Part shown: one piece after another, positions 1-64,000 of the stretch
Layout: each line of letters starts with the position of its first letter
How positions within the stretch are numbered: position 1 is the first letter of the stretch
DNA from: Isoetes taiwanensis
Lineage: Eukaryota > Streptophyta > Lycopodiopsida > Isoetales > Isoetaceae
Direction of reading: 5' to 3'
Assembly (NCBI GenBank): GCA_021234155.1
Contig: JAJEKV010000047.1
Span: 316,544-380,543, forward strand
DNA length: 64,000 nucleotides
Position numbers and translations under genes: made by a program
Notes under the pieces: generated by a model
What the model saw: the letters and a program-made list of their open reading frames with translations, nothing else
What the model was told of the DNA's origin: nothing
Database searches by the model: none

Positions 1-559
1 TTGTTGTGCTTTGGTTCGGTTACGTATTGCTTTAGCGAACAAGGCTAGGTTACCTAAAGATTATATGCGGTAGGTTGGTGACTTTGACCATGAAGTCACG
101 GTGAAGAAAGTGGTGGGGTCTCAGGCTTGTACCAAACTTCCAAAACTAACTTTTTGTTTTTCGCGACCAGAAGCGGTAGAGACATCAGTCTCATTTCCAT
201 CAAAGGTGTTAACTTGGGTAAACTAATGAATTGTAAGGTGATGGGCTCATCAAATTAGGCAGAATGGAAGCCCCTTATTTGGTCAATTTGGAGCTGTTTT
301 AGTCCAAAAGTTTGGTAGAGTCTCCACGGCTGCGCCCTCGCTTCAATACGCTTTTAGTTTTAACGACCCGGTGAGCTGTGAACATCATGTCTCTCGGCTT
401 TCATCTCCTTCAACTGAAATAAAAGCTAAAAACTTATTAATTTGCTCTAATTAACCAAGTTTATGTCATCCAAGGTTGTTACAAAGTGCTCTATATTACA
501 GAATTTTTAATTATTTACAACAAAGTTTCTAAGAGGCGTTCTCCTCGGGTACATAAGAC

Positions 560-1755
560 TCATATCTTGCCATTAAAGTTTACCAGCAGTGGATAGTGCA
601 GGCGGTGAATCTTCAAAATGTTGCACTATCTTTGCCTCAGCCGCCCTCACCCATTGCCAGTGACGCCCTCGTCAGAGTGACTCTAAATTACGTTAAGCAG
701 GCACCGCATCACTTCACGCGCACCAATAGGCGAAGGGGCGGGGAATTAGGAGACCCGACTCGCGGTAATCGCCATAGCTCTACTCTCCACCTCCCCTTCC
801 TATCAGCTTTTCTTCACGGGTGGCGGCTTAGGAACCTTGGGCTTGGTGGTGGCTGACCTTAGGTTTTCTTTAGCAAGTTGTTCGCCCTCCCTCGATGAAC
901 TTAACCCTGTTTTCTTCATAATATTTGTTTGTAGGCCTTCCATTTCTTCATGTGGGCCTCGTGCTCTCATCTTCCTCTCACCATTAAATCTTCACCACAT
1001 GCGGTGGCGTAGGCTTCCAGACGGAGTGGTGGTTACTTCTTTCTATCATGCGGGTACTTTCGGGGAATACGCGGTCTTCTTTGGGGTTGCTTTCGGTGCC
1101 GGCTGCTGGGCACTTCACGCTTTCTAGGCACGGGTGCCCGGAAGAGCTTCCACCCTGCGGCGTTGGGTTGAAGTCCCCATCGGAAGAGTCGTCGGAGGGG
1201 TTTGGGGGTTAGATCAGGTTGCAGCTCCTTGATGATAATGTTGAGTTCGACCTCTTCATGGCAGACGGTCCTTACGTTCTCCTTATGCCGATACGAACTT
1301 CCGCTACCGGCTTTCTTCTTTTTCTTACTGGCGCCTTTTGTTCCTCTCCTTCCTTTTTCCTCTGCAATGCTTCTCTTCTCTTCTGCGGTTTCGTGCGCAC
1401 CGTTGGGCTACAGGATTCTTGCTTTCTCCGGCTCCGGACGTCACTTGCTCATCACGCCGAGGATCTGCGTGGGTCTTGTCAGATAGTGCGCGCTTGTTCA
1501 CGCTGCGGATCTCAGCTCCTGGCCTTCATACACCTCCCTAGATGCCTGCGTCCATGGAGTTGGTGAAGTGTGGCCGTCTGCCTGCGCCTGCTGGTTGAAG
1601 CCCTCAATCAGATCAGGGCGTGTCTTGCTCGTCAATGACGTCCCCTCAGCGAGCCTCTCCAGAAACATCTTCCGAATGATCACCAGCCTGATTGGCTGGT
1701 GGCTTCGCTGGCGGCGGCTTCCTTCTTGGTCTGTTTGGTTTGGGCCATGCTACGG
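560..1755 (-). pseudogene. Degenerate, charged coding remnant (unidentified)
   Basis: On the minus strand an ATG near 1755 opens a short lysine-rich reading frame (begins MAQTKQTKKEAA). It then breaks and continues in other frames, including a stretch reading MFLERLAEGTSLTSKTRP around 1620-1680 and further Lys/Glu-rich pieces down to about 560. The local composition and charge pattern resemble the nucleic-acid-binding or Gag-like parts of plant retroelements, but I see no diagnostic motif. Several frameshifts or stops are needed to join the pieces, so it is probably a decayed element. It could also be chance reading of a G+C-rich stretch. Confidence 0.2.
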
Positions 1756-4700
1756 ATGGTCAATGGGATAAAAGCAGAGATTAAGCTAAAGTTGGGGCCC
1801 GGTTCTGGGGCCAGGCGAAAAAAATGGGGGTTCTGCATCTATTTGGCTTGGGGTTTGGGTGAAAACTCAGGTTGCTTTCTGTTTGGCATGCTAAGGCACC
1901 AACTTATCTGAAGCATGCTTGTTTGGACTTTCTACCTATTGGTCTCACGGCTAGCTGGACCCAATACTAATGTTTGGTTTCAGAGCCAGTGACTGTGAAT
2001 CCCATATTCTAGGGTTTTAGGTATTTAAAACATGCTATTCTAACTAATTCCCTATCTTAGAGATTAGCCCTGCCACCATTATTTTCTCAAATTCATCATG
2101 TTTTGGTGTTCTTGGCTCGATGTCTCCGCGACTTAGCCTCGCTTCAAAACAAAATTTGGATTAACGACCGGTATGGCGTAAGAGGAACCCTACTCACTTG
2201 GAAAATTTTTAGCTCATTCTTTAATCTTATTTAAAATTCCAGTTACTAGTATTTTAAGCAGCATAAACTAGAATTTGAGAAAGACTTGCCGAGGCTTGGG
2301 GATCCTATCAAGTTAGTACTGGGAACATGGTGGGTGCTTTTGCTCTTGGTCTCCAGAACATTGCTCGATACCAGCATGGCGTCCTACTCGTGTCTGATTG
2401 CTCTCACGGTATACAAGCGAGTTCTTCCACACCCATTTCCATCGCGTCGGGGGCCCTCCACATATCACTGCACCGTGCCCGAGTCACCGATTGGGAAGAG
2501 TGAAGGTGTCATTCTACCATCTCCCTCAGGGCCTACCTGGCCTGCAGGCGTGGCTTATACATGTCGATTCCAACAGAATCCTCCATCCCACCCGGAGGGG
2601 TGGTATATCAACATCTGCATAGGCGATTGGTCAGCACATCACATGGGAATCCTACCCAAAGCTGGAGACTCAGGGGTGGCCGGCGGGTCTCGAGTTCATT
2701 GCGGGCAGAATTCATGGCAATGGATTTTGGCTGGCATAAAATTATAGCATATGGGGTTGTCCACTCCATCCGCCCACCCACAGTACTTGCTGCGAGTAGG
2801 CTGAAAGTGTTGGGACACGGCCCATTCGGATGCGCTAGCGAAGGGGCTATTCCTGGAGTCTCATCCTCCAGGTTCCGATGGGGCAGGTAGGGATCACTCC
2901 CTCCAGAGATCTACATGCGACTCAAGGTGACTGGGGGCCACTGCCGTGTGTTGAACCCACTGGAAAGTGTACACCACTTCGGGCGTCCCGGGCCCGTACC
3001 TTACCGCGCTCCGGTGGTAAGCCGACCCAGCCCTAGTCACAATGATCCCGGTGAGCACAGGGGGTCGTTCAAGTCGAGAACATGAACCTCCACCTTGCTT
3101 GATCGGCCCTTCACCCACAACCCGGTGTGGCTCTTGGCCTACAGGCGAATCTGATGTGCTAAGGAGCTACTCTAGGAAACATCAACGCACAAGCTTTTAG
3201 ACCTCTACCCCCTTGTACAAGGGGTTCACAGAGATACATCATCCAAATACATCACAAGAAGAACTAAAAGAACTAGATCTAATCATAGGGTGGGTTCTTT
3301 AGTTAGTGTCCGAAGATCTGATCTAGATAGCTGCTATGGGCAATTTAATAATAGTCTAAATCTCTGATTCCTGTGACTGAAGGCGGTTTTAAGCTATTAA
3401 ATTGACCAAGCTCCTGATCCTTAGGTGGCTCTCGACTGAGTTCCAACCATCTGTTGGTGGCCAGTGGGAACTGATGGTGCAATGAGTGGCTTGGTGCGGG
3501 AGGTTTGGCTCCACCGGGGCAGCCAAAGCTGAGCTCTAAAACCCTAAGGACGAGAAGAAACTAGCAAGCTGGGGTTTCCTACCTAAATAGACGGGGGTTT
3601 GGGCTAGGGTTTCCAATTACCCAATTTGGCGTATTGGGATGGTGGAGGAAGTTGCTGCATTTAATGGCTGGGTGGCAAAATATGCCAACATGGAAAGGTG
3701 CCCTCCATTGAATGTGCACATGTGCACATTAATAATATCTTGATACTCTAGCAGTTGCCCTAGGAGCTACCCACAACATGAGTTGGCATTACGTCGATTG
3801 AATTAAAGCGATGTCTGGCAATGGCGAGGCGATTACAGTATATACGTCACCGGAATAGTATCTCATCTTTAGGCACGATCACAATAATACGATTTCACTA
3901 ACTTGCTACTCGGTATGTACTATTTTGGTTATCAAGGGGAATGCCATGAAGCAGCATTCTTCTTGCCGTATACTGTCATTGGTAGTTCTAGAACCTTCCC
4001 CTTTGGTTATTCCCCCTCCATATATCCCCATTCTTGAGTGCCCCTTCTAATGCTATACTCTTGATCACCTTTTTTTTGAGTTTTAGCCAATATTCCACCA
4101 ACTCCCTTTTCCCCATAACTTCCTCTTCATTTTCCACGCCTGCTATTGAAGCTCTGATCTTAATCAGCCTAGCTTCACAGTCTCGGAATTCTGTCAAATG
4201 GTTTATCTTGAACGTCCTAAGAATCTTTTCTTGATCCTTATTTAAAGCATACAATTTGTTGTGCCAATGTGCTTTGTATCATCAGACAACTTGGCCCCCC
4301 TTGAAGTCTGGTGGTGACCATCTCCCTTCCTCCCTCAATCTCCATTGTCTGCTGTTTAGTATTTGATGTTTATCACCCGCTTTTCTGATCCGATCTCTGC
4401 CCTTCCCTTTCTATTTTCAAATGCGATCAATAGAGTGCGGTGTTACTACTAAATGAATATGAGATGTTTTGGACCCTTTTACAAACTAAGTGACTATTGG
4501 CATGCGTTCTACTTCCTCCATGACCCCCCTCTCGCTTTCCATCGTACCCCCTGTTTAGGTGCATCATATTTATGCAGTCAGTTACCGGGTTGGCACATCC
4601 CTCTGCCGTCCTCACACACATCCTTGCACCCATCCTCGCACCCTAGAGGTGTTTTGGAATTAGGAGATCTTTAAGAGATCATCCATGAACATCTGTCAAC

Positions 4701-5157
4701 TAAGCATTGAGTTGGTCCCTTGTTCGTGGGACGTTGTAGAACCAACTAAGACCATTTTATTTTTAATAGGTAGTGTTGCAAAAGAGAGATGCATTGACCA
4801 TGGAGTTTGGTCACTAGAATCTATAGTTTTATTATCAGAGTTGCTAGACATTGTTCTTTCCACCAATTGGTAGAATGCTCAAATGTGCAAACACTACTGC
4901 AACATAAACCTATTGCTAAAGCTCATCACAGTGGGCATCAATTGGATATTTACATCTTTCAGATTTGCTTAAGATAGTGATATATAGACTAGGTGAACTT
5001 GGTACGAGTCAAACGAACCAGTTTCTTGAAAAATAAAAACTCTTGTGTACCATTCTCATCTTCAAGGGGTATTTATTTGTTACTTCCATTAACATAAGAA
5101 AGTTACAAAGATGAATAATCAATGGTTGATAGAGGTATAGAATATTGATATGAAACA
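1756..5157. other. Unassigned stretch
   Basis: No gene is recognised here. The reading frames are short, overlap on both strands and lack family motifs. A 16-bp perfect palindrome of the form CCCCTTGTACAAGGGG lies at 3209-3224. A minus-strand frame at 3988-4254 (88 codons, rich in Lys/Glu) is not recognised; it could be a retroelement linker fragment or nothing. Confidence 0.4.
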
Positions 5158-6490
5158 TCAAGAGCGGTTTAGAAGGGCCATCTTGCTGGATTGAGCGCGA
5201 ATAATGTTAATGAGGGATGAATCTTTGGAGATGAAGATTTGGAAACCATCATTCCAGGCAGGATCCATTTCATCTGGGAAGAGTTAGCAAACAATTTGGC
5301 ACTTGTAGTCCTTTTACTCTGCTGCTCCATATATGCTTGAATAGACTGTGGAGAAGAATTGCTCCCTGTCAGCAGCCTGGAACCCGGAAGAGCGGTCGGA
5401 TTTGCCGAATTCTGCAAAAAGCACTGGCTTCTTCAATTCTGCAGCATCTTGGGCATGTCCTTGTATCCACTTGCTCACAAACGACAGATGCTCTTCAAAT
5501 GCTCTACCAGGCATCCTGCAATGCAAGAAATGGTTATTAGTATGACTTTTGTTGACCGTTGACCTCGTCAGCTTACCAATTGTCGGGATAAATGTGCACA
5601 GTTGCAAAATCGATCTGGGGAATGAGGTGGTTTCTGATAAAATCAGTGCCCAGATCCTCGCTCCAGCTGCCAGGGCTCGAGCTTCCAGGATTTTTCTTGC
5701 TGTAGAATCCTTCCAACTCCCACTTCCTGGCGTGGTTGCTATCGGTTGAAGCAGCAAAGTTGCCATTTCACCCGGCGGTCCAGCAGAGCCTGGAAAAGAA
5801 CTGGCTTCACAAAATCTCAGCATCGGATGCATGAATCCAGAGGAATTTGCTCCAAGTATTAGTTACCTGAAGAGTATCTCCAGATGGGTCGGAGGAACGA
5901 GGCTCATTAATCATTGTGGGATCTTCGCTATACTGCAGGCCTGTGATAGTGTTCTTTCTAGTTAAAATCATCTGCACAAACACGGAATGTGATAATCCGG
6001 TTGGTTGACAATTGAAATGGAACAAAACAAGTTAAAGCAGTCAGGAACCTTAATGTATTTCTTGAAGTACTGCTTGATGGTGGGATCTCTGTAAAAATCA
6101 TCGTCGGAATTGACATTGACGCCTGTTGCTTTGACCCAGTTAACGTACTGAGGTCTGCCACCGAGGTCGCCGTAATTGTTGACGAAGGTAAGGATGAGCT
6201 TGATGCCGTTGTTGGAAGCTTCAGAAACAACGAAATCCAAGCCCTGTATAACGTCAAATCCAAGTAAATAAGTTATTTAGAAACTGCAGTGCAATGCAAA
6301 CCTATAATATTTTCTTAGTTTTTTTAATTCTGGAAGCATGAAGCAGACCTGCAGGGCTCGTTCATCGTACACTCCCAAGGCGCTCTGCATGGCATTGTAG
6401 CCTCCATCTTTGAAGGCCCACGTCCTTGCCACATTCATCCCAGCACCTGCAGCTTGTTTCATAAACTTGCTCACAATGCTTTGGACAGGG
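5158..6490 (-). pseudogene. Mannan endo-1,4-beta-mannosidase (GH5), 5'-truncated and damaged
   Basis: Plant GH5 endo-beta-mannanases are secreted and cut beta-1,4-mannan in cell walls. Five exons with AG/GT borders are visible on the minus strand: 6490-6349 (GMNVARTWAF, GVYDER), 6243-6049 (GGRPQYVNW, NSDDDFY), 5971-5867 (NTITG, NEPR), 5789-5577 (EGFY, DFATVHIYPDNW) and 5515-5158 (KPVLFAEFGKS, DEMDPAWNDGFQ). The acid/base Glu of NEP and the nucleophile Glu of AEFG are both present. Damage: family members usually have about seven residues between DPT and NEP, but only Met-Ile remain. The 5789-5577 exon needs indels in its first third. The last exon hits TAA at 5316-5314 although homology continues in another frame to a TGA at 5158. 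The signal-peptide exon and N-terminal part were not found upstream. It is probably a pseudogene, unless the indels are sequence errors. Confidence 0.85.
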
Positions 6491-9360
6491 CTGCAATATA
6501 AACCATCAATATGCATTTGAGATCCCGTTCCGCGTACAATGGAGACCCTCCTACTGCCAAAATGCCTTATTCCCCCGCCTTCACCAAAGTCACGCCATCT
6601 TAGCCCCACGCAGCTCAGCATGAAGTAACGCAGCAGCAAAATGTAGGTAAATAATCGGGACCATCTCACGTCAAATCGGGGTGAAATTAATTCCACAATT
6701 CAGTCTTGGACAACTGTTTGGCCAGGGGAGCATTTTATATAGCGCCTGACGTAGATCATCTGTGTAAAATTTAGCTGTGGTGATTTCAGACATAATGCTG
6801 CCTCTGCTAACTTACTGCCTGAAATTTTGATGCCAAATTTGTAAATGTTGTTCCGTTCCTCGAAATCATATGTCTGATCCGACACAAAAAGATTTTCGTT
6901 ATTTCGAAATCAAACTCCAGTGATTATGAATCGGTTGCATTTTTGTTGTGCATGGGTACTTTTGCTGTGAATTTTAAGGTTATTAACTTACTCAAGCTTA
7001 TAATGCCAAGTTTTTTAAGATTTTGCTTGCACTCATAGTGCCTAAACAAGCAATGCGCAAGGAATGTGCTCATAAATAGTGGTAAAAGCAACTTATAAAC
7101 TTGAGGATTTGTGTTATGGTCTATACCACCATAAAAATGTAGCATAAGATAAGCCCACTACACAAACATTAAGGGTTCTTTATAAGTGCCATTTGGATGG
7201 CAGAGTCAAAATGCAATTTTCTCTCAATGCATACATCCAATACAGTCTTCTATAGCTTTAGCATATGTGGAGTCAATATGTTATGATTTATATGCTTTCA
7301 GCTGATTATAATGTTGGTGGGGTAAAGCAATTTGCCATAAAAGCTTATTCACTAGTACACACACTTATTCATTAGGTATAACTTGAATTGAACTGAATTG
7401 TTTTAAGGAGGAATCCATATAGGTGGCAATTGTTTTAAGATAGTAGATATACATTTTATGTGTTTTTTAGGATACTTTTTATAAATGGAAATTGATGCAA
7501 GGCCATTACCTTTCCAAATGGCTTAGAGATAATCAGCCACAGACTTGTGGGTTGGAGCAGGCGACTAATTTTGCAAGACCCCTGCTTCCCCTCATCGAAC
7601 TCCATTTTATTTACCAAATCCCCATTTATTGGTACTTTGACTCCCAGCTGTCCCTAATCACATGCAGTCAATAGCAAAACACTGCTCCAGTTGTGCTGTA
7701 TTTCATGCTCCAGAATGGCAAGCCTGTGATTACAGCTCCAATGGGAATGAAGATAGAATAGTTTTTAGCAGTCACGGAGACCCGATGGGTCATGGGTCCA
7801 AACAACGAAGGAGTGCAGACAAATAATCCAGCCCATGCCTTGAAGATCACCGGTCCCCTTTTTCTTTCTTTCTCTGACAGAGGTTAGCGTGCTCATCTTT
7901 ATAAAGTTTGATCAAATTAAAAAAACTAAGTGACATAGGATCTTTCCTTTTCTGCAATAGCATTTTAGATAAAAGACACAAATTAAACAGACCTACACAC
8001 ACGTAGCATGACTACTTACCCAGTTCGTGAAGTTAGAAGCATATTCATTTATCTTTTAATCAGAAGAGAAAGTTGGATACAAGCTCCTCACTTTATCCCG
8101 CAAATTAGAATTTAGATGTAGCATCAGTTCTTGTCGACAAACAACACAAACTTTATGAGAAAAAAAAATCAATAACTCTAGTCTGAGGCCGAATGAAAGA
8201 AACGCTACGCCCGACAACCGGGCATACTGCTTGCATCCCGCAACCTTGCAAGGCCTCAAAGATTTTCTCTTTGTTCTTCAGGCGTTCAATATCCATCCAT
8301 TGTTGAACTCCTATGTCTTTTTGCCTACCGGGGTCCCCACTTCCATTTACCCTTGCCACCATCTTTGGCTCCACTCCTTGTTTTTATTTACCCATCGACC
8401 CGATGTTAAGAATTTGTTCTTGTAATTCCCACACTTGAAAAACAGAACATGTCATCAAAACCTGGCCAAAAAAACCTAAGAAATCTTGATGCCCATACAT
8501 ATGGGCTTGAGGTTGCCTATATGCATATAAGCTTTGGGCTCTCTGCCTATATGCAGAGGTGCCTGCCCATGTGCATATGCTTTCATCTCGAATTCGACAA
8601 AATAATATGTTTGAGCTCAAGTTCTTGAATGAAATATAGAGCCTGACACTGGGTTTTGAATCAGAGACGCATAAGCTTAAGCCCGCGTAAGCATTCTAGA
8701 TGTCACTTAAAAAAAGAGCACAATCATTTAGTAGTGTACTCTAACAATTTCATATCAAAATTTAAAAATCGGTATAGCTATTCAAGAACTTTGATATTGT
8801 TGCATGGGCATATTTATAATTGTAGTCATGAGAGTATCAATATCGCCCTGGGAAGAATATTTATGTGGATTCATTCAAACTCGAATATGACATGCAAAGG
8901 AAATTTTGTTTACTTCAAACACTTAAGTGTCCCGAAATCTTCTTGCATTGTTGACCTTTCTTTTCCTTCGCCTATTGCCACAGTATTAGAGGCAGGAGGC
9001 ACAATAAATATATTTCGCTATCAATAAAAAATAAGAATATTTTTACATGTGTTGCATTAGTGGGCTGCTAAATAGACTCTGAAACGAACATATAGCATGC
9101 ATATTAAAGATCATATTATGCTTCCATCATTCAAAGTAATTGTATCCAATGACCACAGACTACTTCTCCATATCCTTTGCCAGAAGAGGTAAAATCTCGC
9201 CCACTTTATTGGCTCCCAAAAGTGACTAGAGTAACCAAGGAAAATTTGATTAATTTGCTTGAGCGAGTCATCCTTGAGATGGACCATAGTTTATAGGCCT
9301 GCTCCATACTCAAATTATGGATTATAGCCTGCTACAGGGATTTTTGAGCTGATTGGCTTG
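6491..9360. other. Unassigned A+T-rich stretch upstream of the mannanase remnant
   Basis: The missing 5' exons of the mannanase would be expected here on the minus strand, but no matching coding sequence is seen. A minus-strand frame at 7850-7668 (60 codons, hydrophobic) is not recognised. Around 8490-8580 the words CATATG and TGCATAT recur as short imperfect palindromes. Nothing else can be supported. Confidence 0.4.
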
Positions 9361-9475
9361 GAGGATTCACCAAAGCAAATCTCAGGATTCACCCAAGTGA
9401 ATCCTCATGGCTTGGAGAATTTATCCAAGTGAATCCTTGGGATTCACCCAAGTGAATCCTTCTGGTTGCCTAGCT
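9361..9475. repeat. Tandem, self-complementary GGATTCAC/GTGAATCC repeats
   Basis: The half-words GGATTCAC and GTGAATCC alternate several times within about 115 bp. Each pair forms a short hairpin of the type GGATTCACCCAAGTGAATCC. The period is roughly 30-45 bp. No coding role is apparent. Confidence 0.6.
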
Positions 9476-10652
9476 CACTTTTGGAAGTTGATAACTGTCT
9501 GAAAGCAAATGAAGAGCTGCACTAAAATTTATGATGGACCACCCTACACAAATCTCGTTACGTGATCTGTTATAGTCCAATAACAAAGATACCAAATTTG
9601 TTAAAGAAGCCCATTTACATTATTTATTCACATGGAGAAATTCGAAATTGCTAATCTAGTTGGCAAATAGTTTCTTCTGACATTATCTCTCTAAACTGCA
9701 GGAGAAGATTGCAAAAAATGGACGTTGCTTGATGAGACCACAATAGCATCATGATTTCGATCCGCAAAATCATGAGGAGTTTATAGTTCTAATTAGATGG
9801 AGCATGGCATAGAGCTGAGGTAAATAAGGTTTTCCAATACAATTACCCTTCAAGACTCTGTATCAATCTCAATATAGGACTTGCGATAGCAAAGTTAACA
9901 CCATGCTTTACATGGATGAAGGTATGCTTTAAGCAAAAGTCAACATATGTGCCCACGGTGAAGCAATTAAACTCCTTTCTACGTCTATAGACTCTTTTTA
10001 GCAAATATTAACTCCAGAATGGAATGCAATAACTTAATCAACAATTTCTATTTTTGCACCATGGTTTCCATAAATCTTTCCTATATCTGTAGCTAAGATT
10101 TCCAACGATGTTCTACCTTGTTCAAGCTCTACAGCTGCAACATTATAATAGAATAGCCTCAGACGGGTGCATTAAAAGGCAGAGCATAAGGCTTCCATTT
10201 ACCTTTTTTTTTTTTTTTGACAACTTCATCACCAAGTAATTCATTTATGCAAAGTTCTTATCGACCTGCTCTGTTCCATCTTATTACGCATGCTTATTCT
10301 AAGGCTCTATCATTAGGGCCATATTCATGTGAAAGACAAACAAAAATAATTTTCACCGATAAAAAAACAATCAGTAATAATGGTTGTCATGTCATGAAAT
10401 ATGCCGATAATATGCCATAAGATAACAAATCCACCCCCCTCCCCCAAACCAATTGCCCCTTAACTGGGGCAATTTAAAAATCTTAAGGTATCTTATTTTA
10501 ACGTCCACGGGGACCCTACAGCGAGCCATGAGACGGATCTATACATAATGCAACTCTAGACAATCTCGAACTTACATATTCTAAGACTAGTGTATCACCA
10601 CCGACCAAAAGACCCAAATGAAAAGTTCTTAAGGAAACCCATTACTTAAGGT
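9476..10652. other. Unassigned stretch
   Basis: A+T-rich sequence without recognisable coding motifs. A run of T lies at about 10206-10218. No feature is supported. Confidence 0.4.
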
Positions 10653-10958
10653 TTAATGGCATCCAATTTTAGAGAGAAATATTGGGTCAAAAAGTGCAGG
10701 TGGGGGGTATGTTTGCACCAGCCAAGCACCCCCTAAGACCCTGAACACCAAAATTTTCAATAGGCTTACTTTTGGCTCAAGACCATCATGAAGAAATTTT
10801 AGGGTTTCTTTGTGCTCGAGATCATGATCTTGTGAAGCACGTTTTTTGCCCGGGCGCTTCTCTGCAGCCGAGCAGATGATCTTCATTGGTGACAGATTCC
10901 TATCATTGGAGGCCTCCACTAAAAATTTAGAAATGGTTTTGAGCCCTACCGAAAACAC
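10653..10958 (-). CDS. Unrecognised open frame, 101 codons
   Basis: An uninterrupted minus-strand frame, with a basic central segment (EKRPGKKRASQDHD) and a hydrophobic C-terminal part. I do not recognise it. No start context, splice site or neighbour supports it as a real gene. It could be an exon fragment or chance. Confidence 0.15.
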   Translation of the reverse strand: MFSVGLKTISKFLVEASNDRNLSPMKIICSAAEKRPGKKRASQDHDLEHKETLKFLHDGLEPKVSLLKILVFRVLGGAWLVQTYPPPALFDPIFLSKIGCH

Positions 10959-11039
10959 TCTGCCGTTGCATTTTCCAGAAGTGGCGACATGGCCGAAAAG
11001 GTTTCTTTAGCCTTTTCCTATTCTATTAATTTCTTTGCC

Positions 11040-12330
11040 TGTGAATTTCGTCTTTAGTCATTTAGGTTTGCAGATTCTGTAGAGGAGTTCAATGTATATA
11101 GGTCTTTGCCTAATGAAGGAAAGGATCCATCATCTTTAAGGAGAGATGAATGCAGCACAGAGGATTTTTTAAGTATGACAATTAAATCTGAAGGAGGGGA
11201 AGATAACTCTTCCAATTTGCCGATGAGCTTCGTGATATGATAAATAAGATCTATCAATATGGTTTAAAAAACAAGGAGGCAATAACACAATTTGCCAAGT
11301 AATTTGCATGGCAACATACAAAAAGGGCACTTGCAGACCCCCGTAGCTTCAAAATCAATTGGGCACCCTTTGCTTTTATATCTTTGCAGCATTCTAAGAG
11401 GACAAACTAGAAAAGAATTAATCTTCAGAGAGCAGTTTGAAGCATATTGCTGGTGCACTAGTATGTTTGGAGGCAGACATGAAGATGTTTAATGATGAGC
11501 TTTCTCTGTTAGAACAACAGGTAAATCAAAAGGAAACACATAGAATTACTATCAACGGGGTCTTGCTTGGCCTTGATCTATCTGCATCTTGTCTTTGTAA
11601 GGATATCGGTAAAAGGTAAAATAGAAGATCTTACAGCAATTTCTCCATAAGAAGAATTAGCTTTGAAGCAATTGAGTGATGAAGAGAATAGATTAGGGCT
11701 TTCATTGCTAACCCTATTGAAAAGGAAAGAACGGGCTAATGACAGAGTTGAGATAGAACATGATGATAGCCATTAAAAAGGATGTCCTAATTGATCTGCA
11801 AACTAAAGTTATAATTTAAAACATCTTTAGGATAATTATGTTGGTGCAAGTTTCACTAATCCATCTGCAGGTAATTGGCCTTTTGTTGATAGTGTGAGTG
11901 GTTGCTTGGTTTGTATAATGGCATATTGCTCTGATTATAAACTGCATGTGCAGTTGCTTTGTGGCCATAACTTTCACTTATTTTGTTTCCAATTGTGCTT
12001 GAAGAAGATGCAATGTCATTGTGCAAGGCTAATATCCCTGAAAATCTATTTCTATAATTAGCGTATATGAATTACATGCCTCAGAAAACAGATGATGGTT
12101 TGGAAATAGTTTGGAAACAACCTTGGAAAATGAAGATCAAGATTCTGACAACAAGTTACCTACAAAGTTGGAAGTTAGAAGAGTGCCTCTTACATGCTCT
12201 ATGGTTTCACCAGAAGACGGTACTATCTTATTAGTAATTAAATTTCCTTTTTCAAGTAATTGCCTTTTAATCTATTTCACTACTTTTATTCTGGTCTATT
12301 TCACTCCTTTTACATCAAGATAAAACAAAG
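11040..12330 (+). pseudogene. Gene-like exon fragments with a coiled coil and a RING-like Cys/His stretch
   Basis: Several plus-strand pieces look coding but lie in different frames. At about 11068-11240 there is an acidic stretch (VEEFNVYRSLPNEGKDPSS). At 11437-11600 a heptad-like stretch reads EADMKMFNDELSLLEQQV. At 11645-11765 another charged helix reads EELALKQLSDEENRL. At about 11930-12040 a Cys/His-rich run reads LLCGHNFHLFCF followed by CHC, similar in spacing to half of a RING finger. At 12111-12220 there is an acidic tail exon. Introns could separate them, but no consistent splice model was found, so the call is a decayed gene or gene fragments of unknown function. Confidence 0.3.
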
Positions 12331-15300
12331 AATTCAAGCAAAAAAGTTGTAGCAAAAGAAGAGACTCGTGATGATATGAATAAAACTTCTATTTTTGGTA
12401 AGCAATGCCTTTTGTGATTTAAATTCTTACTCAATATCCTATTTCAGATATAATTTATTTATTTCTTTTATCGAGGCAAAATTAAGCCCTAATGAGCGAG
12501 GAAGGAAGCACTTGCATGCCATCTCATTTCTTGAAGACAAATCACATATCCACCAATAATAAAAAGAACAACTTGGTTGTAGCTTAAATCACGGAGGGAA
12601 GGAGCAAATCCAAAGCGGTTTAAACCCAGTAGTCCAATTATAAAATCTACCAAAAGCCAAAGCGATTGTTACGATCCAAGGTAATTATTTACAGTCCTAT
12701 TTCTTACTGATGTGGTTTAATTATGAATACTTTCTTGCTGATGTTTTAAGTTTACGAGCAGAATCTTGAAATTCAAGTCAGGTGAAGAACCTTTGTTTTC
12801 CCTCCGGTAGTTTCAATTCAATGTTTGGAAATACATCTGCTCCTGTTCTCAATCTGTCTCAAACCATACCATCCATAGTAAACCTTGTATGAAAATAAAG
12901 CTGATGTTGATGAAATCCAATCTTCTTTAAAGAAAGAAACTAGAAGCAAGAACACATAATGATTACGGTGATGACACTACTTGATGACAATAATGTAGCA
13001 TAATACTTGAGGGTTTCTTTTGTATTTTTATTACTTTTTCCCCTAAAGGTTTTTATATGATTTCATGGATGTGTTGATGAGGCATCTTGATTAGTATATC
13101 TAGAGTCGCGCTCACGGTTGAACTAATTTTTGATGCCTATATCCAATGGTTTTAGACCCATATATCATATATTTATTTTTATATTGTAATTTTATTATTG
13201 TATCAAATATCATAGGCATGCAAGGGTAAACAAATAACCCATTTAGGGTTATGTGGGAATGAAAATAGAAGATTTTTAGGAAAAGAATCATTTATTGGGC
13301 CGGATTAAATTGATCATCTACGCATTATTCCGTACGTCTGCCCGGCAATCCAGGGTTTGGCAATTAAGTGATCTTCAATGCCTTTTTCGGGTACCCATCG
13401 CCGTCCCGGATCTTCGTTGGAGCAATTCCGGTGCCCACATGTAACAAAATACACAAATGAATTGCGCCTTCTCATCTCGACATACAAACACATGCTTGAT
13501 TGTTTTATCGCCATTTGTTAGCTATGCGGTTTTATTCAAAACAAGAACATAGGTTACTCCGGATGTGGGATTGAGCTATGAAGCGTAGTTTCTCAAGGCC
13601 CGGCATAGCGAGATCTTATCACTTCTTCATTTTCCCATATTAGTTTCTTGCATCCCTAATCTTTAATATGAAGCCACGAGGGCAGGATTCTTGAAAGAAA
13701 AATTTGAAAGAGCCCATGGAGTCTTAAGGGGTCACCCGATATTAATTTGCGATTATCACGTTACTCTAATTGTTGTTTCGGGCTCACAGTTGCGGGGATT
13801 TATCATGTGCTCATTCCGCAATTTAAGTTGGAGTTTTCTGAGAAGAGTACGTCTTTGTTGGTTATTAGTGTGTGGTTTTGGATGGATGACCATACTTTCG
13901 CGGCTCATGACCTTCTTCAAAGCTGGAGCTGTTGGGAGTTCTTTTCTTTGCCTATCGGCTTGCCCCATTTGGAATCTACGATTTTCCATCTATAGTATTC
14001 CCCGGGCTGTTTTAGGTCATTTGTGGGAATTGTGGTAGGATATTATTTGATTTCTTGGGGAGTTATACAAAGGGTAGTAATTATTGAACTGTCCCGACTT
14101 ATAGGATGGGTCACACTCTCCTTTTTTTGTGAGTTTGCATCGGACTGACATCATACCCGTTTGCCCTTTCTAGGGAGTGAGCGGTTCTTGAATCACCTAT
14201 CCCGTTGGGTTGCCGGTGGTCCAATATTATCAAATGGACCTCGATTCAGGAGAACCGGTTGGTGTAATATGGCGATGCGCTTAGGTGTTAGTCAATACGA
14301 GAAGAAGAAGATGCTAAATCTACAAGCAAATGAAGACTCTATATGAGACAAATCCAGCCTCGTGATGGCGAGGGACTTTTGTGATCTCGGCTACCGCGAA
14401 GAAGTTTCTGCGTCTATATCTTCATATTATTACTCCGGTAGGAAATCCAAGGTAAGGTCCACTTTTACCTGGTAAACAAAATTCATTGATTTAATCTCAT
14501 TGGGTGATTTATTCGGTTGAAGCAAACGTTTTACACTTAGATCGCATACATCGAGTTTTCTTGTCGATAAATGGCATATTTTATCGTTAGCCATTTCAAC
14601 AATAAATTCTTCCTTTCGGGATGTATCTAAAGGTATTGAATTGAAGTGGAAAGTATGGTGGAAAATGAGTAGATATTGTCTATGCTTGAATCCTTCTTGC
14701 GAGATGTTCTTGGCATACTAATGGATTCTTTCGAGGACCCAACCCGGATTAAGCTCTGTTTTGCACCTTTCTAATCATTATCATAGAAGATTTCTTGGCT
14801 TCAAATGTGTGTATTTGTCATTTGGGCATGTGGGTTTGTAATTGGGTATTTGTTTTAAATTATTACCGTTTTTAGATAACCATATAGGGTTGAATCCGAG
14901 GCATTGGCCGGGGAGTTTCACGGAATCCCCATTTAAGGTTAGGCGAAATGTTTGCAAATTTTTGTCACATTGGACTTGAGTATTAGTTAATTATCAAGTT
15001 GAATGTGTGCATTTGTGATCTCACGGGAACAATTGCCATTGGCATTTTTCCCTTTTTGATGAGGAAACAAGTTGGAGAAGGCTATTGTGGGAATATTTAT
15101 TGAAGCGATTGCTTTATTAGCACGTTAACATCACACATTTCCATTCCATTCGACACAATCACATGTGAATTCTCCAAGTTCAATATAATTGTTCCAAGTT
15201 CTAAATATTTAAGCGATGGTTATCTGGTATACTTCAAATATTAAATCCTTAGTGCATATTTGGATTCCAAGGTTCAAGATGCAACCCTACTTCTTCATGT

Positions 15301-15899
15301 TTTTAAATGTCTTTTTTATATTCTCCGCGTCTGTTTTTTTTTTAATGGCAGAAGAGGCCAAAAAAATTTTAGTATAATAACCAACACATAACTACCATTG
15401 ACATTAATAAATATAACCATTGGATCGACACATTTAAAATTAAAATCCCCTTAAACCCCTTTGGTTTGGTGCATATTCACCGCGGTGGCGTGAGGCGTGA
15501 GCCCTCATGAATTGTATTGTTTTGCGATGATTAACACCATATAGTATTATTAGGTTGAAATCTTTATAGTATTTTTCTTGAGATCTTATTATCACAGGTA
15601 TAGCAGGCTTGTGCCCATACCCCCACAAATGAGAACTTTAGATGCGGTGTAGATTAAAGGAATAAGAGGCGAATATGCCAATCCCGTAGCTCGATGCGTA
15701 GTCACCCGTGTGAATATGCACCCAAACCAAAGGGGTTTTAGAAGACCCTAGTATGCATGTTAGACCAATATTATATTATTTCATAATAATATCAATAATG
15801 AATATATTGTTAGTTATATGTTAATAGTTAACATGTGTTGGTTATGTGTTGGTTGAGGGGGATCTAATTTTGGCTCCAATCTGGTATGCTTAGCAATTG
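12331..15899. other. Unassigned stretch
   Basis: No recognisable gene. Open frames around 13691-14040 occur on both strands without motifs. The sequence is A+T-rich with scattered short CCGG-containing words. I looked for organelle-like or retroelement motifs by eye and found none that I could defend. Confidence 0.4.
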
Positions 15900-16535
15900 A
15901 AACACTTTATGGCATTGTACATGTTTCTAACAATTGCCAAAGTGTGTGTAATTTTGAGCAAGACATGTTTTAATACAGATACATATCCTTATGACATTTG
16001 ATTTGCTTGCTATTAAATATTTACAGGAACAAGCTGTTAACTTGCACAACAAATAAATTGCATTTAAGTAAAATCCATAAGCTATTGAACTTCGAAACCG
16101 CCGTCAACATGAGCGGTGTTTTAAGTCAATGCCAGATGAATAGTGTTTTGAAAACTTACCATTGCGTTATTTCAATGGACAACCTAAACATTGCTTTCCA
16201 ACAATTGCTAAGTTAGAAAATGCAGATTTTTTAATTTCTAAGTCATTAAATTATTATAATGTGAAACCACATGCGTGTAGAGAAACATCATAGCTTATGT
16301 ATTTCAAGTCTTTATTAATTTCAAAGAAAATAGTACATTGAGTAGAATTATGTCTATTATGTCTATTATATATTGCATAAAACTGCTTACTACATAGCCA
16401 TGGCATAGTCCATGGCATAGAAAGTGCAATGCTAGACTTCAGCATTTATGGTTGTAAGTGACACCAGTATAACATAAACTTCCGGTTTAAATTTTTTCAT
16501 ACATAGTCTATAGAACAAGTCCATAATAATTAATT
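15900..16535 (+). mobile_element. Terminal fragment of a DNA transposon (copy A)
   Basis: This stretch is the reverse complement of 59524 to about 60110. Similarity is very high from about 16000 to 16535 and weaker back to about 15920. Both copies stop at the same point, in a run reading CCATAATAATTAATT, after which the flanks differ. The other copy is continuous with a transposon reading frame (see 59524-60655), so this is a 3' fragment of the same family in the opposite orientation. Confidence 0.75.
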
Positions 16536-16539
16536 GATG

Positions 16540-18655
16540 CGGAGTGTAAAGAATGCAAGCGCCAGCTCCGAGTCACATCACGGATCCGAGGGTACGGCTT
16601 GCTGAGGCCATACGGTGCAGCCCATCACGAAGGGAGACAAAGCAGCGGTACCTTGCCGGGCATCAAGGGGAGATGTTGACTGTGGACCTCCTCCCGAGAA
16701 CCTTTTAGGCGCCCAGTGCTTGAGAGAGCCCGACCCGGCCTGGGGGACATCACACACGGCCGGTGAGAGCGGCACTGCCAGCTGACTCTATGACCCACCC
16801 GGGGGCCAGCGTGCAGCCCATACCTGGGATGGCCCCCCATTGGTTCTTGCGGAGGAGGATGTTGTGGAGGGCACGCAATGCGTGGCTAATGGGGAAGACA
16901 GCCCGACCTGATGAGTATCTGTGAAGTAAAGAGTTACTTACTCAAATGCGGCGAGAGGCGGCGGGTGCCGATCCTCACTACCACATTCAGCGAGCATTAC
17001 AGGAAGGTTTCAGAGCAGTATGGACCACAGCGAGTTGTCCCCCATTCACAAAGCGGGCCAGTGCAGGAGGACGATCATGGTCGGTTAGAGTGGTTTTGCC
17101 AAGCGTTGGGCAGCATTCTCGGCGGCAGTTGACGTGGCGGAGAGGCGGCTTGAATGTGTGAGCCCTCATGATAGGGCTTTGAACCCGCCACTCTTGATTG
17201 GCGAGTATCTTTACTGGGCGATTGAAACTTGGCCGGAACCACTCGGCCCGAGGACTTGTATTGCTACTTTGTGGACTTAAAGGGCACGTCTGAGCTGAAG
17301 CTGCGTCAGCTAAGTGCGCTGCGTGCGAGGAAATGCCATATCACGGTACGTATGAAATTCTTTTGGCGAGGATCGCGGCCGATGGGCCAAGCATTCACCC
17401 GGTAGTATGGTCCGGCGGTGCCCCTCTCACCAACACTTTTTTGGCCTGCATTGGTTTAGAGCCACGGCTACTTGAGCATGGGGGTATGCGGCACAGCATG
17501 TCATCGCCCGGCTCATCTATGCGGATGATGTTGACTATACGGCCCACACGGAAGCATCGCGATCTCATCGGATGCCCTAGACACGATACGTGGGGCTACA
17601 GGACATCGGCGTGAATCGGCCAAGACGGGGTGGTTCTCATATCTCTTCGCGCCACCCATGCACTCACATAGCGGGGGACAGCACATGGAGTCAGCCCACC
17701 TACAAGTACATAGGGGTGGAGTTCCCCTCCCGGCTTTCTGTTGGGGCGTCCATCACTGCCCGAGGGTGGCGGTGGAAGCATGCCATGCCGAGGAACAAGG
17801 TCACCGAGGCCCGAGCTCTATGATTGGGGCCATCGGTGATCTGTCTGTTCGGGCATTGGTCGAACTGTCCTTGTATGGGGTGAGGTTTGGGGCGGAGTAA
17901 GATGCGGCGACCTAGAATAACTGGGCGAGTCGCGAGCATTTTGTACCGGACACTTGGGGGTGAAACCTTGAGTCCCCTATAGGATTGCTGCAAAAGCTGG
18001 ATTCTTGCAGCCGGTAAGGCAGCCCTTGATAGACACATCATCTATTTTGAGAAAGTGGTTAATATAGCTGATGTAACAAACCGCGCAGCTACGTTAATGG
18101 CAATGGGCCCTTGGCGGCTCGGGGGCTATTGGAGGTAAGAGAGATGGTGGTTCCACTGAGATGGAGCGTGTAGAACGCGAGTGCGTCGCGAGGAGGTGAA
18201 CCACCAGGCCCGTCGTGGCGGCCTGGCGAGAATGCACAGGCGGCTTGCTTCCTTGGCAAGCTTCTGGGACCCGGCTTCTAGGCGGAGTCAAAATGGCCCA
18301 TTACAAGAGGAGCACATCAACCGTGTTAGCCCGAGGGCCCTTGGCTCTACCTGGTTCCCAAACGCCTGGCGCTGGAACTCATGCCTCCATTACGCCCGCA
18401 GGGTGCCACCATCTTACGCGCTCGAGGCTGGCGGTGGGTGGGAGCCCCACGCCCGAGGGCCGAATACGTAGGTCGCGTCAAGCGGGTGCCATTGAGGATG
18501 AGTCTCACACCTTCGAGTTGCGGCGATGGGTCGGTCAGGGCGGTCTGGCTCCCTTGAATGCGGTAGGACTTGCTATATTTGTTGATGAACCTGCCCGTCG
18601 GTCGTGCTTTCACGGGGTGCATTACATTGAGGAAGTGCTGAATCTGTGAGCTCAC
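16540..18655 (+). mobile_element. Decayed LINE (non-LTR retrotransposon) reverse-transcriptase region
   Basis: A G+C-rich plus-strand remnant of a LINE pol gene. In broken frames one can read DLYCYFVDLKG at 17253-17285 (the place of the usual FVD-K-AFD motif). PLSPTLF follows at about 17420, and the catalytic-type LIYADD has its YADD at 17518-17529. A YKYIGVEF motif at 17701-17724 matches the region that follows the palm in many LINE reverse transcriptases. There are many stops and frameshifts. The C-terminal part to about 18650 remains G+C-rich but has no clear motif. No endonuclease domain or poly-A tail was identified, so the ends are approximate. Confidence 0.6.
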
Positions 18656-21293
18656 CTTTGCCAGCTTGGTGCCATTGTCCGGTAGCTACAGTGCTGATGC
18701 ATGAGTGTATATACTGCTTGTGTTTTGCATTCGTATATTGGAGCAGTTTGTCGGCCAGTGATTCTTTGCTCACGGTTTTCCCTCGAAACGCCAGGCGGGG
18801 AGTTTTTAATCGGGTATTAATCTGCTTCTTTAGCGGCTTTGTATTGAGTCCCATGGGCCGATTAGTCTCGGAGTGAATGATAAAATACCTTACTTCTTCA
18901 GCCTTCCTTCATTCAGCACATGATACGCTACTTTCAAGCCAGCCTTGAATTCTTCCGAAATTGCTTTACAGTAAGGCTTTTGTGAATAAGTCACGCAATC
19001 TGGCGGGGCTGTATTGACTATCTTGCATCACGGGTAGAAGCATAAAAGGGTGATTGAATTTTTTGTATATTAATGTAGAAAGGAGTGAAGCTGGGTTAAA
19101 AGTATTTGTAATGTACATTTTGAATTTTACATGGAGTTACCTATCATTAATAAAGGTGGTTGGCGTCAATATTCTCCATAATTATACCAAATTCTCCGAA
19201 AATCTTGGCTGGCGCGTACGAACTTTCCTCAATGTCGATCAAACATGGCTTCAAAGGAAAACTTGCCCCTGTCGATTATATAGCTGCTCTAAATCGAATG
19301 CATTTCAAGAATCAAAATGTATCTTGAAGAAATTGAAATCCCCTTTCCTTCCAAGCGATAATACAAATCTGGTTAATATATCATTTTTGTCGGATGTTGT
19401 ATCCCCACTACGTAGAATAGATCGATGTCTTAAAGCACCAGTTGAAGAAGAAGCTATGGAAGAAGGATTGGACTCTCATGCAAGCTTGCCGAGTCGACGC
19501 TCGGTTCAAATTTCAATCCTCTTGTTGATGAAGTTTGAGCTTAACATTACAAAAGCGGTATCCGAAACGAGAGATTTTGTAGGGAGTGAATCGTGAACAA
19601 AGCCAATTAGAAAGAAAAGGTGAATCTTTGTTGCAAAATCTCATAATGAATGAGGTATCTAATTTGACTCCAAAAGCGGCAAAAGTATATTTGCAAGAAG
19701 ATTGTGCGAGGACAAAAGATTGCAATTCCTATTTGAGCGATCATTGAAAGGCCTCAAGAGGCCTCATTAGAAAAGCGAATCTGGTAAAAAGAATTTAAAA
19801 GGGATGGCCTCCAAGATGTCAAACATGCAAATAGCAGCCAGGCAAACTTGCTGCAAAGCATTCTGTACTATCTATGCGGTGGTTGGAGAGGAAGGAGGGA
19901 GTCTGAAGACTTCACTAGCGACTAAGTTCAGCTGAAAATATATCATAGAAATATGAAACTAGCGAGTGGAAGAGAAAAGAATGTGCTAGGTGGAACAAAT
20001 CGTGGGCATTCTTGAGGTCAAGAAATCAAGAACAAATCTCTAGATCCCGAGGCTATGAAGGATATAAGTTTGCTCCCGGTTTGGATTTAGATAACTCAAA
20101 GGTTTCCTGCCAAAATTAGAGATGTAAGCGAAGGCACAACAATTCAATATATTGACATTACCGCAGTTATTTGGCAATTTAGGTACATGTGCATCTTTTT
20201 TTCTTGAGAATAAAGATGTTTTGGGTTGCCCTAGAGGGGGCAAGCCCTTGTTGATATTGGGGTTTACGGCACTTATTCAAGTATATATCGATATATGCAC
20301 GGAATATACCAATGAGCGCTAAAACCTTTATTGAGGTAAATTGGCGGTCAAATCACGTTTCTGAGCAGCCCCTCACGAAACCGGTTAGCGGTACTTCGGT
20401 GGATACTAGCCAAATGCTTCCACTTTAACTACTTGCTGAACATCTCGGCTGATCGCCCGACTTCTTTGAAACTTGTTTGGAATTTCTCCATGGATACATG
20501 GTAGGGATGAAAGATTAAAACCCTTTTTGTTCGGGGAATCAAGGCATGGCCCCGGATGGCCATCGGCAAAATCACGGAAATCCTCGTCCCCAGCCCACGA
20601 GCACACCGCGGGCTGTAAAGCTGTACCGCGTATGCAACATTTCTTCTTCCATTTCAGCTGCGGCATACTCTTCGCCATATGAGCTTACCACATTGCGGCG
20701 GATAAAGGCTGACAATATACCGCTGACTCTGCGGTGTGGAATCGTCACGGTATGCTAAATCTTTTTCCTTCTCACGTATTTGCCTTCATCTTGGTTTCGA
20801 TTAGGTTCACGGCTTTGTCCATGTAGCAGATATGCACCCATGCCGCCTAAAGGTATACAAGGCTAGAGTAGGCTTGTATAGTAATGGAACCAATATCACG
20901 TATTTATAAGCATTATATTTCCACAGGCGTCTCCACTGATTTCAAGGGCATATCCATTCAAAAATGTCACTATTCCTTCAGATTGCGAGCATGGGTGTAG
21001 CCAAAACAAGAATGCTACAGGTAAATGTGTGTTGACTCCATCCGCCCCTCCTGCGCATGCTATGCAGATGGCCTAAATCAGGATATGCAATGACTGTAAC
21101 TTGCCGAATACGCAATGTCTTGTTATCACCCAATGACACTACTCCGGTTTACATCTCCCCAGTCCGTTGAGGTAGAAAGGGTTGCATCTTCCTTTTTCAG
21201 TGTGCAGTGGTCCCATAAGTGGTTAGGGGATTGTGGTGACGCACGTCATTCCCTATCTGAACTCCCCCAAACAAGAGACAGACCAACGTGATC
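18656..21293. other. Mostly unassigned; contains a 180-codon plus-strand frame at 19054-19596
   Basis: The 180-codon frame at 19054-19596 is the longest here. It contains an acidic motif (APVEEEAMEEGLDSHA) near residue 135. In a shifted frame at about 19617-19743 there is another coding-like stretch (NLTPKAAKVYLQEDC). I do not recognise either, and they may be remnants of one decayed gene. A minus-strand 90-codon frame at 20678-20406 is also unrecognised. Confidence 0.25.
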
Positions 21294-21372
21294 AACGAAT
21301 TATCATATATCCACATAACATGATAAATAATCAACAAATCATTATATATCCATATAACATGATAAATAATAA
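21294..21372. repeat. Two-copy A+T-rich tandem repeat
   Basis: Two adjacent imperfect copies of a unit of about 40 bp, each containing TATATCCA(C/T)ATAACATGATAAATAA. No coding content. Confidence 0.7.
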
Positions 21373-21599
21373 GAATAACATCTAATCCTAATCATATGCA
21401 TATAACAGTCAAGGTTCATTGATTAGTCGCCAATAGGATGGAGCCATGTGTAAATGGTTCCACACCTAAGGTTGGCTGAATTATATATGATCACTTAGGC
21501 ATGCTCCCTTTCCCCTTATAATATATACAAGCCTACTAAGGTAGGTTATGGTGATGTAGCATAAAATATACGTATTTATATCATATATTTTAGAGGAAC

Positions 21600-22015
21600 G
21601 TCACATATGCTCTTCATTAGATCTCCAGCAGCACCTTCCCTGGGCTCAAGAATGTTATCAGCATTATGCGGATTTACATGATCAAGAGGCTCCTTTATTT
21701 CACATTGATGACTTTGTCTGGCTTCTGTGTAGGGACCTTCTTACCTCATGTCCCTGTAACAAGCTTCACTATGGACGCCTCGGTCCTTATTAGGTCATGC
21801 TCAAATTAGTGATATTGCTTTCCAGCTCGAGCTTCCTCCAGATGTTCAGCTACATCCAGTATTTCATATTTTGCTATTGGAGCCATACACAGCTAATCCC
21901 TTCTTAGATCGAGTTCCTCTGCTGCCTCCACCAATGGAAATTGATGATCATGAGGAGTCCGTCCATGATTGTATTACTTATCCGATTGAGAGAGAAGAAT
22001 ATTTTTCCCATTAGA
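21600..22015 (+). mobile_element. Ty3/gypsy polyprotein fragment (integrase C-terminal region)
   Basis: A plus-strand reading frame contains LELPPDVQLHPVFH at about 21828-21870. It is followed by a Leu-Leu-Glu-Pro-Tyr segment, a proline cluster (PLLPPPMEID) and an acidic tail. This order is typical of the integrase C-terminus of plant Ty3/gypsy elements, just before the chromodomain or 3' LTR. Upstream, KLHYGRLGPY fits the preceding linker after one frameshift. No protease, reverse transcriptase or integrase core was seen nearby, so it is an isolated remnant. Confidence 0.7.
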
Positions 22016-22235
22016 TCAGCATCTGGGAACACAGCGAATCTAACTTGTACTCTTGATAAGTGCTTGGGAGTTCCGCTGCTTTGCTGGAGGATAAAGCCAA
22101 GTTAGAAGGGTACTTTTGGCTCCTTTGGCTCCAGACTTCGTTGGATGGTAGGAGGATGATCGGCGATCATATGGATTACATAACACGTATATATAATATA
22201 TAAATGTGATGCGTCGGCGGGGAATGCAAAAAGAT

Positions 22236-22300
22236 ATTTACCGCGGTGCAGGATTCAAACTTGCTGGCGCAGCCACATGCCTTGTCAAGTGCGCTACCTA
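22236..22300 (-). other. tRNA-like A-box/B-box pair (possible SINE head or tRNA pseudogene)
   Basis: On the minus strand a GGTAGCGCACTTG word resembles an A box. About 40 nt later GTTTGAATCC resembles a B box, as in polymerase III promoters of tRNA genes and tRNA-derived SINEs. I could not fold a complete cloverleaf with a convincing anticodon stem, so this is a relic at best. Confidence 0.3.
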
Positions 22301-23506
22301 TTTTTCTTATGATATTCTCTTGCATCTTCCATACCTGCTTGACTTCCACGAGGGTTCTAGAACATTCAAACCTATGGACTTCCGCGAGATCTCATGTCAG
22401 TTGAAGTGGTGTAATCGGGCTCGTGGTAATTCATCTTAATAAACTTATTCCGGGTTTTGTAGTCTTGAGTCTTCTAGGCATTTTCTTATGTTCCTACTTC
22501 CGTTCCAGCCATTATATTCTTGATTCTTCATTATCTCTTATTGTGGTGCTGGCTCCTTTTCCATGGCCGACGCTTGTTCCACTTAGGTTAAGCGAGAAAT
22601 CGTTCAAGGCAAAAATCCATAACACAATTCTTAAGAAATTACGTGGGTTCACGGTTGCCCTCTCCATGAATAAAATCGTGGAATCCTAGATATTGCTCAA
22701 GAACTTTACATGGACAAAATGTTTCCAAGTGCCACATTCGTTGAATGTTAGCCATTTTAGTAGTAAATCAATTTCTACATTATAGTTTGGTGGCAATTCT
22801 TTACCTAGCTTCAGAAGCTGGAAGGTAGAGAAACCACTTTATTAAATTTCTTCTAAAGAGACGTCTTCTTCACAGACTTAAAGAAATTCTTTATTTGATA
22901 TCTTATTTTACAAAGAGATGGACAGTGGTTCGGAATATTTATGGTCGTGCATGGCATTCCGGGATATATAGGCATCTAATTGCTAGAGATGAGCGCGGGA
23001 ACTAATAGTGGGTAACCAATTATAAAAGGCCAGAATCATACCCATATCGGTTTAATAACCCTTGCAAAGGGCGGAAACACCCTTATTTGGGGCTATTTGT
23101 CGTTTGGGGCCACCTGCGGCGCATATGGTAGCGATGAAATTTGCCAGAAACCGTCACAACTAGCGGTGTCAGTAAGCCCCTTACGCCAGCTATGTCTGGC
23201 GAAAAGTCGAGAAAGAAAAGGCGAGAAAGAAGCCAGTGAATGTTCAAAGCGGCAATCATCTATGGTTTCGTTCGGCTTAATTGCTAAAGCCCCAAGGAAT
23301 TGAGCTAATATGATTTTTCCATGTGGTTTGTTGGCTGAGAAAATTAAATCAAATGGGTACATGTTAGTGGATCAAAGTTTACACAAACCAATGTCTAGTT
23401 ACCTAATGGTTCCTCCATTTTCTAAAGGTGAGCCTTCTTTGTGTTTTGTGACGTCTTGGAACAAAGGTAAGCAATTGATTTCTTCAACAACCAAACTATG
23501 CCATGA
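22301..23506. other. Unassigned stretch
   Basis: No recognisable gene. Short frames at 22423-22689 (plus) and 23093-23362 (both strands) lack motifs. Confidence 0.4.
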
Positions 23507-23511
23507 TATGT

Positions 23512-24613
23512 TGTACAGCCAGGCACTGCCAGAGTTGACCCTCAGGAGGCCTTCAGCGGGATCTTGTCGACTTTCAAACTAGATTTTATGCCACCGGGTG
23601 AATTTAGGGTGAAGAATTAAAATCTTTCTACCGGAACCACCACTTGTTGAGTATTAATTAAACATACCAAGATTAAAAAGTAGCAACAACAAACAAAACG
23701 AGAATTAACAAAGGGGAACAAAAATACCACAGGACATTTTGGGGTGGAAGCTTCCGTACCGAGGGGGATTTTTAGAAACAGGCGATATGCATGGCCATGG
23801 ACTACGAGGGCGGATATTTTGCTTTTCAAAAAGCCAAATCGGCACTCAAATTCCCGCGAGCTGGCTCTTGGGAACAATTCCCGGCCCTTCGGGCCCAATT
23901 TGCGGCGGCTCAGCCTCCGCACCGATTCACGGTCAGGGGCTTCGTCCCTGGAAGGCGCGTTTAAAGATCCGGCCTTCTCCTCCAATTCGACACGATTCAC
24001 ATGGTTGTTGCCTGCGACCAACCCACGGCTACAAAACAATAGCTTTGATTCATCCCCACCCGGTTCGATTACGGCAAAGGTTTAATCAGGTAAATCGGGT
24101 GCTTAATCTTAAATCCCAGCGGTTTAGAGGCAATTCGACTGTTCTATGCGATTCACCATCAAATTGGCTGCTAATGCATGGAAATCCTAATATCTCAAAG
24201 GCGATTCTGGTCGGTTGCCACCTCTTGCAATTCCGATTTCATATTTGAGTTTTGGCTAACACAAGCTTTGCCTCAGATGGATTCATGATAAACTTTATAA
24301 AATAACAACAGGCCTTACAAATCTTTAATCCTGCCGACATATGCAATTCAACTGGAATCCATCAATTATAAACGAGAAATATGATGCGGTTTTGATCGAG
24401 TCCCATCCCTCACGATTCTTTCTTTGCCGGAAACGTCACTCCCGGAATCCTTCCAAGCTCCTGCCCTCCTCGCCAGCTTCCGTTTGCAAGCCTTTTCCCA
24501 AATCCATTTCTATGCAAAAATCACTTTGTTATATTTGTCACATAGCGCATATATAGCAAAAGCATGCACCGCTTTACATAAATAAAGCGTCCAGAGTGGC
24601 CAGGCCAGTTACA
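23512..24613 (-). repeat. LTR, 3' copy (element on minus strand)
   Basis: Aligns along its full length with 24921-26010. Shared landmarks include GTTGACCCTCAGG near the start, a (CAA)-type AGCAACAACAAAC word, GCATGGCCATGGAC, and CAAATC(C/T)ATTTCTATGC near the end. It ends TTACA like the other copy. It has an extra segment of about ten bases near its start relative to the other copy. Confidence 0.8.
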
Positions 24614-24623
24614 ATCTCCTTCT
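24614..24623 (-). other. Polypurine tract of the LTR element
   Basis: Minus-strand AGAAGGAGAT lies directly next to the 3' LTR, where the plus-strand primer of an LTR retrotransposon is expected. Confidence 0.55.
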
Positions 24624-24905
24624 AAAATTAACGCATCATGGGTCGATCGAATCTTAGCACTTGTCCAAAATCCATTAATAGCGTCATGATCACATATATA
24701 CACAAAAGGAAAGGCGTACCTCTACATCGTCGAAAGCTACTTCGATGCTTACATGAAATTCTTGTAGCACCTTCTGCTTATGCTAACCCCCTCTGAATCT
24801 TGCTCCTCCCTGAGGATACCATCTGGAATAATACGAGAAAAGGAAAACCATTAACATCACAATGCCACAACGAAACAAAAATAACTTCGAAAGAAGATCC
24901 AACAA

Positions 24906-24918
24906 GCTCACGATACCA
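24906..24918 (-). other. Primer-binding site, tRNA-iMet-like
   Basis: The minus-strand word TGGTATCGTGAGC differs by a small change from TGGTATCAGAGC, the initiator-tRNA-Met primer site common in plant LTR retrotransposons. It sits two bases from the 5' LTR end. Confidence 0.6.
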
Positions 24919-24920
24919 AT

Positions 24921-26010
24921 TGAGCACAGGAGTTGACCCTCAGGGCAGCTTCCAAAGGATCTTATTAAAACTCAACTAAGATTTGCTTACCGCAGGGTGA
25001 ATTTAGGTGAAGAATTAAATCTTCCTGGCTGGAACCACCACTTGTTAATTGATAATTAAACGCGGGGCAAAGTAGCAACAACAAACAAAACCGAGAGTCA
25101 ACAAAAGGGAACAAAATACCGCAGAACCCATTCCGTTACACGGCACCAAATTTACCGGGGATTTTTAGAACAACTTAGGCTGACTATGCATGGCCATGGA
25201 CGAGGCGAGATCATTTGCTACAAAAAAGCCATCGGCACTCAAATTCCCGGCTTCACGACTCTTAGGAACAATTTTGACCCCTTCCGGTCCCCGGCTCCAA
25301 AGAGGCCTCCCTTGCCCTGCGATTCCGCGGTGGGAACAGATGCGACGTTTAAAATTTAATCCGACGCTTCTCCTCAATTCGACCCCGATTCGCGTTTGTT
25401 GCCTCAACCCAACCCGACTAAGCAACCGCCGATTTCATCACCAGTTCGATTCGGCAAAGGTTTTAATCAAGGTAAATCAGTTGCTTAATCTTCCCAAATC
25501 AATACGGGGCATTCGGAGCCTGTTCTATCTGATTCTATCAAATTAACACCATATTACGCAAATCTAATATCTCCGGCGGTCCGGTTCTTCCATGCCCACT
25601 ACTTGCAATTGATTTCATATTCCGGGATAACACAAAGCTTTTGCCTCGAGATGGATCGCGATAAAGCTTTATAAACTTGTACCAATCTTCATTCTTACTG
25701 GCACTGGATAAGCACTTTCGATGCTTTAATCACGCCGACGCCTTAAATTCCATGGAATCATCAGCTGAAACCAAGCCCACGGAAATATAATGATGCGGTT
25801 TGATCGCGATCCAGGCTCTACGTTCTTTCTTGCTTCGACAATCACCGATTGCAATCGCTTAAACTCCGCCCTCCGCGCTTCCGTTTACGCCCTTTCCCAA
25901 ATCTATTTCTATGCAAAAAATCTTGTTCATGGCCCCGTCGCATAATATGCCAAGCATGCATATCATAAATACATTAATACTAAAGCGTCAAGTGTTGAAG
26001 CCAGATTACA
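24921..26010 (-). repeat. LTR, 5' copy (element on minus strand)
   Basis: Direct repeat partner of 23512-24613. It starts TGAGCACAGG and ends GATTACA on the plus strand, so on the element's own strand it reads TGTAA...CA. It is followed immediately by the TATGT target-site duplication. Confidence 0.8.
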
Positions 26011-26015
26011 TATGT

Positions 26016-26640
26016 ACTATTGTGTTTAGTATGTCCTTAGTAGTACATTTATGTTCTTCATTATATTGACATTAATTTTAAGTGCATCAATTATCTAAAA
26101 TTCGATTTGATGGATTAATTTTCATGGTGCTTTATGGTGATTAATTCACGAAGACACAATGTGGTAAATGTACTTGGTTTAAATATGCTAATATCGTTTT
26201 TCACCCTATTATTTTTCTCCCGCGGTATAAACATAGATAGTACATTTGGTTTTTCTAGCAATTTTTAGCAGTAGTAGATGGACCATATATAAGCGTGGCA
26301 GGTTGCCATGGTTTCCATCTGTTACTGGGCTTTTCCTGTAGTTTCAAATGGATTAAATACAGATTTTTACGTCACATATATATATGATGTTTAACCATTA
26401 AGCATGTTATTTAGATCATATGATGTTAGACATGATGTTGACACAATACCGGCTTGTGCTTTGAACATGTTTGGTGCAAGTATGATGTTGCTCATAATGA
26501 TTATGAAAAGATTTCATTCAGCGCATAAAGAATAGAACAGAATAAAGAATACGCGAAATGAGTTTTTGAAAATCCGGAGAACAGTGGCTATGGGACCAAA
26601 CAGGCAACATCGGCTTCGCAGTTAGGTTAGCCTTTAGAAG
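26016..26640. other. Unassigned A+T-rich stretch
   Basis: No coding motif or repeat structure beyond short A+T-rich words. It separates the LTR element from the G+C-rich block. Confidence 0.5.
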
Positions 26641-29600
26641 GGTTTTGAGAGAAAACAGCGATAATAGCTCGACACAGCGCTAATTACATAGAACGTTAAT
26701 ACGATCATGCGGACTGGCGGTCGGTGCACTCCGCCGCTCTGCTGGAAGCCTATTCACAAAACTACCAATGGCGGTAACCGCTCGCGCGTCTGGCGAGCTG
26801 GCCGGCCGATTTACCTATTAATGAACATATGGCACTTTCTCGGGATCGCGACATCAGATTACGGAGGAACGCTATTCACCTCAATACATTGCGGTGGCGG
26901 CGAAACGCATCGGGCGCTACGAGGCCCAGCATACGTTTTAATCACCGGGCGATGTGCCCCGATGCGAATGGAAGCTATAAAGCACACCGTTTTCCTTTAG
27001 CTGGGTACGCTTCAGGGTACAGGGTGTGAGGCCTCTTTCGCCAGGCAGGACCGACTTCTTTGGCGGTAATTGCGACTTAACATGTGTGGGAAACCTCATC
27101 CAGGCACTGCGAAGGGAAGGTAACATCAAGGTGGCCCGCTCCAGTTTGGTGCACTCGGCGATCCTTATTTACCGTGCGATGGGACGCATACGTTGCACTT
27201 TTACCCAGCGTGAACGCAGGCGCAGCATGCTACGGCGGGGATTTTACGGGCGTTGGGGACCATTAGCGTGACTGGCTGAGGCGGGCGGCGTCAGCATCAG
27301 CTTCATAGCGACCACTTTTTGAGCTCAGCAAACAGCCAGTTCCAAATGGGGCGGTAGAGGGCGAAATCAAAATGTCACTGGGAGTAGGTCGGTGCAGGAG
27401 CGTAGGACACTGTGGGGCCCGATCCCAAAGAAGGGCACTACGCTGAAGTTCATTCGAGGTGTTGAGGGATAGCGGACCCCAAACTTACCCCGGGAGCCAG
27501 GGCCTTGGTGCGGAAATGTGGCCCGGTGACCCGGGTAGCCACAGCTGCTGTAGGCTGGCTGCATTACGCAGCGGCATATGGTCGCGCCAACCAGGTGTTA
27601 CTGGCTTTGATGGCCGCGTATTAATGGTGGTTGAGAACTCATCCCCAGGCTGTGCCACAGAACCGGAACCACCTCACACCTCCCGCCCCTGATGGAATAT
27701 TGGGAAGCGCCAGGCGACCGGGATGATAGCAACGCCACTAAGGTTTTCGCCGAGTAACATGCGGTGAATTAGCCCGCATCATCAGACATCCGGGATGGCG
27801 TTGCGCTTTCCCTCGAATCTCGATTTCACTTGCGGTTAAGACGCGCTGAACAGGCAATTCACTGGGATTATTGGACGTGATGCCGCATACCGATATGCGC
27901 CCGCACCTCCATGCCTCAGATCAGCCAAATCTTCCAACCGCGATCATTAATACCAGGGCCAAGGAGGAGTGTGCGGGGAGGAAGGGCAACCGGCGCGCTC
28001 AATACTTCCGCACGGATGCTGTCGCTGGCGATGGCGGTGCGGCACGGTACGCCTCAATACCGGCTCTCCTCGATGCTGGTACCGGGGGGTCCCCGTGCCG
28101 CCAGTAATCCCCATAGCAATAGCAGGGTGTTTAGTATCCGGGATACAGAATCCGGACCCGGCAATGTTTAGGGTTTCCGCCGCAGGCGTTCGCCTCTTCA
28201 ATCAATGTAGTGAAGACCGCCAGTCGGTGAACTCATGCGGGCCGAAAAACATTTTACAATGTGCAAACTGGCTAATTTCTCGCCCATAACCAGCCAGGCC
28301 TTTGCTTTCAGGATACCAGCCGCCGGTTTGCAAAGAAGGCCGAAACCGCAATAGTGGGAATGGGGTTGGGACCATTGAAGTTACAACGTATATGGTACCA
28401 CTACTCAGTAGGGTCCTTCGCGTGAGGAAGCCCTTCACCCGCGGAAGGAATAGCTTTGTTGGAATTGAATCAGACACGGGATGAAGATTCGAACGCCGGA
28501 CAAAAGCAGGCGCATGGACGCAGCCGGGCGGCGCATTTCGCGCAATGCGCAAGCTCCTCTACTATCTGGCCGGGAAAGGCTAAAAGACTACGCGGCAGCG
28601 ATCCATACCTTGCTATTACAGTAATGCCTATACCAGCCCGCCAAGAGGCGATATTTCCAGATGAGCTGTCGCAGGCTTGCTCAGGCCACTCGAAAATGTC
28701 TGATCTGGATTAAGGAGATCCTGTATTCGCTGACCTGCTCACAAAGTCCTCGGCACTTCTGCAAAAAAGGAACGATTGATGACTGAAGCAGGCGCAGTGG
28801 GGAATCATTCGGCTGCCGGTGTGGGTTTGAGCTCAGGCCCTCCATCCATCAGAAACCATGTTGGGTTGGGAAAGGTGGTGTTGGACCTGCTGAGCTTCTT
28901 GGTGGCCCTCTCAACATCGCTGGCCAGGTCGGAATGGGGTGGAATTAGGCTGGAAGCAGGGTCGTTGTCTTGAAGTGTGGGGGTGCAGCGGTCCATGGGA
29001 TCATGCTCAGCAAGGCGGGCATAGGTCCACTGCAGGAATGGCAGTCCGGTAGTGGGGCACCCATGTTAGTGGGTGCAGGAGCTTCCCATGGGAAGATCAC
29101 ACTTGAGGGCAGGACGTTGGAATGCTATAATCCCAGAGGTCTCAAGTAAGATGGGAAGAAATGATGCTCAGGGTGGAACCAGGTTCCCTCGGCTTGTGGG
29201 GCAATCCCACCTACAGGGCATGGTTCTCACGATACAGTGCAGGCAGGCTGGAAGGCAATGCGGCTTCCTACAGATAAACCGGTCAAAGATACCCACTACG
29301 ACAACGACAATTGCGCCTGGCGCTCGCGTAAATACGGTATCGCGATGAAACCACCTGGGATTTGGGCGATCATCATGGGGCTCACGGGAACCCTCTTTCG
29401 AACCGTGAACTGCATTAAAGATGGCGGAAACGGCAACACTGCCGGCTGGTGCGTATCGCTGGCGTATGTTAATCATATGGGGATCGACATAAAATTAAAT
29501 CGGTCTACATCTGGAATGGAACAATTGCCGAAGTTGCTCTCTCGGCATGTGGAATGGCTGTATGGGAGGAAGTGTGTATCGCCACCTTTGCCGCTACCAC

Positions 29601-31010
29601 TGATAGCGATTTGTGCCAGGCAGGGCGGGGTACTCGGTTGCAGACGGTAAACGGGCAAAACCCCGCCAGCCGCACTGGCTTGCGCTGTCGCGCTCGTGGT
29701 TCGTCGCGGATAGCACTAGGAATGCATTTGATCGCATTTTTGCATACCCATGTTTCCATAGAAGGCGGCGGAATCCATATCAAGTTTCGCAACAGGTTGA
29801 GACTACCAGCCGCTTCTACCCCTTACCCAGAGCAGGCAGTTCTATCCAGGGCCGTTCCTTCAGCGACCCGTGATGGCGGGGCGCTGATGATGCTAACGTT
29901 GCCGGAGACAGGTCTCCGGCGCACGGCCAGACCAGGCGTGGAAGTCACGGTGGCGGTCACCCGGCGCGGCAGCCAGCGGCCAGCGAAGGTGGCGACAAAC
30001 TGACGCCATTGCCCTGGAAACTACCTGTGAAGCCGGCTTTGGCTGCGGCTTACCCGTTTCAAATTTCGGCCCCTACGGCGGGCGTCCTTTATGACCACGA
30101 CCGATTCTTGCCGGCGGAATCTGTTACATGGGGTAGTCAAGATTAACCTCTGAAGCGGGTCCTGCCGGTTATTATACGGCGGCGGATGATGGCGACTATC
30201 AGGCTTTCCTGGCCACGCCAAGGTGAAAGGTGAGCAACAGCAGGCGTCTGCGTGGCCATTGATTTGAAGGCGGCTGTTCTGGCCGTTTGGCACCTGGGTT
30301 GGGAATGCCGTCGACCAGGGATCTATCCCCAGATCGCGGTGAGGTCTTCTCCACCTCACCGAGAATCCCGCCGCACCACCCACCCAACCATCAGTGGGCG
30401 TACCGCTCAGCGCTCATTTGATGGGGCCGGCATTGAAACGACCGGTGGACGCCTGCGTTGGTCGATAATGAACGCTGGACGGTGTGGGATGTGGGAATAG
30501 GAGGACGTGCAATACGGCATGCACTGAATTTGGCGACCGCGGGCTGGCCGAACCGTCGCAGGCGCATCCCCAATGTTAAACCCTCTGGCACCGTTAGAGC
30601 CGCTCGTTGGAATCCAGCTGCGGCCCAGCTCAGCTGGCGCGGTCGCCCGGTGTTCGCTCGGACCGCAGCGAGCATGGAGAAGGCAGCGCACTGGCGACGT
30701 AGTTGCTGAGCTCTGGATCTCGATCTTACAATCCACCGAGCGTTCTCACTACCGCGGGACCGCAGGCTCTGCCGGTTGGCTTCGGCGAATTAAGCTCGGG
30801 GCGTTTGGTATCACGGTGGCACTTTCGGCTTAAGGCTTCCGGAAATAGTTATACCAGCACTAGCAATGCCGCTCAACACCTACGCATACGCTACCGCCGA
30901 TGCACTCACGCGGTGGAGATCCACGACCCCATAAAATTGACAGACCACAGCATCTGGTGCCTCTCAAAAGTGGGCCGCTGAAGCAGATCTTCGCGCTTCT
31001 TGCGTCGGGT
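26641..31010. other. G+C-rich block of unknown origin
   Basis: The sequence changes abruptly from A+T-rich to strongly G+C-rich and back. Many overlapping frames run on both strands, none long enough to be an intact gene. Some stretches read like real protein when neighbouring frames are joined. Examples are AITAKEVG on the minus strand near 27060, KLTPLPWKLPVKPALAAAYP on the plus strand near 30000, and LNTYAYATADALT near 30875. Codon-like G/C use is bacterial in flavour, but I recognise no family. A less G+C-rich segment at about 28760-29240 interrupts it. Possibilities are an ancient bacterial insert or contamination with indels, or a decayed mobile element. No terminal repeats were found. 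Confidence 0.45.
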
Positions 31011-31547
31011 CTCCATGTCTGTAAAAGCAATATTATGACTCATTTCTTTTGAGTGAGGGGAGATAGAAGGCAACATTTGGAGCACAAGGTCTAAAAGCAC
31101 AGGGTTCAAACTGAATATTTTTTATTTAAAAACAAGATTTGATATATAACACCAGATGTGTAATGGCAATCTAATGGCAATCGCCTCACCCTTCTAAAGG
31201 TATCAGGGTTTCGATAAATCAATACTCATCTTCCAATACATCCTTGGCCTGTCCCCCTCTTGATTATAGACAAATTGGGCTTCTCATCCTGTTCGGTTAG
31301 AAATGAACCAAGTTTCATGAAAAAACCCTAAAAACAAATGCAAAACCCATTAGCAAATTAACTAAAAGTTATTTTTCAAAACCTTGTAAATGCACTTACC
31401 AAGCATCTGTAACGCATTTTGCTGCCGTTCGTTTCTGCCTTATCCATCTTCCTCTAGAAAAAACTGACATATCCATAGAGTTTCAACCCAATGCAATGGA
31501 TATTTACTGTTTTAAGCACGAAAGTGACTATATTTGGGAGAATGCCA
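31011..31547. other. Unassigned stretch
   Basis: A short minus-strand frame (31109-30906, with METRRKKRED) straddles the border of the G+C-rich block and is not recognised. The rest is A+T-rich with no motif. Confidence 0.35.
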
Positions 31548-32045
31548 TCAGCTTGATTTGATCAAAGAATCCAAAGCTTCTACTGCAGGCCCATTTTCTG
31601 TATACCATGAGACTATTTCGAAAATAACATCCCGACTTGGCAGCGAGTCAAAGACTTCCTTTGCTTCAACAAGCAGACTGCATTTGGCATACATGTCAAC
31701 CAGCATGTTGCCAACAAAAGGATCTCTTTCCATTCCCATATTAATAACTTGCTTATGCATGCTCAGCCCCTGTCTATTTCTGCCATACTACCACAAGCTT
31801 TCAAGCAGCAAGCAAAAGTGACAGCATTTGGAGATTTTCTATTTAGTTTCTGCTTCCATGCCAAATCCATTTTCTGCGTATCCTGAAACTAGTGATGTAA
31901 CAACATCTCAGAGTGGCATCTTGTCAAAAACATTTCATGCCTCTGCAAGTGAGCCATATTTAACACAAATCAAGTAAGGTGTTGCTGACAGAAATATCTT
32001 TCTTATAGCCTTTCTTAAATGCATGGCTTGGGCTTTCAGCACGTT
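31548..32045 (-). pseudogene. Pentatricopeptide repeat (PPR) protein fragment
   Basis: The minus strand reads typical PPR helices of the PLS type. In order these are a repeat ending ISVSNTLL plus a CVKYGSLAEA-like stretch (about 32010-31920), then VFDKMPLRDVV-like sequence, then VTFACCLKACGSMAEI. Last comes an intact frame at 31760-31548 with GMERDPFVGNMLVDMYAKC and VFDSLPSRDV. PPR proteins bind organellar RNA and help process or edit it. At least two stops or frameshifts interrupt the frame, and only about 2-4 repeats remain, with no targeting peptide or E/DYW tail. It is a decayed gene fragment. Confidence 0.75.
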
Positions 32046-34131
32046 TCGCTGCATCTGTGGTCTTCAAATCCAGAGCCTATGTATAAACTGGCTGGTTGTT
32101 GTCCAATTCCATGAGATGGACACAAACCTCTGTGTAAATGGAGCCAATATGTGAGAACTGGACCCTCATATGCATATGTAACAGAAACAAAATTCTTCCT
32201 GAAATTAGACGGCACAAATTGATCATACCTTCAAGGTCAGTTAGACGACTCTTTATGTCCAACAGGACTTGGATTTCCATCCAGGAATGGGATATCCAAA
32301 ACTGAAACTAGGCTTCTCAGCTCAGCCTTGTCAATGACAGAATCACCATTCAAATTATTTGCCATCAAGGGCATCGGCCTGCTAGGTTGTGAAGGTGGCT
32401 CTTTATCTACAGCCTGTTAAAGCATAATGTCAATGAAGCCAAAATTGACAGCTTAATTGAAATGACAAAAGTTTAAAAGACCTTGCATAGGAAAGCTTAA
32501 GACAGAAAAGTACCAAGGTCCTTATTAAACTTATCACCCTGTCAGAGCCGAGCTTTGTGCTACAGGCGCAAAAAAAATAAAACCCCTGGGGTGACATTAA
32601 CAAGAAAGAATTATGGAACCATAAATTTTAGATTTTCAAATTGTTCCCAATATAAAATTTCAGCTTTAAATTCATATACAATCTTCCTCATCTATCATGC
32701 CAGAAATAATATAAATTTTACAACCTATCAAACTTCCCAATTGTATACTAAGAGTTCTAGAAAGATATCTTAATTCATGCATCTGTTCATAATAGTATTT
32801 ATAAGTAAAACATATAGAATAGAAAATTATTATGTAGATCAATCTTCATGGCTTGTAGATACTTCATAATCGTTAAATATATGTAGATCATAAATTTCAG
32901 CATCTGTAGATCCTAAATGCAACAGCTTTTCATTTAACTTAAATTTTAAGAGCATATCTATCTATCTTCACATGCCCACAGATTGTGGTAAAAGTTTCAT
33001 TATTAATTCACATACCCACATGCTATAAAATATAACTCAAGGCTTCAACTCTTCTGGAAGCATTTACCTAGATATCTTAGAACCAAAATACTTCCTCATA
33101 TGAACTTATCAGGTAGCTATGGCTATCAATCCAGCATAACTAATTCAAGCAGGAACTCATTATATCAAGAATTAAAGTCGCCTCAGAAATGCCTTTGCTT
33201 CTCAGAAACTTTTGCATCTTAAAGATAGGCAACTGATTAACTAATGTATTCCGTTCATATCCATGTACCAATAAGCATTTCACCTACTATTATATCTGAC
33301 CTTATTTTCGCACTCCATAAAGTAGTCGAATGCATTTGCTCGATCCACAGTGTGGCATTAGTTGCCATCCTGATCTTCGCCAATATGCCAGCTATTTGTT
33401 TGGCCTACCACTGCATTCGTCCAAGGCATTATAGCCAACATGCTTCACCATAGCTACAAAGTACTGCCATATTTGCAATCGTGCCATAAAATCTGGGAAA
33501 CAATGTCAAATAAGTACGAACCACCTGTTCACAGTAGAACGGTCTACTCCAATCCTTGGGCTTCCATTTTTTGGAGACAAGCCTGTCATATACATTATAC
33601 AAGCTGTCATTAGAGCAGACAGTGGATACATCAAATGGATACATCAGCTCTGCACCCACAGATTAAGAGCATTACTCAGACTAAAGATTTATCCAGATAT
33701 ATTATATGACATCTATCTGCAAAAACCGTACCTTGTGCCACAGTGTAGATCACATTATAGCTATGTGAAGCCATTTCGAAATGCAAAACGGCAAGAAATG
33801 ATGCCATGCACTATTTTTACATAGCCAGATCATCCCATGAAACTATGTATTCGGCCTATTTTGTAACAAATCAAGCCATCACATGGCATCTTATATTTCG
33901 GCATCAATAGGTCATTTGGACAATCTTCTTGGCTCCAAACATATCGGCCGCCATGCTTCGTAAGAAACTAGGGCTTGAATGCCCTAAATCGATTTCCAGA
34001 AATGCACGATATTTTTTCAAAGATTTAATATTTATCATAATTAATTTTTGTGCCACAATTGCGTCATTCCATCTTCAAATATAGCAAAAGGTCAAGAGTA
34101 AGCCAATAGGTTATACGTACACTCATTAGTG
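32046..34131. other. Mostly unassigned; a clean exon-like segment at 33525-33652 (minus)
   Basis: On the minus strand a segment from 33652 to 33525 is bounded by a good acceptor (GGGTGCAG) and donor (CAG|GTGGTT). It encodes a readable peptide including MYPFDVSTVCSNDSLYN and KWKPKDWSRPFYCEQ. I do not recognise the family. Another minus stretch near 32400-32280 reads DKAELRSLVSVLDIPFLDG. These may be exons of one unrecognised gene upstream of the PPR relic, or fragments. The rest is A+T-rich without motifs. Confidence 0.25.
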
Positions 34132-34140
34132 CAATTCATT

Positions 34141-34700
34141 GGCTCAGGATAGTCTTACCGTTTTCGGGATCCCGGGAGGTAAAAACCGTCTCCCAGATCA
34201 CCGCAAGGGCTCGACGGGTCCGTTTCAGACCCCCGCTTCGCATCGACACACGGAGGGGTCCCGTGATAAATCTGGGCCGCCCCGCCCACGCAACACATCA
34301 GGGCCGCGGGTGGTGTTCCCCCCTCAGGGTATCACCAACGCCGATCCCCGCCGGAATCACCGATGCGCTCGATCCCGCCCGGATCACCAGCTCTCGGGGC
34401 CGATATCCGCGCCCCGATATCAGCCGTGGGTGTGATCCCCTCCTCCGGGATCGCCATCGCGTGGCCAATATCGGCCACCCGATATACGCCACCTGATCCC
34501 GGCCTCCGGGATCACCACCATGGCCGACTTCCGGGCGGATCGGGACCCGGGGAAATCTCGACCTCGGGATCGGGGAAAGGACTCGCCGATAACCCGGCCC
34601 GATATCAGCCGGTGGTGAATCCCTCCTCCGGATCACCGATACCCCCGGGCGTGATTACTTCCTCGGGGATCACCGATCGCGACGGCGATTGATCCCCTCC
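34141..34700 (+). repeat. Left terminal inverted repeat of the MULE
   Basis: Aligns with the reverse complement of about 42690-43224. Shared landmarks in order include GGCTCAGGATAGTCTTACC, GGGGTC, CGCCCACGC, GGTGGTGTTCCCC, TATCACCAACGCCGATC, GTGTGATCCCCTCCTC, GGTGAATCCCTCCTC and CGTGATTACTTCCTCGG. It is very G+C-rich, with repeated words of the type TCCTCGGGATCACC. The inner end is approximate because similar words continue to about 35150. Confidence 0.85.
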
Positions 34701-35631
34701 TCAGGATCGCCGTCGCCGGCCGACATCGGATGCCCCGTTATACGCCAGCTTATTAGACCTAGGGATCCCGAAAAGTCCTTCGGTGAAAACCTCCTCCGGG
34801 ATCACCACCGCCTTGACGAAAGCGGGGGCCCACGCGGGTTCAATCGATGCCATTGGTTTGAATTAATGCCCCGACGCCCAGGGTGTCGTCGCCATCCACT
34901 AATGGTGTAACCCGGAGCGGAAAACCGCGGATTATTAAATGCGGGCCCAATGCGAAGTCGCCACGGTGCGGTGGGGATTCGGAGAGGAAGGGAGCACACG
35001 ATGGGTGCGATGGCTATGTCCGAACCGGTAGCGCGCCAAGAACCATTGCCCTTTCGACCGAACTCGATTGGAAAGGGCCCGATTGTCGCCAATCCAGAAT
35101 CGGCCGGCCGTTGCATCCGCCGAGTATTTAAAGGTAAGCGCCATGGACAGATCCGTTGTTAAAGTCTATTTTAGTCTTATTCTAACCGGTTATGTTTTTT
35201 TACGATGGTGGAGGAGTCGATTAACTTCGAAATCAGCCTAAATACCTCCATTAACGAGAACCGGAATGGGAAATGGAAGGAAACTCGGCTTGGCCATTGC
35301 CCCATCGCCTCAAAGATATTGCTCGATTGAATCCACCAAGAGGTTCAATCCTCGAACAAGAAGAGATTAGGGGCGTAATAAAGAGCTAAGGGCGCTTCAC
35401 CACTAAGAATACCCCGCCGCCAGTGGACGAGGCTTCGATTGATGGCCAATGCCACGAAAAAGCGATGATCTAAAGAATGCTAAAAATGGGGATGAGGGGC
35501 CGAGGCCCGAAAAAGTAATATTGAATGTTTTAACGCCAATCCAAGCGGTAGGAACCTAATTAATCGGGGAAGAAATTTTGAAGGACTACTGTGTATGATC
35601 GTGTCAATAAAAATGGCGCTGTTGTGCCTGG

Positions 35632-37640
35632 GTGGATCGCAAAGAAATCCTACAAAGAAGAAGATCGAACCCGGAGAATCATAGGTTCGTGGTGCATCGA
35701 TTATGGCAAAATTGCAAAGCTTCCAGATGCCCCGAGGGTCGAATTCTCAAGAACAAGGCCGAGGTGAGGGTTAGAGATTATGGGAAGATAAGTGTGGAGA
35801 GATCTCTTGACCCCGACTTCAAATTTAGCCACAACCGAGACAAAAACTCGAGGGCAAGGGCAGCAGCTAGAGCGTATGGCGATAGATGAGCAAATCGCCT
35901 CTACTTTTGATGACACGCCCCGAGCCGAAGTTTATAAACCTACAAAAGCGAGAGAAAGGAGGCCACGAAACCAGAAATGCGGTGTAGAGCGGATAAGGGA
36001 AATCAAGGAAAGGATTAGGGGCAAGCATGGCAATTTGGATGAGAAGGATTTGTTTGGTGATTTGAGCTATGAACAGCACCAGTTGGACGAAGACGATGTG
36101 AGTGCGGAGTTTGAAGTCGCAAGATACGCTGATTTTAATTCACCTCCTCCCAAAACCCCAAATTGAATAGCCCAAGTCTACAGGTGACCCCAAGGAAGCG
36201 GACTTTTGTGCAGGCCAGGAGGGATGCGATTTGATGGCTCCAAACCATATTGTGCATGAAGAATCGAGGAGGAGGAGGAGCCCGAAAAAATGTGATGAAT
36301 TGGCTCCCAGACCCGAGCAAGATAAAATGTGGTATTTGTATATTTGGACCCCACTTCTTTGAATCTCTAAAATTATATGATGAGGGATTAGAAATGAGCT
36401 TTGGCGGTTTAGATTTTCTCTGGATTATCCAATTGTGGTTCAAAGTCCTCTGGCGAAGGTGGGCGACAAATCATCCGATGTTGAATTCCACATCTCGAGG
36501 ACGAGGCACTAAAAATTCTCGACTATTCGGTGACCTCGGTATTGAAGATTCAGAGATCGATGCCGACCGCCTAGGAGCCTATTTATTGTATGTGTGTTGT
36601 CTTTGTTTTATTTCTTGCATGGTATGCTAAGTTGAGCTTTAAGGGGTTCTTGCACACTCAATTCCTCACCAAAAACTTATTTGTCATCATGTCTTCCTCC
36701 ACCCTGCCGCTTTTGGCTTTGTTTCTAAATGGCACAAAAACCTCACTGTGGTGCCTACTGACATTCGTCCAAGCTAATTCCAGGATCCCCTTTGGCAAGG
36801 CCGTGTGGAAAATCCAAAGATGCAGTTCTACTACATACCTGGTCAATGCCGTAAATTGGGTTTGGGAAGTGGATTTTTATTGCCTTTTAGTTCGGGTTTG
36901 AATTGATGGCGGCTTGTCCTATGCAAAGGGGTACTTTGGAGCCTGTTCATTTTGGTGGCTGATCCTTTGGCATGCCGTAGAAATTGAAGAAGCCTTGCCC
37001 TTGCATATTGCACCGATTCCTTTGATCCCCTCCATGCTCCAACACGGGTTCATCACTTTGTGAGTGCAAAATTTGGTAACTATTCATTCATAGCCTATCT
37101 TCTAATGCCTTGAATTGCAGGTTTTTAAGTGATGTATTTAGGAGGTGGAGGCACGAGGCATCAGCATTGCATAATGCACCAGTAATCTTGATGGAAGCTC
37201 CACAACAGCACAACAACCAGGATTGTGGCATCTATGTTATTGGTTGTGTGCAGAAATTCATCAGAGAAATCTACATGAAGGATCTGAGATGTGAGTTGTC
37301 TATGTCTTATCTTCTGCCTTTCTTGATCCAGCAAATTTATTTAGTGTCCATTTATAATCATCGTGGTACGATGGTGATCCACAGGACCGGTTTGCCAAAG
37401 AAGACATGGACAATTTGAGGACAAGCTTCAAGGTCATGCTGCAGAAGTTAAGTGACTGCCTAAAAGCAGGAAAATCAACCTTCTACTTGCCCGAGGGTAG
37501 CAACCAATTCGATCGGCCCGTGACCCGTTTGATGCTGAATGGTCCATACAGAAAAAAAACTTTTGATCCTTGTTCAACATGTAAATTTTTGGCTATGATT
37601 GTAAAATATGACAGTTCTCGAATAGTTAATTGATGTGGGA
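35632..37640 (+). CDS. ULP1-like (C48) cysteine protease gene inside the MULE
   Basis: The clearest part is an exon at about 37120-37300. It reads FLSDVFRRWRHEASA, ILMEAPQQ and NNQDCGIYVIGCVQKF, and the Cys codon of QDCG is at 37224-37226. The Q-x-DCG motif is the catalytic Cys site of ULP1/SENP-type SUMO proteases. The preceding exon (about 36920-37060) may hold the core strands (LWSLFILV, where the family has HWSL) and an Asp-containing TDSFDPLH stretch. The start and intron borders are uncertain; an AG acceptor at about 37120 is plausible. Upstream frames at 35632-36166 and 36250-36630 encode a charged N-terminal region typical of transposon-borne ULP genes. The apparent loss of the catalytic His and the frame changes suggest decay. 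Confidence 0.6.
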
Positions 37641-37739
37641 AATAGCTTTTGTTTTTCCTTATCCGGGTTTACTCTGAATCGTCAATCGCATCCCCTCAAT
37701 TCATAAAGGATGTTTGTGAGATGTTTGGGAATTTGAAAC

Positions 37740-39110
37740 ACCTGGGATCCCCAAACTTGAATAGCTTCGGGATCCCGAAGTTTGAACACCTCCGGGATCC
37801 CAGGGAGGCAAATATTAAAACAACCAATGGAAAAGACAAACACAAAAAAAAAACAATTATTGTGGTGATCCCAGACCTTAGAACCATAGAGCCTTAGAAA
37901 AAAAAAAAGGCTCGTCCGCCATCCGGGTGATCCCAGGAGGTGGGGATCACCTATGGTGATCCCCACCTCAGGGGATCACCGGATGGCGGGCGGACCGGGA
38001 ATATAAAACCATTGTACCTAATAGGCGGGGAAAAAAAAAAAAAAGTCCGTCCCGTGATCGGTTATCCCGAGGTGGGGATCACCACTAGTGATCCCGACCG
38101 GGATCACCGAATCAATGAGCGAATAAAATCGACAAGCTTAGAACCATAGAGCCTTGGGAAAAAGGCTCGCCAGCCATCTGGGTGAGGTGGGGATCACCCA
38201 TGGTATCCCCATCTCAGGGATCACCAGGATGGTGACGGAATGGAAAATAAATTGTAGAAAAAAAAAAAAAAAATGTCCGTCCCCGATGCGGTGATCCGAG
38301 GTGGGGATCACCCATGGTGATCCCCATCTCGGGATCACCAGGCATGGCGACCTCATTGTACCTAATAGGCAGGGGAAAAAAAATAAAGTCCGTCCCGCGA
38401 TGGTGATCCCGGATCCCGACCGGGGATCACGAGATCCTGACGAATAAATTCAAAAAGCTTAGAACCATAGAGCCTTAGGAAAAAAAGGCTCGTCGCCATC
38501 CTGGTGATCCCGGGAGGTGGGGATCACCCATGGTGATCCCCATCTCGGGATCACCCGGATGGCGGAGCGGAATATAACAATTGTACCCCACAGGCGGGAA
38601 AAAAAAAAATAAAGTCCGTCTGGTGATCCCGGGTGATCCAGGAGGTGGGGATCACCATGGTGATCCCCATCTCCGGGATCACCGTGATGGCGTGACGGGA
38701 ATATAACTTTCATTATACCTAATAGGCGGGGAAAAAAATAAAAGTCCGTCGCGATCGGTGATCCGGGAGGTGGGGGATCACCATGATCCCCACCTCGGGA
38801 TCAGGATGGCTGGAAAAAAAAGCTTAGAACCATAGAGCCTTAGAAAAAGGCGTCGCCATATATGGTGATCCCGAGGAGGTGGGGATCACCACCGTGATCC
38901 CATCCTCAGGGATCACCAAAGCGAGGGCGTGATTAAATTGATAACCCTAGAACCATTGTACCTTAGGTGAAAAAAATTAAAAATAATCCCTTTGCTTGGG
39001 ATGATCCGGAGGTGGGGATCACCACACGTGATCCCATGCTCCGGGATCACCAGCAGGCGGACGGGATTAAAATGATAACCTTAGAACCATGATACCTTGG
39101 GGGGAAACAT
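37740..39110. repeat. Palindrome-rich tandem array inside the MULE
   Basis: Irregular tandem units, mostly 250-370 bp. Each contains the word AGAACCATAGAGCCTTAG (near 37879, 38139, 38458 and 38826, with decayed forms near 38949 and 39079) and an A-rich run. Each also carries a near-perfect palindrome built from GGTGGGGATCACC and its complement around a CATGG-type centre. Four units also contain ATTGTACCTAATAGGCGGGG-like words (near 38013, 38354, 38580 and 38717). The GATCCCGAGG and GGGATCACC words also occur throughout the element's terminal repeats, so the array was probably built from terminal-repeat sequence. Confidence 0.85.
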
Positions 39111-39119
39111 TTACCATTA

Positions 39120-40123
39120 CATAACATTTACCATTTACCATTACCTTAGAACATTTAAACATTACATTTAGTGATATGCATTGAAAGAAATAAAAGTCAT
39201 GTTCTGATTCTAAGAGTCATTTTCAGGTCCCGAAATTTGGGAATCATGGTGCCTTGCATGAAGCCTCCATGAAGTTCCTTCCAACTCTTCCTTGCTTTCT
39301 TCACCTTATGTTTTCCAAGTTCTATAACAGGCTTCGGTAGGTGACAAGCTAGTACCACAATTCACCTCCAAGGTAAGTTGGGTAGAGTTGATATATTAGT
39401 GCTCGTGCCAACTATGTCATCCATCTTCTCAAGTCTAAAGTCGAGCTGCCTCATGAGAGAATCAGTTGCAACTAAAATGTTAGGATCTTTTTTGAGCCCT
39501 AGACATCACTCTAGTAATTATTCGCCTCCAAGGAGGCGAGTCTTATTCAAGTCCACTTGATCGCTTGTTTGCAAGGGGAGACTCTTCCCCTAGGCGCACT
39601 ATCTCAAGCACCTCCGATCCCGGTCTCCACAACTCTCTTTGCACGGCCAGATTGCTTCAGGTGGTCCATGCCCCACCTATTGTCCCATATTGGGAACCCA
39701 ACACTGTGAAGAGATCTTGATCCTTGTAATTGCCAAGCATTTGCATAACTTTCACTGATGCTTACATAGATTACCCCTTGGCTCCCCAAGGGCAATCACA
39801 ACATGCCCAATTCTTGTGTGCTCCAAAGAACAAAGTACAGACCTCCGCCCAAGAGTGCGCTTCGGTTTGCACTTCAGCCTCGCCCTCCCTCGGTTGGTAA
39901 TTGTGACTTGTTAATCGGCAATTCTCCGGCCTCTAATTAAAGACTCTACTATTTGTTCCTGTGAGGTGTTCACTACAAATCCATGTTCCTTCATAGACCT
40001 AGAACATAGCTATATATCAACCATTTGCAAGGTAAATTTGCAAGGTAAATAGTGATATGTAAATGTTACCTCATATAAGCCATGTGTGTCTCCACATTGT
40101 TAGTGAGAATGTAGAGCAACCGG
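39120..40123. other. Unassigned interior of the MULE
   Basis: Starts with a low-complexity run of CATTTACCATTA words (39110-39170). No further coding motif is recognised. It could include the 3' untranslated region of the minus-strand transposase gene. Confidence 0.4.
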
Positions 40124-41703
40124 TCAATTCTCCACGCCCGAGTGCGCGTTTAGCATATGCCTAGGGCAACTTAAGGCAGCATGCCATGCCTCTATGGCGA
40201 GCATTGGTCTCTTGATTGGAGTGCATGTACATTCTTGTAGCCAATACCCATTCCTGGATGTTCTTAGTCCCTCCTTACTCATGTAGGCCGACAATTTAGG
40301 GTATTGAGGATACTTCCTCACCAACTCTTCCAATCTCTTGATAGCCTCTTTCCTAATGACTTCCCTGTACTCATGACCATACTCATTGTCCCCCACAGGG
40401 ACCCTACGTCTTGTACATTATATTCCTAGCTCCTTGAACATTTCATTTCTATGCACCTTACTCCTTACATTTTTGCTTAGCCACTTAATCCAGGGCTCTT
40501 CTCACATGCCAAATGCATATTTGCACGTGCACGTTTGGGAAAAACCTACAAGTGTTAGTGTTAGAAAGTATGCAAGAAAGTATAACTTGGGGAAAATTGC
40601 CGGGCATCACTTACATTTTTACCGCTTTGATTTCAACATCATCAGCATCGTCAGTTATGATGCAAGAAGGGTGCCAGTCCGGATCATCCTGGCATAATGA
40701 ATCCTTTAGTGCTTTCAACCACTTAGTTATAGCCCTACTTTTTTGAGAATTGGTTATGACATATGCCAATGGCATGCCATTGCAATGGTCATCGAAGGCA
40801 ATGAGTGTAAAAAGATAGTACCTGCATAATTGAAACCAATAGCTCGTCATTGCATCTTGAATTTTAAACCAATAGATGTCATTGCATGATTGAACCTAAC
40901 CGCTATAGCCATTTTAAATGGACTATGGAAAAGATCTAGAATGGAAATGAACTCTTAGAGTGTACCTCTTGTCATTAGTTTTGAAGGTTGCATCCATGCA
41001 AATGGCCCTATTCTTTCCAAATTTCAGCATTGCCTCTCTTTGGATTGGAGTCATCACTCCCAATTGAAGCGTGTCACCATGTTCATACAAGAACACCGGA
41101 CTCTAGATGTTGTTGCACCCACATGTTGATGCTAGTGGGAAGGTCTTCATGTAGCTTCCAAGTGTTTCTAACACTCTTCTCAATGTTGTAAACATCGAAT
41201 CTTCACATGTCATCCCTACACAAACTATCCTTGCCATGCACATCTACTTTAAATCTCCACCTCTCCTGGGTGCATGTTCTTAACACTTAGGTGGGGTGTG
41301 CCAATGCGAGCTTTTCTCTAACCCATTCCCTCAATTCTGTGAGATCCACGGTGCTAGCTTGAATCGATACCTTTCACGCCAACAAATTTACCATGGCAAG
41401 GCTCACCTTGGAGATTTCTATGCTCAAACCCATAATAAGTAACTTGAGAGCATTTCGGGAGAAGGTAGAGTTGCCTAATGGTAAAATGGCATTGGCAGCC
41501 CTACGCACACTCTCACCCCTCTCAACTCTTTTTCTGCGTGTGCGGTTGGCGTGGTCCATCAGCAACCACGTGAGTGTTCAAAGTCTTGTCACGGGGACCA
41601 TATGTGCACCAGATACCTATTTTGAGTGTTCAAAATTAGTGCATGAAAGTAGTGCATGTACATCTAAGAATTAAATATACTTACGCTACAATGTTTTATA
41701 CTA

Positions 41704-41747
<44 letters not shown>

Positions 41748-42017
41748 GTAAATTAGAGGATAGGGTTTTTTAAATACATACCTTTTCATAGTCAAATAAG
41801 AATCCCTGGTTGGCCTCTTTAGCACCCTCTCGGGATTGGAACTCCTTAAGTAGAAGCCGCGCGATGCCACACAATTTCTTTGCTCCAAGAATGAAGTCTT
41901 CAACCCGGTTTGTTGGGAGGTACTTGGTCCACACAAGCATTTCTCCACCTCCCCATCTGAAGGAACTTGGTGCTCTTCCGAAACCAAGGTAGGTTCTTTG
42001 TGGTCGAAAAATGCCAT
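40124..42017 (-). CDS. MULE (Mutator-like) transposase, several exons, frame-broken
   Basis: This is the enzyme expected to cut and move the surrounding element. In minus-strand order: an exon from about 42017 with WTKYLPTNRVEDF and ending GFLFDYEK at a GTATGT donor (about 41789). Next is an exon from about 41630 with CTYGPRDK and a cysteine-containing RGCQCHF/GEPCHG stretch. Then comes a segment reading VYNIEKSVRNTWKL, LGVMTPIQREAML and CMDATFKTNDKR (Asp codon near 40990). The next exon (from about 40827) has YYLFTLIAFDD and CIITDDADD (40654-40637). Then FPNVHVQICIWHVRRA (about 40540-40494), and finally a C-terminal frame at 40396-40124 (KYPQYPKLSAYM). The order DATF, TDDAD, FP..W/H matches MULE transposases. 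At least three frameshifts are needed, near 41950, 41100 and 40490. The start at 42017 (MAFFDHKEP) is a guess. Confidence 0.85.
41707..41747. repeat. (CAA)n microsatellite
   Basis: About 13 uninterrupted CAA units. It lies in what should be the first intron of the transposase gene; read through on the minus strand it would give a cysteine run. Confidence 0.95.
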
Positions 42018-42349
42018 TAGGGGTGACTCCACATGTATTTCAAAGACGTTGGGAATGGGGAAGAAAGGGAACTCGGATATATGTTTTTTACCTCCTAAAA
42101 TTAATCTTAAGCAGATAAATACGTTTTTATCTTCTCCTCCGACCCCAAACCTCCATAGCTGCAAGGGGCCGCTTTTCAACATCCGTCTGTCAGGCATATG
42201 CAGCAGCGCAGAAAAATTCTGGAAGACAAATGTGCGATCCAGGAGGTGGTTTCTCACGCCCCGTGTCCAGATCAGGATGGTTGGTCCCGTGCATGGGCTG
42301 ACATGTTCCCAAAACCGGCGATCATTCCATCGCCCGCTGGCCACCGTCG

Positions 42350-42700
42350 ATTTTCATGCAAATCGTACGCGGGGGATCCCGAGAAAGGAATCACGACCGA
42401 AATGGTGATCCCCGAGGCAGGGGATAACGAGGCGGATATCGGATCGCCGATATCCGCCCTACCGGCGGGTGATCCCGAGGCAGGATAACGCGCCGATATC
42501 GGTCCGCCGATATCGCCGCGGGTGATCCCGAGGAAGGAATCACGTCCGGCGCAGCCTGGGTGATCCCGAGGTCGGGATTTCACGTCTCATGCCGCCTCGA
42601 AGTCGGGTTATGGTGACTTTATGTCGATCAGTGGCGATATCGGTGGCCGAGCATCGCCAACACGCCGATGGCTTTATCCTCGAGGAGGATCACCGCCGCA
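42350..42700. other. G+C-rich subterminal sequence of the MULE
   Basis: Repeated words of the type GATCCCGAGGCAGGGATAACG and GATATCGG. They resemble the terminal repeat but show no clear one-to-one match on the left side. They are subterminal repeats inside the right end. Confidence 0.5.
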
Positions 42701-43224
42701 GATTCTGCGATCCCGAGGAAGTAATCACGCTCGGGTAATTTGGCCATCCCCGAGGAGGGATTCACCACGGCTGATATTCCGGGGCGCCGTTATCGCCGAG
42801 TCCTTTCCCGATCCCGAGGCCTGATTTCCACTCGTCCTTCATGCCTCGAAGTCGCCATGGTGGTGATCCCTACCGGATCGTGGCGATATTCCGTGGTCGT
42901 ATATCGCCACGCCATGGCTTATCCCGTGAGGAGGGGATCACACCCACTACTGAGCCACGGGCGCTTCGAGGCTTGGTGATCCCGAGGGCGGATCAGCGCT
43001 GATGATTCCGGAAATGATCGGCGTTGGTGATACCGAGGCGGGGAACACCACCGGACGCCAGGATGTGTCGCGTGGGCGGACACGCCCGATTTACCTCTGT
43101 GACCCCTCACGGTGTCAAGACTGGCCTAAAGGGGGTCCCAAACGGATTGCCGGAAGCTTTGGCGCGTGATACCGGAGGATCGTTTTTAGGGATCCCCGAA
43201 ACCAGGGTAAGACTATCCTGAGCC
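42690..43224 (-). repeat. Right terminal inverted repeat of the MULE
   Basis: Reverse complement partner of 34141-34700. It ends GGTAAGACTATCCTGAGCC, followed directly by the target-site duplication CAATTCATT. Confidence 0.85.
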
Positions 43225-43233
43225 CAATTCATT

Positions 43234-43785
43234 GTCTTATGCCATAAAAAAATCCAAAGGTCATCTACAGTACTTAAAGTGCTTGTCATTTTTCCAAGTC
43301 CCAAAAATTCAAAAAGGACAATGAAAACATTTAGATTTTCAAGATTTGTACATGGTATGCCATTAAGAACCCATAATAATGAAGTTCAACCCAACAATTT
43401 GATGATTACCACCAAGGGAAAATTCAAGGGAAAATTGCCAACAAGGTTTCCATAAATTCCACATTAAGCACCCAACTTGCACCAAGAGCACCATAGGCAT
43501 TTTTACATGCTTTACAACAAAATAAGTCGATTGTCATCATATTTTCCAAGCTGTAAATTAAAGAAGAAAAAAAGAACCAAAGAGAATATCCCCTCCTCCT
43601 CCTCCTCCTCCTCCTACATGTTCTTGCCAAGACTACAGTCACAGTTATGCAAAAAATTACATTAAACGAACCTTGTTCAAGGCAAGATCACTTATCTCAA
43701 TATGCGCCCTGGTTTTTTAGGCCAGACCACATCATGCACTCTCCAAACCAAAGCCCATATAACTTGTCAAATAATCGTACATCTA
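43234..43785. other. Unassigned stretch with a (CTC)n microsatellite
   Basis: About eight CTC units at 43591-43615. No gene is recognised. Confidence 0.5.
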
Positions 43786-43975
43786 TAAACTTGAATAATC
43801 TTATATCTTGTCATATAATTTTATATCTTTAAACTTGAATAATCTTATATCTTGTCATATAATGTTATATCTTTAAACTTGAATAATCTTACATCTTGTC
43901 ATATAATGTTACGTCTTGTCATATAATCTTACATCTATAAACTTAAATCTTATATCTTACATCTATGAAGTTTTG
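43786..43975. repeat. A+T-rich tandem repeat, unit about 45-55 bp
   Basis: Units combine AAACTTGAATAATCTTATATC, TTGTCATATAAT and TTATATCTTT-like words, repeated about four times with drift. Non-coding. Confidence 0.8.
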
Positions 43976-44565
43976 AATTTGAAAGTATAAAGTGTAAAGT
44001 AAACTTTGAATTTTGATATAAGATATTCCATCCTCTTCCACGTTAATGCCAACTCTAACAACAAAATGGAGACCATTAGAGGAGAGAACCCGTACCTGCA
44101 GCCAACCAATATACAATTAGCATGATAATAGTAAATGTGCAAGGGCCAAAAGGTACATTGGGTCTCTCAATTTATCACTGATCATCAATTGTATCCTTTT
44201 GCCATGAGATGACGTTAGCTAGACAGAAAAATGGAATAACATTTTATAAATAACCATGTAGAATTTGTGTAACATATTTAAAGTTGAATCTTTTTCCATA
44301 TATCATTCTATTACCATGTCTTTCATGCTATAGAAATTCAAATTTTAAACTCAATTCCTTATTGCTTCACATAAGATCCTAAATTTATTTCCTTATTGCT
44401 TCCCATCACAAAATTATAGCAGCGTAGAGGTTACACTGTAAGCGTCAAATTGGAATAAACAAGTAAGCATAAGTTATGTTGAAAAGTTTAAAATATCTTT
44501 AAGACAGAAAAGACATCCTTTCTGTTGTAGACCACTTTCAAGTATGAGACTATTAGAGATGTGCT
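43976..44565. other. Unassigned A+T-rich stretch
   Basis: No coding motif seen. Confidence 0.5.
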
Positions 44566-45360
44566 TTCATGGGAATGTTGGACTCTTTTCGCTTGGTGTT
44601 CGGCCCATTTGTTAGGCTGCTCTCCTTCCATTTATTTTCTTCATATGCATCCATTACTTCTTGGTCTCAACGTCTTACCTCGCTTGTGCATACCAAAATC
44701 CATGCCTGGTTGAATTGGTTTGATATCTTGAACTCTGCTTACCTTTGGGAATCTGTTTCTCCGTATAGTAGTTCTTTATGTTATGATGCTAGTGGTTGGG
44801 TCTGGTTGCTTCAACTTTTCTGGCCTTCTATCCACTTCTAGTGAATTAGCATCCCCTACAGCTGGGGAACTTGAAGCCCTCCTTATCTTTCTTAACCAGC
44901 ATGGGCCCTCTTTGAGGTCTTCTCGAGTTATGGCCTTTGGGGATACGCTTAATGCTTTCTATATCCTTAACAAGGGCGGATCCCCCATCTTGGATCTGCA
45001 TTTTCTCTGCTTGCGCATTTATACTTTATGCCATTATAAAATTTCCCTCAAGCCTGCTTGGATTCCTAGAAGTCGAAACCAATGGGCTGATTATCTGTCT
45101 AAGTTACATGATTTTGATGACTATAGTGTTTCTTAGACCGCTTTTCGCATCATTGATGAAGCCTGGGGTCCTCATGATGTTGACCGTTTTGCTAACCTCT
45201 CCAATCACCAGCTTTTCAACTTTAATTGTTGGCACCCTATTCCTGATTGGCCTTTACCCCCTGATGCCTTTTCTCATTCTTGGACTGGTTTCAATAATTA
45301 TTGTTTTCCTCCCACGTCCTTGGTCAGATCTCATCGCTACAAATGACATATGTCTTCATA
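44566..45360 (+). mobile_element. DIRS-like retrotransposon fragment (RNase H and downstream region)
   Basis: One frame ends near 44800 with a YDASG motif, the first Asp region of an RNase H. A second frame (44783-45136) continues with SPTAGELEALLIFL, VMAFGDTLNAFYILNKGG and, at 45087-45125, ADYLSKLHDFDDY. The same frame goes on past a TAG at 45134-45136 with DVDRFANLSN, NCWHPIP and SHSWTGFNNYCFPP, to a TGA near 45345. This order (TDAS, E, D-N, W.P...N..ADYLS, DRFA, DAF..W) is that of DIRS-type tyrosine-recombinase retroelements. The TAG sits where the family often has Trp, so one substitution could explain it. The reverse transcriptase core and the recombinase were not found. Confidence 0.7.
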
Positions 45361-45835
45361 AGCTGTAGTAGTTAATCAATTTAATTGCTGACCACTTGCA
45401 TTGGACTGTTTGTGAATCACCGACCATGGAAACATATGACAAATATTATGTAACTCATGATTCTTTGTGTTGAGATCCAGTACATTGGTAATGATGCACA
45501 AAGATTTTATGTGTGGGCATACCTTGTTTTGGAAGCTCCCAATAACTGCTACACTATGATCTGCAATACAGACTAGATTTCTGTTGCGGAGTCCACCGAT
45601 TGCTCTTTCTTTCTCCAGATCTGTTACCTTTGTCTCTATGCCTATGTCAGCAAATGCCTTGAACTTGTATTTTGTGCCAAACACCTACTCCTTGCTTCAT
45701 CTTTTTACGAACGGTTGGGATTAGCAGGCCCATTCATGGGCATACATGGATGGAGGTATGTATGAAACCTCACATCATAAAAACCTTATATATATTATGA
45801 TATGATATAGAAATTTCAAATTAATATGAAAAAAA
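45361..45835. other. Unassigned stretch
   Basis: A minus-strand frame of 102 codons (45684-45376) is not recognised. Nothing else is supported. Confidence 0.35.
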
Positions 45836-46290
45836 TGATATGAACCACTATTGGTTTTGCAAAACTAATATATGCATAAAACACATATTCTAAACTATTG
45901 TGCGGTTGTAGAATTTATGTAATTAAGTATAATATAAACTAGCAATGATTTTGCTAAACCAATGTACACTTAAAAACAATCTTACAAACTGATGATGATT
46001 TTTTGAAACTAGTGTGAAATTTAGAATTAGTACAAAAAATATGATATGAATCATTATTGGTTTTGCAAAATCAATATATGCATAAAACACATCTTACAAA
46101 CTATTGATGATTTAAAAAAACTATTGTATGATTGTCGAATTCATGTAATTAAACATGATATGAACTAGCAATGTTTTTGCTAAATCAATATACAACAATC
46201 TTACAAACTAATGATGATTTCTAGAAACTAGTGTGAAATTTCAAATCAGTACAAAAAATATGATATGAACCACTATTTGTTTTGCATAAC
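45836..46290. repeat. Tandem repeat, unit about 205-219 bp, 2.2 copies
   Basis: The landmark ATGATATGAA recurs at 45836, 46041 and 46260. Shared internal words include GGTTTTGCAAAA, ATATATGCATAAAACACAT, ACTAGCAATG and GAAACTAGTGTGAAATTT. It is A+T-rich, non-coding and diverged. Confidence 0.85.
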
Positions 46291-46360
46291 CATGAAGGAC
46301 ACATGGTTTTTTTTTTACATTATGGATTGTTGTATAAAAAAAACATATACATACTGGTTT

Positions 46361-46990
46361 TTATGCTAATTTTTTATACAAGTTCATTTTTGGGGGCCTT
46401 GTGTTAGGTTGTAGATCACACCCACTATGATTCATTCTATTCCAAAATGACAAAATGGGAAATCTGAGCTCCCGCAATGCAGGAATGCCCAATCGAGAAG
46501 CTCTTTCTCTTCTCTGTATCTTATTCCTTGGCCCGGCCATCTCAACAGCAAAGGGATCGTCTGGAATGTGCATTAATCTGAGAGGAGTAGTCATTGAGCC
46601 ATTCTGACTAATCTCAAGAAAGAGAAGCTCTGTTTTTTTTACAGTATCCGCCGCTGTGCCGCTGCAACAGAGGTGCCAATTCGACCTATTGCTCTCCCTA
46701 ACACAAAATGCATCCTTGGGCATTCTCATCATTTTCATAGCCATCCCCAAGCCTTCTAATAAGCTCCCTAATACAGGGTTCTTCTTCCAATTGGTGACTG
46801 CCAGAATTAAATCCAAGCTCCGTCGTCTGCTGCAAATTGTCATTACTATGAATAACATCAGATGGGATGAACAACTCCGGTAGCCATTAGAATTACAGAA
46901 ACATGTCAAAGAGGAAGATTTTGAATCCGAAAGGGAGGGAGCATGAGATTTGCTTAGGCTTTTGATGGAGCAGCAAAGATGAAGCAGCAT
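46361..46990 (-). CDS. Unrecognised open frame, 209 codons
   Basis: The longest single open frame near here. Its first ATG (46990-46988) lies inside the 9-bp target-site duplication of the neighbouring MITE. If the MITE and one duplication are skipped, the same frame continues open upstream in 47477-47530 to another ATG, so the insertion may have split a longer frame. There is a Ser-rich N-terminal region and a basic stretch near residue 170 (RNKIQRRERASR). I recognise no family. It may be an old gene or chance. Confidence 0.25.
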   Translation of the reverse strand: MLLHLCCSIKSLSKSHAPSLSDSKSSSLTCFCNSNGYRSCSSHLMLFIVMTICSRRRSLDLILAVTNWKKNPVLGSLLEGLGMAMKMMRMPKDAFCVRESNRSNWHLCCSGTAADTVKKTELLFLEISQNGSMTTPLRLMHIPDDPFAVEMAGPRNKIQRRERASRLGIPALRELRFPILSFWNRMNHSGCDLQPNTRPPKMNLYKKLA

Positions 46991-47476
46991 GGAACTCCGT
47001 ATATATCATCCGGGATGTGGTTAATCCGGACAAAACAGAGTGGTTAATCCGGACATCCGGTATCAGCCAGGGTGGTTAATCCGGACATCCGATATCAGCC
47101 AAATGGTTAATCCGGACAAAAAACCAAGCGTAGAACTGTGCGGCGGGGGCAGAAATTTTGATCAGATCACTCTTGCTGCTCCGTGGGCGGTTTGATCCGC
47201 TTTAAAAAGCATGCCAATCGCTTTATATGCCCCTTTTATGTTAGATTGATGAAGAATAGAATAGAATAGTTTTTTTATCGTCCACTGAGACCAATCGGCC
47301 TATGGGAAGAGAGGAAGAGATTTAAGGCGAAATAGAGCAGAATCGATCAAAAAAAGGGCAAAAACAGTTAGTTTTTGGGCTTCAAACTGCGCAGGTCCGG
47401 ATTAACCACAATGGCTGATAACGGGTGTCCGGATTAACCACATCCCGGATGATATATACGGTCTTCCAAGCAGCAT
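46982..47476. mobile_element. MULE-type MITE with 9-bp target-site duplication
   Basis: The core at 46991-47467 (477 bp) is bordered by the 9-bp direct repeat AAGCAGCAT (46982-46990 and 47468-47476). The ends are inverted repeats of about 42 bp with two mismatches close to the tip: the left starts GGAACTCCGTATATATC, and the right, inverted, starts GGAAGACCGTATATATC. Inside the left end the word GTGGTTAATCCGGACA recurs three times as a subterminal repeat; inverted forms lie near the right end (47393-47445). There is no coding capacity. Nine-base duplications and the size fit a non-autonomous Mutator-like element, with terminal sequences unrelated to the large MULE at 34-43 kb. Confidence 0.88.
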
Positions 47477-50281
47477 CAAATTGCTTAATCTGCTAGAAGG
47501 CCGTGGCCCGTCGGTGAAGGACTTGGGATGAATAAGCATTGATTTGATTGATATGGCCAAATTGTTTTGCAAATCTCAAGGCGCCCCAAGATCCTCCAAA
47601 ATCGATCCAAAATCCAAACTCAGATCGGATCATGACGTCACAGTCAATTCTTTTAGTTTTTTTTTTTTTTTTTTTTTTTTTCTATTTTGTGAGGACACGT
47701 GTTGCCCTCAAATTTTTTCTTGGAACGGAAATAATACATCAAACAAAAAATCAAGCTGACTTATATATGTTGTGATAGGCCTTAACAATTTAGTACTTTT
47801 AATAAATGGAGGTAGGGGGGATTTCATCAAGGGAAAAACTCTGAAATAGCCTTAAAGTGGATGGTGTTTGCATTGTGCTAGTTTCTATTTTTCTAGAATT
47901 CCCTTAAAACTAGACAAGAGGAGGTATAATTGCGAGGGTTATTTTCTTCAAAAGCCTTAACAATTGGGGTTTCTTTGTGGCGTGCAGGCCGTCAAATTGA
48001 GGTCGCTAAGCTTACTAGGATCACTATAAAGTTTTGGAAAAAATCATTTTTATTAGGATCTTAGACCACCTTCAAGCTAAGAATGAACTTGTTTGCTTTC
48101 CAAGAAGCGTCTTGAATGTCTTTGCTACCTTTTGGGAATACTATAACTAGTTTCTTGCTTCCTTATGGTTGAACTTGAGCCTAACAAGTATCCTTAGGAG
48201 CTTCAACACATAATGAAGTTTTGTTCTATGGGGCTATTTGTTCCAAGGATACATTGAATCGTATAAAAGCATTAGAAAATAATAATATGTTTTTAATAAA
48301 GACGACTTTGTGCAGAGATATGACATTTGGGATGCCATTCTGCACCATAGGATTGGAAGCGAGTCTCTTGTGTGCCAAAATGAAATAGGAGAGGGGTCTT
48401 TGCAAAAACTAGAGGGTTTTTGGGCTTTTGCAAAATTCATAGAGATTTTGTTGTCGTCGTCGTCGTCGTCGAGTTTTTTTTGTTGTTGTGAAGTGACAAA
48501 GGTTTCTTTCGCATTCTACAAGAGCCGACATTCTTTGATCGACGAAGGGCTTTAAATTTGACGGAGGGCTTCAGAGCAATCCGAAGGAGAGTATTGAAGA
48601 GATGATCCGGCGATGAACTGCGATGCCTATAGAATGGAACCCTAAACAAACGTCTAGCCTAAGGTGTATTCCCATTAGAAGTCGATATGTATTTTTGAGT
48701 TTGCCACATCAGGATTTTGCTGGTCCAATTTACCAGTTTTTAAACATTTCATTCCCATTAAACCGGCTCGATGTCACCAGATCTCAAAATCGTTCAATGG
48801 AAAGATCTATGCCGTCAAATTATGGACAAGTGCTATACGAAATCCTAACAAGAAGGATGGCGTGTTGCTTGCTACATGATAAAGCAAGGGGGCGATTTCA
48901 ATAACTCAGAAGCTCCACAATCCATCTAAAATGGAAGTCTAGGACCCTGCCATGTAAGCAAAATTCAGTGCCGGAAAACGAAATGGGAATGCACCTGCCA
49001 CAGTTAACGATCGTTTTGGCCTAATAGGGACACACTCTAACCCGGGCTCTTTACTTGTTGAAGGGAACTCATTTTGCAATGTAAGGGATAGTCACATGGT
49101 GCCACGAAAATGCACGTCGCATAAAAACACCTTCTATATTGTGTATATAGCCATATACTAGTACATTTAGTATATTCTCTTCCAACATATGTCCATGTTG
49201 GCAGAAACGTGAGTATAAAGGGAGCTCATCAATATGATTGCCATCACAAGTACACGCCACATATAGGAAGTGAATCTATACATCGGAATAACTTTCCCAG
49301 TCAGAATCTATAATGTGTTAGAAACACCGATGTTCGCTTTGTTTTATATGCATAAGTAGTTGAAAGATTATTCAAGCAGAAGACAAATAAGTAAAAGAGG
49401 TGAGGAAACAGAGAGGGAAGGTGGATAAAGAGATCTATGGCAGCCTTTACGAAATTCCATGATGTGCAGACTGAGAAAGTGGCGATGAGTTGCAGATGGA
49501 AACTGAGGGGCACGAATGGCACTTGCACAGATGATGCTGGATGCTGGGGATGTATGGAGACGAGTTAGAAGAGTAGGTGAAACATAGGGAGTAAAAAATG
49601 AAATGTGCAAGCCTAGTGGAAGAGGGAGCTTCTAGGAGACAAGAAAAAAAAGGGACCATGTGCCAAAGCAAGGCAGCAAAGGGACAAAGGCAAAAGGGGC
49701 CCTTGAAGCAAATCATTGGAAAAGGATCCATGCAAATAATTGCAATCCAAATAGAAAACAATAAAAAACCAAAGGAAACCAGGGTTTAGGGTTTTATACC
49801 ATTTCTTTTCTGAGCAGGGCAAGATGTTTAAGCAAAGCACCGACCATGGCCAAATGATACAAGGAAGACTGTGTCGGAATAAGAACAATCGTTACGCCGC
49901 AAAGGGGCACCATGTACTCAGACGCGCCAGGCTATGGCAGTTACAAAACATGGTCGGAAATCGAGGGATTCCTTCTCCGCCGTCACCCCTCGTCTTACGC
50001 TGCAACACAGAGAGTATACAAGCACAACCCACATCTCCAATTTTTACGTAGAAAATATTCATCCCTCTCTGGAGTTATACAGCCCATTTTATTCTTTCAT
50101 CCTTCTGATCCAATTCGCTTGCTTTCTGCATAAAAATAGCTTGAGTTCCACTTGGTTTTATTCTCCAGCAGCATGGAAAAGCTCTGCATCTGTGCATTTT
50201 AATACCCAAGCTGCAGGCTTTGGTAGCGTGTGCTTGCCTGCATTGTTCAGGGCTAAAAAGGATTGGGGTTTGTTTAGAAAA
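47477..50281. other. Intergenic stretch upstream of the bHLH gene
   Basis: A T-run of about 22 bases lies at 47659-47681 and a (GTC)n run of about six units at 48452-48471. Frames on both strands are short and motif-free. The last few hundred bases should hold the bHLH promoter and 5' untranslated region, but I see no clear TATA box. Confidence 0.45.
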
Positions 50282-51499
50282 ATGGAGTTCTTCATGCCCG
50301 ACCTGGATTATTCTCCCATAGCTTCTCCTTCTCCAAGCTGTGATACTAATGTGGATGGAGAATGTGGGTTCCTTGGTGAACTACCTGATGAGCTCTTTCA
50401 ATTGCTAGAGGAAATCCCTGGCTCTTATTTAGGAAGTACTTTGACATCTGAGCATGCCTCTCCAGTCAGACAAATGGGTGCAAAAAGTTCATTCATCATT
50501 TTTGATGAAAAGGAGCCTTGTAAGGAAACACAATCAAAGGATCTCAAGCCTAAAGACTCCTCCGAGGTGCTGAAAAGGGTGGCTTGTGTGCTTGAAGAAC
50601 ATACAGATGCTTCTGATAAGAAAAATGCTCAGCAACAGACTAAGCAGACAAGAAAAAAAGGCCTGAAACGAGAAAGAGAACCATTAGAGGGGAAAGATGA
50701 TCACATTCTAAGAGAGAGGCAAAGAAGAGATGATATGAGCAGCAAATTCTCTATGTTGGAGTCTCTGCTTCCATGGAGATCTAAGGCAATATACAATTTT
50801 AGTTTACACCAACTTTTTTGTTTGTCATCATTTTTTTCAGTTTGTAATTGGATCTTCGTGTGGATTTTTGCAGAGAGATAGGACTGCAATAGTGGATGAT
50901 GCAATTCAGTTTGTCACTGACATGCAGAAGACCCTCCATCGTCTAGAAAAGATTGCCGAAGAGAACAGGCATTCAAAAGAAGTGAGAAAGATAGAGACCT
51001 GTTCGAAAAGCTATAGTTTAATCAGGTGCCATGAGAACAAGATGCAGGTATCTCGTATCAGTCCAAGTAAGAACCCTGCTGGATTTCTTAGACCAAGCCT
51101 GCCACCAAAGACCAGGCTTCCATTACAGTGGCCCAACATGGCACCTCCTCTAGAGACCACCTTGCCCCCTGCTGGTCCTCGAGAGCTCAACGTACACATA
51201 GAGTCCCCAGATCAGGTGATAATTGAGATTGGTTGTAATCCGAGACCAGCATTGTTGACAAACATATTCAGAGCACTGGAAGAATTATACTTGGACATTT
51301 CTCAGTGCAACTTTATCAAAACAAGACCAGAGATATTGTGCATCATCGTTGCTAAGGTAGAAATTTCTCATGTTTAATAAGCAGTATTGACCTTGCTTAT
51401 ACTAATTATTTTGTCCCTTCTCTTTAGCAGCATCATCCTGGTTGTTGTTTCTCCATCGAAAGAATTACCAAGATACTGAGATCTGCAATTTGTTATTGA
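50282..51499 (+). CDS. Basic helix-loop-helix (bHLH) transcription factor with ACT-like C-terminus
   Basis: Three exons: 50282-50785, 50874-51356 and 51428-51499, giving 352 residues. The start is the first ATG after a long leader (MEFFMPDLDYSP). Residues about 140-210 form the bHLH domain. Its basic region HILRERQRRDD has the His-Glu-Arg pattern of E-box/G-box binders, helix 1 is KFSMLESLLP, and helix 2 is TAIVDDAIQFVTDMQKTL, running into a coiled stretch. The C-terminal part (ELNVHIESPDQVIIEIG, LLTNIFRALEELYLDI) looks like the ACT-like dimerisation fold common in plant bHLHs. Intron 1 interrupts the loop and uses a GC donor (CTAAG|GC...CAG). Intron 2 is GT-AG; without splicing, translation would end after six more codons at 51377. 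It is a nuclear regulator; the subgroup is uncertain. This is the most intact gene in the window. Confidence 0.9.
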
Positions 51500-54400
51500 T
51501 GCATAAATACAATGTAAATACTAGTTGGTGAAGTCTATGTTCAGGTGAACTTGGAGTTACGGTGAAACAGATAGAGGAATGTAAGATATAATTGCATTAA
51601 ATATAAGTGGTGTACAAATCGTTTTCCAACCAATATAAAGTTACATAATACATACAGAAAATGTCGTTTCTTTGTCTTTTGCACAAGTATCAAGTTGAAT
51701 GGATGCATTCAACTTGTTTAAGTGTTTAACCTTTGATGAAAGGAGAACTGGAGAACTGGCTAAATATGTTTAACTCAAAAGTATGTGTTTATAGTTATAC
51801 TGGAGGACTCCGATCTACTTCCAGTATTCAGCTGCCCGTAATTACCTCTGGACAATGCTGTTGCTCTATATTCAACCACCACATTTGTATAACATCAGAT
51901 ATGACTGTCCTGAAAATTGGATTTCCATTGTTCAAGCTGGCCTTTAAGAAGGGTAGTCTCTGCAGATATTTTTGCGTAATAGTCAGTTGTCTAACACAGC
52001 CTACTAATAACAGTTATAAATGTTGTTATCAAGAGTACCATGTAAAGCATGAAAAATTGCTGCTGGATTGAAAATTTTAAAGAGATGCCTATACTTATGT
52101 GATATGAATTGGCAATAATGGTAGGCTGCAGTTGCAACAATGGGACAAAAAATGGATTAAGTATGAAAAATGGAATAAGCTAGACGTGGAAACATTAGTG
52201 TCAGATTGTAGTTAATTATCAAGCAGCGTTCAGATGATCACAAGTTCCAACCTATAAGCAAATATGTCAAAAGAGCTCATATACTCTGCAGCAAACAAGC
52301 CTGCCTTTGATTCTGCTAAAGTAATTCTTGTACTAACTTCTGAGTCGTTGTGTTTTTCTACACTTGAAATAGCTTACATATTTTTGAGGTATCTATCCCA
52401 AAACAGCGTTCAAAAACTTATGCTCTATGAACGACAATATGATGCTTTTCCTTAACATTCAATGTTTACAAATGTCTGATAAGTTGCCGAAATGACTTCT
52501 TGTTGATAACTAAAAAATAATTACATAAAGCACTTACTTTCAGTAGCAGCACATTTTTCTTATTTTCCCACAGTTTATACTGCTGCACGAGCCGTTTGAT
52601 ATGCATCACTATAGCATAATCATATCATTGGCATTGCCTTGTACTTCACTGTTCCCAAAAGAGTACAGCAGAACCTAGCCAGCAATTTTTCGTTATTGAC
52701 AACAAGTTTTCTAACCGAGAGAGAGCAAAATAAGAACAAAGAAACTGGCTTTGCAGCTTAAAACACAATCCTCCATAGGACTATCCAAGGATTTAACCAG
52801 GCTGATTTGACGGACATGACATAGTGTTGAAAACTAATCAATAAATTGGACTGCTGTTGCAAGTTACTTACCATTGAAAATATTCGGCAAAATCAAAAGG
52901 TCAATATCTTCAATTGAAGATGTTGTAGCAAGTTGTTAGGATTGCCTCCTGCAATAAAAAAAAGGTTGTAACTCGTTCAAACAAAGCAAACCTCTGTCTG
53001 AAAAGAAGGTTGTAACTCGTTAAAACAAAGGTCTGTCCATCGTGGATCTCGAAACCCTAAAGTCAAATGGGATAACATGCCTTATGGATGTGGAGACATG
53101 ATTGCCGCTGTTGGAGGTCTGGTCATAGAAAAAATGAGGGCAGATGCTTCTCAGTTTTTTTAACAAGGATGAAATTAAAGAGCTGGATATGATCAAAGTA
53201 AGAAGCTTTCGTAACTGATCAAAGTATAACATCAGAACGCTCTGGTCTTGGTGGATAGGGTTCAATCAGTCATGTGTGCATTTCGGCAAGGCCCTTTTTC
53301 CACACTACTCGGCAAGGCCCTTTTTCCACACTACTCGCAAAATATGACTGTCATAGTATACGACATCATTACCATTACCGTATACGACACCATTACTCCA
53401 GCACAAATTTTAAACTTGTTTTTCCGTTGCATGGTAAGACACGTCTTATTCAAATAATACTAGGTGTCTTATTTTAAGGCGAGGGAAATCCCTTGGAATA
53501 AAATAAGACTTCATTTACAATCCAAACTTATTCTGAACCTCTTATTTTCATAGTGGAAAAGTAATTTTCTTTTAGCACAATAGGTGGCAAAACATCATTT
53601 GATAAAATATGTGACTTTTAGAAATACGACTGCCGCGAAATCAGTCTTAGGGTGGGTCTCTATCAAGGTTGGAAATTAAAGGGCTGCCCATCTTGGTTTC
53701 AGAAATTTTTGGAGCATAATAGGCAAGTTTGCTCGATCTTATATGGCAAGTTGTGCATTGGGCAGTGAGGATTAATGTTTCGAGTTCACTCCTTCAAGCC
53801 AACTGTCAGTCCTCTCTATTCAATCTGTAAACTTGCACTGATAACGGCTGGGCACTTGGGAAGGCATCTCCTGGCGCTTGTTGAGCCACTAAGTATGATT
53901 CTAACCGATCTACATCTTAAACTAACACATAAGAGACAAAGAACAGTAACTGTTCTAACATTTACCGCCCTTTTTCGATCTTGCGGCCATAAAACATTGT
54001 AGGAATAGTGATCGAATAATGACAGAGAATGTATGCCAGTGCCATAAATCTCAAAAAGCAGATGGAAAGAAGTGCCTAGAATAGAAAATAACCATTTAAA
54101 AAGGGTGAAGGATTTAAACAGATTGATGCCAAGTGTCAGCTCCTCTGCTTAAGGGTGGCTCCAAAAATTGAATTAATGGACCGATGCCTATAATAAACGA
54201 GTCTTTATAGTCTGTCACGAACAGCGGCACGTCATTAATTATAGATCCACACAAACGGACAGAGATTCAAATTTTATATTTACTTCTGGGGGGAAATTGA
54301 ATTCAAGTTTCAAATTTCAATTCAAATCTTCCCCTGAAAGTGATGCGCACTTCCCCTTTAAATAGAACCAAGCTCCACTTTTGGGGTTTCCATCCTTTAT

Positions 54401-54838
54401 ACTCTCTCACAAACTATTGATGGCACAAAGCTCCTTACAGGTGTGTTCTTCTCCTAATTTCTTTGTGTTCATTGACAAAGTGCTTTAATTCTATTAATTG
54501 CATGAAATACATGTTGAAGCATTAGCTTGAAATGCACCATTTTGCAAATGCTTGTAATACAATAAGAGCACTAGTTCTTGTAATTGCATGACAATGCATA
54601 TGAACCATGCACCATGCACCATGAAGCATGCTTGTAAAGATGTATGCATATGAGCATTGGCTAAATAGTTCGACTCTGCTTTGTTTGTATCTGCACTTTT
54701 CTTTAGCTTGCTTGGCTGTCTATCTACTTGGCTGGATTACATTCTCAAACTTTCTAGGTTAAGGGCTCAGCTTAGTTACAATATAGACAATATCCCAAAA
54801 CTTAAATCTGCTGCTATATTGCCTTAGATTAGGCGTGA
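51500..54838. other. Intergenic stretch with small tandem repeats
   Basis: Includes the 3' untranslated region of the bHLH gene. A unit of about 48 bp with AAGGTTGTAACTCGTT is duplicated at about 52960-53036. A perfect 26-bp tandem duplication lies at 53285-53310 and 53311-53336. Next to it TATACGAC(A/C)TCATTACC-like words are doubled at about 53357-53400. No gene is recognised; frames are short. Confidence 0.5.
53285..53336. repeat. Perfect 26-bp tandem duplication
   Basis: Two identical adjacent copies starting GGCAAGGCCC and ending CACACTACTC. Confidence 0.95.
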
Positions 54839-55041
54839 GCCCAAATTTGGTATGTGAACATGGCCTCCAGGGCCAACAAGGGCAGTAGATGTTTGAGCTT
54901 GGCCGAGAACCCTTCTCAAAATTGGGTGTCGGCCTACTCAAATTGGGCAGACACCCAATTTTGAGAAGGGTTCTCGGCCAAGTTCAAACATCTACTGCTC
55001 TTGTTGGCCCTGGAGGCCATGTTCTCACACACAATTTGGGC
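54839..55041. repeat. Long hairpin: 92-bp arms, 19-bp loop
   Basis: 54839-54930 is the near-perfect reverse complement of 54950-55041, with only a handful of mismatches, mostly near the base. The loop is 54931-54949. No target-site duplication or coding frame explains it. A transcript would fold into one long stem, as in young MIRNA genes or small-RNA-producing inverted repeats. A fold-back element is the alternative. Confidence 0.9.
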
Positions 55042-55990
55042 CAAGGCGCCTGCTCGCAGTCGCAACCCAAATTAGGTGGTTGCTCTATTTGAGGGCGTAG
55101 ATGAGACCTCCGACCTTTACAACATAACAAGTTGTATACGTATCATTATCTGGAATATACTTGTATTTATACCCAATAATGCTGCTACAGTATTTTGTCT
55201 AGTATAAGAGTGACCTTTTCAAATGCTTACAACATTCACTTGCCATGCCTCGTAATCGTTGCCCCCACAGGTCTATGTTGCCTTCTACGCCAGAAAACTT
55301 GGACTCCATTACATGCTCCATGAGTCATTCTGATATTCACAGATGCAAACAAAGAGCATCTTGACCCCTGGTTGGAGGAAATAGTTATTGGCTTAACGAG
55401 AGACAATCCAGGGCTATACCATGTGTCATCCATCTGTTGTAGATAACTGAGCATCATGTCTATGTAATCCTAAGAGTCACAGTACCACCTGCTCATGACG
55501 AGCTTGAATGGTGAACGAGCAAGAGATTCTATGTTTGACCTGCTATGTTTTCTCATGTGTCATTTTAAAGATGTAATCGTTTGAAAGGGCAATAATAAGT
55601 TGTATTGCAAGACATCCTATCTTTTCTGTGATTTGTTGTGGTTAGAAACCCTTGCCTGAAGCTAGGTGCCCACCCAATTTGAGGATAATTGCAGTTTCAT
55701 ATGGGTGATAAACTAGCCCTTTATGGCCATGCCAGCTATTCGCAAAGGCGAGCGTCCAACTTGAGGAGAGTTTATTCATTTGGTGATGAACTAGCACCTC
55801 TGCTTCTATTCTCAAATTGGGCGTCCATCTCTTTTTAGGTGGGTGATAATGTAGCTCCTAGAGGGCTCAATTGGACGACCGCCCAACTTAGGTGGTTTAC
55901 ATCCTTAGATGCCTGAAATACTAGTATTTCAAGGCCTAACTATTCTAGACACAAGAAGTATGTGTCATTAAATGATGTCTTCTGACGTTA
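55042..55990. repeat. Decayed repeats of a CCCAA(T/C)TTGAG motif
   Basis: The motif or its complement occurs at 55671-55684, 55753-55766, 55811-55826 and 55866-55892. Three of these are followed by a GGTGAT(A/G)A(A/T)(C/G)TAGC-like word about 30-45 bp later, giving a rough period of 60-80 bp. The same motif is in the loop and inner stem of the adjacent hairpin (54915-54964). No gene is seen. Confidence 0.55.
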
Positions 55991-58080
55991 ATTTGCGCAG
56001 GGTTGTTGAACCTTTACCAGGATGGTCGTATGGTGGGTAGGGATTTTTTTGAGGTTCAAGTCAATGCCACTTCAAAGGAATTCCAGATGACATGGTTAGT
56101 ATTGATGTCCAAAAAGTGCTTCTCCCTAAAGTACCTCTTCTATGGCCAACTGCAGATGTAGATACTCTTGGAGAGGCCAAGGGATCTGTCATCTTCTGGA
56201 GATGGGAGGATGCACGCTATGCATGCGTGAATGATACACCAACAACTTCAAAGAGAAGGCATTGTGGAAGAAAATACTTGTGCAATGCCTGTAGTAGACA
56301 AGAATGCTAGAACACCAGACGGTGACAATAGTGTTGTTGTACTAGCAGAAGAGGTGGAACTCCACTGAAGAAATATATCTTGAACGACATAGTCTATGAG
56401 ACTTGGCATTCCTGCGGTGTAATGCACGCTGGGGGCTCATCTCTTTCATTGATCCCTAAGATGCTATATGCAATCACTACTTGGAGATGAAGTTTACAGT
56501 CATGATAATCACGTAGGGCTTTCCGCTCTATATTGATATCAATCTGTGTTGCATGGATTGCCTCTATCATCCTAATGCTTGTGAGATGTAATAATGAATA
56601 TGTTGTGGTGAACGGTGTCAAAGTCTTTGAAAACTTCTGCCGAAGAAACAGAGAGCTCGATGTATCGTTAACTAGCATCAGCAGTTCAAAAGTTGAAAAG
56701 CATCCAAATTATGAGAAGCGCAAATACCCGATGCACATCTGTGAGCCTAGAAAACTACTTTGGGTCCCCAGGGTGGATCAGGCTATCCTAAAGTATCGAA
56801 AGACATTGTGCTGCAGATTGAGATGTTATGGGAAGTTTTCACGAAGTGAAATGATCAACATGAGGAAGGATTTCTATTCTATAAAATTCTCTGATTGGTC
56901 ATCCACATGTATGACATGTTTGGGAAGATCATGAAAGACTCATATTTAAAGCCTAGTGCTGCATGGCAGAGTTGTGTGTGAAAAGTTCTGGTACTAGATC
57001 TCGAGATATGCAAGTTAGGATATCTGAAATGGAATGCACAATATCGAGAGGGAGCTTGTAGAGCTGAGCATGGGAACAGTGGCACAATGAAACTTCGGGC
57101 CTCTACATTAACCTTCCAACTAGTTTTCTCAATGCTTGCGAAAGAAAACTATGAATCTATGCCGTATCAGAGATAAAAGGAACGAGGATGGTATTCGTGA
57201 GAATGATTGAAAATTGCCTGCAATGTTTTCGAAAACCTGCGAAGTTTCTTGAATGTCACATTTGCAAGGAAAATACCATTCTCGCAATGTGACACATGTG
57301 AAGCTATTTGCACGAAGCTGTTGAAGACCAAAGATGCGGTAGAACGGAACATACTTCATGAGCAAAACAAATTTTCTGAAATTCATAGTACTGGTCATGG
57401 AGGATGTGCTCCCATAGGTATCCACGGGAAGCCATATGTATTATTAACGACAAGATGGATTAAGCAAAGATAATAACAACAAAATTGTAGCAATCTATTA
57501 AGTCTCTTTGGAGGCTGGATAAGTTGAAGACATCTCTAGCAGGTGCTACCACACATGGGCATGGTAAGGGTACATACAGGAATTTCTATAGTGGTGCCCA
57601 TTTATGCATTCCAGAGCCTGGAGCACCAGAGTGGGTTTCTGCACTAAGGAACACCTCTACAATTAAGGCAAAGTTGTCGTCGACCAATGGAAGTCTCTCC
57701 GAGCACACGGCAGCACTGGATGGACCATCGTAGGCCGTTCCTCGAACACTGCTTCTACAACTGAACAATGCATCTGGACAAAATAAAAATCGATAAGTAT
57801 TCTTATATTTATTCTACCTTGTGTATCTAGGTGTGTTTGAGAAAATTGAATTGGGGTTCATGATGCCTGACACACATGAGAATATTGATGGATTGTTTGG
57901 GAATTTATCCTCATCACTGAAGAAAGCTGAGTTCCGAACCATGCTTGAATTGTTATATGAATGGTTTAAATGCAATCTCAAGGCCCTAGTGCCCTCTATA
58001 TGGTTGATAAGGTGCCAGACTAGAAAGGTTTCATGGAGGGATACATTCCCAATGGTGATGATAGATTGACGGGTCACACT
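55991..58080 (+). pseudogene. Decayed DNA-transposon protein with THENID motif
   Basis: Plus-strand pieces in several frames follow the order of a large transposon-borne protein family (DUF7869-like) that is frequent in non-seed plants and animals. About 56090-56230 reads PLLWPTADVDTLGEAKGSV. About 56815-56930 reads CYGKFSRSEMINMRKDFYS. About 57240-57360 has RKIPFSQCDTC and a charged helix. About 57520-57570 reads SLAGATTHGHGKGTY. 57821-57950 reads GVFEKIELGFMMPDTHENID, where the family usually has GHTHEDID, followed by GLFGNLSSSL. Stops and frameshifts separate the pieces. The family assignment is from memory of its motifs. Terminal repeats were not found. Confidence 0.55.
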
Positions 58081-59523
58081 AGCTCTTTGGCATTCAAATT
58101 TGCTATGAATGGAGAGTGGTCAGTCATGTACCAAGCTTCTTGAAGTGGCTACCTGTGGAAGGAATTTGGATGTGGAAGTAAGGACAGTATGGAAAGCTCT
58201 TGATGTCACAAGGGAACCCTAAATTGTTGCTACCCAAGGAGTCAGTTAAAGACCTAGGCCAGCTACACAACAGTATCCGCAAACATATCCTCCATTGGGT
58301 ACAAAGGCAACTCAAAGCAAGCCAACTACCTCCACAATGCACTCATGCAAGAGCTAGGGAAGATTGCAGACACTGAGGGATATTATGAGGACTTCAGGTG
58401 CTGACTGATCGTCTTGATGCAATTGTAGTAGTAGAGCCACTTGCAAGCGTCACGTCTGCTTATATTGGTCCTTGGTAAGACAAGCCCGGAATTAAATCCA
58501 CTCAAAGACCTGCAGAAAGGTTGTTTGTTCTAGCACGCTCTGATGATGTCTTGTGCCCCACCTAGAGGCACAAGACATCGTCAGAGGCCTAGAGGATTGC
58601 TGCATGGCAGTGTCTAGTTGGTTGGGTCAAGAGAGGTCTATTCTCTGAGCAGTAAAGCGAGTCAAGTATTAGAGACTAAAAGAAACAGCTTTACGTATGA
58701 TTGTCTCTATAGTGTTACTTAGCATTGGCAAGTGGCTGCAAGGAAATAAGCAAGAAGACCATTCAAAGAAAGAAGCACATCCTAATGCCAGTTAGGAAGA
58801 AGGTTGTGACGAGGAGAAAGAACCTTAATGGTAGAAAAAGGCACATGGTTGGAAGGAAAGCAAGCGAACTTGATAGGAGAAAGGGGGCAAGATAGCAAGT
58901 CTGAGCCTATTAACCGCTAAAAATGGATTTGAAAATCCAGTCCTGTCATGTGTCATTCTGTACACTCTTTTATTCTAATGTGAACTTATTTAATTCTCGT
59001 AGATCCAGTGCAGGGTACTGATTTCCATAGGGTTTGATCATGCTTAATAAAACTAAGTATTAGATGCACAGGGCTGCATTTTTAAGGCTTAGATAATGAA
59101 AAAATTAGGGATGTTTGATATGGAAACTCTTGCAAACATTCTAATTTCTAAGCTTGGATAGTTTTCCAATGTGTGGCTTGTGGTATGCGCTCAAATTAAT
59201 GTTCATGGTGATGCTTTAGGTTATGATCCTCACGAGGTACCGCATAGCTCGGGCTTCAGTAAGGTTATTGGATGACTGCCACAAAAGTAAGCAGATCTCA
59301 AGTATATCACTAGATCCATTTGAATGTATTTCTTTAAGATTTGTAGCTGCAAAATCTGTGCTTGAAATCCTGAAGCAACAATTTTTGTCTTCATATTTTT
59401 AGTGCTTTAAATTTGCCCCTCTAATAGTTGGAATATATTTTACAACTACAAGAAGAATCATTGCAATAGATATCATGTAAAGATATCATGTAATGCTATG
59501 ATCTTTCGTTAAATGTTGATCTT
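58081..59523. other. Unassigned stretch with a short strong hairpin
   Basis: 58538-58557 and 58567-58586 are 20-bp inverted repeats with one mismatch and a 9-base loop. A short minus-strand frame at 58342-58124 is not recognised. Otherwise no motif. Confidence 0.5.
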
Positions 59524-60655
59524 AATTAATTATTATGGACCTGTTCTATAGACTATGTATGAAAAATGTAAACCGGAAGTTTATGTTATATTGGTGTCAC
59601 TTACAGCCATAAATGCTGAAGTCTAGCATTGCACTTTCTATGCCATGGACTATGCCATGGCTATGTAGCAAGCAGCTTTATGCAATGTCTTAATAGACAT
59701 AATTCTACTCAATGTACTATTTTCTTTGAAATTAATAAAGACTTGAAATACATAAGCTATGATGTTTCTCTACACGCTTGTGGACGTAAAAATTCATCTT
59801 ATCTTATTATAATAATTTAATGACTTAGAAATTAAAAAATCTGCATTTTCTAACTTAGCAATTGTTGGAAAGCAATGTTTAAGTTGTCCATTGAAATAAT
59901 GCAATGGTAAGTTTTCAAAACACTATTCATCTGGCATTGACTTAAACACTGTTCATGTGTTGACAAGTGTTTCGAGTTCAATAGCTTATGGATTTTACTT
60001 AAATGCAATTTATTTGTTGTGCAAGTTAACAACTTGTTCCTGTAAATATTTAATAGCAGATGCATCTGTTATGTAAGTTGTAAACATGTCCTTATCAATC
60101 TTGTTCAACATCGTAATGTGGACCAATATGCTGATTTGTTCATTGTACCAATGTTGTGCTTGAATCTCGTTGAATGGCTTCAAAGTCTAATTCTCCGAGA
60201 AATCAACAACTGATAATACGGTATCATCACGAAGACTCTTCATGGATTCCTTGAATTGTTTGCTCTGCCAATGTGCCACAAAGTTATGATATACAAACTT
60301 CGACATATGATCAAACATGTTATCCAACATATTACTGGAGCTGCCTTTCTTGTCAATTAGCTTTAGTCTTCGTGAAGTTCCTTTCTTCGAGGGCTCATTA
60401 ACGTAACCATAGACTTGCCAATCAAGCGTTTGATCAATCTGCTCATTGTATTCTCTTGGACACAACTCAATTAATTGTTTCCCACAATTTCCACAATCGA
60501 TTTGATACATTGTAGCTTATGCCACTTTTGCTGGCCGCTCTGTCACATACCATAGCCCTCCAAAATGTGTTAACATTATCAAATGTCTTGTTCTTGGCTT
60601 GACATATCCCAAAGATGAGCTTTGGATCTGACACACCACAATTGTAATCTAACAA
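59524..60655 (-). mobile_element. DNA-transposon remnant with DFSEN motif (copy B and its reading frame)
   Basis: On the minus strand, 60655 to 60467 (VCDRAASKSGISYN) and then, after a frameshift, 60510 to 60187 read IDCGNCGKQLIELCP, WQVYGYVNE, FVYHNFVAHWQSKQF and, just before a TAG, TVLSVVDFSEN. Skipping the break, the sequence continues PFNEIQAQHWYNEQISILV to about 60060. This matches a transposon-borne protein family with HWQ..Q and DFAENY motifs. The following 0.5 kb (59524 to about 60070) is non-coding or decayed and is repeated almost identically, inverted, at 16000-16535. The outer boundary at 59524 is the same in both copies. The family's other end was not found. Confidence 0.65.
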
Positions 60656-62872
60656 TTTTCATGGAGTCTTGACCTCATCAAATTAAATGCCAGCATGCAG
60701 ATCTCGATTGCTCATGTTTCACGCAACAACATGTGTTTCTTTCCTTTAGCTTTCTAATGCAAGAAGGTTTTAAATATTCAAATTGCCTAAGCCCAATCCG
60801 AACCTCTGGATACTGATCCACAAAATTCTGGAATAATTCAGCCTATAAAATTACAGTGAAATAAAATTAGTCACCTCATTAGATTACATTACATACAAAT
60901 CTTTTACATATTCAAGACCCTAAACTCCCACACATACATGTATATTCTGACATGAATTTTATTTCATTTACTATGAAGTCACATAATTTCTTGACAATTA
61001 ATACATCTCCACACTAATTTCTTCTTAGTTACTGCCTACATCTACAATACATCCAGAATATACATGTAAACAAATATACATGTACGTGTTGCCATGAAAT
61101 AATTTGGCATTTCCATGTAGAGCAAACTAGTGCAGACTACATCTACATTACATTTAAAAAGTAAAGAAATCTGTTACAAACTTTACATCAGTGTTACAAA
61201 ATAAACAAGGTGCTGCGCACAGAGGGTTGCCTTCCAGTTTCTTGAGGATGAAGTGGCCTAAATATAAACTGTGAAGTGTGAGAAGCACCCTTGCATAGAT
61301 AAAAAATAAACGGATGAAAATTTGCCCTAGTATATGACGCACCATTACCATACAATTTATAATTAAAGCATGTCCCATATATGAGTTGTGTTCCTATACA
61401 ACAATATATACATACTCTAGAGTACAATGCATTTGCACATGAATACAACTCTAATGGTTAGGAATAGAAAAAGTATTTGACTAGTCTCGGACATTGATTA
61501 TGACAAAAACTAAATACAAGAATAAACTAGAATATTCAAGTGAGCTCGTAAAATAATCAAATGGGAGCAGTTATGTGATGTGCCAACTTTCATAAAGTCA
61601 CGCTTTTGTGGCATAGCTATAGATTAGCCAAAACAAATATCCAATGACAATATCAACACATATACCACGTATGAATGTCTTAATTTTAAATGCCTTCCCC
61701 TTTCCTACAAGATCTTGAAATCTCAAGTTGTCTTGGTTATATTTTAAAGCATATGTTATGCCACGCATATGCCCACGATCAACTATTCCAACTACGTTTG
61801 CACACCCATTTACAGCCTTGTTACGCTTTAAAGACCATGCCAAATACTACAATATGACATCACGAGAGCATTTTTAGGATCATAAAAAGAAATTTGTTAT
61901 CACAAAAGCAAATATTTTTTTTTAAATTGATCCAAGTATAGTGGCAAAAGAAATTGTTTTCTTAGGCCCAAATTAACTTTTGTAATCCTGTTTATATTTA
62001 TCAAATTTATAAGGATTTTCTTAAGTTCGTGCTAGCATTATTCTGACTTATGAGGAGCAACATATTATAATAGTACTAAAACTTTTGTGGTTTTGGTTTT
62101 TTGTCCAGTTTGGAGTCCGAAATTTATGGCAAATTGTCACTTGTTATAATAAGTATGCATGGAATAACTTTATTCAAATCAGAAAAGTAGGAGACTTGGA
62201 TATTGGGGATGAGGCAGTCATCACAAGGATATGCTTCGTGGTGATTCTCTTAGGTTTTTTTGGTGGCTTTGTTGTTATTGCCTAAAGGGATATGAAAATG
62301 TCTTCAAATCTCGACGAGTGCATACAACATAGCTACAGCCTTTCCAGCAAATTGAGCTTGCTACTATGCTCACGTGGCAATTATAACTGAAGCTGACAAA
62401 GAAAAATCAGATTCAGATGATGAACCGATCTGTTCAATGAGCATTGCAGGTTGACCATGGGAGTATGCCAAATAATGATACAAGTTTTCCCTTGCCTCCA
62501 TGAATCTATTCACATCTCTCGATATGCTCGGTGTCTATAAAGGACTTTTTTGTCAGTGTGATATCAATAAAAACATAATGTCAGGATAGAAGCCGAAGAA
62601 TGCCGCTGCTTAAGAATTTACTATTCTTCAGGCTAGCTATGAAAGGTTGTAAGGAATCATGCAAAATGTTGTCTAGATGTCATGTCCCGTTAGTAAACCA
62701 AACATAATACATGATTTTCTATAGATTGTTCATATTTGATACATTAACATGGGATAAGGTGGTGTTCCTAATTGGTAAATAGAGACAGAAATGCAAGCTC
62801 TTGATTAATGTGGTTCACACAAACACTAAAGTTCTTGATATCCAAGATGAAGAGGAGGACGACCATTGGAAA
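60656..62872. other. Unassigned A+T-rich stretch
   Basis: Minus-strand frames at 61843-61598 (includes GIVDRGHMRGITYALKY) and 61378-61154 are not recognised; they may be upstream parts of the transposon frame at 60187-60655. Nothing else is supported. Confidence 0.35.
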
Positions 62873-62935
62873 TAATGTAATGTAATGTAATGTAATGTAA
62901 TGTAATGTATTAATCATGTAATGTAATGTATAAAT
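62873..62935. repeat. (TAATG)n microsatellite
   Basis: About six to seven perfect TAATG/TGTAA pentamers at 62873-62908, then a decayed continuation to 62935. A short (AATTC)n run follows at 62993-63010. Confidence 0.9.
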
Positions 62936-63153
62936 GTAATAAGGAATAGGACAGGTGGTGGATGATGCAAGGGACAGGCTCTATAAGGACAGTTCAATTC
63001 AATTCAATTCTATAAAGAAGGATCAAGGAAATAAGTAAGGGGACTAAGGGTTTTGTTTTGTAGTTAAATCAAGGTAAGGGTTTTGTTTTTTAGATAGAAA
63101 ATATAACCACCACATTAAATGACGAAGACCAAGGGGCAAAGTGTTAATTACAA

Positions 63154-63160
63154 TATATAA
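63154..63160 (+). promoter_or_regulatory. TATA box of the lipid-transfer-like gene
   Basis: TATATAA lies 54 bp before the ATG at 63214, a normal distance for a plant TATA box, allowing a transcript start near 63185. Confidence 0.6.
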
Positions 63161-63213
63161 GGTGCGGCCATGCAGAAAGCAAAAGCAGCAGTCTGATCCG
63201 ATCAAGTAGAAAA

Positions 63214-63542
63214 ATGGGCAGCAAGACCACAACATTTGTGATGGTTTGTTGATAATGGGGCTCTTTTGCATGCGTTTTGGAGCTGCCCAGTCTTGCAACA
63301 CTCTTGTTCCTAAATGCCAAGATGCGGTTTTAAAGGGCACCCCTCCTTCTGCCGACTGTTGCACAGTCGCTAAACAATTCAGTGGCGCTGCCTTGTGCAA
63401 CTGTGCCAGAGGCTATCCCTCCAAGTATTACCCTGCTGCCCGCTCTGTTGGCTCTAAATGTGGCATCTCCGTTCCTTGCTGGTCTGCCTTTGCTTTGCTC
63501 CATATATTTTACCTTATTATCTCTGTATTTGCAGCTCCATAA
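63214..63542 (+). pseudogene. Non-specific lipid-transfer-like protein (8-cysteine motif), frameshifted in the signal peptide
   Basis: nsLTPs are small secreted proteins that bind lipids. The frame from 63246 contains all eight cysteines with spacing C-x6-C-x13-CC-x11-CxC-x18-C-x5-C, from SCNTLVPKC to CGISVPC. This differs from the common type 1 and 2 spacings, as in several non-seed-plant nsLTP groups. A natural start ATG at 63214 (MGSKTTTFVM) has a good TATA box upstream but runs into TGA at 63250-63252. Shifting by one base between about 63243 and 63247 joins it to LLIMGLFCMRFGAAQ, a typical hydrophobic signal peptide. So either one extra base disables the gene or it is a sequence error. 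After the last Cys the frame runs 20 codons to TAA. A short intron ending CTGTATTTGCAG near 63533 could instead give a shorter tail. Confidence 0.75.
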
Positions 63543-64000
63543 TGGTGCTGTTTTAATGAATAATTTGGTTTTCCAGGTTTCTAATGCTTTATTTGCTTCT
63601 CATGCTTTGTCTTTCTTCTCATTATAACTCTATCAATTCATGCCTTGAAATAGAAGGAAATGTAATTTGGAGCAATCTGTCATAGGTGATAGGCCTTGCT
63701 AAAACTTATCTATTAAAATGCTCACTTGTAAGTTGATCGGATTTGCTAATGATATTTCGCTTGCACAATCTATCAAAGGCTGAAATAAGTTGTTATCGAC
63801 TGCTCATGATTAGGCCTCTGTGCGAGAGCTATGGTGGATAATGTTTCAGATGAAATATCTTGTATTGAGCCACTGAGGATAGCTAGCACCTGTAGCAAAC
63901 AATACACTAGTTAGCCTTAGACAGGGTAATAGCATATTCGCTAACAGGTAAGCAATAGTCTGGCTTGGCTCTTCGCCCATCACCAATCATAAACTTATAA
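63543..64000. other. 3' flank of the lipid-transfer-like gene
   Basis: Presumed 3' untranslated and intergenic sequence. No further gene is seen. Confidence 0.5.

What the first reader, a model, noticed from the sequence alone, without database searches (positions are those of the whole stretch)
34132..43233. Complete 9.1-kb MULE with exact 9-bp duplication, long inverted ends and two convergent genes
Both ends, both target-site duplications, a transposase and a ULP1-like protease are all visible, so the element boundaries are known to the base. The identical outermost 19 bases and perfect duplication suggest a fairly recent insertion, although the genes already show frame breaks. It may define a new MULE family in its host and offers a clean case of protease cargo on a transposon.
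Basis: partly seen in the sequence, partly recalled or inferred. Interest (0 to 1): 0.75.

Follow-up and report, generated by a model that had tools for sequence, protein, structure and literature searches.

The report
Plant MULE with zinc-finger–SUMO-protease partner gene
A complete plant Mutator-type transposon, one of hundreds in what is almost certainly the quillwort Isoetes taiwanensis, carries a transposase gene and, facing it, a gene for a zinc-finger SUMO-type protease, plus one short DNA motif packed only into its non-coding parts, an arrangement that resembles the Arabidopsis transposons which switch off their own silencing.

Summary
The element is 34141-43224 (9,084 bp), flanked by CAATTCATT twice, with identical 19-bp tips, ~570-bp inverted repeats, a MULE transposase (-) and a ULP1-like gene (+) converging on it. 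Two empty-site relatives carry a single CAATTCATT. The tip occurs 428 times in the host genome (control 0), and 12 of 14 further checkable copies have perfect 9-bp duplications. By size the host matches Isoetes taiwanensis. Two readings need correction. Tip identity is a family constant, so it does not date the insertion. The frame breaks may partly be nanopore assembly error. The protease is not captured cargo but an inherited second gene, always convergent with the transposase, under purifying selection, with its catalytic residues kept and a C2H2 finger upstream. New here: the motif GGGATCACC fills both inverted repeats and the array between the genes (42 of the window's 43 octamers), is absent from both genes, and switches in all three blocks to GGAATCACC in a subfamily with 64% transposase identity. 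Best mechanism (inferred): a VANC-like, motif-targeted anti-silencing system run by the zinc-finger-ULP1 protein. ULP1-carrying MULEs are already known: new variant of a known kind.

The parts
34132..34140 (.). left target-site duplication CAATTCATT
   Evidence: single copy at two empty-site relatives
34141..34718 (+). left terminal inverted repeat, starting with tip GGCTCAGGATAGTCTTACC
   Evidence: tip 428 times genome-wide
35205..37546 (+). second gene: (damaged) C2H2 zinc finger - helical region - ULP1/C48 protease; frame broken in this copy
   Evidence: tblastn with family pieces; Pfam PF02902
35614..35772 (+). remnant of the C2H2 zinc-finger region of the second gene (ligands not all in frame here)
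   Evidence: intact CX4CX3YX5LX2HX4H in relatives L014, L036
36937..37059 (+). ULP1 exon holding the WSL...D part of the active site (His position altered in this copy)
37060..37120 (+). 61-nt intron (GTGAGT...TGCAG) whose removal joins ITL to FLSD; matches in relatives show an in-frame TGA at this junction
   Evidence: sequence; TGA in family matches
37121..37286 (+). ULP1 exon with PQQHNNQDCG (oxyanion Gln and catalytic Cys)
37860..39110 (.). array of palindromic units built on GGTGATCCC/GGGATCACC between the 3' ends of the two convergent genes
   Evidence: motif 31 observed vs 0.2 expected; RNA fold z = -17
39272..42008 (-). MULE transposase gene (N-terminal part 42008-41613; 41500-40956 with first Asp; 40820-40069 with second Asp; SWIM 39836-39672; C-terminus 39620-39272), frame broken in this copy
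   Evidence: tblastn with family pieces; PF10551, PF04434
42663..43224 (-). right terminal inverted repeat
43225..43233 (.). right target-site duplication CAATTCATT

Best explanation
SHOWN: this is one copy of a high-copy, long-TIR MULE lineage that inserts with 9-bp duplications. It carries two convergent genes, a DDE/SWIM transposase and a second gene that combines a C2H2 zinc finger with a ULP1-type SUMO protease. One motif, GGGATCACC, often in inverted pairs, is confined to the two TIRs and the array between the genes. INFERRED: the zinc-finger-ULP1 protein (or a complex with it) binds this motif in all non-coding blocks of its own family and strips SUMO from silencing factors there, keeping the element's own copies demethylated and mobilisable. 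That would be a sequence-specific anti-silencing system working like VANC/VANDAL in Arabidopsis. In subfamilies the motif and the protein change together, so each subfamily frees mainly itself. The window copy itself probably encodes no functional protein and would be mobilised in trans, if at all. The stated confidence is for the whole mechanism; the identity (a MULE with a convergent ULP1 partner gene) is about 0.97 certain.
For: Ends, duplications, empty sites. Conserved two-gene layout: all four divergent relatives first tested carry both genes facing each other, a fifth (L059) likewise; of 100 transposase matches, 54 have a ULP1 match downstream within 8 kb in convergent orientation and none in any other arrangement. 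Selection on the protease: dN/dS 0.16-0.21 for the ULP1 exon between subfamilies, transposase 0.09-0.17, and H, D, Q, C of the active site kept in the better-preserved copies. Zinc finger CX4CX3YX5LX2HX4H open in L014 and L036, traceable in the 81% and 64% subfamilies. Motif: 42 of 43 octamers of the window lie in the element; TIRs and middle strongly enriched, both genes empty. Concerted switch: L045, L046, L059 have GGAATCAC in all three blocks and no GGGATCAC; at the TIR tips genome-wide the switch is 118:0 in one subfamily and 113:0 in the other direction. Known parallel: VANC proteins bind short motifs in tandem repeats of non-coding VANDAL regions that change between relatives (PMC5735166, PMC10398659), and some VANC-type genes carry ULP1 (KIU; PMC13317346).
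Against: No binding, expression or methylation data. The motif could equally be read by the transposase, or be spread by homogenisation alone. The zinc finger is a weak profile match (E=0.038, below cut-off) and one finger alone rarely specifies 9 bases. Only one clear motif switch was seen. No sequence comparison with VANC proteins could be made, so homology to VANC is untested. The element has long TIRs, unlike VANDALs.
Confidence: 0.42

Rival explanations
1. The motif is the transposase's own binding site, multiplied through the TIRs; the array between the genes is TIR material copied inward and kept similar by recombination. The ULP1 gene helps transposition itself, for example by removing SUMO from the transposase or repair proteins.
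For: The motif begins near the tips of both TIRs and switches together with the tip sequence of the subfamily. A role of Ulp1 in transposition has been proposed for other elements (PMC2836005). Non-autonomous 428- and 454-bp derivatives keep the ends.
Against: The middle array lies 3-4 kb from either end, has its own ~130-bp repeat unit and is kept as a separate block in every subfamily examined, which end-binding does not require.
Confidence: 0.3
2. The array is a bidirectional terminator or hairpin-RNA source between two convergent genes, and its similarity to the TIRs reflects neutral homogenisation; no protein reads the motif.
For: It sits exactly between the two gene 3' ends and folds far better than shuffles (-479 vs -317 kcal/mol, z = -17).
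Against: Does not explain why the same 9-mer fills the TIRs, why both genes are free of it, or the same one-base switch in three separate blocks.
Confidence: 0.2
3. The ULP1 gene is captured host cargo (Pack-MULE style) without function for the element.
For: MULEs often capture host gene fragments (PMC2528002), and the gene is broken in this copy.
Against: Present in all five divergent relatives tested, always convergent, purifying selection, active-site residues kept, ITL/FLSD splice junction traceable.
Confidence: 0.05
4. The two ends belong to different insertions, or the structure is an assembly artefact.
For: The assembly is nanopore-based and noisy in CpG-dense repeats (PMC8566536).
Against: Perfect duplication, two empty sites with the exact junction, and the same full structure at many independent loci.
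Confidence: 0.01

Closest known systems
KI-MULE / KAONASHI (KIU) elements of Arabidopsis
   Same: MULE with a ULP1-domain gene in reverse orientation to the transposase (PMC2528002); KIU genes are described as VANC-type anti-silencing genes (PMC13317346)
   Different: those are non-TIR MULEs of angiosperms; here long TIRs, a C2H2 finger in the ULP1 gene, an array between convergent genes, and (by inference) a lycophyte host
VANDAL21/VANDAL6 with VANC anti-silencing proteins
   Same: a short motif accumulated in non-coding regions, free of coding regions, differing between related families; an additional gene besides the transposase (PMC5735166, PMC10398659)
   Different: different motif, long TIRs rather than degenerate ones, protease domain present; no binding or demethylation shown here; homology to VANC not tested
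ULP1-containing MULEs of melon, rice, grapevine, maize, hydra and lancelet
   Same: MULE transposase with ULP1 domain, in both orientations, some with TIRs (PMC2528002, PMC2836005)
   Different: no shared non-coding motif or zinc finger reported in the passages read
MuDR of maize
   Same: long-TIR MULE with 9-bp duplication and a second gene beside mudrA (general knowledge; PMC6446971)
   Different: second gene here is a ULP1 protease, not mudrB; PF03108 was not found in the transposase pieces scanned

Membership tests
Mutator-like elements (MULE superfamily) | about 9-bp target-site duplication | tested here: met
   window copy plus 12 of 14 further copies perfect at 9 bp, one with a shared 10-mer, one 8 of 9; empty sites
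Mutator-like elements (MULE superfamily) | DDE transposase of the MULE domain type | tested here: met
   PF10551 6.5e-21 in relative L045; 5e-4, below cut-off, in the window copy
Mutator-like elements (MULE superfamily) | long terminal inverted repeats (TIR-MULEs) | tested here: met
   578/562 bp, 75% gapped identity
KI-MULE / KIU | ULP1-domain gene antisense to the transposase | tested here: met
KI-MULE / KIU | non-TIR ends | tested here: not met
   long TIRs
VANDAL/VANC system | family-specific short motif accumulated in non-coding regions | tested here: met
VANDAL/VANC system | encoded protein binds the motif and removes DNA methylation | not testable with these tools
   needs binding and bisulfite data
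VANDAL/VANC system | sequence homology of the second gene to VANC | not tested
   no VANC sequences held; Pfam found only PF02902 and a weak C2H2
Pack-MULE (host gene capture) | recently captured host fragment, not conserved between subfamilies | tested here: not met

The most novel reading that the evidence does not exclude
A DNA-transposon lineage of a lycophyte runs its own sequence-specific anti-silencing system: a zinc-finger-guided SUMO protease reads a 9-base address written into both ends and the middle of the element, and address and reader change together between subfamilies, independently of, or long before, the VANC system of Arabidopsis.
Probability: 0.25. Interest if true: 0.78.

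Novelty: new variant of a known kind. Interest (0 to 1): 0.5.

Why it matters
ULP1 proteases recur in MULEs and other transposons, but their role is unknown (PMC13317346 says so for KIU). Here the protease gene carries a candidate DNA-reading domain, and the element carries a candidate address, with hundreds of copies in at least two motif types in one genome. That makes the question 'what is the ULP1 gene for' directly testable by binding and methylation assays. If the VANC-like reading holds, sequence-specific anti-silencing by transposons would extend from angiosperms to lycophytes.

Tried and rejected
1) Dating the insertion from tip identity: rejected, the tip is invariant in the family. 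2) Dating from TIR divergence: rejected; TIR differences range from 1% (L033, L052) to about 25%, and private changes depend on local CpG density. 3) Explaining all noise as nanopore error: left open; L052 has 434-bp TIRs 98.6% identical at GC 0.63, so GC-rich sequence can be right. Comparing two contigs that looked like duplicates (L054/L055) and two copies on one contig (L013/L056) did not settle it: identical or nearly so in some stretches, ~10% apart in others. 4) Strict zinc-finger pattern in all copies: open in only two; elsewhere found by tblastn in pieces. 5) dN/dS on the last ULP1 exon: synonymous sites saturated. 6) Known structures for the transposase: no match; ULP1 best matches SENP7 (2e-4) and Ulp2 (0.04). 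7) Structure prediction was not run: its stated rule admits window proteins and loci from certain tools, the window genes are broken, and the relatives came from another tool.

Full report
THE OBSERVATION. The element is present exactly as described. CAATTCATT stands at 34132-34140 and 43225-43233; between them lies a 9,084-bp element (34141-43224) whose first and last 19 bases are exact reverse complements, GGCTCAGGATAGTCTTACC. The inverted repeats align over 578 and 562 bp with 75% gapped identity. A query made by joining the two flanks around one duplication finds two sites elsewhere in the genome (C964, 94% over 391 bases; C907, 90% over 308) that read straight through a single CAATTCATT. 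The insertion therefore went into a copy of an older repeat.

HOST. The assembly searched as G000 has 1,658,258,908 bases in 1,110 contigs. The published Isoetes taiwanensis assembly is 1,658.30 Mb in 204 scaffolds plus 909 contigs, made from Nanopore R9.4.1 reads, Illumina polishing and Bionano maps (PMC8566536). The host is inferred from this match, about 0.9 certain; no name was given.

FAMILY. The tip occurs 428 times with at most one mismatch; the reversed control occurs 0 times. In one search, ten further copies have perfect 9-bp duplications (L009, L010+L011, L012, L013, L014, L015+L016, L033, L034, L035, L036). Two others are near-perfect: L027 shares the 10-mer ATTCTAAGTG and L030 matches 8 of 9. 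One copy (L031+L032) with a damaged tip has no duplication, and the right tip of L028+L029 could not be placed; these two are left out of the count of 14 in the summary. Two members of a diverged subfamily (L045, L046), with the related tip GGGTGAAAATATC..TTACCC.GGTTTTGG, have perfect duplications TTCGTAGAC and AACTATGTG; that tip occurs 475 times at up to two mismatches, control 0. L033 (428 bp) and L034 (454 bp) are short derivatives with the same ends.

GENES. Relatives with less damage show a MULE transposase (PF10551 6.5e-21, PF21056 2.3e-9, SWIM 9.9e-5) and a ULP1/C48 protease (PF02902 4.6e-10, above cut-off). The protease is closest to SENP7 (2e-4) and Ulp2 among solved structures. HW...D...PQQ.N..DCG, the His-Asp-Gln-Cys active site, is kept in the better-preserved copies of all subfamilies. 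A 61-nt intron at 37060-37120 joins the two ULP1 exons in the window copy (sequence). Upstream in the same gene is a C2H2 zinc finger of canonical spacing, CX4CX3YX5LX2HX4H, open in L014 and L036 and traceable in the 81% subfamily (L052, L053) and the 64% subfamily (L045, in part L059). As a profile match it is weak (E=0.038), so it rests on spacing, position and conservation.

THE PROTEASE IS NOT CASUAL CARGO. All four divergent relatives first tested (transposase 81% or 64% identical) carry both genes facing each other; a fifth, L059, does too. Of 100 transposase matches listed, 54 have a ULP1 match within 8 kb downstream in convergent orientation and none has one in any other arrangement (from the truncated lists; a lower bound). 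dN/dS between subfamilies is 0.09-0.17 for the transposase piece T1 and 0.16-0.21 for the measurable ULP1 exon. The gene has been inherited and selected together with the transposase.

THE MOTIF. GGGATCACC and its complement GGTGATCCC, often as inverted pairs, make up the array between the genes (37860-39110) and recur through both TIRs. Of 43 GGGATCAC octamers in the 64-kb window, 42 lie in the element. In the window copy the left flank block, ULP1 gene, middle, transposase gene and right flank block hold 4, 0, 31, 0 and 7, against 0.05-0.21 expected per block from first-order Markov resamplings. Other copies give the same pattern; the few counts inside 'gene' blocks of L015+L016 and L044 are probably block-boundary errors of my script. 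In the 64% subfamily (L045, L046, L059) every block uses GGAATCAC instead and GGGATCAC does not occur at all. At the tips genome-wide, the window family has GATCCC 118 times and GATTCC 0 times; the other subfamily has GATTCC 113 times and GATCCC 0 times. One base has thus switched in concert in three separate non-coding blocks.

HOW IT MOST LIKELY WORKS. In Arabidopsis, VANC proteins bind short motifs that accumulate as tandem repeats in the non-coding parts of their own VANDAL families, differ between relatives, and induce loss of DNA methylation (PMC5735166, PMC10398659). Some VANC-type genes carry a ULP1 domain of unknown role (KIU; PMC13317346). The element here has the same logic: a second gene with a candidate DNA-reading domain and a SUMO protease, and a family-specific motif confined to non-coding blocks. 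I infer that the protein reads the motif and relieves silencing of its own family. Shown: anatomy, conservation, motif distribution and switch. Not shown: binding, demethylation, SUMO cleavage, expression. The chief rival is that the transposase reads the motif. A second rival, terminator or hairpin RNA, draws support from the strong fold of the array (z = -17).

Identical tips do not mean a recent insertion, because they are a family constant. Frame breaks cannot simply be read as decay. Across ten copies, private substitutions have a transition/transversion ratio of 0.70-0.74, while shared ones have 1.17-1.31. Single-base indels abound, and private deviations rise near CpG sites, from about 2.5% to over 7%. 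That pattern suits unpolished nanopore sequence in methylated repeats, but the 98.6% identical GC-rich TIRs of L052 argue against error everywhere. Raw reads are needed.

KNOWN AND NEW. ULP1-carrying MULEs are known from Arabidopsis, melon, rice, grapevine, maize and animals (PMC2528002, PMC2836005). In the library searched I found no report from lycophytes, which is weak evidence of absence. The zinc-finger-ULP1 combination, the central array sharing its motif with both TIRs, and the concerted switch are what seems new: a new variant of a known kind.

Noticed in passing
G000, second ULP1 group (PF02902 hits with 91-aa open frames, e.g. C1045:20542594, C974:17926777): Dozens of near-identical ULP1-like matches with a 91-aa frame suggest another high-copy element carrying ULP1.
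   Followed up: no
L054 (C12) and L055 (C943): Two copies are identical over the last ~300-600 bp compared yet about 10% apart with many 1-bp indels just upstream: a sharp change that looks like patchy assembly quality or recombination.
   Followed up: partly
L033 (C952:8402004-8402431) and L034 (C1019:2556895-2557348): 428- and 454-bp non-autonomous derivatives of the same MULE with perfect 9-bp duplications; L033 has 180-bp ends 99% identical.
   Followed up: partly
G000:C1030:7609177-7623790: Three transposase copies of the 64% subfamily in the same orientation about 7 kb apart: a tandem cluster.
   Followed up: no
window 49883-51374 (+): Probable host bHLH transcription factor gene: HLH domain (3.9e-5) followed by a weaker ACT-like match, about 7 kb from the element.
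   Followed up: no
window 44732-45133 (+): RNase H-like fragment of a retroelement (PF13456, 0.008, below cut-off) just downstream of the MULE.
   Followed up: no
L045, L053, L036, L014 zinc-finger regions: Finger positions before the first His differ between motif types (YSRKVDLENH / YNKKVELENH with GGGATCACC; YSKKWDLEIH with GGAATCACC), in line with co-change but from one contrast only.
   Followed up: partly
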